This document shows positions 1 through 64,000 of a stretch of DNA of 64,000 bases, in pieces (the stretch's first letter is position 1; each line of letters opens with the position of its first letter). Position numbers and translations under genes: made by a program. The notes under the pieces were generated by a model. The model ran no database searches, was not told where the DNA came from, and saw only the letters and a list, made by a program, of their open reading frames with translations. Source of the DNA: Acetobacter conturbans (GTDB taxonomy: Bacteria > Pseudomonadota > Alphaproteobacteria > Acetobacterales > Acetobacteraceae); contig NZ_WOSY01000008.1 of NCBI RefSeq assembly GCF_011516755.1, positions 124,001-188,000 of the forward strand, given 5' to 3'.

Positions 1-420
1 GGGCGGATCACCTCGTTTTCCGAACGGCAGGATGGCACGTTCGCGGTCACGCTGACGGGCATTTGCCGGTTTCGCTATCTGCGTGAAAGTCTGGGGCAGA
101 GGGGGTATCGACGCGCCCGTATCGATGCGTCGGCTTATGCGGGCGATCTCGACGAGATTCCGTCTGCACCTTTTGATCGCGATCTCCTGATGACTTCTCT
201 CAAGGGATATTTCGAGGCGCGAGGCATGGGGGTGCGCTGGGAGGTAATCGACCAGATGGCCGATGACGCCCTGCTGGTGGCATTGCCGATGATCTGTCCT
301 TTCCCTTCGCCCGAAAAGCAGGCATTGCTGGAGGCTGACACGCTGACCGAACGGGCGCGGGTGTTGCAGTCTCTTCTCGATCTTTCCGGGTCGGGGGACA
401 GCACTGTCCGGCCATCGTGA
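1..420 (+). CDS. Lon N-terminal (substrate-binding) domain protein, 5' end outside window
   Basis: Frame 1 is open from the first base to a TGA at 418-420, so this is the last 139 residues of a gene that starts before the window. The peptide contains an ITSF/TGICRFR-like stretch followed by a helical C-terminal half (MICPFPSPEKQALLEAD), which is the pattern of the stand-alone Lon N-terminal domain family (PF02190). It is not the full ATP-dependent protease, because no AAA or Ser/Lys protease domain follows. Such stand-alone proteins are conserved in alphaproteobacteria and their function is poorly defined. A Trm112-like gene follows after about 40 bases on the same strand, suggesting co-transcription. 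Confidence 0.8.
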   Translation, partial: GRITSFSERQDGTFAVTLTGICRFRYLRESLGQRGYRRARIDASAYAGDLDEIPSAPFDRDLLMTSLKGYFEARGMGVRWEVIDQMADDALLVALPMICPFPSPEKQALLEADTLTERARVLQSLLDLSGSGDSTVRPS

Positions 421-462
421 GAAACAGCGCGTGTATTTTTGCCGGATAGCCTGGAGACATTC

Positions 463-651
463 ATGACCAGCCCTGAAACCTCAGCGCCCCTCGATCCCCG
501 CCTTCTGGCGATTCTCGTCTGCCCGGTGACGAAGGGACCGCTGGTCTATGATCGTCAGGCGTCGGAGCTGATCAGCGAACGCGCGGGACTCGCCTTTCCC
601 GTCCGTGATGGCATCCCGGTCATGTTGCCGGAAGACGCCCGTCGGGTTTGA
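463..651 (+). CDS. Trm112/UPF0434 family small protein
   Basis: This 62-residue protein has the family core [16 protein letters not shown] near its start and a [18 protein letters not shown] ending, both diagnostic of the Trm112/YcaR (UPF0434) family. Proteins of this kind are small zinc-ribbon-like partners of methyltransferases and other enzymes; here only one of the usual cysteines is left (CPVTKGPL), as is common in the bacterial branch. The ATG at 463 is preferred over an upstream in-frame TTG at 439 because a GGAG lies six bases before it. It follows the Lon-domain gene closely, an arrangement common in alphaproteobacteria. Confidence 0.85.
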
Positions 652-678
652 GGTCAGAAATCCGGTTTTGATGACACG

Positions 679-1041
679 ATGCGTCGCGCTGCCATAACGG
701 GTCCACGAAGGAAGGCTGTGCTTCTCGGTTCAGTCGTTTTCCTCGTCTCCTGTCATATGGCCGGTTCGGACCCGCGGGCGGGCGATAATATCGACATTCC
801 GCCCGAGCGGGCTGGCCGAAATATTGCTGATGCGGCGGAGGCGGAAGAACGTCACGAGCGCGAGGCGAATTACACGCCTTCATCCAGACCCGACAATCGC
901 GGTCAGGGCTATGAACCCGCTCCTTATGCGGGAACCGCGTTACCCAAGCCGGGTTCCTCCAACGTCACGCCCGATACTGAAGTGAGTTATGGGCGCGCGG
1001 ACAAAGGGACGAGCAAGCCATCCTCGTCCACAGGCGAATAG
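679..1041 (+). CDS. small predicted lipoprotein, unknown function
   Basis: This 120-residue protein starts with a basic n-region, a hydrophobic stretch (AVLLGSVVFLVSC) and a lipobox-like VSC, so it is probably exported and lipidated. The mature part is hydrophilic and low in complexity (rich in Asp, Glu, Pro, Ser and Gly), with no recognisable domain, and looks disordered. It lies 27 bases after the Trm112-like gene. No strong Shine-Dalgarno is visible before the ATG, so the start is less certain than the frame. It resembles the many short lineage-specific lipoproteins of Acetobacteraceae. Confidence 0.6.
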   Translation: MRRAAITGPRRKAVLLGSVVFLVSCHMAGSDPRAGDNIDIPPERAGRNIADAAEAEERHEREANYTPSSRPDNRGQGYEPAPYAGTALPKPGSSNVTPDTEVSYGRADKGTSKPSSSTGE

Positions 1042-1132
1042 GAGCTATTTCTCATTAGCGTGTGACATATTGATGCACAGGCCTAAGAATCCTTTTTTAT
1101 CTTGTGACGTTAAGATCAAAGAGGATAACGCA

Positions 1133-2671
1133 ATGAAACTTTTGGCAGTGCATCCCAGTGCGTTGATGTACACAAGAGTGTTTCTGCGGCTTGAGCCCCT
1201 TGGTTTGGAACTCGTGGCCGCATCTGCCAGAGATGCTGGTCATGACGTAAGGCTCATTGATCTTCAGGTGGAGAAGCACAAGGATTACTGGCGCCTCATG
1301 GAGGATTTCCAGCCGGATGCTGTTTGCTTCGGCGGTAATTACCTCGCCAATATTCCGGAAATCGTCGATCTCTGTAAGGAAACGAAAGATCGTTACCCTG
1401 ATTGCTTCACGATCGTGGGGGGGCATTCCGTCTCATTCATCGCGAAGGATGTTCTTGGCATCTCCGAAGGGGCGATTGATTGCGTTCTACGTGGAGAAGG
1501 AGAGCCGGGAATCGGGCCGTTGCTTGAGGGGTGGGTAAAGGGAGACATTTCCCAGGTTCCCGGTGTTGTAACGAAAGAATTCGAGGGACCGTCACCGACT
1601 TTCGTGAAAAGTCTCGATACGGTTCGTCCGGCCCGTGATCTGCTGCGTCACCGCAACAAATATTTTATCGGCACGCTCGATCCCGCTGCTTCCATCGAAT
1701 TTGCCCGTGGATGCCCTTGGGACTGCACGTTCTGCAGCGCGTGGACGTTCTACGGACGTTCCTATCGCACAGCGAGTCCGGAGGTGATCGGCGACGAGCT
1801 TGAGTCGCTCAAGGAACCGGGCGTCTTTATCGTTGATGATGTGGCGTTTGTTCATGCCGAGCACGGGATGGCGATTGCGAAGGAGATTCGCAGGCGGGGC
1901 ATCAAGAAGGAATATTATCTTGAGACCCGTGCCGATGTTCTTTTGCGTAACAAGGAAGTCTTCAAGGAGTGGAGCGAGATTGGTCTGAGTTACATCTTTA
2001 TCGGCCTTGAGGCTGTGGATGAAGAAGGGCTCAAACGTTTCCGCAAGCGCGTTTCACTGGACGCTAATTTCGAGGCGCTGGAGTATGCCCGTTCGCTCGG
2101 TCTGATCGTGGCGATCAATCTGATTGCCGATCCGTCATGGACGAAAGAGCGTTTCGAGGCGGTCAGGCAGTGGTGTCTTGAGATCCCGGATATCGTTAAT
2201 ATTTCTGTCACGACCCCTTATCCGGGCACCGAAATCTGGCACAAGGAGGCTCGCCGGCTGACGACGCGGGATTATCGCCTGTTCGATATTCAGCATGCTG
2301 TGCTGCCGACAACCCTTTCCCTGCCGGAGTTCTATGAGGAACTCGTCAAGACGCAGCAGGTGCTCAACACAAAGCATATGGGGTGGGCCGCTCTCCGGGA
2401 CACGGTCGGGATTGCCGCGCGCCTGTTGGGCAAGGGGCAGACGAACTTCATCAAGATGCTGTGGAAATTCAGTTCGGTCTTTAACCCAAAGTTGCAGCTG
2501 GCGGATCATATGCGCCGCCCACGTTATGAAATGCCCATTCAGCCTGACGTTGTGGAAAAAATGGACGTCAAAGAACTTTACGTGCACGGGCCGGCTGGAC
2601 GGAAATCGCGCTCTCTGGATGATGCGACCGAGCAGTTCGTCGATGAGACGAGAATGGGTGCCGATGCATGA
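1133..2671 (+). CDS. hpnR: hopanoid C-3 methylase HpnR (B12-binding radical SAM)
   Basis: HpnR methylates hopanoids at C-3 of the A ring. The 512-residue product has an N-terminal cobalamin-binding Rossmann domain (about residues 1-140, opening MKLLAVHPSALMYTRVF) and then a radical SAM core with the CxxxCxxC cluster motif at Cys194, Cys198 and Cys201 (RGCPWDCTFC). Length and the start of the sequence fit HpnR better than HpnP (C-2 methylase) or HpnJ; this subfamily call is from recall of family sequences. The ATG at 1133 has GAGG eight bases upstream; an in-frame extension to 989 overlaps the preceding gene and lacks support. No other hopanoid gene is adjacent. A hairpin with a T-rich tail follows at 2710. 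3-Methylhopanoids are typical of acetic acid bacteria. Confidence 0.85.
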   Translation: MKLLAVHPSALMYTRVFLRLEPLGLELVAASARDAGHDVRLIDLQVEKHKDYWRLMEDFQPDAVCFGGNYLANIPEIVDLCKETKDRYPDCFTIVGGHSVSFIAKDVLGISEGAIDCVLRGEGEPGIGPLLEGWVKGDISQVPGVVTKEFEGPSPTFVKSLDTVRPARDLLRHRNKYFIGTLDPAASIEFARGCPWDCTFCSAWTFYGRSYRTASPEVIGDELESLKEPGVFIVDDVAFVHAEHGMAIAKEIRRRGIKKEYYLETRADVLLRNKEVFKEWSEIGLSYIFIGLEAVDEEGLKRFRKRVSLDANFEALEYARSLGLIVAINLIADPSWTKERFEAVRQWCLEIPDIVNISVTTPYPGTEIWHKEARRLTTRDYRLFDIQHAVLPTTLSLPEFYEELVKTQQVLNTKHMGWAALRDTVGIAARLLGKGQTNFIKMLWKFSSVFNPKLQLADHMRRPRYEMPIQPDVVEKMDVKELYVHGPAGRKSRSLDDATEQFVDETRMGADA

Positions 2672-2709
2672 TATGAAATCTTTTTGTTTCGTTGTGAAAA
2701 GATTGGAAG

Positions 2710-2736
2710 CCCGGGAATGTTGTATCCCGGGTTTTC
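2710..2736 (+). terminator. rho-independent terminator of hpnR
   Basis: CCCGGGA at 2710-2716 pairs with TCCCGGG at 2725-2731 around an 8-base loop, followed directly by TTTTCTTT. It lies 39 bases after the hpnR stop. Confidence 0.8.
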
Positions 2737-3013
2737 TTTATGGGAAGGTTTTCTCAGGGACAGCACCGTTAATTTACCGTGCAATGGAAGGCGATTCTGT
2801 CATAAATGACCGTTCCTGAAGGGCTTTGATGTTTTCTTATCAACACAAGAAGCTTCCTCGCGGTGTAGGGATGCTGTTCTTTATGTTGCGGACACCTTGA
2901 GAAGTGCGGTTGGGCCTTATATCCTAACTAAACGTTTATTAGATAAGCAGATTCCGAGCGGGGCGTGACGGAATCGCTGGTGTCGCACTGGTGTGTCGGG
3001 AGTACGGAGGCGG
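2737..3013. other. intergenic region upstream of the exopolysaccharide operon
   Basis: No credible ORF is present. The stretch is AT-richer than its surroundings near 2910-2946 and probably carries the promoter of the exopolysaccharide operon. A TTGAGA at 2897 and TATATC at 2918 are only 15 bases apart, so no convincing sigma-70 promoter can be named. A near-palindrome at 2924-2942 is listed separately. Confidence 0.4.
2924..2942. promoter_or_regulatory. putative operator palindrome before exopolysaccharide operon
   Basis: A perfect 10-bp palindrome TAAACGTTTA (2929-2938) is flanked by CTAA on the left and TTAG on the right, giving an imperfect dyad over 19 bases. It sits about 70 bases before the proposed gumD start. 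Size and symmetry suit a dimeric regulator, but no regulator is identified and the call rests only on symmetry and position. Confidence 0.3.
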
Positions 3014-4525
3014 ATGGGGAACCGGCAGTTAGTTGCGAGGGAAATACTCGATTCACCCATCGGAGATGGAAATCGTGCCCTGCTCTCGCCAATATCCAGA
3101 AGGCAGCTTCTTAGAGAGCCATATCCATATTCTCACAGCGTTCTGGCGACGATTGTTCGGATACTGGATTTTGCTTCCATAGTAAGCGGGTCAGTGGTTT
3201 TATACTGGCTTGAGAAAATTTATAGCACGCAGGTATGGTCGGGAAAGTTGGCTGCGGCGGATTTCACCGCACTGGTCGTATTCTGCCTGTTTCCCAAAAA
3301 AACCAGCCTGCTGGCTTTCCCAAAAATTCGACGACCCAAGGCGCAGATACGCTATCTGGCGACTCCTGTCTTCGCCGGATTTTTCATCTATTTTTGTTTG
3401 TGTCTTGTTTTATCTACAGGGACAGCCTCCGCTTTTTATTATGCCCTGCTGTGGGGCGGAGCATCCATCTCTGCGCTGTTTGTGGAACGCAGTTGTCTGA
3501 CGTTTTGTCTGTATCAGCCGACGGTGGTCACAAAACTGCGGCGTCGTATCGCCATCGTGGGCTCAGGCGAAACGGCATCCGAACTGATCACTCGATTAAG
3601 TGAGGATGTCGGCCAGACCTACTCCCTGTTCGGGGCTTTCAGGGATGAAGATAAGCCCGCGGGCACTGGGTCAAATGTCGGTACGCTGGATGATTTGATT
3701 CACAGAAGCCGCAAAGAGCCGTTGCACGCCATTATTCTGGCATTCCAGAGTGATGAAACGGACAATGACGCGCGCGTCAGGCGATTGGCTGTAACATTGA
3801 AGCCGGTTCTTTCCGACATTTATGTTACGCCCAATCTGGTTTCCGGTTTTGATCGTGTGCTTCCGTGTGAATCTCTGGGAGATAAGCCTCTTTTTGTCAT
3901 TCAGAGGCGGCCTCTTTCGGAGATACAGGTGATTGAAAAGACACTGGTCGATTTTCTCCTTGCCTGTTTTGCGATTGTTTTCCTGTTCCCAATTCTTGCG
4001 TGCGTGGCGATTGCCATCAAAGTGGACTCCCGGGGCCCTATCTTTTTCCAGCAGCCCCGGATTGGCAAAAACGGCAAAGAGTTTCTCGTTTACAAATTCC
4101 GTTCGATGCATGCGCACATGTCCGATCTCATGGCAGCCCAACAGACGAGCCGGGATGATCCTCGTGTGACGCGGATTGGAAAATGGCTGAGAAAGCTGAG
4201 TATCGACGAAATCCCTCAGTTGCTTAATGTCCTCAAGGGTGAAATGTCCCTCGTAGGTCCGAGGCCACATGCGCCGCATACGCGGGCAGGCGGGATGCTG
4301 CTGGATGATGCTCTGGCAGAGTATGTCCTGCGTTATCACGTTAAGCCGGGCATCACGGGGTGGGCGCAGATAAACGGTGCCCGCGGTGAGTTGGTCACAC
4401 TCGAGGATCTTGAAAAAAGAGTGGCCTACGATCTGGACTATATCGGCCGCTGGTCGCTGTTTTTCGATTTCAAGATCATGTTCCTGACAGTCATCAGAGA
4501 GGTATTCAGTCGCCATGCATTCTGA
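3014..4525 (+). CDS. gumD: undecaprenyl-phosphate glucose-1-phosphate transferase (GumD/AceA-like)
   Basis: Initiates repeat-unit assembly by transferring a hexose-1-phosphate, probably glucose, to undecaprenyl phosphate at the inner membrane. The 503-residue protein has several N-terminal membrane segments (about residues 45-160), a CoA-binding-like Rossmann region (IAIVGSGETASELI), a further membrane segment near 310-335 (ACFAIVFLFPILACVAIAI) and the bacterial sugar transferase domain with GPIFFQQPRIG, YKFRSM and DEIPQLLNVLKGEMSLVGPR. The ATG at 3014 has a GGAGG three bases upstream, which is tight; an in-frame GTG at 2993 is the alternative but has no ribosome-binding site. It is first in an operon ordered gumD-gumM-gumC-gumH-barrel-gumB-like and overlaps gumM by 11 bases. 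Confidence 0.9.
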   Translation: MGNRQLVAREILDSPIGDGNRALLSPISRRQLLREPYPYSHSVLATIVRILDFASIVSGSVVLYWLEKIYSTQVWSGKLAAADFTALVVFCLFPKKTSLLAFPKIRRPKAQIRYLATPVFAGFFIYFCLCLVLSTGTASAFYYALLWGGASISALFVERSCLTFCLYQPTVVTKLRRRIAIVGSGETASELITRLSEDVGQTYSLFGAFRDEDKPAGTGSNVGTLDDLIHRSRKEPLHAIILAFQSDETDNDARVRRLAVTLKPVLSDIYVTPNLVSGFDRVLPCESLGDKPLFVIQRRPLSEIQVIEKTLVDFLLACFAIVFLFPILACVAIAIKVDSRGPIFFQQPRIGKNGKEFLVYKFRSMHAHMSDLMAAQQTSRDDPRVTRIGKWLRKLSIDEIPQLLNVLKGEMSLVGPRPHAPHTRAGGMLLDDALAEYVLRYHVKPGITGWAQINGARGELVTLEDLEKRVAYDLDYIGRWSLFFDFKIMFLTVIREVFSRHAF

Positions 4526-5342
4526 CTGTAAGGACGAAGGTGGAAGCAGGGTTTTTCAAGGCCATAGCTTCCCGGTCATCCCCGTTATGGGATTGCCGAT
4601 CATGGACATCCCTCGCGAAGACATCATTGAGTGTCTGGTCGAGGCGGTGAAGCAGGGCGGTGCGGCGCGGGTTGTGAATGCAAACGCGCATTACGTGACA
4701 TTATCGCAAAAAAACAGATGGATGCGTCAGCTGTTTCAGCAGTCCGAAATCGCTTTCTGTGATGGGGCAGGGGTGCAGCTGGCCTCTCTGTTCCTGACCG
4801 GCCAGCGGCCTCATCGTACAACACCGCCTGAATGGGTGGGCGATATGCTCTCCCGCCTTGGAAGCGAAGCTACGGTTTTCTGGCTTGGAGGCGAACAGGC
4901 GATAGCGGAAAAAGCCGCGGCGGCATTTGCGGAAAAATATGGGTGCCGAACGGTCGGGTGCCAAAACGGTTTTTTTGACCCCACACCGGGGAGCGCCGAT
5001 GCTGAGCGGGTGCTCAAGGCAATCGTGGACGCAAAACCATCTGTCCTTCTCCTCAACATGGGCATGCCGCGACAGGAAAAATGGCTGTGGGACAACTGGG
5101 GCAGGCTGCCTCCGACAGTCGCGATCACGGCTGGAGCGCTGGTGGATCACGCGGCTGGTCGCGTGTCCCGTCCTCCTCGCTGGGTTGCCAATCTGGGTCT
5201 CGAGTGGCTTGTGCGCCTGACGCGTGAACCGCAGCGTTTGTGGCGTCGTTACATGATTGGGCTGCCGGTTTTCGGTTTCTACGTGTTACGCTGGAAACTC
5301 GCTTGTTTTATGGGTAAAAGTTCGCGCAAAACCCGTGGGTGA
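4515..5342 (+). CDS. gumM: WecG/TagA/CpsF family glycosyltransferase (GumM-like, GT26)
   Basis: In xanthan and acetan pathways the GT26 enzyme adds the second glucose (beta-1,4) to glucose-PP-undecaprenol. The 275-residue product has the family features: VVNANAHYVTLSQ, a FCDGAGV motif (usually ADGxGV), VFWLGG, LLNMGMPRQEKW and GALVDHAAGRVSRPPRW. It begins 11 bases inside the end of gumD, implying translational coupling. With GumD and GumH homologues beside it, a role in making the cellobiosyl lipid intermediate is the simplest reading; donor sugar cannot be read from sequence. The C-terminal 20 residues are basic, consistent with peripheral membrane attachment. Confidence 0.85.
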   Translation: MHSDCKDEGGSRVFQGHSFPVIPVMGLPIMDIPREDIIECLVEAVKQGGAARVVNANAHYVTLSQKNRWMRQLFQQSEIAFCDGAGVQLASLFLTGQRPHRTTPPEWVGDMLSRLGSEATVFWLGGEQAIAEKAAAAFAEKYGCRTVGCQNGFFDPTPGSADAERVLKAIVDAKPSVLLLNMGMPRQEKWLWDNWGRLPPTVAITAGALVDHAAGRVSRPPRWVANLGLEWLVRLTREPQRLWRRYMIGLPVFGFYVLRWKLACFMGKSSRKTRG

Positions 5343-5389
5343 GCGCACCGACCGTCTTTTATCGCGACACTTTGTAAGGCCGTACAGGT

Positions 5390-7594
5390 ATGCTTGATCG
5401 ACCGCTGGATTGCTCATTCGAGCAGCCGAGAGCCGTTCCTCCCGTATCGGGTTTAGGGCTGTATGCACAGTCGTCGCGGTATTTCGGCATCGGATGGCGA
5501 TATCGTTATCTGTTTTGCGTGGTTGCTGTGTGCATCCTTGCAATCGGAAGCGCTGTTGTTCTGTCTCTCAAAACATCATTCATGGCAGCTGCAACCGTCG
5601 TGGTGACGGCCCCTGTGAGTGACCCGCTTCAGCCCCCATCGCAGACAAGCCGCACCCTTGAAGATGATGAGCTGCCAACGCAGGCGGCTCTTATCGCGTC
5701 ACGGGATGTCGCTGCTCTTGTTTTAAAGGAGCTGCCCCCCGTCCCGCCTAAAAAAGCTCATGACTGGCGGCATGCTCTCTGCTCGCATGGCTTCAAGTTC
5801 GGGTGCAACACCGGCACCGAAACGACGAGTAACAGCGCGGGTGAGATCGACAGGCAGATCGATGGACTGCTTGCGAGTGTGACCGTTGAGCCCTTGCCGA
5901 ACTCCCGGGTGATCTCGGTAAGCGTTAAAGCGGATAATGGAGAAAGAGCGGCCGCGCTGGCAAATTCATTTGTCACGAACTATCAAAAACTGGCCTTGAC
6001 CCAGCAGCGTATCGATTTGCAGCGCGAAGCTGAATGGCTCGATAGTCGTACGGCGGAGCTTCGGCAGCGCTGGCTTGAAGCAGAACGCGGCGCCAGCGCC
6101 TATAATGTGAAGCACGGACTGGTTAATACCAGCGGCGGTTCCCCCCTCGTCGAACATCAGATTTCTGATATGGCCGCAAGTCTGGGAGAGGCTCAGACAC
6201 GCTATGCTGCTGCTCAGGCTCAGGTCAGTGCCTTGAAAAGCGCGATGCAGACCGGAGATCCGCAGACCATGCTGTCGCTGGGGCAGCAGCCACTTGTTAC
6301 GGCAGCAGCGACCGAGTTGATGCAGGCGGAAACCAGTCGCGCTCAGAAGGCAGGATCGTTCGGCCCCAAGCATCCGGACGTTCTGGCTTTGGATCAGCAG
6401 ATTGCGCTTGCCAGAACGAACCTTTCTGTCGCCATACGTCGGGCCCTGATGTCGATCAATGGTGAACTTGTCGCGGCCAAGGCGAATGTCGATCAGCTGA
6501 ATGCTGATCTTGATCGGCTGCAGGTTCAGGCGGGTAAGCAGAGCGGCCCGCAGGCCGAATATCGTACGCTCGATCAGGAATCGCAAAGCGCCCGGAGTGT
6601 GTATGAGGCATTTCTTGATCGGGCCAAGCAGCTGACCGATCGGGTTGCTCTTCTGCAGCCACCCGTCATGTTTGTCTCTCACGCTGCCGTTCCGGCCTCA
6701 GCCACTTTCCCGAACCGCCAGAAATTGATGATCGGTGTTTTCGTGGTGGCGCTGGTGGGAGGTGTTTCGGCCATTGTGCTGAGGGCCGCTTTCTCTTCGG
6801 GTTTTGTTGATATTGATGAGGTACGGGGATTTTGCGGTCTTCCGTTGCTCGGAATTTTCCCGCGGCTGAGAGGAGAGAGGAAGCTTTCGCCGTCCTCTCT
6901 TGTTCGCGAACATCCTTTCGCACTGACCTCGGAAGCGGCCCGGGAACTTGGTGCGCAATTGACGCTGGCCAGCAACTATCGTTCCGGTGAGACGCGGATT
7001 GTCGCCATCACGTCTGCATTGCCGGAAGATGGCAAGATGACGCTTGCTGCCTGGCTGGCTTCTTCAGCCATTGAAGCGGGCGAAACGACACTGGTGATCG
7101 ATGCGGATTTTGGCCGGAATGCAGGCAATCCCAAAAACCGCCACGGCAATACCAAAGGCTTTTCCGATGTTCTGGAGGGAGAGGTCGCGGCGCGGAATGT
7201 GATTGTGAGAAATGACAGTTGGGGGGGCGATTTCATGACCGCCGGGACCCCACGTGGTTATATGTTCGATCGCACTGAAATCTCGCAAATTCAGGATCTT
7301 TTCCGTGACCTGTCCCGCTCTTACCAGTTGATCGTCGTGGTCGCGCCTCCCTTGGGAGTGGTCGCTGGTGGTTTGACATTGGCTGCCATCGCCGATCAGA
7401 CGATTTTTGTCTGCCGGTGGGGACGCACGTCTCGCGAAGTGGTAAGCGCGTGTGTAGAACGGCTTCGGTTGTATGGTGCCCGGCTTGCGGGATTTGTTGT
7501 GACCGGTACGGAGCCCAAGTCATTCAACTTGCTATGTGGGGCCCACCTCACTCGTAAGGAATCGCGGTTGATCGCGCAGCGGCGCCAGGCCTGA
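5390..7594 (+). CDS. gumC: GumC/Wzc-like polysaccharide co-polymerase with degenerate kinase-like domain
   Basis: Controls chain length and export of the polysaccharide in the inner membrane. The 734-residue protein has a cytoplasmic N-terminus, a membrane segment at about 40-62 (YLFCVVAVCILAIGSAVVL), a Wzz domain, a long periplasmic coiled coil (about 205-410), a second membrane segment (LMIGVFVVALVGGVSAIVL) and a C-terminal P-loop kinase-like domain from about 535. The ATPase site looks decayed. Walker A is LPEDGKMT (Lys549 kept, but Glu replaces the usual Gly and Met the Thr/Ser next to Lys). The Walker A-prime IDAD (Asp571) is intact, while the Walker B position reads IVVVAPPLG without Asp. 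There is no C-terminal tyrosine cluster. It therefore resembles GumC-type proteins rather than an active tyrosine autokinase. Confidence 0.85.
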   Translation: MLDRPLDCSFEQPRAVPPVSGLGLYAQSSRYFGIGWRYRYLFCVVAVCILAIGSAVVLSLKTSFMAAATVVVTAPVSDPLQPPSQTSRTLEDDELPTQAALIASRDVAALVLKELPPVPPKKAHDWRHALCSHGFKFGCNTGTETTSNSAGEIDRQIDGLLASVTVEPLPNSRVISVSVKADNGERAAALANSFVTNYQKLALTQQRIDLQREAEWLDSRTAELRQRWLEAERGASAYNVKHGLVNTSGGSPLVEHQISDMAASLGEAQTRYAAAQAQVSALKSAMQTGDPQTMLSLGQQPLVTAAATELMQAETSRAQKAGSFGPKHPDVLALDQQIALARTNLSVAIRRALMSINGELVAAKANVDQLNADLDRLQVQAGKQSGPQAEYRTLDQESQSARSVYEAFLDRAKQLTDRVALLQPPVMFVSHAAVPASATFPNRQKLMIGVFVVALVGGVSAIVLRAAFSSGFVDIDEVRGFCGLPLLGIFPRLRGERKLSPSSLVREHPFALTSEAARELGAQLTLASNYRSGETRIVAITSALPEDGKMTLAAWLASSAIEAGETTLVIDADFGRNAGNPKNRHGNTKGFSDVLEGEVAARNVIVRNDSWGGDFMTAGTPRGYMFDRTEISQIQDLFRDLSRSYQLIVVVAPPLGVVAGGLTLAAIADQTIFVCRWGRTSREVVSACVERLRLYGARLAGFVVTGTEPKSFNLLCGAHLTRKESRLIAQRRQA

Positions 7595-7608
7595 AAGATA
7601 CGTTGGTT

Positions 7609-8745
7609 GTGAAGGTTATTCATGTAGTGCGTCAGTTCAGCCCTTCTGTTGGCGGGCTGGAAGACGCAGTTCTCAATCTGGCTTATCAGCAGCGGCACGC
7701 TTTGCAGGTTGATGCTCAGGTCGTCACACTCAATCGCGTTTTCAAACGGGAGGGTGTGTTGCCCCCACGGGCATCCATTGACGGTATTCCTGTCGTGCGG
7801 GTGCCGTGGTGTGGAACAAGCCGCTATCCGCTTGCTCCCAGTGTCCTGGCGCATGTCGCTGGCGCTGACCTGATTCATGTTCATGCGATTGATTTCTTTT
7901 TTGATTTTTTTGCACTGACAAAGCCATTTTTACGGAAGCCACTTGTCGTTTCGACGCATGGAGGTTTTTTCCATACTGGTGCTTATGCCCGACTGAAAAA
8001 ACTCTGGTTTTCTACACTCACGCGGGCAAGCGTGCATGCGTACGATAAAATTGTGGCATGTAGCGAAAATGACGCCACGATTTTCTCTGCGATTGCGGGC
8101 AACCGTCTTCTCACCATCGAAAATGGAATCAATCAGGATAAATTCGTAGATGCTTCGGCGAAGGAACCGACGCGCACGCTGGTCAGTTTTGGTCGATTTT
8201 CACCGCACAAAAGACTGGATCTCCTTTTCCCGTTGCTGGCGGCTTTGAAGAAGCAGAATCCCGAATGGCGGCTGATTATTGCCGGGAGGCCAGCAGAGCT
8301 GTCAGTGGCGGATCTGGAAGGATTGGCCCAGAAATCCGGTGTGCAGGATGCCGTCAGTTTCGTTGCCGAGCCTTCGGATGAACAATTGAAAAACGTGCTG
8401 TCCGAAGCAAGCTGGTTTGCAAGTTTTTCTGATCATGAAGGATTTGGACTGGCTGCAGTCGAGGCTCTCTCGGCAGGCCTGATACCGGTCTTAAGCTCCA
8501 TTGCCCCCTTCCGTCGTCTTGTTAGCCTGACGGGAGTGGGTTTGCTCGCTGACGGAAATAATATTGCCGCTCTGGCCGGTAAATTGGAGCAGCAGCAACA
8601 GGATGTAGCCTCCATGGGGATGCAGCGCGCGGCCGCCATGAAAGCCGCAGCGGCTTATGACTGGAAAGATGTCGCACGCCGGTACGTTGATGTTTATAAA
8701 GACGTTCTGCGGATGGATACTTTGTCTTCTTCTGCCCGTTCCTGA
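7609..8745 (+). CDS. gumH: GumH/AceC-like alpha-mannosyltransferase (GT4)
   Basis: Predicted GDP-mannose-dependent enzyme adding mannose to the cellobiosyl lipid on the cytoplasmic face. The 378-residue protein begins MKVIHVVRQFSPSVGGLEDA if translation starts at the GTG at 7609, matching the GumH N-terminus as I recall it; an in-frame TTG lies six bases earlier. Further hallmarks are SRYPLAPSVL, VVSTHGGFFHTG, SENDATIF, the C-terminal GT-B motif SFGRFSPHKRLDL and the E-x7-E nucleotide-sugar motif (HEGFGLAAVEALSAG). It follows gumC after 14 bases. The similarity runs along the whole length, so the family call is firm; linkage and acceptor are inferred from xanthan and acetan. Confidence 0.88.
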   Translation: MKVIHVVRQFSPSVGGLEDAVLNLAYQQRHALQVDAQVVTLNRVFKREGVLPPRASIDGIPVVRVPWCGTSRYPLAPSVLAHVAGADLIHVHAIDFFFDFFALTKPFLRKPLVVSTHGGFFHTGAYARLKKLWFSTLTRASVHAYDKIVACSENDATIFSAIAGNRLLTIENGINQDKFVDASAKEPTRTLVSFGRFSPHKRLDLLFPLLAALKKQNPEWRLIIAGRPAELSVADLEGLAQKSGVQDAVSFVAEPSDEQLKNVLSEASWFASFSDHEGFGLAAVEALSAGLIPVLSSIAPFRRLVSLTGVGLLADGNNIAALAGKLEQQQQDVASMGMQRAAAMKAAAAYDWKDVARRYVDVYKDVLRMDTLSSSARS

Positions 8746-8748
8746 TCA

Positions 8749-10122
8749 ATGAGAGGGAAACTCGTGGTAGGTTTCAAGGCGCGAGACGAGCAGCGGGCGG
8801 CATGGCTTTCATGCCAGTGGTTGTTTTTAGTGATGATAATTCTGGGTATTGGATATTCTCCGCGTGCGAATGCACAGTTGATTAATCAATATTTTCCTTC
8901 AGAGTTGCCCGGTTATTCTTCAGATGCGACTGGCACGGTCTCATTGAAAGAAATTTTACTGAACCAGCATCCCGGAATACCCGTGGGAGCATATTTTCTT
9001 AAACCGGCCGCGTCGCAACAATTTGGTTATAATACCAATATTCTTGGTGCGCCGCATACGGCTGGCCCCATGTTTATCACCAATGCGTCTCTGGGGATGA
9101 ACTCGAACTGGACCCGCCATGCTATCGGTGCGTCTGTGTCGGTGGCCAATCAAGCTTATCCGACGCTTGCCGCGGCAGGGTACACGGACTGGAATGCCTC
9201 TGCGGGGGGCTCCGTCGATCTGGGGCGTGATGTGGCGTCCCTAGGCTATTCGCATGCCGTCAAGCATCTTTACGCTACGGATCTGGGCAATTTTGGTATC
9301 AGTTATCCGGTCCCCTATACTTCCGATGACGTGCGGTTGAGTTATCGAAAGAACTGGACGCGTTTTGCGCTGATTCCTTCAGCCGCCTATGATAATTTTT
9401 CTTTTGGTAATAGTGCGGGCACCCTGCCAACAGCCGCTCGTAATACTGCCCTTCTGAGCCATCAACTCGAAACCCAAATGTTGCAAGGGCGTTTTGAAGT
9501 CTCGAAAGGGAATGCAATTGTAGCAATTTTACGGGGATCGGAAGCGCAATATAGGACGAAACCGGGTGTCGTGCCGAGTGATTACATCGGTGGTGGAGGC
9601 TTCTTGGGTATAGATCTGCGTTCAGATCCTGTTTTGCAGTATCGTGCAATGGTGGGCGGAGAAACGCGTTACTTTACGCGTGGCGGTGGCCGTCCGATCA
9701 CTACACCCACTGCTGAACTCAATATATTATGGCTGCCTAATCAGATGAACACTTTCACCCTGACCGGTCAGCGTGGTTTGTTCGATCCGACTTCTCCATT
9801 TTCACGAAATCAGACTATGTCGACTGTGTCGCTTCTATGGGATCGGGAGTTGCGCAGGGATATCATTTTTCATGGAGATATTGGGCTCTCCCGGACGGAT
9901 TCCCGGGCGACGCAGGCTAATGCTTCAGCGCTCCAGCAGACACAGAGCAAATTCGCAGCTTCTATTGACTGGCTGTTTACTCGTGATTTGAAACTGACTG
10001 TACAATACAGTCATCTTTCAAGTTACATGAAGCACGGTATCCCGGCGGTTTTGGCAACAGGGAATTCACGCGCGACCTTTACCAGTAATACGTTTACATT
10101 CGGAATCTCGTTTGTTCGATAA
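8749..10122 (+). CDS. outer-membrane beta-barrel protein of the exopolysaccharide locus
   Basis: A 457-residue protein with an N-terminal signal (hydrophobic WLFLVMIILGIGYSPRANA, probable cleavage after ANA) and a body of alternating amphipathic strands rich in Ser, Thr, Tyr and Asn. It ends in FGISFVR, which is not the usual terminal aromatic residue but has Phe and Val in the right places. This is the pattern of the putative beta-barrel porin-2 family (PF10082) often found in exopolysaccharide loci. It starts three bases after gumH. A role as an accessory outer-membrane conduit or structural protein is inferred from location only; the GumB-like lipoprotein next door is the recognised export component. 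Confidence 0.7.
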   Translation: MRGKLVVGFKARDEQRAAWLSCQWLFLVMIILGIGYSPRANAQLINQYFPSELPGYSSDATGTVSLKEILLNQHPGIPVGAYFLKPAASQQFGYNTNILGAPHTAGPMFITNASLGMNSNWTRHAIGASVSVANQAYPTLAAAGYTDWNASAGGSVDLGRDVASLGYSHAVKHLYATDLGNFGISYPVPYTSDDVRLSYRKNWTRFALIPSAAYDNFSFGNSAGTLPTAARNTALLSHQLETQMLQGRFEVSKGNAIVAILRGSEAQYRTKPGVVPSDYIGGGGFLGIDLRSDPVLQYRAMVGGETRYFTRGGGRPITTPTAELNILWLPNQMNTFTLTGQRGLFDPTSPFSRNQTMSTVSLLWDRELRRDIIFHGDIGLSRTDSRATQANASALQQTQSKFAASIDWLFTRDLKLTVQYSHLSSYMKHGIPAVLATGNSRATFTSNTFTFGISFVR

Positions 10123-10177
10123 TTTTCCATCAGGCAGGCTTTTGCCCGTCTGTCCTTCAAGGAGAGCACACAAAACG

Positions 10178-10753
10178 ATGTCGAGACATCTGCTAAAGCG
10201 TGTTGTTATGGTCGGTATGTCTTGCGTTGCGCTGGCTGCCTGTTCCCCCACGCACGGCCTTAAGCCGATCCCATCTGTCTCTGGTCCTTACAGGCTGGGA
10301 TCTGGTGATCAGATCCGGGTGCTGACCTACAATGACCCGCAGTTGAGTAATACTTTCATGGTCAGCGATGCGGGGACTATCGATTTCCCATTGCTGGGAA
10401 CTGTGCGTGCATCCGGACAGACGCCGCAGGGATTTGCATCGGCTCTCGGGCACCAGTTGGGCTCACGGGGTCTTCTGCACCAGCCTAGCGTTTCGGTGGA
10501 AGTGGCGCAGTACAGGCCTGTTTTTGTTCTTGGTGAAGTGCAGCGGGCCGGTCAGTATAACTATCTTCCTGGTATGACCATGGAAACAGTGGTTGCTCTG
10601 GCTGGTGGTTATACGTATCGCGCCATTAAAAATACTGCCAGTGTCGTCAGAACTGAGGGTGTTGCTGAAGGCAAGGCAATTCAGGGCAAGATCACCCCTG
10701 CAACATCACTGGCTCCCGGTGATGTCGTGACGATTTACGAGCGTTACTTCTAA
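10178..10753 (+). CDS. gumB: polysaccharide export lipoprotein (GumB/Wza family)
   Basis: Forms the periplasmic/outer-membrane export channel with the GumC homologue. The 191-residue product has a basic start, a hydrophobic core and the lipobox LAAC, then a polysaccharide export domain (YRLGSGDQIRVLTYNDPQLS) and a SLBB-like segment (FVLGEVQRAGQYNYLPGMT). Length fits the short GumB type without the C-terminal amphipathic helix of Wza. The ATG at 10178 is preferred to an upstream TTG at 10112 because it places the lipobox correctly and is preceded by AAGGAG, though at 13 bases. It is the last gene of the operon; a 14-bp inverted repeat follows. Confidence 0.88.
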   Translation: MSRHLLKRVVMVGMSCVALAACSPTHGLKPIPSVSGPYRLGSGDQIRVLTYNDPQLSNTFMVSDAGTIDFPLLGTVRASGQTPQGFASALGHQLGSRGLLHQPSVSVEVAQYRPVFVLGEVQRAGQYNYLPGMTMETVVALAGGYTYRAIKNTASVVRTEGVAEGKAIQGKITPATSLAPGDVVTIYERYF

Positions 10754-10762
10754 AACGGGAGA

Positions 10763-10800
10763 GGTTTATGGTCAGCCCCGCAACGTGCTGACCATAAACC
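10763..10800. terminator. 14-bp inverted repeat, likely bidirectional transcription stop
   Basis: GGTTTATGGTCAGC (10763-10776) pairs perfectly with GCTGACCATAAACC (10787-10800) around a 10-base loop, ten bases after the gumB-like stop. No T-run follows on either strand, so intrinsic termination is not certain. It overlaps the 3' end of the convergent small ORF at 10772-10969. Confidence 0.55.
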
Positions 10801-10969
10801 AAGTGATTGCCGCCCAGATGGGGACGCAGAATAGTGCCCCAAAAGCCATCCCACGGAAGGCGGAAAAGCCTGCTTCTTTAGAAGTGGCAGTGTTGTCGTT
10901 TTGGGTGGATCTGAGAGGATGAGCATCAGTCCATGCAAGACGAGGAGGTATCATTTTTGATGAAGACAT
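10772..10969 (-). CDS. small single-pass membrane protein, hypothetical
   Basis: This 65-residue ORF has a polar N-terminal half and one clear membrane segment (FGALFCVPIWAAITWFMV) ending in a short basic tail. It is convergent with the exopolysaccharide operon and its stop lies inside the 14-bp inverted repeat. A weak GAGAAAA precedes the ATG. No family is recognised. The clean hydrophobic segment argues for a real gene, but the codon evidence is thin. Confidence 0.45.
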   Translation of the reverse strand: MSSSKMIPPRLAWTDAHPLRSTQNDNTATSKEAGFSAFRGMAFGALFCVPIWAAITWFMVSTLRG

Positions 10970-11180
10970 GGGATTTTCTCGTTTAGAATTTTATCCTGCG
11001 TCTCAATAACGGTATTTTGGTAAAATAATCCTTAACGGCGTTAGCCGTGATCTATCCGAATTATTGAAATTCAGTGAAAAATCGGACCTGAATGGGTCGT
11101 TTTTCTGTGTCAAAGCACAATGTCTTACAAACTCTGTGTGGTTTGTAACTGGCTTCACATTCAAATTTTAAAGAAAGAAA
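10970..11180. other. AT-rich intergenic region, no gene seen
   Basis: Noticeably AT-rich compared with neighbours and without a credible ORF. It probably holds the promoter of the small minus-strand ORF and the 3' flank of tRNA-Asn. No named regulatory element is recognised. Confidence 0.4.
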
Positions 11181-11256
11181 TGGTTCCCGAAGTAGGACTC
11201 GAACCTACGACCCAGCGATTAACAGTCGCTTGCTCTACCAACTGAGCTATTCGGGA
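11181..11256 (-). tRNA. tRNA-Asn (GTT)
   Basis: The minus strand folds into a full cloverleaf: acceptor TCCCGAA pairs with TTCGGGA, the anticodon arm AGCGA/TCGCT encloses loop CTGTTAA with anticodon GTT, and the T arm carries GGTTCGAGTCC. Discriminator A is followed by an encoded CCA. Confidence 0.97.
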
Positions 11257-11394
11257 CCAGTTGTGGAGGCGGATATAGCCAACCCCGACACCTCCGTAAA
11301 CCCCTTTTCGAGAAGTTTTTTTCGTTCACGGTTTTGACAACAGCAGGGCCAGCGGGCAGCTAAAGGCCGTCGGTTTGGCAAGGAACGGGAACGT

Positions 11395-12438
11395 ATGGAC
11401 GCTGATGAACGGGAGAACAAACGCCCCCGTATGCGGAGGCAGATTCTCATCGGTGCAGGGGCGACTATCGGTGCTGCGGTTTTAGGTGACCTTGCGTGGA
11501 AGAAAACGCATCCACGCAAGACTGTTTTGCAACCAGACGGACAGGCGCGCAGCCTGACAATTGCATGGCCATCCCCGGAAGATGACCTCATTCTGATCGT
11601 GGCGCGGGAGAGAGGTTTTTTCGAACACTACAACCTCGATATCACGACGCAGCCGTGCATCACGGGACGTCAGGCGATCACCATCCTCGCGAATGAAAAG
11701 GTGTGTGGTGCGGTCTCCACGGCCCTGGCATGGTTGCCCGCACTGCATGGCGGAGTGCCCGCGAGACTGGTCTCAGGACTGGGAGCCGGCACTTACCGGC
11801 TGCTCGTGCGGCGGGATGCCGGTATCACGCGGATCGACAGTGTGGTGGGCAAGACCATAGCCGTTCTGAACGAAGATGCCGGGGACCAGCGCTTTTTTTC
11901 CATTCTGTTGCGTCGGAAAGGCATTGATCCGGCGAATGTGCACTGGGTGCCGGTTTCAGAGGATCGGATCGATCAGGCGCTGGCGGCGCGGGACGTGGAT
12001 GGCGTGGTCCTGCATGATCCGGATGGCTGGCAACTCCTGTCCGAAAATCCCAAAATGCTGACTGAACTTGCTGGGTCCACGACAGGAAATTATGCAGCGC
12101 GCGTCAACAAGATGCTTGGCCTCTCCAACCGTTTTCTCGCCGAAGACCCGAAGGGCGCGGCGGCTCTCGTCCTCGCTTTGCGCGATGCCTGCCGCTGGAT
12201 TGAAAAGCATCGCGACGAAACCGCTGCTCTGCTAGCTCCCCATATCCCCGATATGGACGACGACGAAGTCAGGCGCATGCTGGCGCACGAACCTGCTCCG
12301 GTGCATCTGCTCGTGCCCTGGCTGCGCGATCAGGTGGCGGAATACGCCGATGAGCTCAAACTGCTTGATTTGCTGCCTGATGCGCTCGATTCAGGCGCTT
12401 TTGCCCGCTCCGTGTGCCGGAACGTGCTGCACGCCTGA
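11395..12438 (+). CDS. ABC transporter substrate-binding protein, NMT1/SsuA-like, orphan
   Basis: A 347-residue periplasmic binding protein of the NitT/TauT/NMT1 superfamily. It has a basic start and an export signal (RRQILIGAGATIGAAVLGD, twin-Arg-like), then the family pattern: LTIAWPSPEDDLILIVARE, a GFFEHYNLDI segment, GRQAITILANEKVCGAVST and GLGAGTYRLLVRRDAGI, with SVVGKTIAVLNEDAGDQ opening the second lobe. Substrates of this class include sulfonates, nitrate and pyrimidines; none can be assigned here. No ATPase or permease of the same system is adjacent, so it either works with components elsewhere or has another role. GGAACGGGAACGT precedes the ATG. Confidence 0.75.
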   Translation: MDADERENKRPRMRRQILIGAGATIGAAVLGDLAWKKTHPRKTVLQPDGQARSLTIAWPSPEDDLILIVARERGFFEHYNLDITTQPCITGRQAITILANEKVCGAVSTALAWLPALHGGVPARLVSGLGAGTYRLLVRRDAGITRIDSVVGKTIAVLNEDAGDQRFFSILLRRKGIDPANVHWVPVSEDRIDQALAARDVDGVVLHDPDGWQLLSENPKMLTELAGSTTGNYAARVNKMLGLSNRFLAEDPKGAAALVLALRDACRWIEKHRDETAALLAPHIPDMDDDEVRRMLAHEPAPVHLLVPWLRDQVAEYADELKLLDLLPDALDSGAFARSVCRNVLHA

Positions 12439-12467
12439 TCGGGGCTGTGGCAGGGCGGCCGAAATTT

Positions 12468-13706
12468 TTAGCCGCGTTCTTTCCAGAGGAGCATCAGGCG
12501 TTCATTCAATGCCGGATCGACGGCCTTGATATAGAGACCTTGCCGGGCGCGGGTCAGGATCACGAACAACGCGTTTGCCATGACCTGGCACTGGGCGCGT
12601 GGTGTGTCGGTGATCCGCCCGCCACCGCTGAATGCAGCGCGATCTTCATAGCGATCAGGATGGAAAACCACGCGGTCCGTCACCTTGTCGTAGGACATTG
12701 AGGGGCCGAGAATCACACCGGCATAATTCAGGTCGAAACCCTGCACGGTGTACACGGAGCCTACCTCGTCGATGGATTCCGGTCGCTCGGCCCAGGGGAG
12801 GGGATGCGTCGGCTGATTGCGGTCCCAACGCAGATGAAACGATCCGGTCTGAACGAAATGATCCTCTCCGTTCAGGGTGTAGGGAAAGTCATAAGTCGCC
12901 AGAATGCGGGACTGACCGCACGCGTCGTTGCGTTGGCATATATCGTCATACATGCGTGCAGCATCGTCGTAGATCCGAAAATCGAAATGCTGTTTCGCGG
13001 GAAGAGGCAGGAGGTGTCCGTCGCACAGCGCACGAATCCATGTCATTACGTCCGGGTTTGCCTCTACCCGAAACTGTTCGGTCAGACTGATGGTTTCCGT
13101 GGGAATTCCGGCAAGGAGCGTGCGGAGATGGGCGTCGTCCCAATATCCTTTGAACTTCAGGGTCTGGCGGGGATCGAACACCAGCACCACAATCCGTGCC
13201 AGCTTCAGGATTTCTTCAAGCTGGTTGGACTGCCGGAAATGATTATATGGGTCAGTGCGCGTCAGCAGCAGATGCGCCTCGTCGATAAACACAATATCGA
13301 CGCGCTGCTCTGATTTGTGCATGGCATTGATGAAGGATGTCGGACGCTCATAATCCTTCTTGCGTAATGTCGGTATGGTGGCGGCGATATTACGATACAG
13401 CTTGATCATCTCGGGATGATTGACCAGCAGTATGTTCCGCATCCCGTGGAGTGAGCGTGTGCTGTCCCTGTCTCGCGCTTCCGACTGAATGCGCTGAAAA
13501 GCAGTGTTGAGCACAAGACTTTTCCCGGTCCCGGCATCCCCTTCCATCACCAGGGCGGCGTGTCCGTCGTGGCTGTGCCGTTCACAGAAACGGACGATGC
13601 TGTCCACCAGTCTTTGTTGTTCGTCAGTCAGGGGCTGAAAAGGAGAAAGCCTTGTGACTGAGGCGTTTCCCCGGTCCTCGCTTCTGAGGGGAGAGGTCGT
13701 CGTCAT
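12468..13706 (-). CDS. DUF2075 P-loop ATPase/helicase-like protein
   Basis: A 412-residue soluble protein with Walker A GDAGTGKS (Lys62), Walker B VFIDEAHLLL, a LTEQFR motif and helicase motifs near the end (GSVYTVQGFDL; LFVILTRARQGLYI). This order matches the DUF2075/Schlafen-like superfamily 1 helicase family, members of which occur alone or in defence and stress loci. The ATG at 13706 has GGAG nine bases upstream; a longer in-frame ORF runs back to 13778. Its start overlaps the stop of the upstream YdcF-like gene by four bases (ATGA), so the two are translationally coupled. No nuclease domain is seen. Biological role is not known. Confidence 0.8.
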   Translation of the reverse strand: MTTTSPLRSEDRGNASVTRLSPFQPLTDEQQRLVDSIVRFCERHSHDGHAALVMEGDAGTGKSLVLNTAFQRIQSEARDRDSTRSLHGMRNILLVNHPEMIKLYRNIAATIPTLRKKDYERPTSFINAMHKSEQRVDIVFIDEAHLLLTRTDPYNHFRQSNQLEEILKLARIVVLVFDPRQTLKFKGYWDDAHLRTLLAGIPTETISLTEQFRVEANPDVMTWIRALCDGHLLPLPAKQHFDFRIYDDAARMYDDICQRNDACGQSRILATYDFPYTLNGEDHFVQTGSFHLRWDRNQPTHPLPWAERPESIDEVGSVYTVQGFDLNYAGVILGPSMSYDKVTDRVVFHPDRYEDRAAFSGGGRITDTPRAQCQVMANALFVILTRARQGLYIKAVDPALNERLMLLWKERG

Positions 13707-14491
13707 GACCGTTTCTCCGGTGCGGGAAACATGGAATCGGTCCATCCGCGCAGATAGTATGCGACCATGCCGATCCATTCGTGAGCCGCCCAGTCGAGGG
13801 TGGCCATGCGACCGCCCAGAGAGAGGGAATAACCCCGCAGGTTGTCACGGGAGAGATAGCCGACCGGCCAGGGCAGAACATGCCAGCCTGCCTTGCGGAA
13901 GACGCCAACCGAGCGCGGCATATGGCTCGCGGATGTGACCAGAACCCACGTTTCGTCAGGCTGCGGATGCACAAGCGCGTAGCTGTCGGTCGCGTTTTCT
14001 CGCGTAGTACGCGAGTGGTTTTCATAGATGACCCGTTCTTCCGGCAGGCCGAGGCCTTCAAACAGGATGCGCACCCACTTCGCTTCGTTCGCCGATCCCT
14101 GCACGATGTCGCCCGAGCCGCCGGTGAAGACCAGCTTTGCATCAGGATAACGACGGGCCAGAGCGACGAACGTGGTGAGGCGGTCGCCCGCTGCGCCGGT
14201 CACGGGTATCTGCCGATCCTCGCTGGTGAGATCGTCGATGGAACCACCGAGAACTATGATGCCGTCCACATGCTCTGGCGGCGTCCTCACCTGAGGAAAC
14301 CGGTCTTCAATCGGGCGTATCACCCACTGATCAACGGGAAAGACGAGACAGGTCGCGAGGCCGAGTGCCCCGAGGCCCACGAGAACGCGGCCGAACAGGA
14401 AACGCCGTAGCAGAAGGCCGAGCAGCAGAGTCTCGACCAGAAAGGCTGTTGGCATCATGGCCATGGTCAGGATCTTGCCGATGACAAACAT
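13703..14491 (-). CDS. YdcF/DUF218 family membrane protein
   Basis: A 262-residue protein with two N-terminal membrane helices (about residues 8-52) and then a DUF218 domain: DGIIVLGGS, LVFTGGSGD, ENHSRTTRENA and VLVTSASHMPRSVGVFRKAGW. DUF218 proteins such as ElyC and YdcF act in envelope biogenesis or bind SAM-like ligands; the exact reaction is undefined. The ATG at 14491 has GGGAG at good spacing. It is divergent from pncA and coupled by ATGA to the downstream DUF2075 gene. Confidence 0.82.
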   Translation of the reverse strand: MFVIGKILTMAMMPTAFLVETLLLGLLLRRFLFGRVLVGLGALGLATCLVFPVDQWVIRPIEDRFPQVRTPPEHVDGIIVLGGSIDDLTSEDRQIPVTGAAGDRLTTFVALARRYPDAKLVFTGGSGDIVQGSANEAKWVRILFEGLGLPEERVIYENHSRTTRENATDSYALVHPQPDETWVLVTSASHMPRSVGVFRKAGWHVLPWPVGYLSRDNLRGYSLSLGGRMATLDWAAHEWIGMVAYYLRGWTDSMFPAPEKRS

Positions 14492-14617
14492 GGAGGCGCT
14501 CCCAGCGTGATGACAGAGGCCAAGCCCATAAGCCCGAACGGAAAGAGGGGCAATGAACAGGATCATTGCGGTTCCGCAGGGAAAGACAGGCTGGTTATCC
14601 TGAGTTACTCTTCTCCC

Positions 14618-15193
14618 ATGCTGACGATCTCCTCCGCCGACGCCCTGCTCGTTGTTGACGTGCAGAACGATTTTCTTCCGGGTGGTGCTCTTGCGGTGCC
14701 GGATGGGGATGCTGTCATTCCCATCATCAACCGCCTGATGCGCCTGCCGTTCGGAGCGATTGTCGCCACGCAGGACTGGCATCCGGCCGGACATTGCTCT
14801 TTCAGGGAGCAGGGCGGTCCCTGGCCGGAGCACTGCCTCACCGACACGCAGGGAGCGGCGCTGGCGGATGCGCTTGACCGTGCGCCGCTCGCTCTGGAAT
14901 TGCGGAAGGGCAGGACACAGGCGGTGGACAGCTATTCCGCCTTTGTCGAGAACGATCGCCTCACGCACACCATCCTCGCCGACTGGCTAAGCGAGCGCGC
15001 GATAAAGCGGGTGTTCGTGACGGGTCTGGCTCTGGATTACTGCGTGACGGCCACAGCAATGGATGCGCGGAGGGCAGGGTTTGAAAGTCTCATTGTCGTT
15101 GATGCATGTCGTGGCATTGCGCCGGAAGCGGAGGCTATCGCTCAGGCGACTGCCGCTGGGATCAGGATCGTGAAAGAACAGGATTTGTCTTGA
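14618..15193 (+). CDS. pncA: nicotinamidase/pyrazinamidase
   Basis: Hydrolyses nicotinamide to nicotinate in NAD salvage. The 191-residue protein shows the isochorismatase-fold triad: Asp in VVDVQNDF, Lys in LELRKG and Cys in GLALDYCVTATA, plus the metal-binding DWHPAGH. Length is typical of PncA. The ATG at 14618 aligns with usual family starts; an in-frame ORF extends upstream to 14507 but overlaps the divergent gene's leader. No strong Shine-Dalgarno is seen. A nucleoside-type ABC importer follows, so the two may be linked to base or nucleoside salvage. Confidence 0.9.
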   Translation: MLTISSADALLVVDVQNDFLPGGALAVPDGDAVIPIINRLMRLPFGAIVATQDWHPAGHCSFREQGGPWPEHCLTDTQGAALADALDRAPLALELRKGRTQAVDSYSAFVENDRLTHTILADWLSERAIKRVFVTGLALDYCVTATAMDARRAGFESLIVVDACRGIAPEAEAIAQATAAGIRIVKEQDLS

Positions 15194-15241
15194 CGCCGCC
15201 AGACACCTCAACAAGTCTGTTGAAACGGCATCGAAATTAAA

Positions 15242-16405
15242 ATGGAAGACGCAGGGTTGACGGACAGTTTCGGCGCGGACCGTGGAAAAGCGCTTTTCAT
15301 GCCGCGACGGCGAAGGCTTCTGGCTGGCATGGGCGCTCTCGCCGGAAGTGGTCTGTGGCGTCCCGTCAGTGCTTTGGCCGATGCACCCACCCTTGCGCCG
15401 CATTTGCCTCCCCTGCGTGAAGAAGATGCGCTGGTCGCGTTCGGTCATACCGGCCCGATCACCGACGGAGGATGGTCGACGGCGCACGACAAGGGCGTGC
15501 AGGCTGTCCGGAAAGCCTTTCCGAAGCTGCGGACGGTTTATGTGGAATCGGTACCTTATTCGGCCGATGCGACACGCATTTTCCGTCAGTTCGTGGCCGA
15601 AGGGGCGAACATGGTGTTCAGCACCTCCAACTATGGCGATTTCATCAAGGATGTCGCGGATCGGGCACCGGAGGTGGCGTTCCTCGAATGTGACGGTGTG
15701 ACGGTCACCGGCAATCTCGGCTGGTATTACGTCACCCACTGGTATCCGAGTTACATCATCGGCATCGCCGCCGGTCTCATGACCAGAACCAACCGGCTCG
15801 GCTATGTCGGGACGTTTCCCATTCCCTCGGTCTATGCCAGCGCCAACGCCACGCTACTGGGCGCGCAGTCCGTGAACCCCGGCTGCACCATGCACGCGGT
15901 CGCCACCAATTCATGGTTCGATCCGCAGGCAGCGACACAGGCCGCCACCGCGCTGGCCGACAGCGGGTGCGATTTTCTCTGTGGGATCACCGATGAGCCG
16001 GCCTTCCTGCGCGTGGCGGAAAGCCGTGGCCTGAAGGCGGCCATGTGGAATCTCGACATGCGACGTTTCGGCCCGAAGGCCTATGTCAGCGCCGTGGTGC
16101 TCGATTTCGCATCCTTCTATATCGATCAGGTGCGGGCCCGTCTGAACGGAACCTGGCAGGCTGCTGCCAACTTTCTCACACTCGCTCATGGCGTTGACCG
16201 TGACGCATGGGGAGAAACGGTTCCGCAAGCCATCCGGGAGCAGGCCGATGCGATGCGGGACCGTATTCTGGGGGGATATAATCCGTTCCGTGGACCGATC
16301 CGCGACAACAGCGGAACTGTCAGGATTCCGGCAGGCACGGTGATGGACGACAATGCCATCTATCAGTGGGACTGGGGCGTGCAGGGGATGACGGGTCTTG
16401 GCTGA
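15242..16405 (+). CDS. BMP family ABC transporter substrate-binding protein
   Basis: Periplasmic component of a nucleoside-type ABC importer (Bmp/PnrA family, PF02608). The 387-residue ORF carries a Tat-like leader (RRRRLLAGMGALAGS) and then VAFGHTGPITDGGWSTAHDKG, FRQFVAEGANMVFSTSNYG, GYVGTFPIPSVYASANAT, and a GVQGMTGLG end. An alternative start at 15299 would put the twin arginines nearer the N-terminus and may be the true one; neither start has a clear ribosome-binding site. It heads a four-gene operon with one double-ATPase and two permeases, overlapping the ATPase start by eight bases. Family members bind purine nucleosides or related ligands; which one is not deducible. Confidence 0.85.
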   Translation: MEDAGLTDSFGADRGKALFMPRRRRLLAGMGALAGSGLWRPVSALADAPTLAPHLPPLREEDALVAFGHTGPITDGGWSTAHDKGVQAVRKAFPKLRTVYVESVPYSADATRIFRQFVAEGANMVFSTSNYGDFIKDVADRAPEVAFLECDGVTVTGNLGWYYVTHWYPSYIIGIAAGLMTRTNRLGYVGTFPIPSVYASANATLLGAQSVNPGCTMHAVATNSWFDPQAATQAATALADSGCDFLCGITDEPAFLRVAESRGLKAAMWNLDMRRFGPKAYVSAVVLDFASFYIDQVRARLNGTWQAAANFLTLAHGVDRDAWGETVPQAIREQADAMRDRILGGYNPFRGPIRDNSGTVRIPAGTVMDDNAIYQWDWGVQGMTGLG

Positions 16406-17975
16406 TCCTGCGACCCAACCGGACACCCGGTCAGTGACCCTGCCGGGCGGTACCCCGCCCGTCCTGCAACTGCAGGGTGTCTCCAAATATTTCCCCGGCG
16501 TGATTGCCAATGAGGATGTGACGCTTGACGTGCGGCCGGGCGAGATTCTCGGCCTGCTTGGGGAGAATGGAGCCGGGAAATCGACTCTGATGAACATCGT
16601 GACCGGCATCTATCAGGCGGATGCAGGTGAGATCATCCTCGATGGGTATGGCGCGGAGTTCGCCTCGCCACAGGATGCGATTCGGGCTGGAATCGGAATG
16701 GTGCATCAGCATTTCAAGCTGGTCCCGGCCTTCACCGTGGCGGAAAACATCCATCTCGGCTGGAGCGAGACGCCGAAATGGACGTCGAAGGCTGTGCTGG
16801 AAGCCCGCACGCGCGCTTTGTCCGAACGTTTCGGCTTCCCGGTCGATCCGTCCGCCCGTGTGGAATCCCTCTCCGCTGGCGAGCAGCAGCGGGTGGAAAT
16901 TCTTCGCGTCCTGTCCCGCGAAGCGCGACTGTTGATTCTCGACGAGCCGACGGCCGTTCTGACGCCACAGGAAACGCGGGAGCTTTTCGCGGCCTTGCGG
17001 GCCTTCCGGGCCACAGGAAACGCGGTAATCATCATCAGTCACAAGCTGGACGAGGTGATGGACATCACCGATCGCGTGACGGTGCTGCGCGCCGGACGCA
17101 ATGTCGGGACGTGGAACACGGCGGACTGTTCACCGGAAATGCTGGCGGCGACGATGGTCGGGCGCGAGATCTCACGCCAGAATCTGCGGGTCCGGTCCGG
17201 GGACGCGGTGGGTGTGAGCGATGTGCCAGTGATGACGCTGCGTGGGGTCGGGGTGCGCAATGAACGAAACGTCCCCACCCTTTCTGACGTGACGCTGGAC
17301 ATCTTCGGTGGTGAGATTCTTGGTATTGCAGGCGTGGCGGGAAACGGTCAGCGCGAGTTGACTGAAGTGCTGACCGGGTTGATCGCTCCGTCTTCGGGTG
17401 TGATTCTGCTGGACGGTGCCTCCGCTCCGGATAACGCAGCCGCTTTTGCCGCCGCCGGGGTCGGTCATATCCCGCAGGACCGGTTGAACAGCGCCCTCGC
17501 ACCGTCACTGGGCATCACGGACAATATGGCGCTGCGTGAATATGGTCAGCCACCCATCGGAGGCGGGGCGCTTTATCATGGCGGTGCGGCACGGAGCCTC
17601 GCAGAGGAGATTGCCACGACGGCGGATGTCAGAATTCCCGATTTCGCCATGCCGGTCCGCAATCTCTCGGGCGGCAACCAGCAGCGCCTTGTCGCCCGGC
17701 GTGAAATACGGATCGCAGACCGTGTGCTGGTAGCGGCCTATCCGAGCCGGGGTCTCGATATCGGCGCCATTGCCGCCATGCACGGTTATTTCGCTGCCTT
17801 GCGGGACAAGGGTGTCGCCGTCGTCATCGTCTCGGAGGATCTGGGAGAGCTGTTAAGCCTGTCCGACCGGCTTGGCGTGCTGTGCGGCGGACGTCTGATG
17901 GCGGTGCTCGACGCTGCGGAAGCGGACATCGAGCGGGTCGGGCTCCTCATGGCAGGACGTGGAGGCGCATCATGA
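16398..17975 (+). CDS. nucleoside-type ABC transporter, duplicated ATP-binding subunit
   Basis: A 525-residue protein with two ABC domains. The first has Walker A GENGAGKST, signature LSAGEQQR and LLILDEPTAVL. The second has the relaxed P-loop GVAGNGQRELTE, signature LSGGNQQRL and a VAAYPSRGLDIGA segment, the asymmetry expected in the RbsA/NupO/YufO class. The start is the TTG at 16398, inside the end of the binding-protein gene, with GGGG/GGG purine tracts upstream; no ATG fits. It ends in an ATGA overlap with the first permease. Energises import through the two permeases. Confidence 0.88.
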   Translation: MADPATQPDTRSVTLPGGTPPVLQLQGVSKYFPGVIANEDVTLDVRPGEILGLLGENGAGKSTLMNIVTGIYQADAGEIILDGYGAEFASPQDAIRAGIGMVHQHFKLVPAFTVAENIHLGWSETPKWTSKAVLEARTRALSERFGFPVDPSARVESLSAGEQQRVEILRVLSREARLLILDEPTAVLTPQETRELFAALRAFRATGNAVIIISHKLDEVMDITDRVTVLRAGRNVGTWNTADCSPEMLAATMVGREISRQNLRVRSGDAVGVSDVPVMTLRGVGVRNERNVPTLSDVTLDIFGGEILGIAGVAGNGQRELTEVLTGLIAPSSGVILLDGASAPDNAAAFAAAGVGHIPQDRLNSALAPSLGITDNMALREYGQPPIGGGALYHGGAARSLAEEIATTADVRIPDFAMPVRNLSGGNQQRLVARREIRIADRVLVAAYPSRGLDIGAIAAMHGYFAALRDKGVAVVIVSEDLGELLSLSDRLGVLCGGRLMAVLDAAEADIERVGLLMAGRGGAS

Positions 17976-19036
17976 GCCGGTTCCAGCGTTTCCCTACGGC
18001 TTCGCCGCGCCGTATTCTGGCGTGCCGGGCCGCAGCGCTCTTTGTGGCCATCGCCATCGTAGGGCTGGTTCTCGCCGCCTGCGGACGGAATGTGGGCGAG
18101 CTGGGGCGGCTGGTGCTGATCTCCACGATTGGCTCACGCTTCGGGCTGGAGGATCTCGCGCTCTTCATGAGTCCGCTGCTGCTCACCGGAAGCGCCGTGA
18201 CGGTGACCCGACGCATGGGGCTGTGGAACATCGGCGGGGAAGGGCAGTTCTATCTCGGGGCGGTCGGGGCGGCTGGAATCGGACTGTTCGTTCATGGTCC
18301 GGCGATTCTCATCCTTCCGCTGATGGCTCTGGCGGCGATGCTGTGCGGCATGGCGTGGATCGCGCTCCCCGCCCTGGCGCGTGCTTTCGCCGGGGTGAAC
18401 GAGATCATCACCACCCTGCTCCTCAATTTCGTGGCGAGCCTTCTGGTCTACTGGCTGGCGACAGGCCCGTGGCGTGACCGCGTGACGGGCGCTCTCGCTT
18501 CGAGTGGCCGACTGCCGGTGAGCATCCCCGATATGTGGGGCGTCGTGCATTGGGGATTCCCGCTCGGTTTGCTGATCGTTGTCGGTCTGGCCGCCGTTAT
18601 GTCCTCGACGCGGTGGGGTTATGAAGTGCGAATCAGTGGCGCCAGTGCGGGTGTCGCCCGGTATGCGGGGATGCCGGTGAAGCTGCGCATTATCTCGGCC
18701 ATGCTCCTCTCCGGCGCGCTGGCGGCTCTGGCCGGCATGTTCGAAGTGGCTGGCACTGTGCATCGGTTGCAGGGCGGCATGGCGGATAATTTCGGCTATC
18801 TGGGAATCGTCGTGGCCGTTCTGGCACGAGGATCGTGCCTTGCCGTGATTCCCGCCGCGCTCCTGATGGCGCTGATCCTCGATGTGGGCATCGTCCTCCA
18901 GACGCAGCAGGTCGCGGCGACCGCTGTGCTGGCCATTACGGGGCTGGTTCTGCTTCTCGTCGCGATCGCCGATGAGTGCGCGCATTATCGACCGGTCACA
19001 CCCGCCATCGTCCGGCCCGCAAGGAGCGCCTCATGA
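17972..19036 (+). CDS. nucleoside-type ABC transporter permease 1
   Basis: A 354-residue polytopic protein of the BPD_transp_2 family with about eight or nine membrane segments. Family motifs include MGLWNIGGEGQFYLGAVGA, AGVNEIITTLLLNF, GASAGVARYAGMPV and DNFGYLGIVVAVLARGS. Starts at ATG 17972 with GGAGG six bases upstream, overlapping the ATPase stop as ATGA. It forms the larger half of the heterodimeric channel (NupP/YufP type). Confidence 0.87.
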   Translation: MSRFQRFPTASPRRILACRAAALFVAIAIVGLVLAACGRNVGELGRLVLISTIGSRFGLEDLALFMSPLLLTGSAVTVTRRMGLWNIGGEGQFYLGAVGAAGIGLFVHGPAILILPLMALAAMLCGMAWIALPALARAFAGVNEIITTLLLNFVASLLVYWLATGPWRDRVTGALASSGRLPVSIPDMWGVVHWGFPLGLLIVVGLAAVMSSTRWGYEVRISGASAGVARYAGMPVKLRIISAMLLSGALAALAGMFEVAGTVHRLQGGMADNFGYLGIVVAVLARGSCLAVIPAALLMALILDVGIVLQTQQVAATAVLAITGLVLLLVAIADECAHYRPVTPAIVRPARSAS

Positions 19037-19971
19037 TTGGAATGCTCACAGCGCTTCTCTCCACCGCCGTTCTCAGTGGCGGCGTGCTGGCCCTTGCTTC
19101 CGTGGGAGAAGTCATGGCGGAGCGGGTCGGCGTGACCAATCTGGGAGTGGAAGGACTGGTTGCTCTGGGCGCGGCCACGGCGGTTCTGGTGGCCATCAGC
19201 ACGGGGAATCCATGGCTGGCCCTGTTGGCGGCGACTGCTGTGGGGGCGCTGGGTGGCATGGTCTTTGCCTGTGCCGCCGTGCTGGTGCAGGCCAGTCAGG
19301 TCCTGTGTGGCCTGAGTGTTACGTTTCTGGGCATAGGGCTGTCCGCTGCGATCGGACATTCGGTGGCGGGGGAGCCTGTGCCGGTGGGTCTCGCTCCGGT
19401 CACGGTTCCCGTCCTGTCGGCGATTCCGATCATTGGGCCCGCTTTCTTCACTCAGAATCTGCTGATTGTTCCGACTTACCTCCTCATTCCCGCAGCCTGT
19501 CACTGGCTGCTCTTTCACACGCGGCACGGTCTAAATATGCGTGCTGTTGGTGAAAATCCGGCTGCGGCTGATGCCGCTGGTATCCCGGTGCGGGCGATTC
19601 GTTTCTGGTATGTCACGCTGGGTGCAGCGCTGGCGGGTGCGGCGGGGGCGTATCTCAGTCTTGCCGTCATCCCAAGCTGGTCGGAAGGCATGGTTGCCGG
19701 TCGGGGATGGATTGCGGTCGCCCTGGTGATTTTTGCAGGGTTCCGCCCCTTCAACGCCGCTGCTGGCGGCCTGTTGTTCGGGCTGATCAGCGCCATTGGG
19801 TTTCTGGGGCAGGCACGGGGCTGGCCCATCGCCGCTCCGGTTCTCAACATGCTGCCTTATATCGGGACACTTGCATTCATCATGTTTCCTGTGGTGTTCC
19901 GTCGCGTGGGCCGTCGGGGTGGCGAGGCGCCGGCTGCACTGGGCGAACCTTATTATCGCTCGGTGCGGTGA
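19033..19971 (+). CDS. nucleoside-type ABC transporter permease 2
   Basis: A 312-residue BPD_transp_2 permease (NupQ/YufQ type). It shows MAERVGVTNLGVEGLVALG, the loop VGENPAAADAAGIPVRAIR and GMVAGRGWIAVALVIFAG. AAGGAG precedes the ATG at 19033, which overlaps the stop of permease 1 (ATGA). It is the last gene of the transporter operon; no clear terminator follows. Confidence 0.87.
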   Translation: MIGMLTALLSTAVLSGGVLALASVGEVMAERVGVTNLGVEGLVALGAATAVLVAISTGNPWLALLAATAVGALGGMVFACAAVLVQASQVLCGLSVTFLGIGLSAAIGHSVAGEPVPVGLAPVTVPVLSAIPIIGPAFFTQNLLIVPTYLLIPAACHWLLFHTRHGLNMRAVGENPAAADAAGIPVRAIRFWYVTLGAALAGAAGAYLSLAVIPSWSEGMVAGRGWIAVALVIFAGFRPFNAAAGGLLFGLISAIGFLGQARGWPIAAPVLNMLPYIGTLAFIMFPVVFRRVGRRGGEAPAALGEPYYRSVR

Positions 19972-20141
19972 CGACCAAAGGCGCTATCTCACGCGGTTTC
20001 CGTTGAGGCTGAACGGTGTTCCGGCCATGCGGCATTTGGTAATGCTGACCGCTTCCTGTAGCGCACTCAGCTCAGGGAAGGTGTTTGCAATCGCGCGTCC
20101 GCGTGCTTGCTTCCATCAGATAACAGTTTCAGGGGCAGGGC

Positions 20142-21143
20142 ATGGTGCAGGGCAACTCTTCCGCAACGCTGCGTGTGGGGCTTGTGGGATGCGGGCATTT
20201 CGGGCGTTTCCACGCGTTGAAATCCGCTGCCGCGCCACGTGAGACGCTGGTTGGTCTGTTCGATCCGGACAGGACCAAGGCCGCCGCGCTGGCGAAAGAA
20301 GCGCACACGACGGCATTTGACGATCTCGACGCGCTGTTCGCTCAGGTGGACGCCGTGATCATCGCCGCCCCCGCTGAAATGCATTTCCCTCTGGCGGAGC
20401 AGGCGCTGCGGGCAGGCAGGCATGTGCTGGTGGAAAAGCCGATGGCCGCGACTCTGGCTGAGGCTGATGAGCTTGTGACGCTGGCCGGGAATGCGGGGAA
20501 AATCCTGCAGGTCGGGCATCTGCTACGCTACTCGGCTGAGTATGAGGCCATTACGCAGCGAATCACGCGCCCTCTTTATATTGAGGCGACGCGGATCGCG
20601 CCCTTCAAGCCGCGCGGCACGGATGTCTCCGTCATTCTTGACCTGATGATCCATGATCTCGATCTGATTCTGGCCATTGTGGACAGCCCGATCAGGCAGG
20701 TCGATGCGATCGGCGCGGCGGTCAGTTCCGAGCATGAAGACATTGCCAACGCGCGCGTGCGATTCGAGAGCGGCTGTGTCGCCACCATCACGGCGAGCCG
20801 CATCTCCCTCAAAACGGAACGGAAAATGCGGCTTTTCTCGGAGGAGGGGTATCTCTCAGCCGATTTCGGCAAGAGGGAACTCGTCATGATCGGTCGCGAG
20901 AAGGGCATGCCTCTTCCCGGGACGGGTGGTTTTCGCCGGGAGGCTGCCTCTTGGAAGGAGCATGACTCTCTGGAAGCCGAGCATCGTGCCTTCGCGGCAT
21001 CCTGTCTGGATGGCAGTCCCGTGATGGTCGATGCGCAGGCCGGACGGCGAGCACTGGAGGCGGCGCTGGCCGTTGGGGATGGAATCGCCGAATCGCATCA
21101 GCGGATGGAAGCGTCCGGGCTGCTGAAGCATGCGGGTGTGTGA
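20142..21143 (+). CDS. Gfo/Idh/MocA family oxidoreductase
   Basis: A 333-residue NAD(P)-dependent dehydrogenase-like protein. The N-terminal Rossmann domain has VGLVGCGHFGRFH and AVIIAAPAEMHFPLAEQAL, followed by the family EKP motif (VLVEKPMA). The C-terminal half has IHDLDLILAIVDSP, the usual catalytic His/Asp region. Substrates in this family are sugars, inositols or UDP-sugars; none can be assigned. It stands alone between the ABC importer and nrdA. The start at ATG 20142 has GGGGCAGGG upstream; the following GTG is also possible. Confidence 0.82.
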   Translation: MVQGNSSATLRVGLVGCGHFGRFHALKSAAAPRETLVGLFDPDRTKAAALAKEAHTTAFDDLDALFAQVDAVIIAAPAEMHFPLAEQALRAGRHVLVEKPMAATLAEADELVTLAGNAGKILQVGHLLRYSAEYEAITQRITRPLYIEATRIAPFKPRGTDVSVILDLMIHDLDLILAIVDSPIRQVDAIGAAVSSEHEDIANARVRFESGCVATITASRISLKTERKMRLFSEEGYLSADFGKRELVMIGREKGMPLPGTGGFRREAASWKEHDSLEAEHRAFAASCLDGSPVMVDAQAGRRALEAALAVGDGIAESHQRMEASGLLKHAGV

Positions 21144-21336
21144 GACCAGCTTGAAAAAGCAGTAATGCCGATTGCCTTGAAGTTTTAATGGCCTTATCGG
21201 GAGCTTGCGCTGGACAGAGTGACCGAAGCGGTTGCATATAGAACAAAAAAGGAACAGATTTTCTCGGGGATGGCGAAAAGCTGCACCCCGCAGAAAGCTG
21301 CCGAGTTTCCCGCGTCAACCCTTTTTTTATTCTTTC

Positions 21337-21352
21337 CTACTACATCTTGTGC
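21337..21352 (+). promoter_or_regulatory. NrdR box 1 (distal)
   Basis: CTACTACATCTTGTGC matches the NrdR consensus acaCwAtATaTwGtgt at all six strongly conserved positions and 11 of 16 overall. It lies exactly 31 bases before a second box, the helical spacing usual for paired NrdR operators in front of ribonucleotide reductase genes. Confidence 0.7.
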
Positions 21353-21367
21353 TGGCGGTGAGGACAT

Positions 21368-21383
21368 TAACTGCATATTGTGT
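21368..21383 (+). promoter_or_regulatory. NrdR box 2 (proximal)
   Basis: TAACTGCATATTGTGT matches 12 of 16 positions of the NrdR consensus, with a perfect right half (ATATTGTGT). It is 31 bases downstream of box 1 and 72 bases before the proposed nrdA start. Confidence 0.72.
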
Positions 21384-21455
21384 GCCGACGGTCACGATGC
21401 GCTGTGCAGGTGGCCTGATTTCTCTGTAATTTTCTGAGTGCACGGAGCAGCCAGG

Positions 21456-23360
21456 GTGAGCTTGACTATGGATATGTCTGACATGCGCTCTGGCTTTCAA
21501 TTCAATACCGGCGAGGAAGAGGGGTCTCTCTTCGAATCCGATATGCTTGACGATATCGTGCAGCTTCCCGGTCACCATCCTGTCCGTGTGGATCGTTCCC
21601 GTGACGCGCTGCTGACGGATTTCGGTAAGGCGACACTCGATAACCGCTACCTGCTCCCGGATGAGGGTTATCAGGATCTCTTTGCTCGCGTCTCTTCCTA
21701 TTACGGGGCCGACGCGGCCCATGCGCAGCGTCTTTACGATTACATCTCCCGCCACTGGTTCATGCCGGCCACCCCCGTTCTTTCAAACGGTGGTACGAGT
21801 CGCGGCCTGCCCATCTCCTGCTTCCTGAATGAAGCGTCCGACAGCCTCGACGGCATTGTCGGGCTCTGGAACGAGAATGTTTGGCTGGCTTCCAAGGGCG
21901 GCGGGATCGGCTCCTATTGGGGTAATCTGCGGTCGATCGGTGAGAATGTCGGGCGCAATGGCAAGACGTCCGGTGTCATCCCATTCATCCGTGTGATGGA
22001 CAGCCTGACCCTCGCCATTTCGCAAGGATCGCTGCGTCGCGGTTCGGCTGCTGTCTATCTGCCGGTCTGGCACCCAGAGATCGAGGAGTTCATCGAACTC
22101 CGTCGTCCCACGGGCGGCGATCCGAACCGCAAGGCGCTCAATCTCCATCACGGAGTTCTCATTCCCGACGCCTTCATGCGGGCTGTCGAGGCGGATGAGG
22201 AATGGGCTCTGGTGTCGCCGAAGGATCACTCGGTGATTCGCAAGGTGTCTGCGCGTTCACTCTGGATTCGAATCCTGACTGCCCGCATGGAGCAGGGCGA
22301 GCCGTATATCGTGTATTCCGATCACGTGAATAACGCGCGTCCGGAACATCAGAAGCTGGCCGGTCTGGAGGTCAAGACCTCCAACCTGTGTTCGGAAATC
22401 ACCCTGCCGACGGGCATTGATCATCACGGCAAAGATCGTACGGCGGTCTGCTGCCTGTCCTCGCTCAATCTGGAGACATGGGACGAGTGGCACGATAATC
22501 CTCAGTTCATCGAGGATGTCATGCTGTTCCTTGATAATGTGCTGCAGGACTTCATCGACCGCGCTCCGAAGGAAATGCATCGTGCGGCCTATGCCGCCAC
22601 GCGTGAGCGGTCGGTCGGGCTTGGCGTCATGGGATTCCATTCATTTCTGCAGGCGCGAAACATTCCGTTCGAGAGCGTCATCGCGAAGGTTTGGAACAGG
22701 AAGATTTTCAAGCATGTCCGGGAGCAGGCCAATACGGCTTCCCGGAATCTCGCCGATCTGCGCGGCGCATGCCCCGATGCTGCCGAATATGGCGTGCATG
22801 AGAGATTCTCGAACAAGCTGGCTATTGCGCCGACTGCGTCGATCTCCATCATCGCGGGAAGTGCTTCACCGGGCATCGAGCCGATCGCCGCGAATGTCTT
22901 CCTGCAAAAGACGTTGTCCGGTTCGTTCTCGGTCCGTAACCGCCATCTGAAAAAGCTTCTGGCGACCAAGGGGCAGGACACCGATGACGTATGGTCCTCC
23001 ATCACCCTGACGAAGGGCAGCGTGCAGCATCTCGATTTTCTCACGCAGGATGAGAAGGATGTTTACAAGACGGCCTTCGAACTCGATCAGCGCTGGATCG
23101 TTGAACATGCGGCGGATCGTGCGCCGTTCATCTGTCAGGCGCAGTCGGTTAACCTGTTCCTGCCGGCCAATGTTCACAAGCGCGACCTGCATCAGATCCA
23201 TTTTCAGGCGTGGAAAAAGGGCGTGAAATCGCTCTATTACTGCCGCTCCCTGTCTATTCAACGTGCAGATACAGTCAGTAACGTGACACAGAAGCACGAA
23301 ATCGAGATGAAGCCACAGGATGGCGAGACCAATTACGAAGAATGTCTCTCCTGTCAGTGA
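21456..23360 (+). CDS. nrdA: ribonucleoside-diphosphate reductase, large (alpha) subunit
   Basis: Reduces ribonucleoside diphosphates to deoxyribonucleotides with NrdB. The 634-residue protein has the N-terminal helical region (LDNRYLLPDEGYQDLF), the first redox Cys in GLPISCFLNEASDS, the SNLCSEITLP active-site loop, CCLSSLNLETW, PTASISIIAGSASPGIEP, the radical-transfer Tyr pair in SLYYCRS and a C-terminal CxxC (EECLSC). It lacks the about 90-residue ATP-cone found at the N-terminus of the E. coli enzyme, so overall-activity control by dATP at that site is not expected. The GTG at 21456 has GGAG eight bases upstream; the ATG at 21468 is an equal alternative. Two NrdR boxes lie upstream and nrdB follows as a separate unit. 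Confidence 0.93.
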   Translation: MSLTMDMSDMRSGFQFNTGEEEGSLFESDMLDDIVQLPGHHPVRVDRSRDALLTDFGKATLDNRYLLPDEGYQDLFARVSSYYGADAAHAQRLYDYISRHWFMPATPVLSNGGTSRGLPISCFLNEASDSLDGIVGLWNENVWLASKGGGIGSYWGNLRSIGENVGRNGKTSGVIPFIRVMDSLTLAISQGSLRRGSAAVYLPVWHPEIEEFIELRRPTGGDPNRKALNLHHGVLIPDAFMRAVEADEEWALVSPKDHSVIRKVSARSLWIRILTARMEQGEPYIVYSDHVNNARPEHQKLAGLEVKTSNLCSEITLPTGIDHHGKDRTAVCCLSSLNLETWDEWHDNPQFIEDVMLFLDNVLQDFIDRAPKEMHRAAYAATRERSVGLGVMGFHSFLQARNIPFESVIAKVWNRKIFKHVREQANTASRNLADLRGACPDAAEYGVHERFSNKLAIAPTASISIIAGSASPGIEPIAANVFLQKTLSGSFSVRNRHLKKLLATKGQDTDDVWSSITLTKGSVQHLDFLTQDEKDVYKTAFELDQRWIVEHAADRAPFICQAQSVNLFLPANVHKRDLHQIHFQAWKKGVKSLYYCRSLSIQRADTVSNVTQKHEIEMKPQDGETNYEECLSCQ

Positions 23361-23383
23361 TGACGACTGCAGGATGAGTGATT

Positions 23384-23419
23384 AATCGGGGCAGGAGCGG
23401 ACACGCTCTTGCCCCGATT
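23384..23419 (+). terminator. hairpin after nrdA
   Basis: AATCGGGGCAGGAGCG (23384-23399) pairs with CGCTCTTGCCCCGATT (23404-23419), 16 bp with one G-T pair and a 4-base loop. The following ATGTATGTTGT is only weakly T-rich. Likely separates nrdA from nrdB transcription at least in part. Confidence 0.65.
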
Positions 23420-23581
23420 ATGTATGTTGTGAACTTGCATTGTTATTATAAGAAAAATCGCAGATTGGGTTGGAAACTTCTTTCCCATGACGCTATCAGT
23501 TGCGACAGAACGAAACCGTGAGTCTGCCGCATTGTCGCGGATCGTGATTCGACCGGAAACTCTTCAGGAACAGGTGCTGCC

Positions 23582-24577
23582 ATGTCCACGCAGGAAAAGT
23601 TTGATCTCCTGACCGCTAACCCGGTTTACAAGCCTTTCCGCTATCCTTGGGCTTATGATGCGTGGCTCACGCAGCAGCGTGTTCACTGGCTGCCGGAAGA
23701 AGTTCCTCTTGCCGATGATGTGAAGGACTGGCACCGCGTTCTCAGCGAGGGTGAGCGTCATCTGGTCACACAGATTTTTCGCTTCTTTACGCAGTCGGAC
23801 GTGGAAGTGAATAACTGCTACATGATGAAATACAGTCAGGTTTTCAAACCGACTGAAGTTCTCATGATGCTGTCGGCGTTCTCCAATATCGAGACGATCC
23901 ACATTGCCGCCTATAGCCATCTCCTTGACACCATTGGAATGCCGGAAAGCGAGTATTCCATGTTCCTCAAATACAAGGAGATGAAGGACAAATACGATTA
24001 CATGCAGACCTTCTCGGTCGACAGTAAGCATGAAATCGCGAAAACACTCGCTGCTTTCGGTGCCTTTACTGAAGGTCTGCAGTTGTTTGCGTCATTTGCC
24101 ATTCTGCTCAACTTCCCGCGTTTCAACAAACTCAAGGGCATGGGGCAGATTGTAAGCTGGTCTGTGCGTGACGAAACGCTTCACTGCCTGTCCGTAGCCC
24201 GTCTGTTCCGCACGTTCATTCATGAGAACCCGGAAATCTGGACGGATCGCCTCAAAAGCGAGATTACGGAAATCTGCGCCACGATCGTTGAGCATGAAGA
24301 CGCCTTCATCGACCTTGCATTTGAAGCCGGGCCGGTGGAAGGGCTCGATGCAGCGCAGGTGAAATCCTATATCCGCTTCATCGCCGATCGTCGTCTGGGT
24401 CAGATCGGGCTTGATCCGATTTACGGCGCTTTGGACAAGAATCCGCTGCCGTGGGTGGATGATATGCTCAATGCCGTGGAACACACGAATTTCTTTGAGA
24501 ACAGATCGACCGAATACAGCCGTGCTTCGACCGCAGGGTCATGGGAAGACGCTTTCGAGGCAACTGTTTTCGAATAA
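23582..24577 (+). CDS. nrdB: ribonucleoside-diphosphate reductase, small (beta) subunit
   Basis: Houses the diiron-tyrosyl radical cofactor of class I ribonucleotide reductase. The 331-residue protein has iron ligands in QSDVEVNN (Asp) and the helix ETIHIAAY (Glu, His), with the radical Tyr three residues after His, so this is a tyrosyl-radical enzyme and not the class Ic type. A second ligand helix contains RDETLHCLSVARLF (Glu, His). The C-terminus (WEDAFEATVFE) is acidic as needed for docking on the alpha subunit. The ATG at 23582 is preceded by AGGAACAGG. It is separated from nrdA by 221 bases including a hairpin. Confidence 0.93.
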   Translation: MSTQEKFDLLTANPVYKPFRYPWAYDAWLTQQRVHWLPEEVPLADDVKDWHRVLSEGERHLVTQIFRFFTQSDVEVNNCYMMKYSQVFKPTEVLMMLSAFSNIETIHIAAYSHLLDTIGMPESEYSMFLKYKEMKDKYDYMQTFSVDSKHEIAKTLAAFGAFTEGLQLFASFAILLNFPRFNKLKGMGQIVSWSVRDETLHCLSVARLFRTFIHENPEIWTDRLKSEITEICATIVEHEDAFIDLAFEAGPVEGLDAAQVKSYIRFIADRRLGQIGLDPIYGALDKNPLPWVDDMLNAVEHTNFFENRSTEYSRASTAGSWEDAFEATVFE

Positions 24578-24586
24578 ATCTGTTAC

Positions 24587-24654
24587 TTCGTCACCAGGAT
24601 ACATCTTTAATCTGCTGCGGATGACCCCATGCAAAAGATGTATCAGGTGACGAA
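24587..24654. repeat. long inverted repeat after nrdB
   Basis: TTCGTCACC plus GATACATCTTT at 24587-24608 is mirrored by AAAGATGTATC plus AGGTGACGAA at 24634-24654, about 20 paired bases with one small bulge and a 25-base loop. It ends nine bases before the next gene's ATG, reaching into its leader. There is no T-run, so it may be a processing or pausing structure rather than a standard terminator. Confidence 0.6.
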
Positions 24655-24662
24655 AGAGGGGC

Positions 24663-25018
24663 ATGGATTACGGACGGAGATGCGACGATCTCGCTGATAC
24701 TGGGCTTGCGGCTAACACTCTGCGAGATCCACCTAATGCGCGGAAACTTTCGCGCCGGCTTCTGGCGGCGGCGCATTACGCCTGCGATCAGGGCGAGCAT
24801 GAAGCGGCCCTGAAGCTGCTTTTTCTCACTGAAGATTTGATGAAGAAGCGTGAGGAGTTTCAGGGGGCGAGTGGGCGCCCCGCCTTCTGGAGCAGCTTGT
24901 GCTCACCTATGAGCGGGCCTGGAGGCTGCGAGAGAGCGCTGTCGCAGCCACACCGCTTGATCCGGCCAGTTTTGCAGGACTTCGAAAACGGCTTTGGCAG
25001 AGTCCGGACGGGGGCTGA
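24663..25018 (+). pseudogene. small conserved-looking soluble protein gene interrupted by a frameshift
   Basis: The first frame gives a plausible helical protein from ATG 24663 (preceded by AGAGGGG): ARKLSRRLLAAAHYACDQGE, EAALKLLFLTEDLMKKREEF. At the G-run 24862-24866 the reading becomes low quality. Just downstream another frame continues naturally with LLEQLVLTYERAWRLRESA and ends at TGA 25016-25018. One extra G in that run would join the two into a protein of about 118 residues. So this is either a sequencing error or a recent inactivating deletion. The family is not recognised. The uncorrected frame runs on to 25049 and its tail does not look like protein. Confidence 0.6.
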
Positions 25019-25045
25019 TGTCCGTCCGGAGATCCTGTCTCCGCG

Positions 25046-25483
25046 TTAGCGGGGGCCGCCCATCATTCCCTGTGCGACGACGGCGGAAATAACGCCGCTT
25101 GCAATCGCGGTCAGGAGAAACTGGTTTCCTGCCTGCACCCAGCGATAGCCATAAGGGGGAGCATACAGGCCGGGATAAGTCTGCCAGTTGTCGATCCACG
25201 GATCACCGCCCCAGTAGCGGTTTCCGGCGCGCCAGCCACCGGGGCCAGGAGCAGGCCGCATCTGGTTCTGGCGCCATTCACCGCCGCCACCCCCTCTGCC
25301 GCCGCCTCCGCGACCTCCAAAATTCCCCTGCGGCTGTCCGCCGCGACCTCCGCCATGCTGTTGTCCTCCGCCACCCCCACCGCCGGGGCCGCCTCCCGGA
25401 CCTGACATGGGCTGGGCCATCGCGCAGACGGGGAGAGCGCTGAGCAGAGAGGCCATCATGAGCGCGATTGATTTGGTTCGCAT
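25046..25483 (-). CDS. RcnB-like periplasmic protein with Gly-rich linker
   Basis: A 145-residue exported protein. The N-terminal signal (ALMMASLLSALPVCAMAQ) is followed by an about 50-residue Gly/Gln/Arg-rich low-complexity segment, then an RcnB-type C-terminal domain (APPYGYRWVQAGNQFLLTAI) with a hydrophobic end (ASGVISAVVAQGM). RcnB is known for nickel/cobalt homeostasis in E. coli, but most alphaproteobacterial members of the family are uncharacterised, and no metal-exporter gene is nearby. The low-complexity segment explains the many open shadow frames here. Confidence 0.75.
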   Translation of the reverse strand: MRTKSIALMMASLLSALPVCAMAQPMSGPGGGPGGGGGGGQQHGGGRGGQPQGNFGGRGGGGRGGGGGEWRQNQMRPAPGPGGWRAGNRYWGGDPWIDNWQTYPGLYAPPYGYRWVQAGNQFLLTAIASGVISAVVAQGMMGGPR

Positions 25484-25789
25484 GAGTGACTCGTTTTCCG
25501 ATTACGGTGGAGGAACTTATAGGACGACTAGTTGGTGGCTGTAAGAGGGCGGGGGTGTGACAATCTTTTGCTTGATCCGAGCCGTGGTCGTTGCTGATGC
25601 CTGAGTGAACGTATGGAGGGCAACCAGGTTCGCGGGGGAAATTGTTGCGCCATGTCTCGGCGGAGAAACGAACCGTCAGGTGATGGCCGCCTGGCACTGC
25701 GCGACGGTGAAAACACTTCGCGCCAGCAATGAGATGAGGACGAAGCTATGCGTTGCCCATCCCGGATTTAATGATTTTTATGGAAAGAA
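25484..25789. other. intergenic region, no gene seen
   Basis: About 300 bases between the RcnB-like gene and tRNA-Thr. Short ORFs on both strands lack ribosome-binding sites and protein-like composition. It presumably holds the promoter of the RcnB-like gene. Nothing else is recognisable. Confidence 0.4.
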
Positions 25790-25864
25790 TGGTGCCGGCG
25801 GAGAGATTTGAACTCCCGACCTTCTGATTACAAATCAGCTGCACTACCACTGTGCTACGCCGGC
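25790..25864 (-). tRNA. tRNA-Thr (TGT)
   Basis: The minus strand folds as a cloverleaf with acceptor GCCGGCG/CGCCGGC, anticodon loop TTTGTAA (anticodon TGT), a GGTCGGGAGTTCAAATC variable/T region and encoded ACCA end. The first anticodon-stem pair is a G-A mismatch. Confidence 0.93.
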
Positions 25865-25900
25865 AACGTTGCGCCGTATAAATCGTGTCTACCCAAACGG

Positions 25901-27028
25901 TCAAGCGTCCAGTCCGCCTGGCCTGATCCATGTCGGGATTGGTGACAGTCCGGCACAGGTCAGCCGCCCCCCCGAGCGAAAATCCGGGGCGCCGGTAATG
26001 CCCGGCGCTGAGAGAGGAAGCGCCTTCAAAGCTCGAACGGCGAGAAAGGCAAAGCATTCAGCTTCCAGCGCATCGCCGTTCCATCCAAGATTCTCCACAG
26101 TTTCCACGGGCGCTTCCAATGTCAGTCGCAGGCCCTCCATCAGGGCCGGATTATGGCGCCCCCCCCCGCAGACGAACCATGTCGCTGGCTTTTCAGGCAG
26201 ACGTGTGCAGGCGATGGCCGCCACTGTAAAGGCCGTAAGCGTGGCGGCTCCGTCAGGCGCGGAACATCCGGAAACGGCCTCCAGAGCCTTGATGAATGTC
26301 AGGCGGTCGAGTGATTTCGGTGCAGGGCGACTGAAATAGGGGGCGGCCATGAGTTGCTCCAGCACGGCGCGATTCACGACACCCGCTCTGGCCAGAGCAC
26401 CGTTCAGATCACAGGCCATGCCCGTATGCCGAAAAGCCCAGTCATCGAGCAGAGCATTGCCGGGCCCGGTATCGCAGGCGACGATCTGGCCGTCCTGACC
26501 GATAAACGTCACATTGGCGACGCCGCCGATATTCAGCACAGCAACGGGGCGGCGTGCGTCGTGCAGCAGGGCAGCATGATACCAGGGTGCGAGGGGTGCG
26601 CCTTCGCCTCCGGCTTCAACGTCAGCGGTGCGAAAGTCGTGGACGACGGGAAGATTTGTCTCATGGGACAGGAGCGCGGCGTCGCCGATCTGCCATGTTC
26701 GATGCCGGGCGGGAGCGTGATGGATTGTCTGTCCATGAAAACCGATCAGGTCCACGGCACCGACTTGCTTGCGGAGGGACTGAACCGCTTCGACATGGCG
26801 CAGAGTGATGGCCCGCTCGATAGCGCGCAGTTCGGGATCGTCACCTGAGAGGCTGGCCGCCCTGTCGAGCAGGGCCCGGGCTCTTTGTCGGAGGGCAGGC
26901 TCGTAGGATAGCGACAGGGAGGGGCCGTGTTCCTGAACCTGCACCCCATCCGTCCGGAGGACAGCGGCATCGACACCATCCAGCGATGTGCCGCTCATCA
27001 GGCCGATCACGGTGAGCGGTCGGGCCAT
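25901..27028 (-). CDS. anmK: anhydro-N-acetylmuramic acid kinase
   Basis: Phosphorylates 1,6-anhydro-MurNAc in peptidoglycan recycling. The 375-residue protein starts with the family signature GLMSGTSLDGVDAA, then DLIGFHGQTIHHAP, VLNIGGVANVTFI, ACDTGPGNALLDDW and the adenosine-binding VCGGGRHNPALM, all as in AnmK. AAGGAG lies eight bases before the ATG. It follows mlaF after 35 bases, so it is probably the last gene of a mlaE-mlaF-anmK operon, joining two envelope-maintenance functions. Confidence 0.95.
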   Translation of the reverse strand: MARPLTVIGLMSGTSLDGVDAAVLRTDGVQVQEHGPSLSLSYEPALRQRARALLDRAASLSGDDPELRAIERAITLRHVEAVQSLRKQVGAVDLIGFHGQTIHHAPARHRTWQIGDAALLSHETNLPVVHDFRTADVEAGGEGAPLAPWYHAALLHDARRPVAVLNIGGVANVTFIGQDGQIVACDTGPGNALLDDWAFRHTGMACDLNGALARAGVVNRAVLEQLMAAPYFSRPAPKSLDRLTFIKALEAVSGCSAPDGAATLTAFTVAAIACTRLPEKPATWFVCGGGRHNPALMEGLRLTLEAPVETVENLGWNGDALEAECFAFLAVRALKALPLSAPGITGAPDFRSGGRLTCAGLSPIPTWIRPGGLDA

Positions 27029-27063
27029 GATTCAGTCTCCTTGATCCGTCCGGATTGGGATGG

Positions 27064-27879
27064 TTACTGCCGCAGTTCCATGGTGATCGGGCCTTCACGG
27101 CGTCCGTGTGTGAACTGATCCACCATCGCATTGCCCGAATTCATCAGGGAAGAAGCCGGTCCCTGCCAGACGAGCTTGCCTCGATAAAGCATGGCGGCCT
27201 CGTCCCCGATGCGCTGGGCGGAGGCCATGTCATGGGTGATCGCAATGGCCGTCGAACCCATCGTCTTCACGCAATCGACGATCAGCCCGTCAATGACCGC
27301 GCCCATGATGGGATCAAGTCCGGTGGTCGGTTCATCGAAAAACAGGATTTCAGGATGGTCCGCGATGGCACGGGCAAGCCCGACACGTTTCTGCATGCCG
27401 CCTGAAAGTTCGGACGGGTAGAGATCGCCCACGGACGCATCCAGCCCGACCTGCGCCAGCACCTCGTCGGCGCGGGTCCGTGCTTCCACACGGGAAAGGC
27501 GAGGGTGCTTCTCGGAATGTTTGCCCGGTTCGGGGGCGAGCAGCCCGAACGCGACGTTTTCCCAGACGGAAAGACTGTCGAACAGGGCGGCATTCTGGAA
27601 CAGCATTCCGATTTCGCCGATCCGCTCCTCGCGTTGTCGGCGTGGGGCGCGGAGGACATCCACCCCGTCGATTTCAATGAGCCCCTCGTCCGGCTGGACG
27701 AGGCCGAGGATGCACCGCAGCAGGACCGATTTGCCCGATCCCGAGCCGCCGATGATGACAAATGATGTCCCGGCCGGAACATCGAGGTCGATTCCATCAA
27801 GCACGACTTTGGAGCCAAAGGCTTTCCTCAGTCCACGGATACGGATTTTCGGCTGGGAAGATGGCGTGGGTTCGGTCAT
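27064..27879 (-). CDS. mlaF: phospholipid ABC transporter ATP-binding protein MlaF
   Basis: ATPase of the MlaFEDB system for retrograde phospholipid transport and outer-membrane asymmetry. The 271-residue protein has Walker A GGSGSGKSV, signature LSGGMQKR (MQKR is typical of MlaF) and Walker B ILFFDEPTTGLDP. It overlaps mlaE by four bases. MlaD, MlaC and MlaB genes are not in this window, so they must lie elsewhere. Confidence 0.92.
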   Translation of the reverse strand: MTEPTPSSQPKIRIRGLRKAFGSKVVLDGIDLDVPAGTSFVIIGGSGSGKSVLLRCILGLVQPDEGLIEIDGVDVLRAPRRQREERIGEIGMLFQNAALFDSLSVWENVAFGLLAPEPGKHSEKHPRLSRVEARTRADEVLAQVGLDASVGDLYPSELSGGMQKRVGLARAIADHPEILFFDEPTTGLDPIMGAVIDGLIVDCVKTMGSTAIAITHDMASAQRIGDEAAMLYRGKLVWQGPASSLMNSGNAMVDQFTHGRREGPITMELRQ

Positions 27880-28661
27880 TGCGCGAAGAACAGGTCCGTC
27901 AGCAGATAGTCGAATGCAAGAACGAAGATGGATGCGGAGACGACGGCAGCAGTGGTGGCGCTGCCGACGCCTTCCGCGCCGCCCTTGCTGGTATAACCGT
28001 AATAGCAGCCCATCAGCGCGGTCAGGAAACCGAAGACAGCGGCCTTGACCAGCCCCACCATGACGTCCTGCGCCTTGAGGGCGTTCATCGTCGCGGCGAT
28101 GTAGCTTTCCGGGGAGAAGCCGAGTTTCACGGTCGCCACCGTGAAGCCGCCAGCCACACCGAGAATGTCCGCGATCACCACCAGAAGAGGCAGGGCGATC
28201 ACTCCGGCGGCGAGGCGGGGTGCGACCAGATATTTCATGGGGTGCGTTCTGAGCGTTGTCAGGGCGTCGATCTGGTCGGTCACGCGCATGGTGCCGATCT
28301 GGGCCGCCATGGCCGCGCCCACGCGCCCGGCGACCATAAGGGCCGCCATGACGGGCCCGAGTTCACGGGTGACGGCCAGCACCACGATGTTCGCGATGGC
28401 GCTCTGAGCGTGGTACTGCGCAAAGCCGGTGTAAGACTGAAGGGCGATCACGCCGCCTGAGAAGAGTGCTGTGAGTGCGACGACCGGCAGAGAAAGAAAG
28501 CCGGTATCGAGGAGAGCACTCAGAAAAACGCGCCAGTAGAAGGGCGGCCGCACGATGCACGATACGCCATCGAGAGCGAAAAGCCCGATGGAACCGGCTC
28601 CTCGCATTACGCCGAACACCGTTCGCCCGAGCAGGGCGATGAGATCGAGTATGGTGTTCAT
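27876..28661 (-). CDS. mlaE: phospholipid ABC transporter permease MlaE
   Basis: Inner-membrane permease partner of MlaF. The 261-residue protein has about five membrane segments and the MlaE family motifs FSGGVIALQSYTGF, VTRELGPVMAALMVAGRVGA, MRVTDQIDALTTL and a YYGYTSKGGAEGVG loop near the end. The ATG at 28661 gives the family length; the ORF extends upstream to 28853 without protein-like sequence. The start context lacks a strong Shine-Dalgarno. Confidence 0.92.
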   Translation of the reverse strand: MNTILDLIALLGRTVFGVMRGAGSIGLFALDGVSCIVRPPFYWRVFLSALLDTGFLSLPVVALTALFSGGVIALQSYTGFAQYHAQSAIANIVVLAVTRELGPVMAALMVAGRVGAAMAAQIGTMRVTDQIDALTTLRTHPMKYLVAPRLAAGVIALPLLVVIADILGVAGGFTVATVKLGFSPESYIAATMNALKAQDVMVGLVKAAVFGFLTALMGCYYGYTSKGGAEGVGSATTAAVVSASIFVLAFDYLLTDLFFAQ

Positions 28662-28923
28662 CCGGCGTGATCGGTCCTTATGTTCGGTTCCGGATCGTTC
28701 CAACCCGTCAGGCAGACAGCCGTAACCCGTGCAAAGGACGGCGTCAAAACTTGCCGGGCGGTTTTGAAGACAGATCAGGGAGGTGAGATCTTTTGTATCT
28801 ATTTGTGCCCTTTGGCGATCCACCCTTGACCACGCGCGGGTGGGCAGGTTCAAGTCGCATCCCTTCGGGAACAGTTCCGATCCTTTGGGGACGGCCCCGG
28901 CAAATTTCGGAAGGAGAGGTGCG

Positions 28924-30249
28924 GTGCGTATTGCAATGATCGGGGGAGGCTATGTCGGCCTCGTTTCGGCAGCGTGTTTCGCGGAATTCGGGATAGAGGT
29001 CGCTGTTGTCGAAAACAGCCCTTCCCGGCTGTCCGCTCTCCGAGAAGGGCGCATTCCCATTTACGAACCAGGTCTCGACAAACTGGTCGAGTCCAACATG
29101 CAGGCTGGCCGTCTGACCTTCGGGGATGACATTGCAGCTGCTGTGAAAGACGTTGAGGCGGTGTTCATCGCGGTCGGCACGCCCCCGCGTAATGGCGACG
29201 GTGCTGCCGACATGCAGTACGTGCACGCTGCCGCGCAGCAAATCGCGCGTGCGCTGACCGGTTACGCCGTGATCGTGACGAAATCCACCGTGCCCGCGGG
29301 CACGAGCCGCCGCATTGCGGAGATCATCCGTGCGACGCGCCCGGATGCCGAATTCGACGTTGCCTCCAACCCCGAGTTCCTGCGGGAAGGGAATGCGATC
29401 GGTGATTTCATGCGGCCTGACCGCGTGATCATCGGCCTCGACAAAGCTGCTCCGGACGGAGGCGCTCGTGCTGAAGCTGTGATGCGAAAGGTTTATCGTC
29501 CGCTGTCGCTGATCGAAGCACCGCTGCTGTTCACGTCTCTCGAAACGTCGGAACTCACCAAATACGCTTCCAATTCGTTCCTCGCGGTGAAGATTTCTTT
29601 CATCAACGAGATGGCGAGCCTGTGTGAGAAACTCGGTGCCGATGTGCACGATCTCGCCAAAGGCATGGGGCTTGATGGCCGTATCGGTCGCAAGTTCCTG
29701 CACCCGGGTCCGGGCTACGGTGGTTCGTGTTTTCCGAAAGACACGCTCGCCCTGTCACGTATTGGACAGGAAGCTGGCAGCCCGTGCCGTCTTGTTGAGA
29801 CGACGGTTCAGGTCAACGACGCCCGTAAGATCGGTATGGCTGGCCGTATCATCGCAGCCTGCGACGGGTCGGTGCAGGGCAAGAAAGTTGCCATTCTCGG
29901 CCTGACCTTCAAGCCGGAAACGGACGACATGCGCGAGGCACCGTCGATTCCGATTCTGCATCGCCTTGCGGAAGCGGGCGCCAAACTGCAGGCTTTTGAT
30001 CCCGTTGGCATGGAAGCAGCCAAGCCACTGCTGCCGCCGACGGTATCTTACTGCACGGATGCTCTGGATGCAGCGAAAGACGCCGATGCTCTGGTCGTTC
30101 TGACGGAGTGGAATGTCTTCCGCGCCCTTGCTCCCAAGGCTCTCGTTGAGGCCATGAAGGGGAAGGTCATTCTCGATCTTCGTAACATTTTCGATCCTGC
30201 GGCCATGCGTGCCGTGGGTCTGGACTATCAGTCAGTGGGTCGCCCCTAA
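28924..30249 (+). CDS. ugd: UDP-glucose 6-dehydrogenase
   Basis: Oxidises UDP-glucose to UDP-glucuronate. The 441-residue protein has the N-terminal NAD motif IAMIGGGYVGLVSAAC, the central VSIATPP-like FIAVGTPPRNGDG and KSTVPAGTSR, the catalytic Cys in GYGGSCFPKDT, and the C-terminal ILGLTFKPETDDMREAPS. The GTG at 28924 is chosen because AAGGAGAGG lies just upstream and the Rossmann strand then begins at residue 2. UDP-glucuronate is a building block of xanthan/acetan-type polymers, so it may feed the exopolysaccharide operon 18 kb away. Divergent from mlaE. Confidence 0.93.
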   Translation: MRIAMIGGGYVGLVSAACFAEFGIEVAVVENSPSRLSALREGRIPIYEPGLDKLVESNMQAGRLTFGDDIAAAVKDVEAVFIAVGTPPRNGDGAADMQYVHAAAQQIARALTGYAVIVTKSTVPAGTSRRIAEIIRATRPDAEFDVASNPEFLREGNAIGDFMRPDRVIIGLDKAAPDGGARAEAVMRKVYRPLSLIEAPLLFTSLETSELTKYASNSFLAVKISFINEMASLCEKLGADVHDLAKGMGLDGRIGRKFLHPGPGYGGSCFPKDTLALSRIGQEAGSPCRLVETTVQVNDARKIGMAGRIIAACDGSVQGKKVAILGLTFKPETDDMREAPSIPILHRLAEAGAKLQAFDPVGMEAAKPLLPPTVSYCTDALDAAKDADALVVLTEWNVFRALAPKALVEAMKGKVILDLRNIFDPAAMRAVGLDYQSVGRP

Positions 30250-30259
30250 TTTTTGGGAA

Positions 30260-30317
30260 AGACCATTATCGCTTGAGGGAGAAGGCTGCGGTCGTTTCCC
30301 TCAGGGGAGATTGGTCT
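30260..30317 (+). terminator. nested inverted repeats after ugd
   Basis: AGACCA (30260-30265) pairs with TGGTCT (30312-30317), enclosing TGAGGGA (30274-30280) pairing with TCCCTCA (30297-30303). It starts ten bases after the ugd stop. No T-run follows, so the role as terminator is only likely. Confidence 0.4.
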
Positions 30318-30425
30318 CTCACCGCAACTTGACAGGGTCCATCCTGATGACGGTGTGACAGCCGGGATCAGAGCGATTATAATGAACGACTGATCTGAAG
30401 CGACTGGTGGAAAAGGAGGCGTGTG

Positions 30426-30599
30426 ATGGAATGGCAGGGCCTTGTTTCCACATTGGTCGTGGTCTTCGTGTTTTTTATTCTGCCCCTTCTTCTTGCGGCG
30501 CTGATCGTCATTCGGGATGCACGGTTGCAGGCCAAGAAGGCTTGCATGACGGGTGTGCGGACCCCTTCCATTCGTCGGGATCCCGCGATCTATCGCTGA
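30426..30599 (+). CDS. 57-residue single-pass membrane protein
   Basis: Too short for usual gene calling but well supported: AGGAGG six bases before the ATG, one strong membrane segment (VVVFVFFILPLLLAALIVI) right after a short N-terminus, a basic cytoplasmic-like tail (RDARLQAKK, RRDPAIYR) and a bona fide terminator 28 bases after the stop. No family is recognised. It faces the small lipoprotein gene at 30671-30844, with which it shares the terminator. Confidence 0.7.
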   Translation: MEWQGLVSTLVVVFVFFILPLLLAALIVIRDARLQAKKACMTGVRTPSIRRDPAIYR

Positions 30600-30627
30600 G
30601 GCATTTCACGCATCTGGAATACGATTA

Positions 30628-30664
30628 AAAAAGAGCGGCTTTCCTTCTGGAGACCGCTCTTTTT
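30628..30664. terminator. bidirectional rho-independent terminator
   Basis: AAAAAGAGCGG (30628-30638) pairs with CCGCTCTTTTT (30654-30664), giving an A-tract on one side and T-tract on the other. It serves the convergent small genes at 30426-30599 and 30671-30844. Confidence 0.9.
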
Positions 30665-30670
30665 GTTTGC

Positions 30671-30844
30671 TCAGTTTGAGTCGGTGGCACGATCTACGGC
30701 GCGACCCATTTTTTCGCCCGGACCTTTTGGCGGATCAAAAGTATCCTGCACTTTTTCACCGAACGTTCTTTTGTGTGGGTGGCATGCTGTCAGGCCAGCG
30801 CAGGTGATGGAAAGCGCGAGTAATGCGACGCATGTTGAGCGCAT
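30671..30844 (-). CDS. 57-residue small lipoprotein
   Basis: GGAG lies eight bases before the ATG at 30844. The product has a signal (CVALLALSITCAGLTAC) with lipobox LTAC, and a short charged mature part ending EKMGRAVDRATDSN. Size and layout recall the entericidin-like small lipoproteins, but the sequence is not close enough to name it. The gene shares its terminator with the convergent membrane protein. Confidence 0.72.
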   Translation of the reverse strand: MRSTCVALLALSITCAGLTACHPHKRTFGEKVQDTFDPPKGPGEKMGRAVDRATDSN

Positions 30845-31087
30845 GAGATTCTCCTGATGTTACTCGGACTTACAGCGCGCGACAGTGCGGGAAGTTGCGT
30901 TCCGGGTCTGTTTCATCCGAAAATCCGGCCTCCCGAAAACGGTTAGCTGTCCTGTTGAAGTGTCGGGACATTTATAGTCCGATTCATTCAGCGGCAGAGA
31001 ACTGCTGCAAAGATGATGAAACAGGGACGCTTTTCACAATTATGTCGGGCGTTTTTGGTTTGTCTGGATATTTAAGAAAATAATCTA

Positions 31088-31165
31088 ATGCTATTTTTTA
31101 TTGTGGGATTCTGGATCGGTGGTTTCGTCGGTCTTTTTGCAACTCTTCTTTTTTATAAGCCGTAA
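31088..31165 (+). CDS. 25-residue hydrophobic micro-protein
   Basis: ATG to TAA encodes MLFFIVGFWIGGFVGLFATL plus five residues, essentially one membrane helix with a GxxxG-like face and a Lys-Pro end. It ends five bases before the glycosyltransferase gene. Only a weak AAGAAA precedes it. A similar hydrophobic micro-protein follows the glycosyltransferase, which makes a random origin less likely. Function unknown. Confidence 0.45.
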   Translation: MLFFIVGFWIGGFVGLFATLLFYKP

Positions 31166-31170
31166 TATTT

Positions 31171-32247
31171 ATGAAAAATCGTATTTTATTTATTCTCAAA
31201 GCAAGAGACGGCAACTGGGGTTACGGATCGAAGGAATCGGGTCTGTCCAACTCGGTTCGCTTTGTTGTGGATATGCTGAATGCCAATGGCATTGAAGCCA
31301 AGGCTGTCGAAGTCAGGGACAATAACTGCATTGATCGGGAAGTGGCGGCTTATTGCCCGACGCACGTTATTGTCGAGGCATTCTGGGTCGTGCCGGAAAA
31401 GTTCGATGTTCTGAAACCACTGCATCCGGATGTGCAGTGGATCGTGCGCGATCATTCAGAAACACCCTTTCTAGCGAATGAAGGAAACGCCTTTGGCTGG
31501 ACGGTCGATTATCTGAAACGCGGGATTGAAGTGATGTGCAATGCACCCCGCGCCGTATCGGATATGGCGGTAGTGGCGATGGGGTGTGGGCTTGATCCGT
31601 CCGGCGTCTCCTATGGACCGAATGTCTATCCCGTTCCGCGCCTGTGTGACATCACGCCCCATGAGAGACGCTCCGATGTCGTGAATATCGGGTGTTTCGG
31701 TGCAGTTCGTCCCCTGAAAAACCATATGACGCAGGCTGTTGCCGCCATGGCGTTTGCGGAATCCATCGGTGCGCAACTGCGATTCCACGTCAACGCGACA
31801 CGGGTCGAAGGGCAGGGAAGCCCGGTCCTGAAAAATCTCCGCGAACTGTTTGCACGCTCTGCGCACGAGCTTGTTGAGCATGGCTGGATGCCACATTCAG
31901 GATTTCTCGATGTCCTGGGCGGCATCGACATCCTCATGCAGGTATCCTTTACCGAGACGTTCAATATCGTTGCGGCCGATGCGATGGCCTCCAGCGTGCC
32001 CGTTCTGGTTTCGTCGGAAATCCCGTGGATTGGCCATTACGCACATCGGGACCCGACCGATGCGGCAGACATGGCTCAGGGGCTTTATGAAATCTGGAAC
32101 GAAGGATGGTGTGAGCAGCAAAAGCGCCTTTTGAAACAGCGCCGCGATATGGAAGTGTTTTGCGCGCGCTCGACCGCTACATGGCGGCGGCGATTTGGGT
32201 CTTTCTGGCAGATGAATAGCCAGTTCGTGTGCTTACAAGATGCCTGA
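31171..32247 (+). CDS. GT-B glycosyltransferase, phage-type
   Basis: A 358-residue cytoplasmic protein. The N-terminal half has a LFILKARDG start, THVIVEAFWVVPEKFDVL and WIVRDHSETPFLANEG. The C-terminal half is GT-B-like (IGCFGAVRPLKNHMTQAVAA; FTETFNIVAADAMASSVPV). From recall, the N-terminal half resembles glycosyltransferase-like proteins encoded by tailed phages and found in scattered bacterial loci; this cannot be verified here. The gene lies between two micro membrane proteins and is followed by a lipoprotein gene. No other phage gene is seen nearby. Acceptor and sugar are unknown. No strong Shine-Dalgarno precedes the ATG. Confidence 0.7.
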   Translation: MKNRILFILKARDGNWGYGSKESGLSNSVRFVVDMLNANGIEAKAVEVRDNNCIDREVAAYCPTHVIVEAFWVVPEKFDVLKPLHPDVQWIVRDHSETPFLANEGNAFGWTVDYLKRGIEVMCNAPRAVSDMAVVAMGCGLDPSGVSYGPNVYPVPRLCDITPHERRSDVVNIGCFGAVRPLKNHMTQAVAAMAFAESIGAQLRFHVNATRVEGQGSPVLKNLRELFARSAHELVEHGWMPHSGFLDVLGGIDILMQVSFTETFNIVAADAMASSVPVLVSSEIPWIGHYAHRDPTDAADMAQGLYEIWNEGWCEQQKRLLKQRRDMEVFCARSTATWRRRFGSFWQMNSQFVCLQDA

Positions 32248-32368
32248 CTGGCTTCTGTTCGGTGGCATCGGCGCGATCATTACTGCACTCACCAATGCTG
32301 TTCTGGTTTTCTTATTTGTTTGCATACGCAAAAATCAGGACAAAAAATTCTGGGAACAGGAAAAATGA
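32240..32368 (+). CDS. 42-residue membrane micro-protein
   Basis: Starts inside the last codons of the glycosyltransferase gene and ends in an ATGA overlap with the lipoprotein gene, so it is translationally coupled at both ends. It encodes one membrane helix (LLFGGIGAIITALTNAVLVF) followed by a charged tail (RKNQDKKFWEQEK). The tight packing supports a real gene. No family recognised. Confidence 0.6.
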   Translation: MPDWLLFGGIGAIITALTNAVLVFLFVCIRKNQDKKFWEQEK

Positions 32369-32748
32369 AGGAGATTTTCTGTCTCTGCCTGTTCGTGTTG
32401 ATGCTTGCGGGATGCAGCACTATCCCGGACCGGGCACGTCATGAAATGGTGGGTCTCACACGCCCCGACCTTGTCGCCTGTGCCGGAATTCCGGATCAGG
32501 AAGAAACGCGGGATGGGCAGGAGGTGCTGGTCTGGAAGATCGAAAAAACAGATGGCGGCAGTCTGTCGGTTTCGATGCCATTCGATATGTCGCTGACGTT
32601 CAGTTCCAGCGGATCTTGCCATGTAATCGCCAGCCTGCGCGGTAACAAGGTGATGCGGCTTGCATACACAGGTCCTGCCCGGACCTGGCTGGGTGCGGAC
32701 GCTGTCTGCGCTCCGGTTCTGCGAGCATGTGTCCAGAAGAAGGAATAA
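32365..32748 (+). CDS. lipoprotein with possible SmpA/BamE-like fold
   Basis: A 127-residue predicted lipoprotein with signal IFCLCLFVLMLAGC (lipobox LAGC). The mature part begins with a helix-turn pattern typical of SmpA/BamE-like small lipoproteins (MVGLTRPDLVACAGIPDQ, then a VLVWKIEK strand) and has paired cysteines that could form disulfides (Cys in VACAG, SCHV, AVCAPVLRAC). The fold suggestion is inference. It starts with ATGA overlapping the preceding micro-protein and ends the cassette. The in-frame ORF extends upstream to 32320 but only the internal ATG gives the signal peptide. Confidence 0.65.
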   Translation: MKEIFCLCLFVLMLAGCSTIPDRARHEMVGLTRPDLVACAGIPDQEETRDGQEVLVWKIEKTDGGSLSVSMPFDMSLTFSSSGSCHVIASLRGNKVMRLAYTGPARTWLGADAVCAPVLRACVQKKE

Positions 32749-33165
32749 GGACAGTTCCTGAAACATGTCCTGTGAATTGCAGAAACTCTGTTCTTTAGCA
32801 GCGGTTTTCTGAATGCCAGATCTGACGTGGGGAACGCCGGTTAAAGGAAAATCAGGCTCGCTTCCGTGCTGCGACACAAAAAAGCGAGCCTGATTCCCGA
32901 GTGCTATCAAGAACTGACGTGCAGAACGTAATATCTCTCAACGCAGGGTATGACTAGACATATTGACAAGAGTTTGATGATTTTGAGGCAAAAAAAGCTC
33001 AAAAAAGAGTGATTTGACACAAAGTGCCTTATTTTTGGCGGTTCCCGTCCTTGTGTGGAACGTTATTTTCTAAACGTTTTTTCTTGCAGCTGTCCGCAAG
33101 GGTTCGCGGTGAGTTTTTCTCCTCGCTCCCACGAAAACAGCCATTCCACTTGGCGCAGTTATCTG
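32749..33165. other. convergent intergenic region with a 14-bp inverted repeat
   Basis: Lies between the lipoprotein gene and the convergent MetF-like gene. AATCAGGCTCGCTT (32850-32863) pairs perfectly with AAGCGAGCCTGATT (32882-32895) around 18 bases, a likely transcription stop without a T-run. No credible gene is seen in the rest, which is AT-rich near 32930-33070. Confidence 0.5.
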
Positions 33166-33912
33166 TCAGGCCTGAAGCACATCAGAAAGCGGCTTCAGAT
33201 AATTCTCCAGCTTGACCCGAAGCGGCATGAGATAAACAGACTCTCCATCCGCACGGACTTCCCGGATCGCCTTTTCTGCAAACGCAAGATTGGCATCCAT
33301 GGTCGGCTCGAAATCACGAGGAAATACTATGTGGTTCGTCGTCTCCCAATAGGACCGTGATTTTGGACCGATTACCGGTGAAAATCCCCAGAAAATCGTT
33401 TCGTCCCGCAGCCATTCCCGGCAGAGGTCGAGCATTCGCAGGTCAAACAGGGGTTGGGTGAAAAACCCGCATGCACCCGCATCCCGCTTCCGTGCCACTT
33501 CTTCCAGTTCCCGATAAGGAGCCCGGCGGTAAGGATCGAAAGCGGCATAGACTTTCAGGTGGGGCGCCTCCCGGACATACCGGCGGATGACCGCATCGGA
33601 CGAGTTAGGAAACGTCCGCCGGTTCAGGTCTGCCGGAGGATCGCCCTTGATGACCAGAATTTCAGTCAGTCCAGGCTGATCCGCTCCGGGCAAAGGCCCT
33701 TTCGGGTCCACGTCAATGGCGCGGATATGCGGAATAACGGAGCGGAAGTCGTCCTGCACGAGTTCCGCAGCCTCCCAGCTTCGCAATGTAAAACGCTGAA
33801 GGTCCGGAATGTTGATCGTATCAACAAATGGCAAAGCAGCGCGGAGTTCCGCGACTTCCTTCGTGAGGGTTTCCGCATTGCGGGGCACGAGTTCAATGGA
33901 GACGCGGCTCAT
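33166..33912 (-). CDS. methylenetetrahydrofolate reductase family protein
   Basis: A 248-residue TIM-barrel protein of the MetF family. Visible features: VSIELVPRN at the start, the family core strand VDTINIPDLQR, ILVIKGDPP, RDAGACGFFTQPLFD and the late WGFSPVIGP. It is shorter than E. coli MetF (296 residues) and lacks the usual VTYGA-like segment, so it may be a divergent paralogue acting on a folate one-carbon intermediate. Position near the sarcosine and dimethylglycine oxidation genes, which generate methylene-THF or formaldehyde, makes a one-carbon role sensible. The ATG at 33912 is preferred; a GTG three codons earlier is possible. Confidence 0.72.
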   Translation of the reverse strand: MSRVSIELVPRNAETLTKEVAELRAALPFVDTINIPDLQRFTLRSWEAAELVQDDFRSVIPHIRAIDVDPKGPLPGADQPGLTEILVIKGDPPADLNRRTFPNSSDAVIRRYVREAPHLKVYAAFDPYRRAPYRELEEVARKRDAGACGFFTQPLFDLRMLDLCREWLRDETIFWGFSPVIGPKSRSYWETTNHIVFPRDFEPTMDANLAFAEKAIREVRADGESVYLMPLRVKLENYLKPLSDVLQA

Positions 33913-34010
33913 TGCGGGCACGACACAGGATCAGTCATCATGCGACCATGATAGCGGATCTGGAAACCTGCGTAAAACCGCCATTGGTCTGTATGGATAC
34001 GACCTTTTCC

Positions 34011-35753
34011 TCATGAGGCGGTCTCGCGATTCATCGTCTTGTGAAGGGGGTAAAGGCTGACAGACTCGATCGTCGCGCCGGCGCCGGACGTTTCCAGACG
34101 CAGGAAGCTCAGCGGTGCTGATGGGAAGATGAGGGCCGTGCCGACGGACAGGCCGCCGTTGGCAAAGATTTCCAGTGTGCTGGCGTCCAGAATGATCCGC
34201 ACCGAGAAATGCCGGTCATCGGGATTGAGCACGGTGGAAAATTCGCCGGTAAAGAAAGGCTGCGAGAAGCCGCGGAGGTTGCTGCGGTCAAGCCAGAGCT
34301 GGCCGGAGAAAGCATCGAATCCGATGGTCAGGGTTTCTCCCTGCTCATTGCCGAACGTGATGACAAACCTGCCTGTACGCCCCTTGTCTCCCGGCGGCAG
34401 GCTGGCGTGCCTTTCGTCCACTGTCGCGCTGAAGGTCAGGTCCAGCGCAGATCCGGAAGGAAGAGGCGTGGTGACGCTGGTGCCTGCTTCCAACCGGCGT
34501 GGCGCGAAGGGAATGGCGGAGCCACGAAGGGTTTCCACGCCACGCGGTTGCTGCGCCAGTCTGAGCCAGCCCGCGAAATCACGGCGAAGCATCATCGTCC
34601 GGGGGACGGTCATGCTGCCGCGCCATGTCTGGGTCGGCAGTTCCTGACAATACTGCCAGTTGCCAAGCCAGGCGATGGAAACGGCCTCGTTGTTCGGCAT
34701 GTTGCTATAAACCTGCAACGCGTAGGCGTCCTTGGCGAAGTCGGTCAGCCCGATGACCGTATCATCAGGAATGAAGCGCGATCCGTCAAACTCACCGATG
34801 AAATACTGCGTGATGCTGCCACCCGTCGGCGCACCCGGATTGACGGACACGAACAGAACCCAGCGCGTGCCGCCGCCTTCCACCGGAATTTCAATCAGAT
34901 TGGGACATTCGTAATCAGCACCGAACAGCCCGGACGGTCCGAAATCGCTGAGATGGACCCAGTGAATCAGGTCAATGGACGCATAGAACGCGATCTGATG
35001 CAGTCGGGACTTCGCCACCACCATGACCCACTGGCTTGTGGGTTTGTGAAAGAGGATCTGTGGGTCACGGAAAGAATTGCTACCAATATCGAGCACCGGG
35101 TTGTGCTCATATTCGGTAAAGGTCTGCCCACGATCCTTGCTGGTGGCCAGATACTGCGACTGTTTCGTCGGGCTGGCGCGGGTGTAGAGCGCGACCATGC
35201 CGGTTTCGTCGGCGGCGAAAAGACCGGTTGAGTTTTTAATGTCCATCACGGCGCAACCGGTGAAAGCCTCACCATCTTTCGTTTCCGGGATGGCTATGGG
35301 CTGGTCCTGCCAGTGGAGAAGATCCGTGCTGGTGGCATGGCCCCAGTGGACGCGGCCCGCATACGGCGCGAACGGATCATACTGATAGTACAGATGATAC
35401 TGGCTGCCGTCGAAAACCAGACCATTGGGATCGTTCATGAAGCCAATCGTCGGCGTGAAATGCATGGACGGACGATACAGCGTGTCAGCCGGGGTCTGGG
35501 CAGCAGGCCGCATATGGGCGTTGCCGGGCTGATCGGCGGGAGAAGGATGGGAGGCGTTCGGTTCGGCTGTGCGGGCGTGGTCGGGAGCGCGGGGCGGTGT
35601 GGGCTGCGCAGGGGCCGACGGCACGGCTGGGGCATCGGCCGCGCTGGCCGTGTTTGACAGGCACGCGGCAGTCCCAAGCGTGAGAAGGGATGTGAGAGCC
35701 GTCCGGCGCGCGGGATCGAGGGGGGATGTTTCAGGGGACGTATTATCAGCCAT
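34011..35753 (-). CDS. secreted GH32 fructan hydrolase (levanase/beta-fructosidase)
   Basis: Hydrolyses terminal or internal beta-fructosides of sucrose, levan or inulin outside the cytoplasm. The 580-residue protein has all three acidic GH32 motifs: FMNDPNG (nucleophile Asp108), FRDP and YECPNL (acid/base Glu), then a C-terminal beta-sandwich (HFSVRIILDASTLEIFANGG). The N-terminus has twin arginines and a hydrophobic stretch (RRTALTSLLTLGTAAC), suggesting Tat export. It is followed by an about 55-residue Pro/Ala-rich linker before the catalytic propeller. Levan-forming and levan-hydrolysing enzymes are common in acetic acid bacteria. Endo or exo action cannot be read. The MetF-like gene lies 98 bases downstream. 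Confidence 0.9.
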   Translation of the reverse strand: MADNTSPETSPLDPARRTALTSLLTLGTAACLSNTASAADAPAVPSAPAQPTPPRAPDHARTAEPNASHPSPADQPGNAHMRPAAQTPADTLYRPSMHFTPTIGFMNDPNGLVFDGSQYHLYYQYDPFAPYAGRVHWGHATSTDLLHWQDQPIAIPETKDGEAFTGCAVMDIKNSTGLFAADETGMVALYTRASPTKQSQYLATSKDRGQTFTEYEHNPVLDIGSNSFRDPQILFHKPTSQWVMVVAKSRLHQIAFYASIDLIHWVHLSDFGPSGLFGADYECPNLIEIPVEGGGTRWVLFVSVNPGAPTGGSITQYFIGEFDGSRFIPDDTVIGLTDFAKDAYALQVYSNMPNNEAVSIAWLGNWQYCQELPTQTWRGSMTVPRTMMLRRDFAGWLRLAQQPRGVETLRGSAIPFAPRRLEAGTSVTTPLPSGSALDLTFSATVDERHASLPPGDKGRTGRFVITFGNEQGETLTIGFDAFSGQLWLDRSNLRGFSQPFFTGEFSTVLNPDDRHFSVRIILDASTLEIFANGGLSVGTALIFPSAPLSFLRLETSGAGATIESVSLYPLHKTMNRETAS

Positions 35754-35862
35754 GTCGTCAGTGTATGCCGAGCGGGCTTTCAGGACCAGATGGGAGGCGT
35801 TGTGACGGGCCGCTCAAGTTTGATAAGAATGAGTCTGGTCGCAACACAGGGAGCCGCACCAC

Positions 35863-36213
35863 ATGAGCAAGATCATCCGCACCGAGCCGAATTCCATCCT
35901 GTCGAAAGCCGTGGAATACCACGGTTTCATTTTCACGCAGGGCATGGTCGCCCGCGATCTCACAAAGGACGCGAAGGGTCAGACCACAGACGTTCTCGCC
36001 CAGCTCGACGAGCTGCTTGAGGAGCATGGCACGGACAAGACCCGTATTCTTCAGGCACAGATCTGGCTGAAGGACATCAATGACCGTGCGGCCCTCAATG
36101 ATGTCTGGAGCGCATGGCTGCCGGAAAATGGCGCTCCGGCGCGCGCCTGTGTTCAGGCGGTCATGGCTGACCCGAAGATGCTCGTTGAGATCATGCTGGT
36201 CACAACGAAGTAA
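35863..36213 (+). CDS. RidA family enamine/imine deaminase
   Basis: Hydrolyses reactive enamine/imine intermediates released by PLP enzymes, for example aminoacrylate. The 116-residue protein has the conserved Arg in GAPARACVQA and Glu in LVEIMLVTT that bind the substrate, and LDELLEEHGTDKTRILQAQI typical of the family's second helix. GGGAG precedes the ATG. Located just before the sarcosine oxidase and serine deaminase genes; serine deamination yields aminoacrylate, so a protective role is plausible although this SdaA is an Fe-S enzyme. A 12-bp hairpin follows the stop. Confidence 0.88.
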   Translation: MSKIIRTEPNSILSKAVEYHGFIFTQGMVARDLTKDAKGQTTDVLAQLDELLEEHGTDKTRILQAQIWLKDINDRAALNDVWSAWLPENGAPARACVQAVMADPKMLVEIMLVTTK

Positions 36214-36589
36214 TCCGCATGAGGTCACTTGTCGTTTTTGCACAGGTGACCTCACTGTCTCATGCCGTATTTTCGACACTGACTTCCAGCCACCCACGCT
36301 CCGGCTGTTTCGTGGTGCACGCGCCGCCCCCGATTCCTGCATTGTTCAAGAAATTCCAGAATTATGCAGGCATCCTGCAAGATCTGGTTGCCAAATCAAC
36401 CGCCTTCCGGTTGTCCGAAAAATAATTCAGCTTCGAAATGACCTGCGCCGTCCGATCCTTCCGTGACGTTTTCGGCAAAATTCCTCCGGCATGTCGTATT
36501 CATTCAAACCACCCGTCTGATCCGGAACAGCGCCCCCTGATTTCGCGGCGCATCCTCGCTTCATGAACCTGTTGTGATGCGGGACGGAT
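36214..36589. other. intergenic region before soxB with inverted repeats
   Basis: No credible gene. TGAGGTCACTTG (36220-36231) pairs with CAGGTGACCTCA (36243-36254), a probable end of the ridA transcript. Further on, AATTCCAGAATT (36352-36363) and TGCAGGCATCCTGCA (36365-36379) are short perfect dyads, candidates for operator sites of the sox operon. The regulator is not established; the GbdR homologue 9 kb away is a candidate. Confidence 0.45.
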
Positions 36590-37846
36590 ATGGAACGATT
36601 TTCTGCTCTTTCCCTGGCCAAAAAGGCTCTGGGCGGCCATCTGGGCTGGAAGCCGCAATGGCGCTCCGTCGAGCAGCCAAAGAAGGCTTATGACATTATT
36701 ATCGTCGGCGGCGGCGGCCACGGACTTGGGGCGGCTTATTACCTCGCCAAGCAGCATGGTCTCCGTAATATCGCGGTGATCGAGCGGGGCTGGCTTGCTG
36801 GCGGCAACACCGCCCGCAACACGACCATCATCCGGTCGAACTATCTGTTCGACGAAAGCTCGTCCTATTACGAGCATTCGCTGAAACTGTGGGAAAATCT
36901 CTCGCAGGAACTGAACTATAACGTCATGTTCAGTCAGCGTGGATGCCTGATGGTCGCGCACACAGTGCATGATGTGCAGGTGTTCAAGCGGCATGTTCAT
37001 GCCAATCGCCTGAACGGAATCGACAACGAGTGGCTGTCGGCGGAGGAGGCGAAAGAATTCTGTCCGCCGCTGAACATCTCGCCGAACATCCGCTATCCGG
37101 TCCTCGGTGCTTCGCTTCAGCGGCGCGCTGGAACTGCCCGTCACGATGCCGTGGCGTGGGGTTTTGCTCGTGCCGCCAGCGACATGGGCGTGGATATCAT
37201 CGAGAACTGCGAAGTGACCGGCATCAATCGTGGTCCGGATGGGGCCGTCACCGGCGTCGAGACCACGAAAGGCACCGTCAACGCGAAAAAGGTTGCGGTC
37301 TCGGCGGCCGGTCACAGTTCGGTCGTGCTGGAAATGGCGGGCATCCGTCTGCCATTGCAGAGCAACCCGCTACAGGCGCTCGTCTCCGAGCCGGTGAAGC
37401 CCGCGTTCCCGACCATCGTGATGTCCAACACCATTCACGCTTATATCAGCCAGTCTGACAAAGGTGAGATGGTGATCGGTGCGGGCACGGACTCCTATGT
37501 GTCTTACACCCAGCGCGGCGGCCTGCACATTCCGGCGGAAACGCTGGCGGCGATCTGCGAGCTGTTCCCGATGTTTCGTCGCCTGCGCATGATGCGTTCG
37601 TGGGGCGGGATCACGGACAACACGCCGGATCGTTCACCGATCACGGCGAAGACATCCGTGCCGGGTCTGTACGTGAACTGCGGCTGGGGCACGGGCGGCT
37701 TCAAGGCGACACCGGGCGCGGCCAATCTGTTTGCGTGGACCATCGCCAAGAACGAGCCACACCCGATCAATGCGCCCTTCACCATCGAGCGTTTCCGCGA
37801 CGGCGTGATGATCGACGAAGCGGCGGCGGCGGCCGTGGCGCACTGA
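36590..37846 (+). CDS. soxB: sarcosine oxidase, beta subunit
   Basis: Flavin subunit of heterotetrameric sarcosine oxidase, converting sarcosine to glycine with transfer of the methyl carbon to THF (or release as formaldehyde). The 418-residue protein has the FAD motif [19 protein letters not shown], the family [13 protein letters not shown] segment, His185 in [10 protein letters not shown] (the position of the flavinylated His in this family by motif) and C-terminal [16 protein letters not shown]. First gene of soxBDAG; spacing to soxD is 99 bases. Confidence 0.95.
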
Positions 37847-37945
37847 GGTGGCTCACCGTCTCATGTCCCAGGAATCATCGCCCGAATCATCACTGGTAAC
37901 GGCACGAGTTTTCACATCCGGTCTGCTCCGAGGAGCGAGTGCGTC

Positions 37946-38251
37946 ATGCTGCTGATCCGCTGCCCGTATTGCGGGGAACGAGCCGAAGTCGAGTTTTCAA
38001 ACGGGGGAGAGGCTCATATCGACCGCCCCGCCGATCCCATGAGCCTGAGCGCTGAGGAGTGGGCTCAGTTTCTCTACATGCGCGACAATCCGAAGGGGCT
38101 GATTGCCGAACGGTGGCGCCATGCTCATGGCTGCAACCGCTTCTTCAACGCCATCCGCGACACGCGGACGGATCGTTTCGTTGTCACCTATGAAATCGGA
38201 CAGCCGCGTCCGGACGTTACTCCGGAACAGGCTGCGGAGGCTGCACGATGA
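37946..38251 (+). CDS. soxD: sarcosine oxidase, delta subunit
   Basis: The small zinc-binding subunit of the complex. The 101-residue protein has CPYCGER near the start, EEWAQFLYMRDNPKG and RWRHAHGCNRFFNAIRDT, the pattern of the SoxD family with its Cys/His zinc site. GAGGAG precedes the ATG. Overlaps soxA by four bases (ATGA). Confidence 0.95.
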   Translation: MLLIRCPYCGERAEVEFSNGGEAHIDRPADPMSLSAEEWAQFLYMRDNPKGLIAERWRHAHGCNRFFNAIRDTRTDRFVVTYEIGQPRPDVTPEQAAEAAR

Positions 38252-41200
38252 GCCGTTCATTCCGCGTTCCCGGTCGCGGTCGCGTCAACACGCGTCGCCC
38301 CGTGCGCTTTACGTTCGACGGACGTAGCATCGAGGGGTTCGAGGGCGACACGCTGGCCTCGGCCCTGCTGGCGACCGGCACTCACCTGATGGGCCGCTCT
38401 TTCAAATATCACCGTCCACGCGGGCCGATTTCCGCAGGCTCCGATGAGCCGAACGCCATTGTGGCCGTCGGTTCCGGCCCCGCTTTGCAGACACCTAACC
38501 TCGTCGCGACACAGGTCGAAATCTATGACGGGCTGACGGCGCAGAGCCAGAACCGTTTCCCGTGCCTCCAGTTCGACATGGGCGCGGTCAACAATCTCGC
38601 TTCCCCGCTGCTGCCATCGGGCTTCTACTACAAGACCTTCATGTGGCCACGGAACTTCTGGACCAAGGTCTATGAGCCGATCATTCGTCGCTCAGCCGGT
38701 CTTGGTGTCGCCCCGACCGCGCCAGATCCTGACCATTATGCCTTCCAGTATACGTTCTGTGACGTGCTTGTCGCCGGTGCAGGCCCGTCCGGTCTGGCGG
38801 CAGCGCTCGCTGCGGCCAAAGCCGGTGCGGAAGTCATGATTGCAGACGAAACGGCGGAGTTTGGTGGTAGCCTGCTGTTCGATCGCGCTTCCCGCATCGA
38901 CGGTCTTCAGACGGCTGACTGGGTCGAGCGCACGGTTACCGAACTGAAGGCCATGCCGAACGTGCGGATGTTCACCCGCACCACGGTCTTCAACTACGGC
39001 CCGCACAACATGGTCGCGCTCAATCAGCGCATGACCGATCATCTCGGCACACCGGATCCCGCCACGCCGCGTGAGCGTCTGTGGCAGGTGCGTGCGAAGC
39101 AGGTCGTCATCGCGTCCGGTGCGATCGAGCGTCCGCTGGTGTTCGAAGGCAACGACCGCCCCGGCGTCATGCTGGCCAGCGCGGCGCTGACTTTCCTCAA
39201 CCGGTACGGCGTCGCCTGCGGTCGTCGTGCCGTCATCGCGACGGCGGATGACAGCGCCTACCGTGTCGCACTCGATCTGATCGAGGCGGGCGTGACCGTG
39301 GCGGCCATTGTGGATATTCGTCCGAAGCCGGATTCCGAACTGTTCCGCAAGGTGAAAGCGGCGGGCATCACGGTGCTGACCAACAGCACGGTGCAGCGGG
39401 CACACGGTTCGCAGCGGATTCACAGTGTCGAACTGGCGCCGGTTCTGCCGGGTGGTGATGTTGGCGAGGGCAAGAATTACCGCTGTGACCTGCTGCTCAT
39501 GTCGGGCGGCTGGACCCCAAGCCTGCACCTGTTCTCCCAGTCCAAGGGCAAGGTGATCTACGACGCCGATCTCGACACGTATCTGCCGGGTGAATCCGCT
39601 CAGGCCGAGCGTTCCACCGGCTCCTGCCGGGGGCTGTACGATCTTGGTGAGGTGCTGGCTGACGGTCTGAAGATCGGCACCGAGGCGGCAAAAGACGCAG
39701 GGTGTGACGGCGAAATTGACCTTCCGCTATGGGAAGTTACCACCGACGCCATCGGTCGTGGTGGGTTCACCGGTGCGCTACCCCGTCGCGGCAAGGGTCT
39801 GACGGCCATGGCGTTCGTCGATTACCAGAATGACGTGACGGCCAAGGACGTGAAACTCGCCGTGCGTGAGGGCTTCCGGTCGATCGAGCACATCAAGCGC
39901 TACACGACCACCGGCATGGCGACCGATCAGGGCAAGACCTCGAACCTCAACGCACTGGGTATCGCTTCCAGCGCGCTGGGTCGTCCGAAGCAGCAGATCG
40001 GTCTCACCACATTCCGCGCCCCTTACACACCGGTGACGTTCGGTGCGTTCAGCGGTCACGAGCGTGGCAATGAGTTCGATCCGGATCGTCGCACGCCGAT
40101 CGATCCCTGGGCGCGTACCAAGGGTGCGGTGTTCGAGGATGTCAGTCTCTGGCGTCGTGCCCGCTACTTTCCGCAGCCGGGAGAAGACATGGACGCTGCC
40201 GTGGCCCGCGAATGTCTCGCTGTTCGTAAAAGCGTCGGCATCTTCGATGCCACGACACTGGGCAAGATCGAGGTTGTCGGCCCTGACGCCGCCGAGTTCA
40301 TGAACCGGATGTATGTCAACGCCTGGACCAAGCTGGGCGTCGGCAAATGCCGCTACGGTCTGATGTGTCGCGAAAACGGCTTTGTTTATGATGATGGCGT
40401 CGTCGGTCGCATCGCACCGGATCGCTTTCACGTTACCACGACGACAGGCGGTGCTGCGGGTGTCCTGAACATGATGGAGGATTATCTCCAGACTGAATGG
40501 CAGGATCTCGATGTCTGGCTGACATCCACGTCTGAAGAGTGGGCTGTCATCGCCGTGCAGGGTCCGAAGGCGCGTGAGGTTCTTGCACCGCTGGTGGACG
40601 GGCTGGATATCTCGCACAAAACAATGCCGCACATGAGTGTCGTGGAAGGCACGATTGGCGGCATCCCGATGCGCCTGTTCCGGGTCAGCTTCTCGGGTGA
40701 ACTCGGTTTCGAGGTCAACGTGCCGACGAGCCGCGCTCTCGAAGTCTGGGAGCGCATCTGGGAGGCGGGCAAGCCCCACAACATGACGCCTTATGGCACC
40801 GAGACGATGCATGTTCTCCGTGCCGAGAAGGGCTACATCATTGTCGGGCAGGAAACCGACGGCACGGCGACGCCTGATGACGCAGGCTGCGGCTGGGCGG
40901 TCAGCAAGCTCAAGAAGGATTTCGTGGGCAAGCGCTCACTGGCGCTCCCGGCGATGCAGGACCCAGACCGCTACCAGCTTGTCGGCCTCTACACGGAAGC
41001 ACCACAGGAAGTGTTGGAAGAGGGGGTGCAGCTTGTCGCCAACTCGAATGAGGTCATCCCGATGAACAAGATCGGCCATGTCACTTCGTCCTACCACAGC
41101 GCCACGCTGGGGCGGTCTATCGCACTCGCCATGGTGTCCGGCGGTCGCGCCCGGATGGGGCAGACTCTCTACGTGCCGATGGAAGACCGGATGATCCCGG

Positions 41201-41256
41201 TCACCGTCACAAGTCCGGTGTTCTATGACGCGGAAGGAGCCCGCCTCAATGTTTGA
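38248..41256 (+). CDS. soxA: sarcosine oxidase, alpha subunit
   Basis: The 1002-residue large subunit. Domain order: N-terminal ferredoxin-like fold (VRFTFDGRSIEGFEGDTLAS), NAD-binding Rossmann region near residues 170-200 (VAGAGPSGLAAALAAAKAGA), a second dinucleotide domain with VVIASGAIERPLVF, and a C-terminal glycine-cleavage T-protein-like folate domain from about 610 (VAVQGPKAREVL; FSGELGFEVNVP). The folate domain is where methylene-THF forms. Coupled to soxD by ATGA and to soxG by an eight-base overlap. Confidence 0.96.
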   Translation: MSRSFRVPGRGRVNTRRPVRFTFDGRSIEGFEGDTLASALLATGTHLMGRSFKYHRPRGPISAGSDEPNAIVAVGSGPALQTPNLVATQVEIYDGLTAQSQNRFPCLQFDMGAVNNLASPLLPSGFYYKTFMWPRNFWTKVYEPIIRRSAGLGVAPTAPDPDHYAFQYTFCDVLVAGAGPSGLAAALAAAKAGAEVMIADETAEFGGSLLFDRASRIDGLQTADWVERTVTELKAMPNVRMFTRTTVFNYGPHNMVALNQRMTDHLGTPDPATPRERLWQVRAKQVVIASGAIERPLVFEGNDRPGVMLASAALTFLNRYGVACGRRAVIATADDSAYRVALDLIEAGVTVAAIVDIRPKPDSELFRKVKAAGITVLTNSTVQRAHGSQRIHSVELAPVLPGGDVGEGKNYRCDLLLMSGGWTPSLHLFSQSKGKVIYDADLDTYLPGESAQAERSTGSCRGLYDLGEVLADGLKIGTEAAKDAGCDGEIDLPLWEVTTDAIGRGGFTGALPRRGKGLTAMAFVDYQNDVTAKDVKLAVREGFRSIEHIKRYTTTGMATDQGKTSNLNALGIASSALGRPKQQIGLTTFRAPYTPVTFGAFSGHERGNEFDPDRRTPIDPWARTKGAVFEDVSLWRRARYFPQPGEDMDAAVARECLAVRKSVGIFDATTLGKIEVVGPDAAEFMNRMYVNAWTKLGVGKCRYGLMCRENGFVYDDGVVGRIAPDRFHVTTTTGGAAGVLNMMEDYLQTEWQDLDVWLTSTSEEWAVIAVQGPKAREVLAPLVDGLDISHKTMPHMSVVEGTIGGIPMRLFRVSFSGELGFEVNVPTSRALEVWERIWEAGKPHNMTPYGTETMHVLRAEKGYIIVGQETDGTATPDDAGCGWAVSKLKKDFVGKRSLALPAMQDPDRYQLVGLYTEAPQEVLEEGVQLVANSNEVIPMNKIGHVTSSYHSATLGRSIALAMVSGGRARMGQTLYVPMEDRMIPVTVTSPVFYDAEGARLNV

Positions 41257-41785
41257 CGCTTCGTCCAATGCTCTGACTGTTTCCCGTTCGGGCTTTACGG
41301 CAAAATCTCTTGGGGGTGGACGCCGCTTCGCTCTGCAGGGACGCAAGGACACGCTGGAAGGCGTGGCCAAAGCTTTCGGGCTGGCTGAGGCCCCGGCCAT
41401 GCTTCAGAGCGCCAGCGCAGGTGATTGCACTCTGCTGCGGCTCGCACCGCAGGAGTTGTTCATCATTGCGGGTGAGGCCGGGTTACCCGAGGCCGTCACC
41501 ACCTATCTCGGCACCGTGCCGAACAGTCTGGTGGAGGTCTCCGAGCGTCAGGTTGGGTGGACACTCGAAGGTGAGCGCCTGCGTGATACGCTGGCAGCGC
41601 TGAGTCCGCTCGATCTGCGCACGAAGTCCTTTCCCGTCGGCACCGCTACGCGCACACTGTTCGGCAAGGCTGACGGGATGCTGTGGCGTACGGACGAAAA
41701 CAGTTTCCATCTGGAAGTATGGCGTTCGTTTGCACCTTACATGGTGGCCATGATGGATGCGGCGGCTCTCGACGCTTCTTGGTGA
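41249..41785 (+). CDS. soxG: sarcosine oxidase, gamma subunit
   Basis: The 178-residue protein closes the soxBDAG set. It shows the SoxG pattern of a short T-protein-like fold (LRLAPQELFIIAG; VEVSERQVGWTLEG; LSPLDLRTKSFPVGTATRTL; FHLEVWRSFAPYMVAMM). The ATG at 41249 lies within the last codons of soxA and has GGAAGGA upstream. A hairpin follows at 41796. Confidence 0.92.
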   Translation: MFDASSNALTVSRSGFTAKSLGGGRRFALQGRKDTLEGVAKAFGLAEAPAMLQSASAGDCTLLRLAPQELFIIAGEAGLPEAVTTYLGTVPNSLVEVSERQVGWTLEGERLRDTLAALSPLDLRTKSFPVGTATRTLFGKADGMLWRTDENSFHLEVWRSFAPYMVAMMDAAALDASW

Positions 41786-41795
41786 CGGACTGAGA

Positions 41796-41829
41796 TGATC
41801 CGGCTTTCCGACGATTTCCGGAAAGCCGG
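41796..41829 (+). terminator. terminator-like hairpin after soxG
   Basis: ATCCGGCTTTCCG (41796-41808) pairs perfectly with CGGAAAGCCGGAT (41817-41829) around an 8-base loop; a T6 run occurs 12 bases further on. Probably ends the sox transcript before sdaA. Confidence 0.65.
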
Positions 41830-42037
41830 ATGGCAGGCCGGTGTTTTTTGGATCTGATACAGCTATCCCGGAGTTCTTTTCCCCTTTCGGGAAATGGGAT
41901 TCCGGATTTCTGATTTATCAAAGTGGGTTCCAATGAAAGCGTTTTTGAAGGGGCATGGTGCCCGGAGAAGACGCTTCGCGCCGCACTTTCGGCGTGAGTC
42001 CTGACCGGATCACGCAAAGGGCATCGGAAAATTCGCC

Positions 42038-43408
42038 ATGATCAGTGTTTTTGAAATCTTCAAGATCGGCATTGGTCCTTCCTCCTCTCATACGGTCGGC
42101 CCGATGAAGGCCGCCGCCGAGTTCGTCTCCGAATTGGTGCCTCTTGCCGCGGATGCCGCTCACCCTCTCCATGTCAGGGTCACGCTTTACGGCTCGCTGG
42201 CGTGGACGGGCGTGGGGCACGCCACGGATCGCGCGGTCATTCTCGGGCTCGGCGGTCTGCATCCAGACATGGTTGATCCTGACGAGGCCGAGGCGATTCT
42301 TGATCGCGTGCGCGAGACGCATGAACTTGGTCCACGTGGTTGCATTTTCACGTTCGATCCTGACAAAGACCTCGTCTTTGACAAGGATACGGTTCCGCCC
42401 GTCCATCCGAATACACTTCAGTTTCTTGCCGTTGATGGAAACGGGAAGGCGCTTCTGATCCGCCGGTACTGTTCGATTGGCGGCGGTTTCGTCGTGCCGG
42501 AGGACAGGAACGCGGAAGCCGTGCCGCAGAATCTCAATGTCCCGTTCGATTTTCGCAGCGGCGTGCAGCTTCTTGCCTGTGCACGCCGTAGTGGCCTGAG
42601 TATTCCCGAGATCGTGCTGGCCAATGAAAGCGCCCTGCGCCCCGTCGATGAGGTCCTTGCTTACGTGGACCGCATCATTGATGTGATGATGGCCTGTGTT
42701 GACCGTGGCATGAGAACGGAAGGCGTGTTGCCGGGGCGTCTCGGTGTGAAACGCCGTGCGCCTGCCATCCATGAGCGCCTTGAAGCCGACCGTTTCCGCA
42801 ATGTCCGGACGGCGCATGAGATCATGGACTGGGTCAGTCTGTTTGCGATTGCCGTGAACGAGGAAAATGCGGCCGGGGGCCGTATCGTCACCGCTCCGAC
42901 CAACGGCGCGGCGGGCGTCGTGCCGTCCGTCCTCCGGTATTACCGTGATTACAGCTCCGGCGCATCCCGCGCTGGAGAACGTGACTTTCTGCTGACGGCA
43001 GTCGCCATAGGGGGATTGTTCAAGCGTAACGCCTCCATTTCCGGCGCCGAGGTTGGGTGTCAGGGGGAAGTCGGTGTCGCCTGCTCCATGGCGGCCGCGG
43101 GTCTTTCCGCAGCACTCGGGGCTGGGGCCGCGCAGGTGGAGAACGCGGCGGAGATCGGGATGGAGCATCATCTCGGCATGACGTGCGACCCGGTGGGTGG
43201 TCTCGTGCAGATCCCCTGCATCGAGCGCAATGCATTCGGTGCGGTCAAGGCCATCAATGCCGCCTCGCTCGCCATGCGCGGCGATGGTTCCCACCACGTC
43301 TCTCTCGATGACGTGATCAAGACAATGTACGAGACGGGCAAGGACATGAGCAGCCGCTACAAGGAAACGTCGCTCGGAGGTCTGGCGGTCCGCTTTCCTG
43401 AATGCTGA
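42038..43408 (+). CDS. sdaA: L-serine ammonia-lyase (Fe-S, single-chain)
   Basis: Deaminates L-serine to pyruvate. The 456-residue protein has the family start [37 protein letters not shown], and cysteines for the [4Fe-4S] cluster in [17 protein letters not shown] and [18 protein letters not shown]. Alpha and beta domains are fused, as in E. coli SdaA. In this locus it would drain serine made from the glycine and methylene-THF of betaine catabolism, although a GlyA gene is not in the window. Confidence 0.95.
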
Positions 43409-43613
43409 TTCAACTTACTGTTCTTGCGTGATATTTAACGGAAATGGGGGGGATTTACCAACGCTGTAGCAGTGTCTGTGAAAGCACCTGAAATTCTTGT
43501 TCAGTGAAGGTCGTTACGATATAAAAATATGTCGCAATATGGAAATTAAAGTTTCCTGAACGCGGCATACTGATGGGATCGAACCAGAGTCGGGTCGGGA
43601 AGGAAACGACGCC

Positions 43614-44870
43614 ATGTCCGGTCAAACCAAAGAGTCTCTTCAAGCACTGCTCGCCCGGCGCAAGCCGGGACACGCCCTGGAAGCTCCATTTTATACGGAC
43701 CAGGACATTTTTGACGCCGACATGAAGTACATCTTCGGCCAACACTGGATCTATGTCGGTGTCGAACCCGACATCGCCGAGCCCGGCGACGCAATGGTCG
43801 TCAATATCGGCAAGTCTTCTGTCATCATCACCCGTGACGATGATGGTGAAGTCCGCGCCTTCCACAATGTCTGCCGTCATCGTGGCGCACGGATGGTTCC
43901 TGAAGGCAAGACGATGATCGGGAACATCGTCTGTCCCTATCATTCATGGACCTACGGGTTGGATGGCGATCTGAAATTTGCCGAACATATGGGTGAGGAT
44001 TTCGACCCCAAGTGTCGTGGCCTCAAGAAAGTCGCCATCCGTTCCATCGCTGGCCTGATCTTCGTCTGTCTGGCGGAGGAGCCTCCCGAAGATATCGAGG
44101 ATATGGCACGTATCATGGAGGAGTATCTTGCTCCGCATGACGTCCGCAACACCCGCGTTGCTTTCGAGTCCGATCTCATCGAGATGGGCAACTGGAAGCT
44201 CACGATGGAAAACAACCGTGAATGCTATCACTGCGGTGCGAACCATCCCGAACTGACGATCCCCTTGTTCGCCTATGGCTTCGGATATGCTCCCGGAACG
44301 CTGGACGATGAAGGTCAGCGCGACGCCGACCGTTATGGGGAACTCGCCGTTGCGTGCCACGCACGATGGGAAGGCGAGGGCCTGCCCTCACGGGAGGTCG
44401 AGCATCTCGACGACCGCATCACCGGTTTCCGGACGGAACGTCTGCCCATTGACCGGTCCGGCGAAAGCCAGACGCTCGACACGAAAGCCGCCTGCCGCAT
44501 CCCTCTCGGCGGACTCAAGGACAAATCGGTCGGAGGTCTGTCTTTCTGGACGCAGCCGAACTCCTGGCATCATTTTATGGGTGATCATATCGTCACCTTT
44601 ACTGTCCTGCCGATTGACGCCGGACACACGCTGGTCCGCACCAAGTGGCTCGTTCACAAAGATGCGGTCGAAGGAGTGGATTATGACCTGCAACACCTGA
44701 CGGAAGTCTGGCAGGCGACGAACCAGCAGGACGCCGATCTTGTTGAAATTTCGCAGCAGGGTGCTGATGATCCGTCTTTCGAGCCCGGACCATACTCGCC
44801 TTACACGGAAGGTCTCGTTGAGAAATTCTCTGCCTGGTATATTGGTCGCATGAAGGCGGCGCTGGCATGA
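43614..44870 (+). CDS. gbcA: glycine betaine monooxygenase, Rieske oxygenase subunit
   Basis: Demethylates glycine betaine to dimethylglycine and formaldehyde. The 418-residue protein has the Rieske motif Cys87-x-His89 ... Cys107-x2-His110 (CRHRGARM; CPYHSWTY) and a mononuclear-iron helix NNRECYHCGANHPEL, with the Tyr/Cys pattern of GbcA rather than aromatic dioxygenases. It is the first gene of a nine-gene operon that continues with the reductase gbcB (ATGA overlap) and the AraC-type activator gbdR. Confidence 0.92.
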   Translation: MSGQTKESLQALLARRKPGHALEAPFYTDQDIFDADMKYIFGQHWIYVGVEPDIAEPGDAMVVNIGKSSVIITRDDDGEVRAFHNVCRHRGARMVPEGKTMIGNIVCPYHSWTYGLDGDLKFAEHMGEDFDPKCRGLKKVAIRSIAGLIFVCLAEEPPEDIEDMARIMEEYLAPHDVRNTRVAFESDLIEMGNWKLTMENNRECYHCGANHPELTIPLFAYGFGYAPGTLDDEGQRDADRYGELAVACHARWEGEGLPSREVEHLDDRITGFRTERLPIDRSGESQTLDTKAACRIPLGGLKDKSVGGLSFWTQPNSWHHFMGDHIVTFTVLPIDAGHTLVRTKWLVHKDAVEGVDYDLQHLTEVWQATNQQDADLVEISQQGADDPSFEPGPYSPYTEGLVEKFSAWYIGRMKAALA

Positions 44871-45973
44871 AAACAAGCGGTGTGTTTCCGGACCTGAATG
44901 CTCTCGCGACGGCTCCCCTCTGGGATCCGGAGCGGGACGACACTCTCATCTGTCAACAGGTGCGTGACGAGACGCACGACGTGAAGACGTTCGTATTCTC
45001 GGCTCCCGAACCACGCCGCTTTTCCTACAAACCGGGTCAGTTCCTGACGTTTTCTCTTCCCTGCGGCCCAGCCGGGGAAGAAATCAATCGCAGTTACACC
45101 ATTTCCTCTGCGCCGACGCGACCGGACCGGGTGGCCATCACCGTCAAGCGCGTGGCGAAAGGTCCTGTTTCCAACTGGCTGCACGATACCATGCAGCCGG
45201 GAATGGAGGTGAAAGTCACCGGACCGGCGGGTGAATTCACCTGCGCTGACAGTCATTCCGGAAAATTCCTTTTTCTGTCGGGTGGCAGTGGCATCACGCC
45301 GATGATGTCCATGTCCCGCACGCTGTTCGATCTCGGTGCCGGGGCGGACGTCGTGTTCCTCCATAGCGCCCGTAGCCCGAATGACCTTATCTTCGGTCGC
45401 GAGTTGGCGCTGATGGAACTGGCATGGCCTGCTTTCCGGTCAGCCACCATCTGCGAGGACGACACGCCTGCCGGACGCTGGCCCGGTTTGCGTGGGCGCC
45501 TTGTTGCGCCAATGCTGTCGCTCATCGCTCCGGATTTCCTTGAACGCGAAGTTTATGTCTGCGGTCCCGAGCCTTACATGGCGGCAGTCCGCACGCTGCT
45601 CGCGGATAGCGGGTTCGACATGACCTGTCATCACGAGGAAAGTTTCGATTTTGCCACTCTGATGCAGGGTGAGTTGGAAGAGGCGTTCGCGGCTCCGGAG
45701 CCCGGCGAAAAAACCTACAAGGTGAGCTTCACCAAAAGTCGCCGCGATATCGAATGCGGTGCGGAAACGCACATTCTTTCCGCCGCCCGTGCGGAGGGGA
45801 TGCGCGTGCCCGCTTCCTGCGGAAAAGGCCTGTGTGGAACCTGCAAGTGCAAGCTGGTCTCCGGCACGGTGGACATGAAACACGAAGGAGGCATTCGTCA
45901 GCGTGAGATTGATATGGGCATGATCCTGATCTGTTGCGCGAAACCCACCAGTGACGTGGTCATCGAACGCTGA
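44867..45973 (+). CDS. gbcB: glycine betaine monooxygenase, reductase subunit
   Basis: Feeds electrons from NAD(P)H to GbcA. The 368-residue protein has a ferredoxin-reductase FAD domain (YKPGQFLTFSLP; RSYTISSAPT), an NAD domain (FLSGGSGITPMMSM; YVCGPEPYM) and a C-terminal plant-type [2Fe-2S] domain (SCGKGLCGTCKCK, then ILICCAK). This order matches GbcB. It overlaps gbcA by four bases and is followed by gbdR after two bases. Confidence 0.92.
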   Translation: MKTSGVFPDLNALATAPLWDPERDDTLICQQVRDETHDVKTFVFSAPEPRRFSYKPGQFLTFSLPCGPAGEEINRSYTISSAPTRPDRVAITVKRVAKGPVSNWLHDTMQPGMEVKVTGPAGEFTCADSHSGKFLFLSGGSGITPMMSMSRTLFDLGAGADVVFLHSARSPNDLIFGRELALMELAWPAFRSATICEDDTPAGRWPGLRGRLVAPMLSLIAPDFLEREVYVCGPEPYMAAVRTLLADSGFDMTCHHEESFDFATLMQGELEEAFAAPEPGEKTYKVSFTKSRRDIECGAETHILSAARAEGMRVPASCGKGLCGTCKCKLVSGTVDMKHEGGIRQREIDMGMILICCAKPTSDVVIER

Positions 45974-45975
45974 AA

Positions 45976-46989
45976 ATGGCCCTCCAGCCTGACCTTCTCC
46001 CGTTTCGTCGCTTCGGCTTCCTGACACTGGCAGGGTATTCGATGATTGCCATGAGCAACGCCATCGAGGCTTTGCGCATGGCGAATCAGCTTGCGGAAGA
46101 AGAGACCTATACATGGTCCGTTCTGTCGCTTGACGGTTTTCAGGTTGCATCCAGCAACGGGCTCTCGCTTGGACCGACCATTTCTGCAAAAACCGTCGGC
46201 GAACTGGACGTGATCTTCGTTTGCGGGGGAATGGATGTCCGGGCGGCGACCGGTGCACCGCTGCTCACCTGGCTGCGGCAGCAGGCGCGTCGTGGCATCG
46301 CTCTTGGCGCATTGTGCACGGGCACGTTCGCTCTGGCAGAAGCGGGCCTTCTCCGTGGTTACCGCTGCGCCATCCATTGGGAAAATCTCTCCTCTATCCG
46401 TGAGGAGTTTCCCGAAATCGATATCACGGACGATCTGTTCGTGATCGACCGCAATCGGCTGACCTGCACGGGTGGTCTTGCGCCGCTCGACATGATGCTG
46501 CGAATTATCGCGACCCGCTTCGGTGCGGCGCGCGTGCGGGAAATCTCGGCGCAGTTCCTCGTGGAGCGCGACAGATCAGGCGATGAACGGCAGCCGGTGC
46601 CCGTGCCAGCCGGTGCTCCCGAAGCCATGACCCGTGCTCTGCGCCTGATCGAGCGCGAAAGCGACCGTCCTCTCCGCATTGAGGAGATTGCGGACGCCGC
46701 GCATCTTTCCGTCCGCCAGCTGGAACGGATTTTCCGCCGTCACGCCGGGGTGACGCCCGCCGCCTATCTCGTCGGCGTCCGGCTGGACCGCGCCCGCCGC
46801 CTGCTGCGACAGACCACCATGTCGGTTACCGATATCGGTGCCGCCTGCGGTTTCGTTTCCAGTTCGCATTTCAGTTCCGCCTATCGCAGCCGCTTTGGCC
46901 GGCCGCCACGTGAGGAGCGACGTCGCACAGCGACGGTTGTTCCACCTTCGTTTTCCTCGCAGACCCGAACCATGGACACACCTGCATGA
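45976..46989 (+). CDS. gbdR: GbdR-like AraC-family regulator with amidotransferase-like sensor domain
   Basis: Likely activator of the betaine genes. The 337-residue protein has an N-terminal DJ-1/GATase-1-like domain (GALCTGTFALAEAGLL around the pseudo-nucleophile Cys) and a C-terminal AraC DNA-binding region with two helix-turn-helix units (IEEIADAAHLSVRQLERIF; VTDIGAACGFVSSSHFSSAY). GbdR of Pseudomonas has this layout and senses glycine betaine and dimethylglycine. Here it lies inside the operon, between gbcB and dgcA, and overlaps dgcA by four bases, which implies autoregulation if it controls the operon promoter. Confidence 0.85.
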   Translation: MALQPDLLPFRRFGFLTLAGYSMIAMSNAIEALRMANQLAEEETYTWSVLSLDGFQVASSNGLSLGPTISAKTVGELDVIFVCGGMDVRAATGAPLLTWLRQQARRGIALGALCTGTFALAEAGLLRGYRCAIHWENLSSIREEFPEIDITDDLFVIDRNRLTCTGGLAPLDMMLRIIATRFGAARVREISAQFLVERDRSGDERQPVPVPAGAPEAMTRALRLIERESDRPLRIEEIADAAHLSVRQLERIFRRHAGVTPAAYLVGVRLDRARRLLRQTTMSVTDIGAACGFVSSSHFSSAYRSRFGRPPREERRRTATVVPPSFSSQTRTMDTPA

Positions 46990-49037
46990 CCGCGAACGTC
47001 GAAGCCCTGTTCAAGCCTTTACGGATCCGCAATCTGGTCATCCGCAACCGGGTCATGAGCACGAGCCATGCGCCCGGCTATGGCAAGGACGGAAAACCGC
47101 AGGAACGTTACCAGCTTTATCACGCGGAGAAGGCGAAGGGTGGTATCGGCCTGACCATGTTCGGCGGCTCGTCATCGGTCGCTCACGACAGCCCGGCCAC
47201 ACCGTGGAATCAGGTTTCTGTCGTTGATGACAGTGTGATTCCCTATTTCCAGCAGTTCGCCGACCGTGTGCACGAACACGGCGCGAAGCTGATGATCCAG
47301 ATCACCCATATGGGACGGCGCACACGCTGGGATACGGATGCCTGGCTGCCGGTCATCGGTCCGTCACCACGTCGTGAGCCCGCCTCCCGCTCCATGCCGA
47401 AGGAAATGGAGATCGAGGACATCCGCCGTGTCGTCAGGGCTTTTGCGGATGCCGCCCGTCGCTGCAAGGAAGGCGGTCTTGATGGGCTGGAAATCTCCGG
47501 CGCGCACGGCCATCTCCTCGATCAGTTCTGGAGCCCATCTGCCAACGACCGTGTCGATCAGTATGGCGGATCGCTTGAAAACCGGATGCGATTCGGGATC
47601 GAAGTGCTGACGGCTATTCGTGAGGCTGTGGGCGAGGATTTTGTCGTCGGTATGCGGATGTCGGGTGACGAGATTCTAAAAAACGGTCTTTCCCAGCAGG
47701 ACTGCCTGACGATCGCCAGCGATTATGCGACGCGTGGGCTGGTGGATTTCGTGAATGTGATCGGTGGTCAGGCGCGTGACGAGATGTCACATGCCGTCAG
47801 TCTACCCAACATGTCTTTCCCGGTTGCACCGTTCCTGCATCTCGCCAGCGCCATTCGTCGGGAAGCCGATGTGCCGGTATTCCACGCCCAGCGCATCATG
47901 GATGTGGCCACCGCCGCCCGTGCCGTCGCGGAAGGGCATGTGGATATGGTCGCCATGACCCGCGCTCACATCGCCGACCCGCATATCGTCAACAAGCTGG
48001 CTGCTGGTCGCGCCGACGATATCCGTCAGTGCGTGGGGGCGGGCTATTGCATCGACCGGATCTATGTCGGCGGCGACGCGCTCTGTCTGCAAAACGCCGC
48101 GACGGGTCGTGAAGCGACCATGCCGCATGACGTGCGGCCCACGACGGGCGCGAAGCACAGGGTTGCCATCATTGGCGGCGGCGTGGCCGGACTGGAGGCC
48201 GCCCGCGTCTGCGCCCTGCGTGGTCACAGCGTCGTGCTGTTCGAACGCGCGAATGAAACCGGCGGTCAGGTCAATCTGGCCGCAAAGGCGACATGGCGCG
48301 AGGCGCTGACCGGGATTGTCCGCTGGCTGGACGCGCAGGTGCGCAAGCTGGGTGTCGATGTCCGCATCGGCACCGACGCGACCACCGAAATGGTTCGTCT
48401 GGAAAAGCCGGATATCGTCATTGTCGCTACGGGTGGCAGCGCCTGGCGCGGGGATCTCGAAGGGAGCGATCTGGTTCACACGACAGCGGATGTTCTGTCT
48501 GGTGCTGTCAATCCTTCGGGTAGCGTGCTCCTGTTTGACGAAATGGGACAGCACAATGCAGCCTCGGTTGCGGAAGTCATGGCCACACGCGGCTGTCTTG
48601 TGGAGATGGCGACGCATGATCGCCTGATCGCGCAGGAAGTCGGCACGACCAACCAGCCAATTCATCTGCGGGAGATGTACAAGCTCGGTGTGATGATGTC
48701 GCCCAACATGGAACTGCGTGAAGTGTCACGCGAGGGCAACCGCCTTGTCGCAGTGCTGTGCAACACCATGACGGGAGAAGAGGAAGAACGCCTTGTGGAC
48801 CATGTCATCGTCGAGTGCGGAACCCTGCCGCGTGACCCGCTCTACATGGAACTGAAGGAAGGTTCGGTTAATCACGGTCAGATTGACATTCCGACGCTTC
48901 TGGAAGGCAAGACGCAACCGGGCGTGAAAGAGTTAAAGAGCGGCGATTACGCCCTGTTCCGCATCGGGGATGCCGTGGCCGGTCGCAACATCCATGCGGC
49001 GCTCTACGACGCGCTTCGTCTCTGCAAGGATTTCTGA
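46986..49037 (+). CDS. dgcA: dimethylglycine demethylase, flavin oxidoreductase subunit DgcA
   Basis: Oxidises dimethylglycine to sarcosine. The 683-residue protein is an Old-yellow-enzyme-like NADH:flavin oxidoreductase with FMN barrel (LFKPLRIRNLVIRNRVMST; DGLEISGAHGHLLDQFWSP), a 4Fe-4S region around residues 335-365 (ADDIRQCVGAGYCIDRIY, CLQNAATGRE; spacing Cys-x5-Cys...Cys) and a C-terminal FAD/NAD domain (VAIIGGGVAGLEAARVCA). This is the trimethylamine-dehydrogenase-like organisation of DgcA/DdhC. Coupled to gbdR by ATGA and to dgcB by two bases. Confidence 0.9.
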   Translation: MTANVEALFKPLRIRNLVIRNRVMSTSHAPGYGKDGKPQERYQLYHAEKAKGGIGLTMFGGSSSVAHDSPATPWNQVSVVDDSVIPYFQQFADRVHEHGAKLMIQITHMGRRTRWDTDAWLPVIGPSPRREPASRSMPKEMEIEDIRRVVRAFADAARRCKEGGLDGLEISGAHGHLLDQFWSPSANDRVDQYGGSLENRMRFGIEVLTAIREAVGEDFVVGMRMSGDEILKNGLSQQDCLTIASDYATRGLVDFVNVIGGQARDEMSHAVSLPNMSFPVAPFLHLASAIRREADVPVFHAQRIMDVATAARAVAEGHVDMVAMTRAHIADPHIVNKLAAGRADDIRQCVGAGYCIDRIYVGGDALCLQNAATGREATMPHDVRPTTGAKHRVAIIGGGVAGLEAARVCALRGHSVVLFERANETGGQVNLAAKATWREALTGIVRWLDAQVRKLGVDVRIGTDATTEMVRLEKPDIVIVATGGSAWRGDLEGSDLVHTTADVLSGAVNPSGSVLLFDEMGQHNAASVAEVMATRGCLVEMATHDRLIAQEVGTTNQPIHLREMYKLGVMMSPNMELREVSREGNRLVAVLCNTMTGEEEERLVDHVIVECGTLPRDPLYMELKEGSVNHGQIDIPTLLEGKTQPGVKELKSGDYALFRIGDAVAGRNIHAALYDALRLCKDF

Positions 49038-49039
49038 CC

Positions 49040-50935
49040 GTGCTTGGGAGGACAGGTCTCCTCGCCGCCGGGCTGGTCTGGGGCGCGGCAGGGGCGCTCG
49101 CAGTATCCGCCGTGCCAGCCGTCCGACGGTGGCGCAAGGGCAGACGAAACCCGAAGGACATGATCCGCGGGCTCGCCACCGTGCCACGGCGCTATATGGT
49201 GGACGTGCATCATGCGGTGCAGCGTCGGAAAGGCGCTGCACCCATGCATGCGCTTGTTGCGGGCGGCACGCTGGCCGGATCGGTGGTGCTGGCGGCTGGG
49301 GTGGTTCCGGCCCTGCGCGCGAGCCGTCTCTACTGGAGCGGTGCGGGGATGTTCTTCCTCGCGGCCCTCGGCGGAACATATCTGGTCTGGAAACGGCGCA
49401 ACCCGAAGAAGCCCTCCTACCTCTCCGGCGGTAAGTTCCTCTGGCTGCCCAATGCCATGCTGGCATGGAACCTCGGTGGCGCGCTCGTGGCACTGGTACA
49501 TGTCACGTTGCCTGAACAGAACAGCATCGCTCTCGTTCCGCTGGTCTTGATGGCCGCCGGTGGCGCGGGACTGGTCGTGCAGGTCGCGCGTGGCCCGATG
49601 CGGCATGCGTTCTCGGGTGTGACATGGCTGGCGGCCCATTCCCGGCCGGAGCGTTTCGGCGGTGGTCGCAGCACCGATCTGCGCCCGCTGGATCTTGCCG
49701 CACCCACGCTGGGCACACTCATCCCCGGTGATTTCGCGTGGAATATTCTGGCTTCTTTCGATGCGTGCATTGAATGTGGACGGTGCGAACAGCATTGTCC
49801 GGCCTTCGCAGCAGGTCAGCGCCTGAATCCAAAAGCCCTCATTCAAGGACTGGCGCTTTCCGCACGCGGAGAAAATGCCAGCGCCTATACCGGCTCGCCC
49901 GCGCCCAATGCACCGCCGACCGCAGGGCAGGGGAGCATGACCAGCGCGATCATCGGCGTGGATGCGATGATCCATCCCGATACGCTGTGGGCTTGCACCA
50001 CCTGCCGATCCTGCGTCGAGCAGTGCCCGATGATGATCGAGCATGTGGACGCCATCGTCGATCTGCGGCGCGGGCAGACGCTCATGCTGGGCGAGGTTCG
50101 TCCCGGTGCTGCGGATGCACTGCGCCGTTTGCGCGATACGGGGGAGTCCGGGGGCCGTCCATTGTCCGCCCGCGCCGATGGTCTGGCCAGTGAGAATGTC
50201 CCGGTTCTCACGCAGGATGGCGAGACGGACGTGCTGCTGTGGCTCGGTGATGGCGCGTATGAACTGCGCTATGCCCGCACGCTTCGTGCCCTCGTGAAGC
50301 TGCTGCGTCTTGCGAGCGTGAATTTCGCCATTCTGGGCGAGGCCGAACTGGATTGTGGCGATCTGGCGCGTCGTCTCGGCGATGAGGCGACGTTTCAGGA
50401 TCTGGCCACGGAGGTTATCGGCACGCTGAATAGCCGTCGTTTCCACCGGATCGTCACCGCCGATCCGCACGCGCTGAACGTGCTGAAAAACGAATATCCG
50501 GTGCTTGGTGGAAAATGGGAGGTGCTGCACCACACCACGCTGCTCGACGAACTGGTCAGTAGCGGTCGCCTGAAACTCGATGCCCGCGATCTGCCTGCCG
50601 TCGCCTATCACGACCCCTGTTATCTCGGTCGGTACAACGGCGAGTTCGATGCCCCACGCCGTCTGCTCGCTGCGGCCTGCAAGACAACGGTCGAGATGGA
50701 GTGGCATGGCAGGCAGTCCATGTGCTGTGGTGGCGGCGGCGGCAATCCCGTCAGCGATGTCGATGCCGAACTGCGCATTCCCGACATCCGTATGGGGCAG
50801 GCGTCCGAGGTCGGTGCGGCGATTGTCGCGGTCGGTTGTCCGGGATGCACGGCGATGCTGGAAGGCGTGCCGGAGCCGCGTCCTGAAGTGAAGGACATCG
50901 CCGAACTCGTGCTCGAAGCTGTGGTGCCCGCATGA
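49040..50935 (+). CDS. dgcB: dimethylglycine demethylase, Fe-S membrane subunit DgcB
   Basis: Membrane electron-transfer partner of DgcA. The 631-residue protein has several N-terminal membrane segments (within residues 1-170), two 4Fe-4S motifs (CIECGRCEQHCP; CTTCRSCVEQCP) and two CCG domains (YHDPCYLGRYN; MCCGGGGGNP). It resembles heterodisulfide-reductase D-like subunits and DgcB of Pseudomonas. The start is a GTG two bases after dgcA. Overlaps the Etf alpha gene by four bases. Confidence 0.9.
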   Translation: MLGRTGLLAAGLVWGAAGALAVSAVPAVRRWRKGRRNPKDMIRGLATVPRRYMVDVHHAVQRRKGAAPMHALVAGGTLAGSVVLAAGVVPALRASRLYWSGAGMFFLAALGGTYLVWKRRNPKKPSYLSGGKFLWLPNAMLAWNLGGALVALVHVTLPEQNSIALVPLVLMAAGGAGLVVQVARGPMRHAFSGVTWLAAHSRPERFGGGRSTDLRPLDLAAPTLGTLIPGDFAWNILASFDACIECGRCEQHCPAFAAGQRLNPKALIQGLALSARGENASAYTGSPAPNAPPTAGQGSMTSAIIGVDAMIHPDTLWACTTCRSCVEQCPMMIEHVDAIVDLRRGQTLMLGEVRPGAADALRRLRDTGESGGRPLSARADGLASENVPVLTQDGETDVLLWLGDGAYELRYARTLRALVKLLRLASVNFAILGEAELDCGDLARRLGDEATFQDLATEVIGTLNSRRFHRIVTADPHALNVLKNEYPVLGGKWEVLHHTTLLDELVSSGRLKLDARDLPAVAYHDPCYLGRYNGEFDAPRRLLAAACKTTVEMEWHGRQSMCCGGGGGNPVSDVDAELRIPDIRMGQASEVGAAIVAVGCPGCTAMLEGVPEPRPEVKDIAELVLEAVVPA

Positions 50936-52152
50936 ACGCCATCCGTCTCCGCCGCGACCCGCGTGCCGAACGGGCTGCCCGCCTTGTGCCGGGAAACGGG
51001 CGGCTGCGTTACGACATGAGCGCGACGCCGTATGAACGGATGACGTCGCCCTCCGGTCGTTTGCGTCGTGATCCGCGAGCCGAGCGGCAGCGGTTGCTGA
51101 CGACGGGCCGTGACGGACGTGCGCGTCTCGTTCGATCCGGTCTTGTCGGGCAGATGACGGGAATCAGCACAGCCAGCGCCCGGACGGTGAAGAAAATCCG
51201 TGTTGAAAAGCCGGAATTTTTCATTGTTGTCGTGCCTGATCTGCCGGATGGTCGCCTCGACCGGGCCGACCGTCAGCTACTTGGTGCGGCCCGCAAGCTG
51301 GCTGATGGGGGGGAGGGGGCCATTGTGGTTGTTGGTGCGGCTGTTGATGCACCCTCGCTCGGGCAGGCCGGGGCGGATCGTATCCTGCCGCTTGCCGACG
51401 GCTCAGATCCTGATGCGCGGGTGGCAGAACTGGTCGCCGTGATGGAAGCTTTGTCCCCCCGGCATGTTCTCATCCCGGAAAGCGAGGAGGGTGCCGATCT
51501 TGCCCGTCGCCTCGCGGCTCGGACGAGGCTTGGGCTCTTGCCGGGCATTGAGGTTCTGGGGCCGAAACAGGCCATTCGCCCTTGCGGTGCAGGGCGGCAG
51601 GAATGGGCGGGCGGCCTCGCACCCCTGATGACGCTCGCGCCCGATCGTGTGCCTGCATGGCAAGGCGAGGAGCACGAAATCCTGCCGCTGGAGAAAACGC
51701 CCGTCCCATCAGGGCCGGTTCAGGCTCGCATGAGGGTGGGTGCAATCCGTTCGCCTGATCCGGCCACCATGAATCTCGGCGATGCACCGTTCGTCGTCGC
51801 TGCCGGGCGTGGTGTGACGGATTTCGAGAGTTTTCGCGCTACGGTGAAGGCCCTGCACGCCACGCCGGGCGCAAGCCGGGTGGTTTGTGACAACGGTGAC
51901 ATGCCGCGCGCCACGCAGGTCGGTGCCTCCGGCACGATCCTCGACGCGCTGTGTTACGTCGCGATGGGCATTGCCGGTGCCCCCCAGCATCTTCAGGGGC
52001 TCGGACGTGTGGAGCATGTCGTGGCGGTCAACACCGATCTTCACGCCGCCATGGTCTCCCGCGCCGGTCTCGCCATTATTGCCGATGCACAGGCTGTCAT
52101 GCCCGTTCTGTGCGAAATTCTTGCTGCCGAATATGGGGAGAAGCGGCCATGA
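50932..52152 (+). CDS. etfA: electron transfer flavoprotein alpha-type subunit with N-terminal extension
   Basis: The 406-residue protein has the C-terminal EtfA FAD domain (AAGRGVTDFESFRATVKAL; RATQVGASGTILDALCY; VVAVNTDLHAAM), and an N-terminal AANH-like domain. It carries an unusual N-terminal extension of about 75 Arg-rich residues in which RLRRDPRAER occurs twice (near residues 6-15 and 43-52). Etf subunits accompany DgcAB in betaine-degrading Pseudomonas, passing electrons to the quinone pool. ATGA overlaps join it to dgcB and to the Etf beta gene. Confidence 0.87.
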   Translation: MNAIRLRRDPRAERAARLVPGNGRLRYDMSATPYERMTSPSGRLRRDPRAERQRLLTTGRDGRARLVRSGLVGQMTGISTASARTVKKIRVEKPEFFIVVVPDLPDGRLDRADRQLLGAARKLADGGEGAIVVVGAAVDAPSLGQAGADRILPLADGSDPDARVAELVAVMEALSPRHVLIPESEEGADLARRLAARTRLGLLPGIEVLGPKQAIRPCGAGRQEWAGGLAPLMTLAPDRVPAWQGEEHEILPLEKTPVPSGPVQARMRVGAIRSPDPATMNLGDAPFVVAAGRGVTDFESFRATVKALHATPGASRVVCDNGDMPRATQVGASGTILDALCYVAMGIAGAPQHLQGLGRVEHVVAVNTDLHAAMVSRAGLAIIADAQAVMPVLCEILAAEYGEKRP

Positions 52153-52925
52153 AAGCGGTCATTCTTCTTTCCCTTGGCATTGATCCGGTCTCCGGGCGTC
52201 CGGCTCCCGTACCGGGTGAAATCCGGGCCATCGGTCTGGCTCGCGCACTCGGTGCGACGCAGATGATCGGCCTGCACGCCGGTTCCGCCCGTTCGGTTCT
52301 CGCGGAGTATGGCGGCTATGGTCTCACGCAGATCGTGTGCCTGAAAGGTGGCGAAACCGATCCTGTGCAGGCACTGGCAGACGCCGTGAAGGGCAATTCT
52401 TTGTTCGCCGATGGTGCGCCGGATCTCGTGCTGGCGGCCTCCCGCGGGCGCGGTGGAAGCGATATGGGGCTGCTGCCGTATCAGCTCGCACAGGCGCTCG
52501 GCTGGCCTATCGCCACGGACATCGTCGCTCCACTGGAAGAGCCCACCGCCGTAGGAGAACTGCTGCTGGCGCAATCCCGTGCGAGAGGCGCGGTCAAACC
52601 CGTTTCCGTGATGCTCCCCTGCGTCATCACTGTGCCTGACACAGCCCGGTGTGTTCCTGCTTTTGTGTTTGCCCTTCAGCGGACAACACAGATGGACGAG
52701 CAGACTGTTACGGTTCACTCTGCCCCGACTGATGAAGGGGTAGGGGATAACGGTATGCTGCGTCCCTATCGCAGGCGTCCGAAACTGATTTCGGGCGCGT
52801 CGAAGGACAGCGGAGGCGGCCAGCTTATGGTCGATCCCGAGCCGCATGAAGCCGCGCGTGCGATCGTCACGCATCTTCGTGCACTGGGTGTTCTGCCCGA
52901 TCCCGATCAGGCTCCCGAAGCCTGA
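52149..52925 (+). CDS. etfB: electron transfer flavoprotein beta-type subunit
   Basis: A 258-residue EtfB homologue. It has the AMP-binding core (LVLAASRGRGGSDMGLLPYQ; LGWPIATDIVAPLEE), with a divergent C-terminal part (PYRRRPKLISGASKD) replacing the usual recognition loop, as is common in the DgcAB-associated Etf group. The ATG at 52149 overlaps the etfA stop (ATGA); the open frame extends further upstream only as shadow. frmA follows after 36 bases. Confidence 0.85.
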   Translation: MKAVILLSLGIDPVSGRPAPVPGEIRAIGLARALGATQMIGLHAGSARSVLAEYGGYGLTQIVCLKGGETDPVQALADAVKGNSLFADGAPDLVLAASRGRGGSDMGLLPYQLAQALGWPIATDIVAPLEEPTAVGELLLAQSRARGAVKPVSVMLPCVITVPDTARCVPAFVFALQRTTQMDEQTVTVHSAPTDEGVGDNGMLRPYRRRPKLISGASKDSGGGQLMVDPEPHEAARAIVTHLRALGVLPDPDQAPEA

Positions 52926-52961
52926 TTATCGAAGTTACAGACAAGGAAAGAGAACAGCGCA

Positions 52962-54074
52962 ATGGACGTAAGAGCCGCGGTAGCGTTTGAAGCAGGCAAG
53001 CCACTGGAGATCGAGACGGTCCAGCTCGAAGGCCCGCGCGAGGGTGAAGTGCTGGTCGAGATCAAGGCGACCGGTCTGTGCCACACGGACAAGTTCACCC
53101 TTTCCGGCGCCGACCCGGAAGGTCTGTTCCCCGCCATCCTCGGGCATGAAGGCGCTGGTATCGTCCGTGAGGTCGGTGCGGGCGTGAAGCACCTGAAGCC
53201 GGGCGATCATGTGATTCCGCTCTACACGCCGGAATGTCGCGAGTGCAAATCCTGCCTGTCGCAGAAGACCAATCTCTGCACGTCCATCCGTGCGACGCAG
53301 GGCAAGGGCCTGATGCCGGACGGTACCTCGCGCTTCTCCTTCAAGGGTCAGCCCATCCATCATTACATGGGCTGCTCGACCTTTGCGAACTTCACCGTCA
53401 TGCCGGAAATCGCGCTGGCGAAGGTTCGTGAGGACGCGCCGTTCGACAAGATCTGCTACATCGGCTGCGGCGTAACGACCGGTATCGGCGCAGTCATCTT
53501 CACGGCCAAGGTTGAGCCGAATTCTACGGTGGCCGTGTTCGGTCTTGGTGGTATTGGCCTGAACGTGATTCAGGGCGCGAAGTTGGTGGGTGCCGATAAG
53601 ATCATCGGCGTGGACATCAATCCGGCTCGTGAGGAAATGGCCCGCAAGTTTGGGATGACGCACTTCGTCAATCCGAAGGATCTGCCGGATGGCGACGTTG
53701 TCGGCCGGATCATCGAACTGACGGGCGGCGGCGCGGATTACACCTTTGAGTGCGTCGGCAACACCACCCTGATGCGTCAGGCACTTGAGTGCGCTCATCG
53801 TGGCTGGGGTGTCTCCACGGTGATCGGCGTGGCCGGTGCCGGTCAGGAGATCAGCACCCGCCCGTTCCAGCTTGTTACGGGTCGTCGCTGGATCGGTTCG
53901 GCCTTCGGCGGTGCGCGCGGTCGGACTGACGTGCCGAAAATTGTTGACTGGTACATGGAAAACCGCATCAATATCGATGACCTCATCACGCACAAGCTGC
54001 CGCTTGAGAAGATCAACGAAGGCTTCGATATGATGACGCGCGGCGAGAGCATCCGCACCGTCGTCGAATTCTGA
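52962..54074 (+). CDS. frmA: S-(hydroxymethyl)glutathione dehydrogenase / class III alcohol dehydrogenase
   Basis: Oxidises the glutathione adduct of formaldehyde to S-formylglutathione. The 370-residue protein has catalytic zinc Cys in GLCHTDKFTLSG, GHEGAGIVREVG, the structural zinc set PECRECKSCLSQKTNLC, an NAD motif FGLGGIGLNVIQGAKLVGA, and the class III marker CGVTTGIGAV. AAGGAAAGAG precedes the ATG. In this operon it removes formaldehyde released by GbcA and DgcA. Followed by fghA after 10 bases. Confidence 0.96.
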   Translation: MDVRAAVAFEAGKPLEIETVQLEGPREGEVLVEIKATGLCHTDKFTLSGADPEGLFPAILGHEGAGIVREVGAGVKHLKPGDHVIPLYTPECRECKSCLSQKTNLCTSIRATQGKGLMPDGTSRFSFKGQPIHHYMGCSTFANFTVMPEIALAKVREDAPFDKICYIGCGVTTGIGAVIFTAKVEPNSTVAVFGLGGIGLNVIQGAKLVGADKIIGVDINPAREEMARKFGMTHFVNPKDLPDGDVVGRIIELTGGGADYTFECVGNTTLMRQALECAHRGWGVSTVIGVAGAGQEISTRPFQLVTGRRWIGSAFGGARGRTDVPKIVDWYMENRINIDDLITHKLPLEKINEGFDMMTRGESIRTVVEF

Positions 54075-54084
54075 GGAGCAGGCC

Positions 54085-54933
54085 ATGACCCTGACAACAG
54101 CATCGAAACATTTCTGCTGCGGGGGCGAACTCGGCTTCTACACGGTCCAGTCGGAGGCCCTTGGGCTTCCGACAACCTTCGGGGTTTTTATTCCCGAAGG
54201 TGCGAGCAAGGAAAAGCCGGTTCCCGTACTGTATCTGTTGGCGGGGCTGACCTGCACGCAGGATACATTCCTGATCAAGTCGAACATTGTCCGGTTTGCC
54301 GCGAAGCACGGCATCGCTCTGGTCGCATGCGATACATCCCCACGTGGTGCAAAGGTGCCGGGCGAGGCTGACAGTTGGGATCTGGGGGTGGGGGCCGGAT
54401 TCTACCTCGATGCCACGCAGTCACCTTGGCGGGCGCATTACCGCATGGGCACGTTCATCGGCGAGGAACTGCCGAAACTGGTTGCGGAGCAGTTCCCGGT
54501 CGATGCCTCGAAACAGGGAATCTGCGGTCATTCGATGGGGGGGCATGGCGCACTGGTTCATGCGCTTCGCTCGCCGGAGAAGTGGAAATCAGTCTCGGCG
54601 TTTGCGCCGATCGTCCATCCGACCGCCGTGCCGTGGGGCGAGAAAGCGTTCACGGCCTATCTCGGCCCGGACAAGGCCACGTGGGCACAGCATGATGCAA
54701 CGTTGCTCATCAAGGCCGGTCACACGCATCCGACCACCATTCTTGTGGATCAGGGGGACGGGGATCAGTTCCTTGAGCGGGAATTGCAGCCCTGGCATCT
54801 GGAAGAGGCCGCGAAGGCCGCAGGCCAGAAGCTGACGCTGCGTCGTCATGCCGGATACGATCATTCCTACTGGTTCATCCAGAGCTTCATCGAAGATCAC
54901 ATGGACCATCATACGAAGATCCTGAAAGGATAA
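54085..54933 (+). CDS. fghA: S-formylglutathione hydrolase
   Basis: Releases formate and glutathione from S-formylglutathione, completing formaldehyde oxidation. The 282-residue protein has the nucleophile motif GHSMGGHGALVHAL, the FIPEG/PVLYLLAGLTC start typical of the esterase D family, DQGDGDQFLER (acid region) and HAGYDHSYWFIQSFIEDH (catalytic His). GAGGAG precedes the ATG. Last gene of the betaine operon, with a strong terminator 33 bases downstream. Confidence 0.96.
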   Translation: MTLTTASKHFCCGGELGFYTVQSEALGLPTTFGVFIPEGASKEKPVPVLYLLAGLTCTQDTFLIKSNIVRFAAKHGIALVACDTSPRGAKVPGEADSWDLGVGAGFYLDATQSPWRAHYRMGTFIGEELPKLVAEQFPVDASKQGICGHSMGGHGALVHALRSPEKWKSVSAFAPIVHPTAVPWGEKAFTAYLGPDKATWAQHDATLLIKAGHTHPTTILVDQGDGDQFLERELQPWHLEEAAKAAGQKLTLRRHAGYDHSYWFIQSFIEDHMDHHTKILKG

Positions 54934-54965
54934 TCACTTTCTGATTTCCGGAAATATTCTGTGAC

Positions 54966-54996
54966 AAAAATCCCCTGCCTTAAACAGGGGATTTTT
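54966..54996. terminator. rho-independent terminator of the betaine operon
   Basis: AAAAATCCCCTG (54966-54977) pairs with CAGGGGATTTTT (54985-54996) around a 7-base loop, with A and T tracts on both sides. Ends the nine-gene gbcA-fghA unit. Confidence 0.92.
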
Positions 54997-55186
54997 ATTT
55001 TGCAGTTTTATACTCCGGACGCTGGCTTTCTGCCGGAAGGCTTCATGCCCTTTCTGGGTGGGACGTCATCCTCGCAGATGCTTGATGTTATGCCGGTCTC
55101 GAAACATGATCGCCGGATGACAGCGTTCTGCTATGGGGAGCGCAAAGGTGGCAGGGAGCGCCTCGGGTGATTTTCGGGATGTGTGC

Positions 55187-56599
55187 ATGACGGTGAAAAC
55201 GGCTGAAGACCGGCTCCATGATGTGGCGATTATTGGTGGCGGCGTCGTGGGCTGCGCCATGTTTCGCGCCTGTGTGCTGGCAGGAGCGCGTACCGTTCTT
55301 CTGGAAAAGGGAGGCGACCTGCTCGAAGGGGCCAGCAAGGCCAACAGCGCCATTTTGCACACCGGTTTCGACGCCACGCCCGACACGCTGGAAGTGACGT
55401 GCATGCAGCGGGGCTATGCGCTGTATCGGGATATCTGCGAAAACATGAACCTGTCCGTCATGAAGACTGGCGCGATGGTGGCAGCCTGGTCGGCGGATGA
55501 CATCGCCTGTTTTCCGGCTATCATGGATAAGGCTGCCCGGAACGGCGTGCCGGTAAAGCAGCTTGATGCACAGCAGGCACGCCTGCGGGAGCCCGCCCTT
55601 TCGAAGGATGTGCGGGGTGCCGTGCTCGTTGAGGAAGAGCATCTGATCGATCCCTGGTCGGCACCGCTGGCCTATGCCCGACAGGCGGTCGAAAACGGTG
55701 GCACCCACCTATGCCGCGCGCGTGTCGAAAGCGGTGTGCGGGAAGGGAATGTCTGGCGGCTGGATGTCGCGGGGAAACCGGCGGTCCGGGCGCGCGTGGT
55801 CATCAACTGCGCCGGAAACCACGGCGATCTCGTCGAAGCCATCGCCCGCCCGTCACCTTTCACGATCACGCCGCGAAAAGGGCAGTTCGTGGTTTTCGAC
55901 AAGACGGCCAGCGATCTTTTCAGAACGATCATCCTGCCGGTGCCGACGGCCCTCACCAAAGGTGTGGTGGTGACGCGCACCGTCTTCGGCAACGTCCTCG
56001 TCGGCCCGACGGCGGAACCGCAGACAGAGCGTGAATTTCCCACGGTCGAGCATGATGCTCTGGAAAAGCTGCGGGAAGCTGCGTTTCGTATCATCCCCGC
56101 TCTCCGCGACCATGACGTGACGACGGCCTATGCCGGGCTGCGTCCGGCCACCCAGTTCAGCGATTATCAGATCGAGGCGCTCCCCACGGACGGATGGATC
56201 ACGGTCGGAGGGATCCGTTCCACCGGACTGACCGGTGCCTTGGGCATCGCGGAGCATGTCGTTGGACTGTACCGCGCCCATTTCGCCGATCCGTCACCAC
56301 TTGCGAATGTCGTCGTCCCCTCCATGCCTAATCTGGTCGAGGAACGGCCTCGTCCGTGGATGCAGCCCGAACGGGGACCGATCGTCTGCCACTGCGAGCG
56401 TGTCACCGAACATGAAATCGAAGCGGCTCTGACCGACCGCGTGCTCCCGGCCGGAACGCTGGGCGGTCTTCGTCGCCGCACGCGCTGCATGATGGGGCGG
56501 TGTCAGGGATTTTATTGCACGCGACGCGTTATGGAACTGGCTCAATCCCATCTGCCCGGCCTTGTGAGTCCGACTGGGAAGGGCCGCAGCGATGTATGA
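55187..56599 (+). CDS. GlpA-like FAD-dependent dehydrogenase with BFD-type [2Fe-2S] domain
   Basis: A 470-residue protein. The N-terminal part is a DAO-fold FAD enzyme (DVAIIGGGVVGCAMFRA; EGASKANSAILHTGFDA) closest in pattern to the soluble GlpA/LhgO type found in Thermotoga and clostridia. The C-terminal part has a bacterioferredoxin-associated [2Fe-2S] domain (VCHCERVTEHEIEAA; RCMMGRCQGFYC). It would oxidise an alpha-hydroxy or polyol-phosphate substrate such as glycerol-3-phosphate, passing electrons to the next protein. The ATG at 55187 removes 18 non-conserved residues from the longer ORF at 55133. Overlaps the following oxidoreductase gene by eight bases. Substrate is not established. 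Confidence 0.75.
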   Translation: MTVKTAEDRLHDVAIIGGGVVGCAMFRACVLAGARTVLLEKGGDLLEGASKANSAILHTGFDATPDTLEVTCMQRGYALYRDICENMNLSVMKTGAMVAAWSADDIACFPAIMDKAARNGVPVKQLDAQQARLREPALSKDVRGAVLVEEEHLIDPWSAPLAYARQAVENGGTHLCRARVESGVREGNVWRLDVAGKPAVRARVVINCAGNHGDLVEAIARPSPFTITPRKGQFVVFDKTASDLFRTIILPVPTALTKGVVVTRTVFGNVLVGPTAEPQTEREFPTVEHDALEKLREAAFRIIPALRDHDVTTAYAGLRPATQFSDYQIEALPTDGWITVGGIRSTGLTGALGIAEHVVGLYRAHFADPSPLANVVVPSMPNLVEERPRPWMQPERGPIVCHCERVTEHEIEAALTDRVLPAGTLGGLRRRTRCMMGRCQGFYCTRRVMELAQSHLPGLVSPTGKGRSDV

Positions 56600-57791
56600 A
56601 GCCCTTATCGTCGGAGCCGGGCCAGCGGGCCTGAACGCGGCGCGTGTATTGCGGAAAAACGGTGTGAAAAACATCGCCGTTCTGGAACGCACAGGCGATG
56701 CGGGCGGCTTGCCGCGTTATTGCGGCCATACCGGGTTTGGAATGATGGATTTCCGGCGCGTATGGCGCGGCCCGCGCTATGCTCGCGCACTGGTGGAGTC
56801 CGTGGGGGAGACCCCCATCCTGACCGATACGATCGTGACCGGCATTGAACCCGGTGGCATCGTGCATGTGGCCACGGAGCGCGGTCTGGAAAGCTGGCAG
56901 GCGCGCACGGTTCTGCTGGCCACGGGAACGCGGGAGACGCCACGAGGGCCCCGTCTTGTGTCCGGCACACGTCCGTGGGGCGTGACCACCACGGGCGCGT
57001 TTCAGGAAATGGTGATGAAGGGACTGACTCCTTTCCGTCGTCCCGTGATCATCGGCAGCGAACTGGTTTCCTTTTCCGCCCTGATGACGGCGCGGCATGG
57101 CGGCGTTCAGCCCGTCGCGATGATCGAGGAAAATGCCCGCATCACGGCACAGCGTCCGGCGGATGTGCTGGCCCGGATGATCTACGGCACGCCGGTGCTT
57201 CTCGACACGCGGCTCGTTGCAATCCGTGGCGGCGAAAAAGTCGAGGGCGTGGAAATTGAGCAGAATGGCACCCGTCGCGTGCTGGACTGTGACGGCGTGG
57301 TGTTCACAGGCCATTTCGTGCCTGACGCCATTCTCGCGCGTCTGTCCGGCATTCCGCTGGATGCGGGAACGCACGGCCCGATGATCGATTCCACCTTTCG
57401 CACGCTCGATCCGAACGTGTTCGCGGCGGGCAACGTTCTGCGAGCCGTGGAACATTCCGGCATGGCGGCCCGGGAAGGACAATCTGCCGCGGACATGATG
57501 CTGCGCGCGCTTGCGGGTCGGTTACCGGATGCCGGACGCGCCATTCCCGTCACATGCGGCGAAGGGGTGAACAGCGTCTGGCCGCAGCGTGTCTATGCGG
57601 CGGAACATGGACGCGTGGTGCTGCATGTCAGCGTGGAGTGTGCAGGGCAGGATATGCTTCGCCTGTCCTGTGATGACGGCCGCATAGTGGCGGAGCGGCG
57701 GGTGAGAAGCCTTTTCCGGCATCGTCTGGAACTACCTGTGGCGGCCTCATTGTTCGCGGGTGTGGCCACATTGCGCCTCGATCTGGTCTGA
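56592..57791 (+). CDS. FAD/NAD-dependent oxidoreductase, partner of the GlpA-like protein
   Basis: A 399-residue pyridine-nucleotide-disulfide-type flavoprotein lacking the redox disulfide. Motifs: ALIVGAGPAGLNAARVL (FAD), LLATGTRETPRGPRLVSG, VIIGSELVSFSAL (second dinucleotide fold) and PNVFAAGNVLRAVEHSG. The gene pair GlpA-BFD plus this protein recalls the glycerol-3-phosphate oxidising sets of Thermotoga, in which a third small CxxC protein is separate. Here the protein has about 80 extra C-terminal residues (from VNSVWPQ) of unknown fold. Translationally linked to both neighbours. Confidence 0.75.
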   Translation: MYEALIVGAGPAGLNAARVLRKNGVKNIAVLERTGDAGGLPRYCGHTGFGMMDFRRVWRGPRYARALVESVGETPILTDTIVTGIEPGGIVHVATERGLESWQARTVLLATGTRETPRGPRLVSGTRPWGVTTTGAFQEMVMKGLTPFRRPVIIGSELVSFSALMTARHGGVQPVAMIEENARITAQRPADVLARMIYGTPVLLDTRLVAIRGGEKVEGVEIEQNGTRRVLDCDGVVFTGHFVPDAILARLSGIPLDAGTHGPMIDSTFRTLDPNVFAAGNVLRAVEHSGMAAREGQSAADMMLRALAGRLPDAGRAIPVTCGEGVNSVWPQRVYAAEHGRVVLHVSVECAGQDMLRLSCDDGRIVAERRVRSLFRHRLELPVAASLFAGVATLRLDLV

Positions 57792-57801
57792 GGAGGGCAG
57801 C

Positions 57802-59235
57802 GTGAAGAGTTGCCTCGTCATCGATCAGGGAACAACCGGCACAAAAGCCTATCGCGTATGGTCGGACGGGCGGATGGAATTTGTCGCACGGCGCACCCAT
57901 CGGCAGAGCCTGCCCGAACCGGGGCGGGTCGAACATGATGCGGAGGAAATTCTCACGCATCTGCAGGAAATCATTGAAGTGGCGGGGCCGGTGGAGGCTC
58001 TGGCGCTGGCCAATCAGGGTGAGACAGTTGTTGCATGGGATGCACGGACAGGAGCGCCTGTCGGTCCTGCAATCGTGTGGCAGGATACGCGCACAAGCGA
58101 TGTCGTGGCCCGGATGAAAGAGGACGGGCTGGAGCCGGAGGTGATGGCGCGCTCCGGTCTGCCGCTCGACTGTTACTTCTCCGCCTCCCGTCTGCGCTGG
58201 TATCTCGATCATGTGCCGCAGGCGAAGGCGTTGCAGGAACAGGGCTGGCTGCGTCTGGGCACAAGCGATGCGTTTTTTCTCGACCGTTTATGCGCGGCGT
58301 TCGTCACGGATGTGACCACAGCCTCGCGCACCTCCCTGATGAACATTCGCACCTTGCAATGGGATGAAACCGTTTGCCGCCTGTTCGGCGTGCCAATGGA
58401 GTGCCTGCCTGCCATTCGTCCGACGGTGGGGACGTTCGGTTGTCTCCGCGCGTCGGGTGTGCCGGTGGTGGTCAGCGTTGTTGACCAGCAGGCGGCGCTT
58501 TACGGCCATGGTTTGCAAAAAACGGGTGACGTGAAGATCACGTTTGGGACAGGTGCCTTCGCTCTGGCGCTGACGGGTCCGGAATTGCGTGTGGATGCCG
58601 GAGAGGGACTTCTGCCCACGGTGGCATGGCAGTTCGAAGGTCAGCCTCCGGTGTATGCTCTCGATGGCGGTATCCTCACCGCAGGCGCGGCGGTCAACTG
58701 GATCGAAAGCCTGGGGGCAGCATTTTCCTGCACGGATTCTGAAGCGCTGAAGGATGCTTCAGCAGCGGCGAAAGGCATATTTTTCCTGCCGGCGTTGCAG
58801 GGACTGGGGTGTCCCTGGTGGCAGAGGGAAACGCGCGGGATGTGGGCAGGGCTTGGGCTGGATGCAGGCCCACAGGATATGGCGCGGGCTGTTCTGGAGG
58901 GCATTGCCTTCCGCGCTGTCCAGCTTGTCCAGACTTTCGAAAAAACGACAGGCCATGTAGCCGCGCGCGTGTCCGTTGATGGCGGACTGGTGACGAATAC
59001 ATGGTTCACGCAATTTCTGGCTGACTGCCTGTGTTCGCCTGTTCATGTGCCCGGGCAGGTGGACGTGACTGCGGCGGGTCTTGGCCGGTTCTGGTTGGAA
59101 AGCGAAGGGGAGGGTCGTCCTGTTGACGGTCTGTGGACGGTCGTCTCCCCCCATCCCGGTGCCGTGGACCCCTGCTGGCAGGAGCGGTTTGATATGCTGA
59201 CCCGGCTTGCTGCGGACTGGGGAAGCAAAAGCTGA
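57802..59235 (+). CDS. FGGY-family kinase, glycerol-kinase-like
   Basis: A 477-residue carbohydrate/polyol kinase. ATP-domain phosphate-1 loop IDQGTTGTKAYRV, substrate-domain IVWQDTRTSDVV, FGTGAFALALTG (phosphate-2), and GLGCPWWQRETRGMWAGL, where glycerol kinases have APYWDPxARG; C-terminal VSVDGGLVTN. The resemblance is to glycerol kinase, but substrate-side residues differ enough that another polyol or amino-alcohol substrate is possible. The GTG at 57802 has AGGAGG five bases upstream and is the only good start. It follows the FAD/NAD gene by 10 bases. Confidence 0.78.
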   Translation: MKSCLVIDQGTTGTKAYRVWSDGRMEFVARRTHRQSLPEPGRVEHDAEEILTHLQEIIEVAGPVEALALANQGETVVAWDARTGAPVGPAIVWQDTRTSDVVARMKEDGLEPEVMARSGLPLDCYFSASRLRWYLDHVPQAKALQEQGWLRLGTSDAFFLDRLCAAFVTDVTTASRTSLMNIRTLQWDETVCRLFGVPMECLPAIRPTVGTFGCLRASGVPVVVSVVDQQAALYGHGLQKTGDVKITFGTGAFALALTGPELRVDAGEGLLPTVAWQFEGQPPVYALDGGILTAGAAVNWIESLGAAFSCTDSEALKDASAAAKGIFFLPALQGLGCPWWQRETRGMWAGLGLDAGPQDMARAVLEGIAFRAVQLVQTFEKTTGHVAARVSVDGGLVTNTWFTQFLADCLCSPVHVPGQVDVTAAGLGRFWLESEGEGRPVDGLWTVVSPHPGAVDPCWQERFDMLTRLAADWGSKS

Positions 59236-59334
59236 TTGCATCATTCCATTTCCGACATGATAATGGCCTATTGCGGAGTATTCCCCCAAGTAAGGGACGG
59301 GTCCGTCGGAACATGCAGCATTAAGGGATCAGGG

Positions 59335-60870
59335 ATGGAGAAGAACCAGCATAATGACGAGGATGCCGGTGTCCTCGCCTCCATGGGTTACACCCAGGAA
59401 CTTTCGAGGAGTATGAAAGGCTTCTCGAACTTCGCCATTTCCTTCTCTATCATCTGCATCCTGGCCGGAGGCATCACCTCCTTCCAGCTCGGTTTCTCGT
59501 CACTCGGCGGATTCGGTGTCGCGATCGGCTGGATTGTAGGCACGATCTTCGCGACCATCGTCGCCTGTTCCATGGGACAGATCGCGTCGGCCTATCCGAC
59601 GGCGGGTGGCCTGTATCACTGGTCGTCCATCCTTGGCGGGCGCGGCTGGGGCTGGGCAACGGCATGGGTGAATCTGCTGGGCCTCGTCTTCGTGCTCGCC
59701 TCCGTGAACGTGGGTGCCTACACGCTGTTCGTGCAGCTCATTCTGGGCAAGATTTTCGGGATGGACGTCTCTGGCTGGGGTTATGGCCACCAGTTGATAG
59801 GCGTGCTTCTTATTGCCAGTTCACAGGCACTATTCAATCACGTTGGCATCAAAATCACGAAAATCCTCACGGATTTCTCGGGTTATCTGATTCTGTTCGC
59901 GGCCCTGCTGCTGACCGTCATGATGCTGTATTGCGCCCCTGGTTTCCACTGGGATCGGCTGCTGACCATCGTGAACAACACCGGTGCACCGGGTGGAAAT
60001 GTCTTTCCGCGCAGTGAGAATCTGATCTACGCATTCTGTCTCGCGCTTATTCTGCCAGCCTATACCATTACTGGATTTGATGCCTCCGCCCACGTGGCGG
60101 AAGAGACGATCGATGCCCGTAACGTCGTGCCGCGCGGTATGATTAACGCGGTGCTGATCTCGGGGCTGTTCGGCTTCATCATGGTCTGCTCTTTCGTGCT
60201 CGCGATGCCGGACCCGACAAGTTCCGCCGCTCAGGGCGGGGACGTCTTCTTCAACCTGCTGGCGCAGCTGCCGGTGCCGAGCTGGCTGCGAAGCTTCATG
60301 TATGTGATGATTGTGGCAGCCAATTACCTGTGCGCGCTGGCGGGCATGACCTCAACCTCCCGCATGGTGTTCGCCTTTGGTCGTGACGGTGGCCTGCCGG
60401 GGTCGAAACTGTGGCGCTATGTCAGCCCGGTCTATCGCACACCGGTTCCCGCGATCTGGCTGGTCGCCATTCTGTCCTGCGCCGTGACGCTTTACTCTTC
60501 TGCCTTCGCGGCACTGGCTGCTGGTTGCGCCATCTTCCTCTATGTTTCCTACGCCATGCCGATCGGCGCGGGTATCCTTGCCCAGCGCAAGCGCAACGTG
60601 ATGACCGGCCCATTCCGGCTGGGCGCACTTTCCACTCCGTTCGCGGTTCTCACGGTTATCGGCTCGATCGGACTGGTCTGGATTGGCATTCAGCCGCCGA
60701 ACGACATCCTGATCAGCTATGTGGTCGGCATCGTCGTCGTGCTTCTGGGTGGCTGGTTTCTTGTCGAGAAGAGGCGTTTCAAAGGACCGCCACTGGGGGG
60801 CACGGTCTCCACTTCGACCGAGAAGATGATGGACGAGGAGATCGTACAGGAAACGGCTGCAGGGGCATGA
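59335..60870 (+). CDS. APC superfamily amino acid/amine permease
   Basis: A 511-residue transporter with about 12 membrane segments. Family motifs: YTQELSRSMKGFSNFAISFS, the start of the BAT1/UGA4/choline (ACT, TC 2.A.3.4) group; SAYPTAGGLYHWSS; GFDASAHVAEETIDARNVVPRG; MTSTSRMVFAFGRDGGLPG. Members carry GABA, choline, ethanolamine-like amines or basic amino acids. The ATG at 59335 is preceded by AAGGGATCAGGG; the upstream ORF extension to 59236 is not protein-like. It lies 99 bases after the kinase and ends at a strong terminator. Confidence 0.85.
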   Translation: MEKNQHNDEDAGVLASMGYTQELSRSMKGFSNFAISFSIICILAGGITSFQLGFSSLGGFGVAIGWIVGTIFATIVACSMGQIASAYPTAGGLYHWSSILGGRGWGWATAWVNLLGLVFVLASVNVGAYTLFVQLILGKIFGMDVSGWGYGHQLIGVLLIASSQALFNHVGIKITKILTDFSGYLILFAALLLTVMMLYCAPGFHWDRLLTIVNNTGAPGGNVFPRSENLIYAFCLALILPAYTITGFDASAHVAEETIDARNVVPRGMINAVLISGLFGFIMVCSFVLAMPDPTSSAAQGGDVFFNLLAQLPVPSWLRSFMYVMIVAANYLCALAGMTSTSRMVFAFGRDGGLPGSKLWRYVSPVYRTPVPAIWLVAILSCAVTLYSSAFAALAAGCAIFLYVSYAMPIGAGILAQRKRNVMTGPFRLGALSTPFAVLTVIGSIGLVWIGIQPPNDILISYVVGIVVVLLGGWFLVEKRRFKGPPLGGTVSTSTEKMMDEEIVQETAAGA

Positions 60871-60912
60871 ACGCCCTATAACAGGACGGTTCTGTTTCTT
60901 GCATCAGTTTGG

Positions 60913-60943
60913 CCCGGACGTGTGCTCACGTCCGGGTTTTTTT
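60913..60943 (+). terminator. rho-independent terminator after the permease
   Basis: CCCGGACGTG (60913-60922) pairs perfectly with CACGTCCGGG (60927-60936) around TGCT, followed by seven T residues. Ends the GlpA-like/kinase/permease locus. Confidence 0.95.
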
Positions 60944-61095
60944 GTTCATCCCATTTACGAATGGGACAGAATTTGGTCTGGAAAACACATGGTCTGCTAC
61001 GGTCTTTTTGCCGCCGCAGCAGACCTCATAAAATCTCCCGGGCTTCCAAACGACGCTTTATGGAGTAGTAAGCTTGGACAGTGAATCGTCCACTC

Positions 61096-62580
61096 TTACG
61101 CCTTCACCTGCTGAAACAACCAGTCTCTTGCAGCCTTGATGTAGAAGAACTTCCGTGCGGAACCCATGTGGTCAACACCTTCAAAAGTCAGAAAGGTGAT
61201 GTTGCCACCCTTGGCGAGGTAACCATCGACCTGACTGTTCAGTTTTTTCTGATCGTCAATGGGGAATATGAGTTCCGGATCGAGACGCTCCGCAGGGCGC
61301 ACGACTCTGGCCCCTGCATGTTCCCACACCGGCACGCACTTCTCATTCCAGGGCGTGGCTTTATTGTCTTCCGTCCCTGTGATGATCAGGAGTTTCTGGT
61401 CCGCGAGCGTGACAACATCAGTCGGCCGCTGCTGGCCAGCGATGATGAGTCCGCCTGCAAAGGTTTGCGGATGCCTTGCCATCAGCCAGAGGGATGTCAT
61501 GGCTCCCATGGACCAGCCGGTGCAATAGACCCTTTTAGGATCGATCTTCAGAACCTTATCGCGCCGGTCATCCAGATTGGGATTGCCGTAATTCCAGGTG
61601 TTGCGGAGAAGTGATTCAACCAGTTTATAGGTATTCTCGACGTCGGACGTGTGTTCCCAGTAATCGTTCATCGTCGTGCGTTCATAGCGTGGCGTGACGA
61701 TCACGCATTCATGCCTGTCCTGCTCTTCCGGCAGGCTCCAGATGGTGGCGATGCACTGTTCGGTCAGCGTCTGGGCGCAGGTGCCGTCGTAACTTGTTCC
61801 GGAGTGGGTGACGGCAAGGAGGAGTGGATAGGCTTTGTGCTCACCACCTTCCTTGAGGAAGGATTTTGGCAGGTAAATGCTATATTCGAGCCAGGTCGAA
61901 CGCGTATCATCCCACCACCAGTGATTCTGTTCCCAGGCATCGACGCCGCGAATGACGACGCTGTTTCCGCGCTGGCCGACATTGCTCCACACGGTTTTAC
62001 TGGCAGCATAAACAGCGCCGGCTGTCGTTCTGACGTTCCTGTCCTGCGTCAGCGTGACTTTATCACTGTCAGTTGTCGGAAGACTGAGGTCGGCGTCATG
62101 CTGGAATTCAGCGATGACATACATGCCGGGAATGCTCTTTCGGTCGGGCCGCAGCGCAGGCTCGGAATTGGTATAAATAGCCACCGGGGCCCGTGATTTG
62201 GCGGCCGCTGTCGTGGTATTCTTATCGGGCTCCTGCGGCATGCCCGCGAAGAAGCCTTTGGCCGCAGGGAAAACGCTTGTGGTGTATGTGTCGAGAGTGA
62301 GGCTGGCGGGGTCGATATTGACGTCATACGCCACTGCCACTCCGTAAATCTTCTCGCCTCCGCCGGTGACTTCACAGAGGGCGCAGATGCTCTGGAGACC
62401 GGGGCTGTTTCGCTTGTGGTGACCGGGACCATCGCCTCCCGGCATGGAAGAGGAAGCCGCCATGAACCCGTTTCCAGGAGCCGCGGCACGGACCTCCTGG
62501 ATTCCGAGCCCCACCGCTGAAGCGGCTCCAGCCAGAGCAGCCCCTGCCGTCACGAAGTTTCGTCTCGATACACCAGTCAA
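61096..62580 (-). CDS. Tat-exported alpha/beta-hydrolase (esterase-like)
   Basis: A 494-residue exported enzyme. The N-terminus is a clear Tat signal (SRRNFVTAGAALAGAAS). An N-terminal Ig-like region is followed by a hydrolase domain with YPLLLAVTHSGTSYDGT, ECVIVTPRYERT, the nucleophile motif TGWSMGAMTS, LLIITGTEDNKATPW (acid region) and EGVDHMGSARKF (catalytic His). This resembles predicted esterases and PHB-depolymerase-like proteins; a specific substrate cannot be named. The start is a TTG at 62580 with GGAG nine bases upstream; no ATG gives the Tat signal. Confidence 0.78.
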   Translation of the reverse strand: MTGVSRRNFVTAGAALAGAASAVGLGIQEVRAAAPGNGFMAASSSMPGGDGPGHHKRNSPGLQSICALCEVTGGGEKIYGVAVAYDVNIDPASLTLDTYTTSVFPAAKGFFAGMPQEPDKNTTTAAAKSRAPVAIYTNSEPALRPDRKSIPGMYVIAEFQHDADLSLPTTDSDKVTLTQDRNVRTTAGAVYAASKTVWSNVGQRGNSVVIRGVDAWEQNHWWWDDTRSTWLEYSIYLPKSFLKEGGEHKAYPLLLAVTHSGTSYDGTCAQTLTEQCIATIWSLPEEQDRHECVIVTPRYERTTMNDYWEHTSDVENTYKLVESLLRNTWNYGNPNLDDRRDKVLKIDPKRVYCTGWSMGAMTSLWLMARHPQTFAGGLIIAGQQRPTDVVTLADQKLLIITGTEDNKATPWNEKCVPVWEHAGARVVRPAERLDPELIFPIDDQKKLNSQVDGYLAKGGNITFLTFEGVDHMGSARKFFYIKAARDWLFQQVKA

Positions 62581-63262
62581 GAATTTCTTCTCCAGTTGAG
62601 GTGGCTGGGATTTCCCATATCAGGTCTCATTCTATAGCTCACGCTTGGGTATGTCAGAAGACCATGCCCCGCGTTGTGGGTTCCTGTGAGAACGGGCGGC
62701 CCATTCCGCTCCGGTGGTCAGCAGAACGGCCGGAGTATGTCAGAGGATGGCCTATGCCATTGCAATAAGAAGTCTCGATATGTCGCGCAGTGAGTCTTTC
62801 TGTTTCCCTTTCACTCATAAAGTCGAACCTGAATATTATTTTGGGATTTCTCCAGAGGCAGCGCTTCATGCCAGAGAAGGAACGCTGAACGCGGGGGCGA
62901 ACACTTGGCCGCCGCAACTACTTTGCGAATACACAGAAGAGACTTTTAAGGGCCGCGAAGAAGGTAAAAGTCTCGGATTGGACCTCTCTCCATTGAGTTG
63001 AGTGGGGGCGACACAGGGCTTGTGGAAACAGTCCTTTGTCTTGAGATTGCCACCTAAACGCCACGTCAGGTCCACTAAATGTCCTAAAGATTTCATCTTC
63101 GGACTGAATATCGTCCTGATATCATCACCTTCATAAGACGAAGCTGTGCAATGAAATTGACTGGATGGGGACTGATAGTCCAGAAATCGTCTACGATGCG
63201 TCCGGGCAGCCAGCGACTATGTGTTCAGGACCGCCATTCACAACAGACGTTCAGGAATTCTT
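62581..63262. other. long intergenic region, no gene supported
   Basis: About 680 bases between divergent hydrolase and MscS genes. ORFs at 62714-63001 (+) and 62654-62917 (-) lack ribosome-binding sites and protein-like composition. A 10-base direct repeat GTATGTCAGA occurs at 62649 and 62735. Composition is lower in GC than the flanking genes. No RNA gene, riboswitch or mobile-element end was recognised. Confidence 0.45.
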
Positions 63263-64000
63263 ATGGAACATCAGGTCAATTCACTGTGGAGTCAGCTTAA
63301 CGGATGGCTGCCTGTCCTTCTGACTTATGCGGGTCAGTTCGTGCTGGCCGTTATCGTGCTTCTGGTTGGCTGGATTATCGTCAACGGCGTGACCCGAGCC
63401 ATGGGCCGGATGATGAGCGCCAGCCACATCGAGCCGACGCTGCGCGGTTTTCTGCTGAGTGTCGTGGGGTTGTTGCTGAAGGCTCTTCTGCTGATCAGCG
63501 TGGCCTCGATGATCGGAATCGCGACGACGTCATTCGTAGCCGTTCTCGGTGCGGCAGGTCTGGCGGTGGGCATGGCATTGCAGGGCAGTCTTGCCAACTT
63601 CGCCGGTGGCGTTCTGATCCTGCTGTTCCGGCCGTTCCAGGTAGGAGACACGATCACGGCCGGTGGCAGCACGGGCACAGTGGTCTCTATCGAGATGTTT
63701 CGCACGGTGCTGTGCGACACGACCAATGAACTGGTGTATGTTCCCAACGGCACATTGTCGAACAACGTGGTGATAAACGGCTCACAGGCCGAGCGCCTTC
63801 TGGCATCTGTCACTCTGCTGATCGACTATAACGACGATACCGACAAGGCCCGGTCTCTGCTACTAGGCCTTCTCGAACATGACGAGCTCGTTCTGCGTGA
63901 GCCAGCACCGTCCGTTTCCTTCCTGCCGCAGCCAGCCAATATTTCAGTGACGCTTGGGTTCTGGTGCACCCCGGGTAATGTTACTCCGCTGGTCGGCAAA
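63263..64000 (+). CDS. mscS: mechanosensitive channel MscS family, 3' end outside window
   Basis: Open from ATG 63263 to the window end (246 codons seen). Three N-terminal membrane segments are visible, the third being the pore helix AVLGAAGLAVGMALQGSLAN, then the beta domain LLFRPFQVGDTI and VYVPNGTLSNNVV. This is the small-conductance channel family of about 280-290 residues, so roughly 40 residues are missing. AGGAATTCTT precedes the ATG. It relieves turgor on osmotic downshift, which fits an organism that handles betaine. Confidence 0.9.
   Translation, partial: MEHQVNSLWSQLNGWLPVLLTYAGQFVLAVIVLLVGWIIVNGVTRAMGRMMSASHIEPTLRGFLLSVVGLLLKALLLISVASMIGIATTSFVAVLGAAGLAVGMALQGSLANFAGGVLILLFRPFQVGDTITAGGSTGTVVSIEMFRTVLCDTTNELVYVPNGTLSNNVVINGSQAERLLASVTLLIDYNDDTDKARSLLLGLLEHDELVLREPAPSVSFLPQPANISVTLGFWCTPGNVTPLVGK

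Follow-up and report, generated by a model that had tools for sequence, protein, structure and literature searches.

How did four tightly packed genes, one of them encoding a glycosyltransferase (GT) of a phage-type family, come to reside in the chromosome of Acetobacter conturbans, and what might they do there? The window, a 64,000-nucleotide stretch of contig NZ_WOSY01000008.1, carries these genes near its middle. The cassette is very probably of phage origin. That origin is well supported, and the function of the cassette is read from its context.

Layout and distribution of the cassette

The cassette and the features that bear on its history are as follows.

25790..25864, minus strand: tRNA-Thr gene, about 5 kb upstream of the cassette; the site of a prophage scar in two sister genomes
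30671..30844, minus strand: gene for a 57-aa lipoprotein, the host neighbour of the cassette, beside it in 8/8 GT-bearing genomes
31088..31165, plus strand: single-span membrane micro-protein of 25 aa (best 19-aa Kyte-Doolittle mean 2.18)
31171..32247, plus strand: GT of 358 aa, predicted GT-B fold, phage-type family (from model, Foldseek and homology)
32240..32368, plus strand: single-span membrane protein of 42 aa with a charged tail, found in 8/8 GT-bearing Acetobacter genomes
32365..32748, plus strand: lipoprotein of 127 aa with lipobox LAGC, adjoining the 42-aa ORF and GT in 8/8
32850..32895, plus strand: inverted repeat 3' of the cassette, 14 bp and perfect, with an 18-nt loop; a possible terminator

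The 25-aa ORF is followed after a 5-nt gap by the GT gene, which overlaps the 42-aa ORF by 8 nt; the 42-aa ORF in turn overlaps the lipoprotein gene by 4 nt (ATGA). A preliminary description had given this four-gene layout, and its coordinates, gap and overlaps all agree with the ORF coordinates and with the layouts of relatives. Both overlaps are repeated in L013, L018, L021, L014, L015, G231 and G237, and the 5-nt gap is kept wherever the 25-aa ORF is present; the start codon of the lipoprotein gene is GTG in some relatives. The packing is, as judged from these sequences, more than chance. The preliminary description took it to show co-translation; translational coupling of the genes is likely. 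Shuffling the upstream region under a Markov model gave, in 74 of 20000 cases, a hydrophobic ORF of 22 or more codons whose end falls within about 15 nt of the start of the GT. There is no sigma-70-like promoter match on the plus strand upstream of the cassette, and Rfam gives no match. PADLOC defence profiles match neither the micro-protein, the GT nor the lipoprotein; their one match, to the 42-aa protein, looks like chance (E 0.0062). A plasmid origin is rejected for lack of any plasmid match at E 0.001.

The GT is carried by 8 of 49 Acetobacter genomes, one of which (G201) has two copies. All eight encode the 42-aa protein (E 1.9e-5 or better); at a lax E<=10 it has matches in 15/49, and a relative without GT occurs in G215 (E 1.4e-5). 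The lipoprotein gene adjoins in all eight, which are the top eight rows of the Acetobacter search, and its family, which has several paralogues, extends to 47/49 genomes at E<=0.001. The 25-aa ORF is found in six of the eight (the window, G200, G201, G231, G233 and G237); neither A. estunensis genome has it ahead of the GT.

The order UDP-glucose dehydrogenase-like gene, 58-aa protein, 57-aa lipoprotein, cassette is kept in 6/8 genomes; in A. estunensis the 57-aa gene alone of the flanking genes remains beside the cassette. The dehydrogenase gene is present in 38/49 Acetobacter genomes at E<=1e-100, and in both A. estunensis genomes it lies on a different contig from the cassette. Being widespread, and elsewhere in A. 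estunensis, it is rejected as a functional partner. Behind the dehydrogenase gene, the cassette was not found in ten stretches (L155-L164; nine from genomes without GT and L162 from A. estunensis G205, with one stretch only 1946 bases long), and both G215 and G217 have the flanking genes, including that for the 57-aa lipoprotein, without the cassette. By these comparisons the cassette is therefore an insertion or a retained relic in one Acetobacter group.

Fold and phage kinship of the glycosyltransferase

The AlphaFold2 model of the GT has a mean pLDDT of 91.2 (53-sequence alignment), and the predicted fold is GT-B. Its best PDB match by Foldseek is SenB (8jjn, E 1.3e-12), and MshA, PimA and BshA are also matched. 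The predicted fold is like that of these GT4-type GT-B enzymes (Foldseek E 1e-12 to 1e-9), at 14-16% identity in the ten best Foldseek rows. A GT4-like active site contains an R/K pair and an E-x7-E-like motif. In the cassette GT, R180, K183, E262 and D270 are invariant in both the 53- and the 58-sequence alignments; they would correspond to the R/K pair of GT4-type enzymes and to an E-x7-D version of the motif, in which the second E has become D. By analogy with GT4 enzymes, these four residues may have catalytic roles. Pfam matches are to Glycosyl transferases group 1, not family 2, and lie below the gathering cut-off of all three models touched (Glyco_trans_1_4, 21.6 bits against a cut-off of 27; GT4-conflict, a weak match at E 3.4e-4). 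A profile search of solved structures gives no match at E<=0.01. The enzyme is best taken as a soluble one with the GT-B fold: reading its sequence reveals no transmembrane segment, and a membrane substrate would therefore need recruitment.

Relatives of the GT are abundant among viral sequences. In IMG/VR, 125/125 pattern stretches encode relatives with the single GT query and 520/569 with the GT profile; among the best 80 of these 520, 23 are on contigs longer than 100 kb, which presumably belong to large lytic phages. A contig of 231,255 bp with a relative is presumably Ralstonia phage RSL1. The preliminary description had suggested a likeness to tailed-phage enzymes in the N-terminal half; IMG/VR matches, alignment and tree confirm the phage type and extend the homology over nearly the full length, at 41-52% identity in the alignment. 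Among drawn, overlapping samples of bacterial genomes, the profile at E<=1e-30 finds the family in 1/398 genomes of the phylum and 1/385 of the class, both the window's own, and in 5/397 of the family Acetobacteraceae. At E<=0.001 the single query matches 11/200 family genomes, ten of them through a generic likeness between GTs over part of the length, at E 7.8e-6 or worse. In genome contigs, 4/17 pattern stretches encode relatives, and one such locus lies in a Gluconobacter prophage-like region. In the collections searched, the GT family is thus, by sequence matches, nearly confined to phages. An annotated phage collection gives no GT match to three protein queries and one DNA query (a control protein retrieves 70 records), a null result qualified by our understanding that the phages concerned are presumably not among its records.

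In a tree of 58 GTs, rooted at the midpoint for drawing only, the eight chromosomal copies group with the prophage copy of G201 (99/98), and the Gluconobacter prophage copies join this group (100/99), all of it placed among viral sequences. Branching within the cassette group has support of 67/75, and one chromosomal capture is not distinguishable from several. The gene neighbours of the phage GTs in IMG/VR are unrelated to those of the cassette GT. Among 140 neighbouring proteins, the 25 most frequent of 144 PHROG families have no envelope theme and include HNH endonucleases and unknowns; a second GT-like neighbour was read in 5/48 loci.

Prophage counterparts and a variable slot behind the spike

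The second GT copy of G201 lies inside a prophage (L135/L024) and is 76% identical to the window GT. This prophage has tape measure, baseplate hub, baseplate wedge and tail-fibre genes; judged from the baseplate genes, the phages of origin would be of the contractile-tail type. Its order is Tat-signal protein, micro-protein with one transmembrane span (micro-TM), GT, phrog_19005 protein, small TM protein, lipoprotein remnant and tRNA-Glu, which parallels the cassette with one extra gene (that of the phrog_19005 protein) after the GT. The Gluconobacter locus L016 has a Tat-signal protein, then the GT, a further gene, the phrog_19005 protein and a small TM ORF, but no lipoprotein, and L025 is arranged likewise. 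The GT and the prophage phrog_19005 protein share a "-DA/-NA/-HA stop" end; this likeness was dropped as evidence, since it follows of necessity from the 8-nt overlap with the MPD start.

The preliminary description saw no further phage gene beside the GT, which misleads: the cassette lipoprotein is 48% identical (E 1.7e-33) to that of the prophage-like locus L143, and the tiny genes have positional prophage counterparts. For the tiny proteins, kinship rests on place, size and hydrophobicity: the 25-aa protein matches the prophage micro-protein by BLAST at E 0.039 over 12 aa, which is not significant, and the 42-aa protein, with no BLAST match to the prophage small TM protein at E 0.01, is a counterpart by position. 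Each has one hydrophobic span and no Pfam match above cut-off. Seventeen non-lipoprotein prophage protein queries have no match in the window or in the eight cassette loci at E 0.01. At the tRNA-Thr site, a degraded prophage-type lipoprotein lies alongside in G200, and small-TM and lipoprotein remnants in G237.

A survey of 14 lipoprotein loci outside the orthologous site (L135-L148), sorted by reading, places the cassette in a wider setting. Four (L136-L139) are apparently solo chromosomal lipoprotein genes, and in L142 and L148 the locus is cut short or broken. L144-L146, classed as prophage by reading, have a small hydrophobic ORF and a lipoprotein and no slot enzyme. A slot enzyme is present in five loci: the GT in L135, a "type B" protein of 307-312 aa in L140, L141 and L147, and a 259-aa protein with a weak homing-endonuclease match in L143. 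Family searches with type B give no match, and its profile has one meaningless match (E 0.34) among solved structures. Its relative is a hypothetical protein of the 349-kb Xanthomonas (jumbo) phage XaC1 (36%, E 4e-48), and it has an invariant D-x-D; type B may be a glycosyltransferase. L143 additionally encodes an Acyl_transf_3 O-acyltransferase-type protein (E 4.8e-22), and in L141 a GT2/Core-2-branching fusion (E 3.3e-29 and 3e-23) lies on the opposite strand just upstream of the slot.

Large spike-like proteins in these prophages match Glyco_hydro_30 (L143, E 6.3e-25; L147, E 6.2e-16; L135, E 1.7e-5); the L016 fibre has no glycosidase match. In the comparison of L135, L140, L141 and L143-L147, the slot genes lie inside prophages and are absent or replaced in sister phages, as is characteristic of accessory "moron" genes. 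Swappable enzymes of a glycan-modifying kind behind a glycan-attacking spike are what one would expect to see if these are receptor-modifying conversion genes.

In all four Acetobacter prophage loci that have a GT or type B enzyme (L135, L140, L141 and L147), a micro-TM ORF 26-32 residues long overlaps the slot enzyme gene at its start. The type B proteins of L140 and L141 are 98% identical, so that the independent cases are nearer three, with the cassette-type GT in one only. The micro-TM is missing before the 259-aa slot gene of L143, in 2/8 chromosomal copies, in 2/2 Gluconobacter prophage copies (L016, L025), in the G1032 prophage copy, and in 43 of 44 IMG/VR relatives examined (L045, L059 and L095 were left out), the remaining one being doubtful. 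The enzyme therefore does not need the micro-TM everywhere, and the occurrence of this micro-protein beside unrelated slot enzymes in one phage group suggests a generic helper, for example a membrane tether. The anticipated company of small ORFs beside homologous GTs accordingly holds within Acetobacter (42-aa protein in 8/8, 25-aa in 6/8) and fails for the 25-aa type at distant phage homologues.

Possible functions and known systems

Ratios of dN/dS (NG86) are 0.018-0.122 for the GT (15 pairs), 0.077-0.319 for the 42-aa protein (9/12 pairs, three saturated), 0.063-0.367 for the lipoprotein (8/12 pairs, four saturated) and 0.089-0.424 for the 25-aa protein (nine pairs); these estimates are rough, with dS mostly above 1 in the window pairs and several pairs saturated for the small genes. 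Closer GT pairs (dS 0.2-0.7) agree, at 0.018-0.114. By these ratios the cassette is under selection, and its retention with low dN/dS would mean that the host uses its product.

Envelope modification is the best-supported function, as suggested by context, and we give an even chance to the reading that the cassette is a receptor-modifying phage cassette of the serotype-conversion type kept by the host. For the scheme that follows we infer the sugar, the acceptor, the tethering, the site of export and the phage resistance. The cassette would be an accessory (moron) module that temperate phages of acetic acid bacteria carry, and would have stayed in the chromosome of one Acetobacter group once the remaining phage genes were lost or left behind. 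The soluble GT-B enzyme would move a sugar from an activated donor to a surface glycan or lipid-linked precursor at the inner membrane. Two small proteins would hold the enzyme there: the 25-aa one, whose translation immediately precedes that of the GT, and the 42-aa one, whose gene overlaps the GT stop codon. The lipoprotein would be exported to act in the periplasm or at the outer membrane. The altered surface glycan could then escape recognition by phages with glycosidase spikes, and the host may have retained the genes because the altered glycan pays. A bolder version holds that the micro peptides are interchangeable tethers that make soluble phage GTs envelope-modifying, that this unit occupies the Acetobacter phage slot behind the glycosidase spike, and that the host kept one as a resident anti-phage surface modification; it is put forward tentatively, as more probably wrong than right.

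The strongest competitor accepts the phage origin and holds that the GT was re-used for host polysaccharide or glycolipid synthesis with no anti-phage role, the small proteins being assembly helpers and the lipoprotein a general envelope protein. The low dN/dS across several species, the dehydrogenase-like neighbour in 6/8 genomes and the presence of the lipoprotein family in 47/49 Acetobacter genomes agree with such re-use. However, that dehydrogenase is widespread and separated from the cassette in A. estunensis, and the entire gene set mirrors the phage slot; we consider host re-use rather unlikely.

The 42-aa protein and the lipoprotein might instead work as a pair without the GT, in lysis (spanin-like) or superinfection exclusion, and adjoin it by accident. 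A small hydrophobic ORF and a lipoprotein do occur without GT in L144-L146, by reading, and the lipoprotein weakly matches the Rz-like spanin family phrog_812 (E 0.0069) and the Cor family phrog_1119 (E 0.027), the latter confined to residues 1-22 and not extending beyond the signal peptide. Yet these E-values are not significant, and the pair is kept jointly with the GT in 8/8 genomes. The 42-aa protein, with about 15 residues outside its span, is too short for the long periplasmic domain of i-spanins, for which a lysis cassette is rejected, and the pair as a whole is an unlikely one. The lipoprotein itself has four Cys besides the lipobox Cys that are invariant in an alignment of seven; its structure model is poor (pLDDT 65.5, four sequences) and yields no fold match at E<=0.001, and an IMG/VR scan finds no relative.

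In phages, the GT might add sugars to the virion itself, on the tail spike or capsid, with the chromosomal copy a passenger or decoy factor; this would suit its position behind tail-fibre and spike-like genes in prophages and the frequency of its family on the long, presumably lytic-phage contigs of IMG/VR. It is decidedly improbable: a targetless passenger should decay, yet dN/dS of the GT is 0.018-0.122, and structural-gene queries have no match at the cassette site. T4-type DNA glucosyltransferases glycosylate modified DNA bases, and a similar role here would be in keeping with a phage GT family and the weak, sub-threshold GT4-conflict match, but it is rejected as exceedingly improbable, for no supporting base-modification family was seen among the 25 most frequent of the 144 neighbour PHROG families or the neighbour clusters listed, ordinary GT4 enzymes match equally or better, and chromosomal retention would have no evident reason.

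Serotype conversion is known mainly from the membrane-embedded gtr and oac enzymes of enterobacterial phages. Here a large, mostly uncharacterised phage GT family gains a tractable setting in a four-gene cassette of culturable vinegar bacteria, with natural Acetobacter species with and without the cassette available for comparison. Membrane proteins of 25-40 residues, easily skipped by annotation, gain a concrete testable role, because such a micro-ORF immediately precedes at least two slot enzymes that are unrelated to each other.

Among described phages, the temperate phage phiAP1 of acetic acid bacteria has a hub protein 48% identical to the G201 prophage hub. At its right end, by reading, it has another lipoprotein, different from that of the cassette; phiAO1 has a distant relative of the cassette lipoprotein (27%, E 2e-7). 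For the GT, the annotated phage collection gives no match. Integration at a tRNA is a further feature shared with phiAP1 (PMC8566455). The main text of the Acetobacter phage surveys PMC8566455 and PMC9379143 never uses the words glycosyltransferase (or glycosyl) or lipoprotein, and no report of the cassette was found in the literature searched, which included PMC5722065, PMC2629481, PMC8566455 and PMC9379143.

The preliminary description had likened the cassette to gtr-type cassettes. As membership this is wrong: a Pfam search of the cassette proteins finds no relatives of GtrA, GtrB or GtrC, the cassette has no multi-span GtrA flippase, and its GT is GT-B, not a GT2 bactoprenol GtrB. As portrayed in PMC2629481, gtrABC consists of the flippase GtrA, the bactoprenol glucosyltransferase GtrB and a GtrC of 9-11 spans, whereas in the cassette a GT-B enzyme read as soluble is joined by a lipoprotein and by a pair of micro-proteins with one span each. 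The same paper describes gtrABC as phage-borne, mobile between phage types, glycan-modifying and tightly packed, and the cassette is alike in these respects, its glycan role being the putative one. Most "bacterial" copies of gtrABC, in that account, sit in intact to degraded prophages (PMC2629481). By analogy, the Acetobacter cassette may do the job of gtrABC by other means and may likewise persist as the relic of a prophage.

Relatives of the glycosyltransferase and its small partners

Parts of the cassette, which comprises a 25-aa membrane protein, a glycosyltransferase, a 42-aa membrane protein, and a 127-aa lipoprotein, recur in other settings:

L165 (genome G215), 8213-8302: solo relative of the 42-aa protein, without the glycosyltransferase
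L166 (genome G207), 6372-6491: the same
L172 (genome G1032, another Acetobacteraceae genus), 10245-11285: glycosyltransferase relative (63%)
L254 (phiAO1, LC644971), 1294-3417: catalase gene, on the same record as the lipoprotein relative below
L254, about 7001-7408: distant relative of the cassette lipoprotein

The solo relatives match the 42-aa protein at about 40-57% over 30-40 residues, and each lies behind a gene that we take to be lolA. The small cassette genes are absent beside the L172 glycosyltransferase, which lies close to what, by its sequence signatures, looks like an HNH and terminase region. The glycosyltransferase thus seems to move between phage positions. The phiAO1 element is called an incomplete prophage in the published survey.

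Sequences flanking the cassette

Upstream of the cassette lies a tRNA-Thr prophage scar site, located as follows:

Window, 25790-25864
L149, 8764-9274
L151, 16469-16759

In sister genome G200, a broken prophage lipoprotein gene adjoins the tRNA-Thr; in sister genome G237, remnants of a lipoprotein gene and a small transmembrane gene do so. In A. estunensis (L014, L015, L153), the UDP-glucose dehydrogenase-like gene is on a different contig from the cassette and its flanking 57-aa lipoprotein gene, as if these two had moved together. Behind the cassette, the word TGCTGCGACAC is common to window 32850-32895 and to the sequence following the lipoprotein gene in L014 and L015; in both species it sits inside hairpin-like sequence, the stems of which are not alike.

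Spike-like and slot proteins of Acetobacter prophage loci

The prophage-like loci encode the following proteins:

L143, 76-3375: spike-like protein with a Glyco_hydro_30 domain
L147, 47-3337: the same
L140, 6013-7019: ‘type B’ protein, in the variable slot behind the spike gene
L147, 5253-6244: ‘type B’ protein
L141, 5905-6917: ‘type B’ protein

The Glyco_hydro_30 domain hints at the glycan bound by these phages. The three ‘type B’ proteins are 307-312 aa long with an invariant D-x-D, and each gene is preceded by a 26-28-aa membrane ORF. No family match for ‘type B’ was found in Pfam, PHROGs, or NCBIfam; a relative is encoded by the jumbo phage XaC1 (OR258281).
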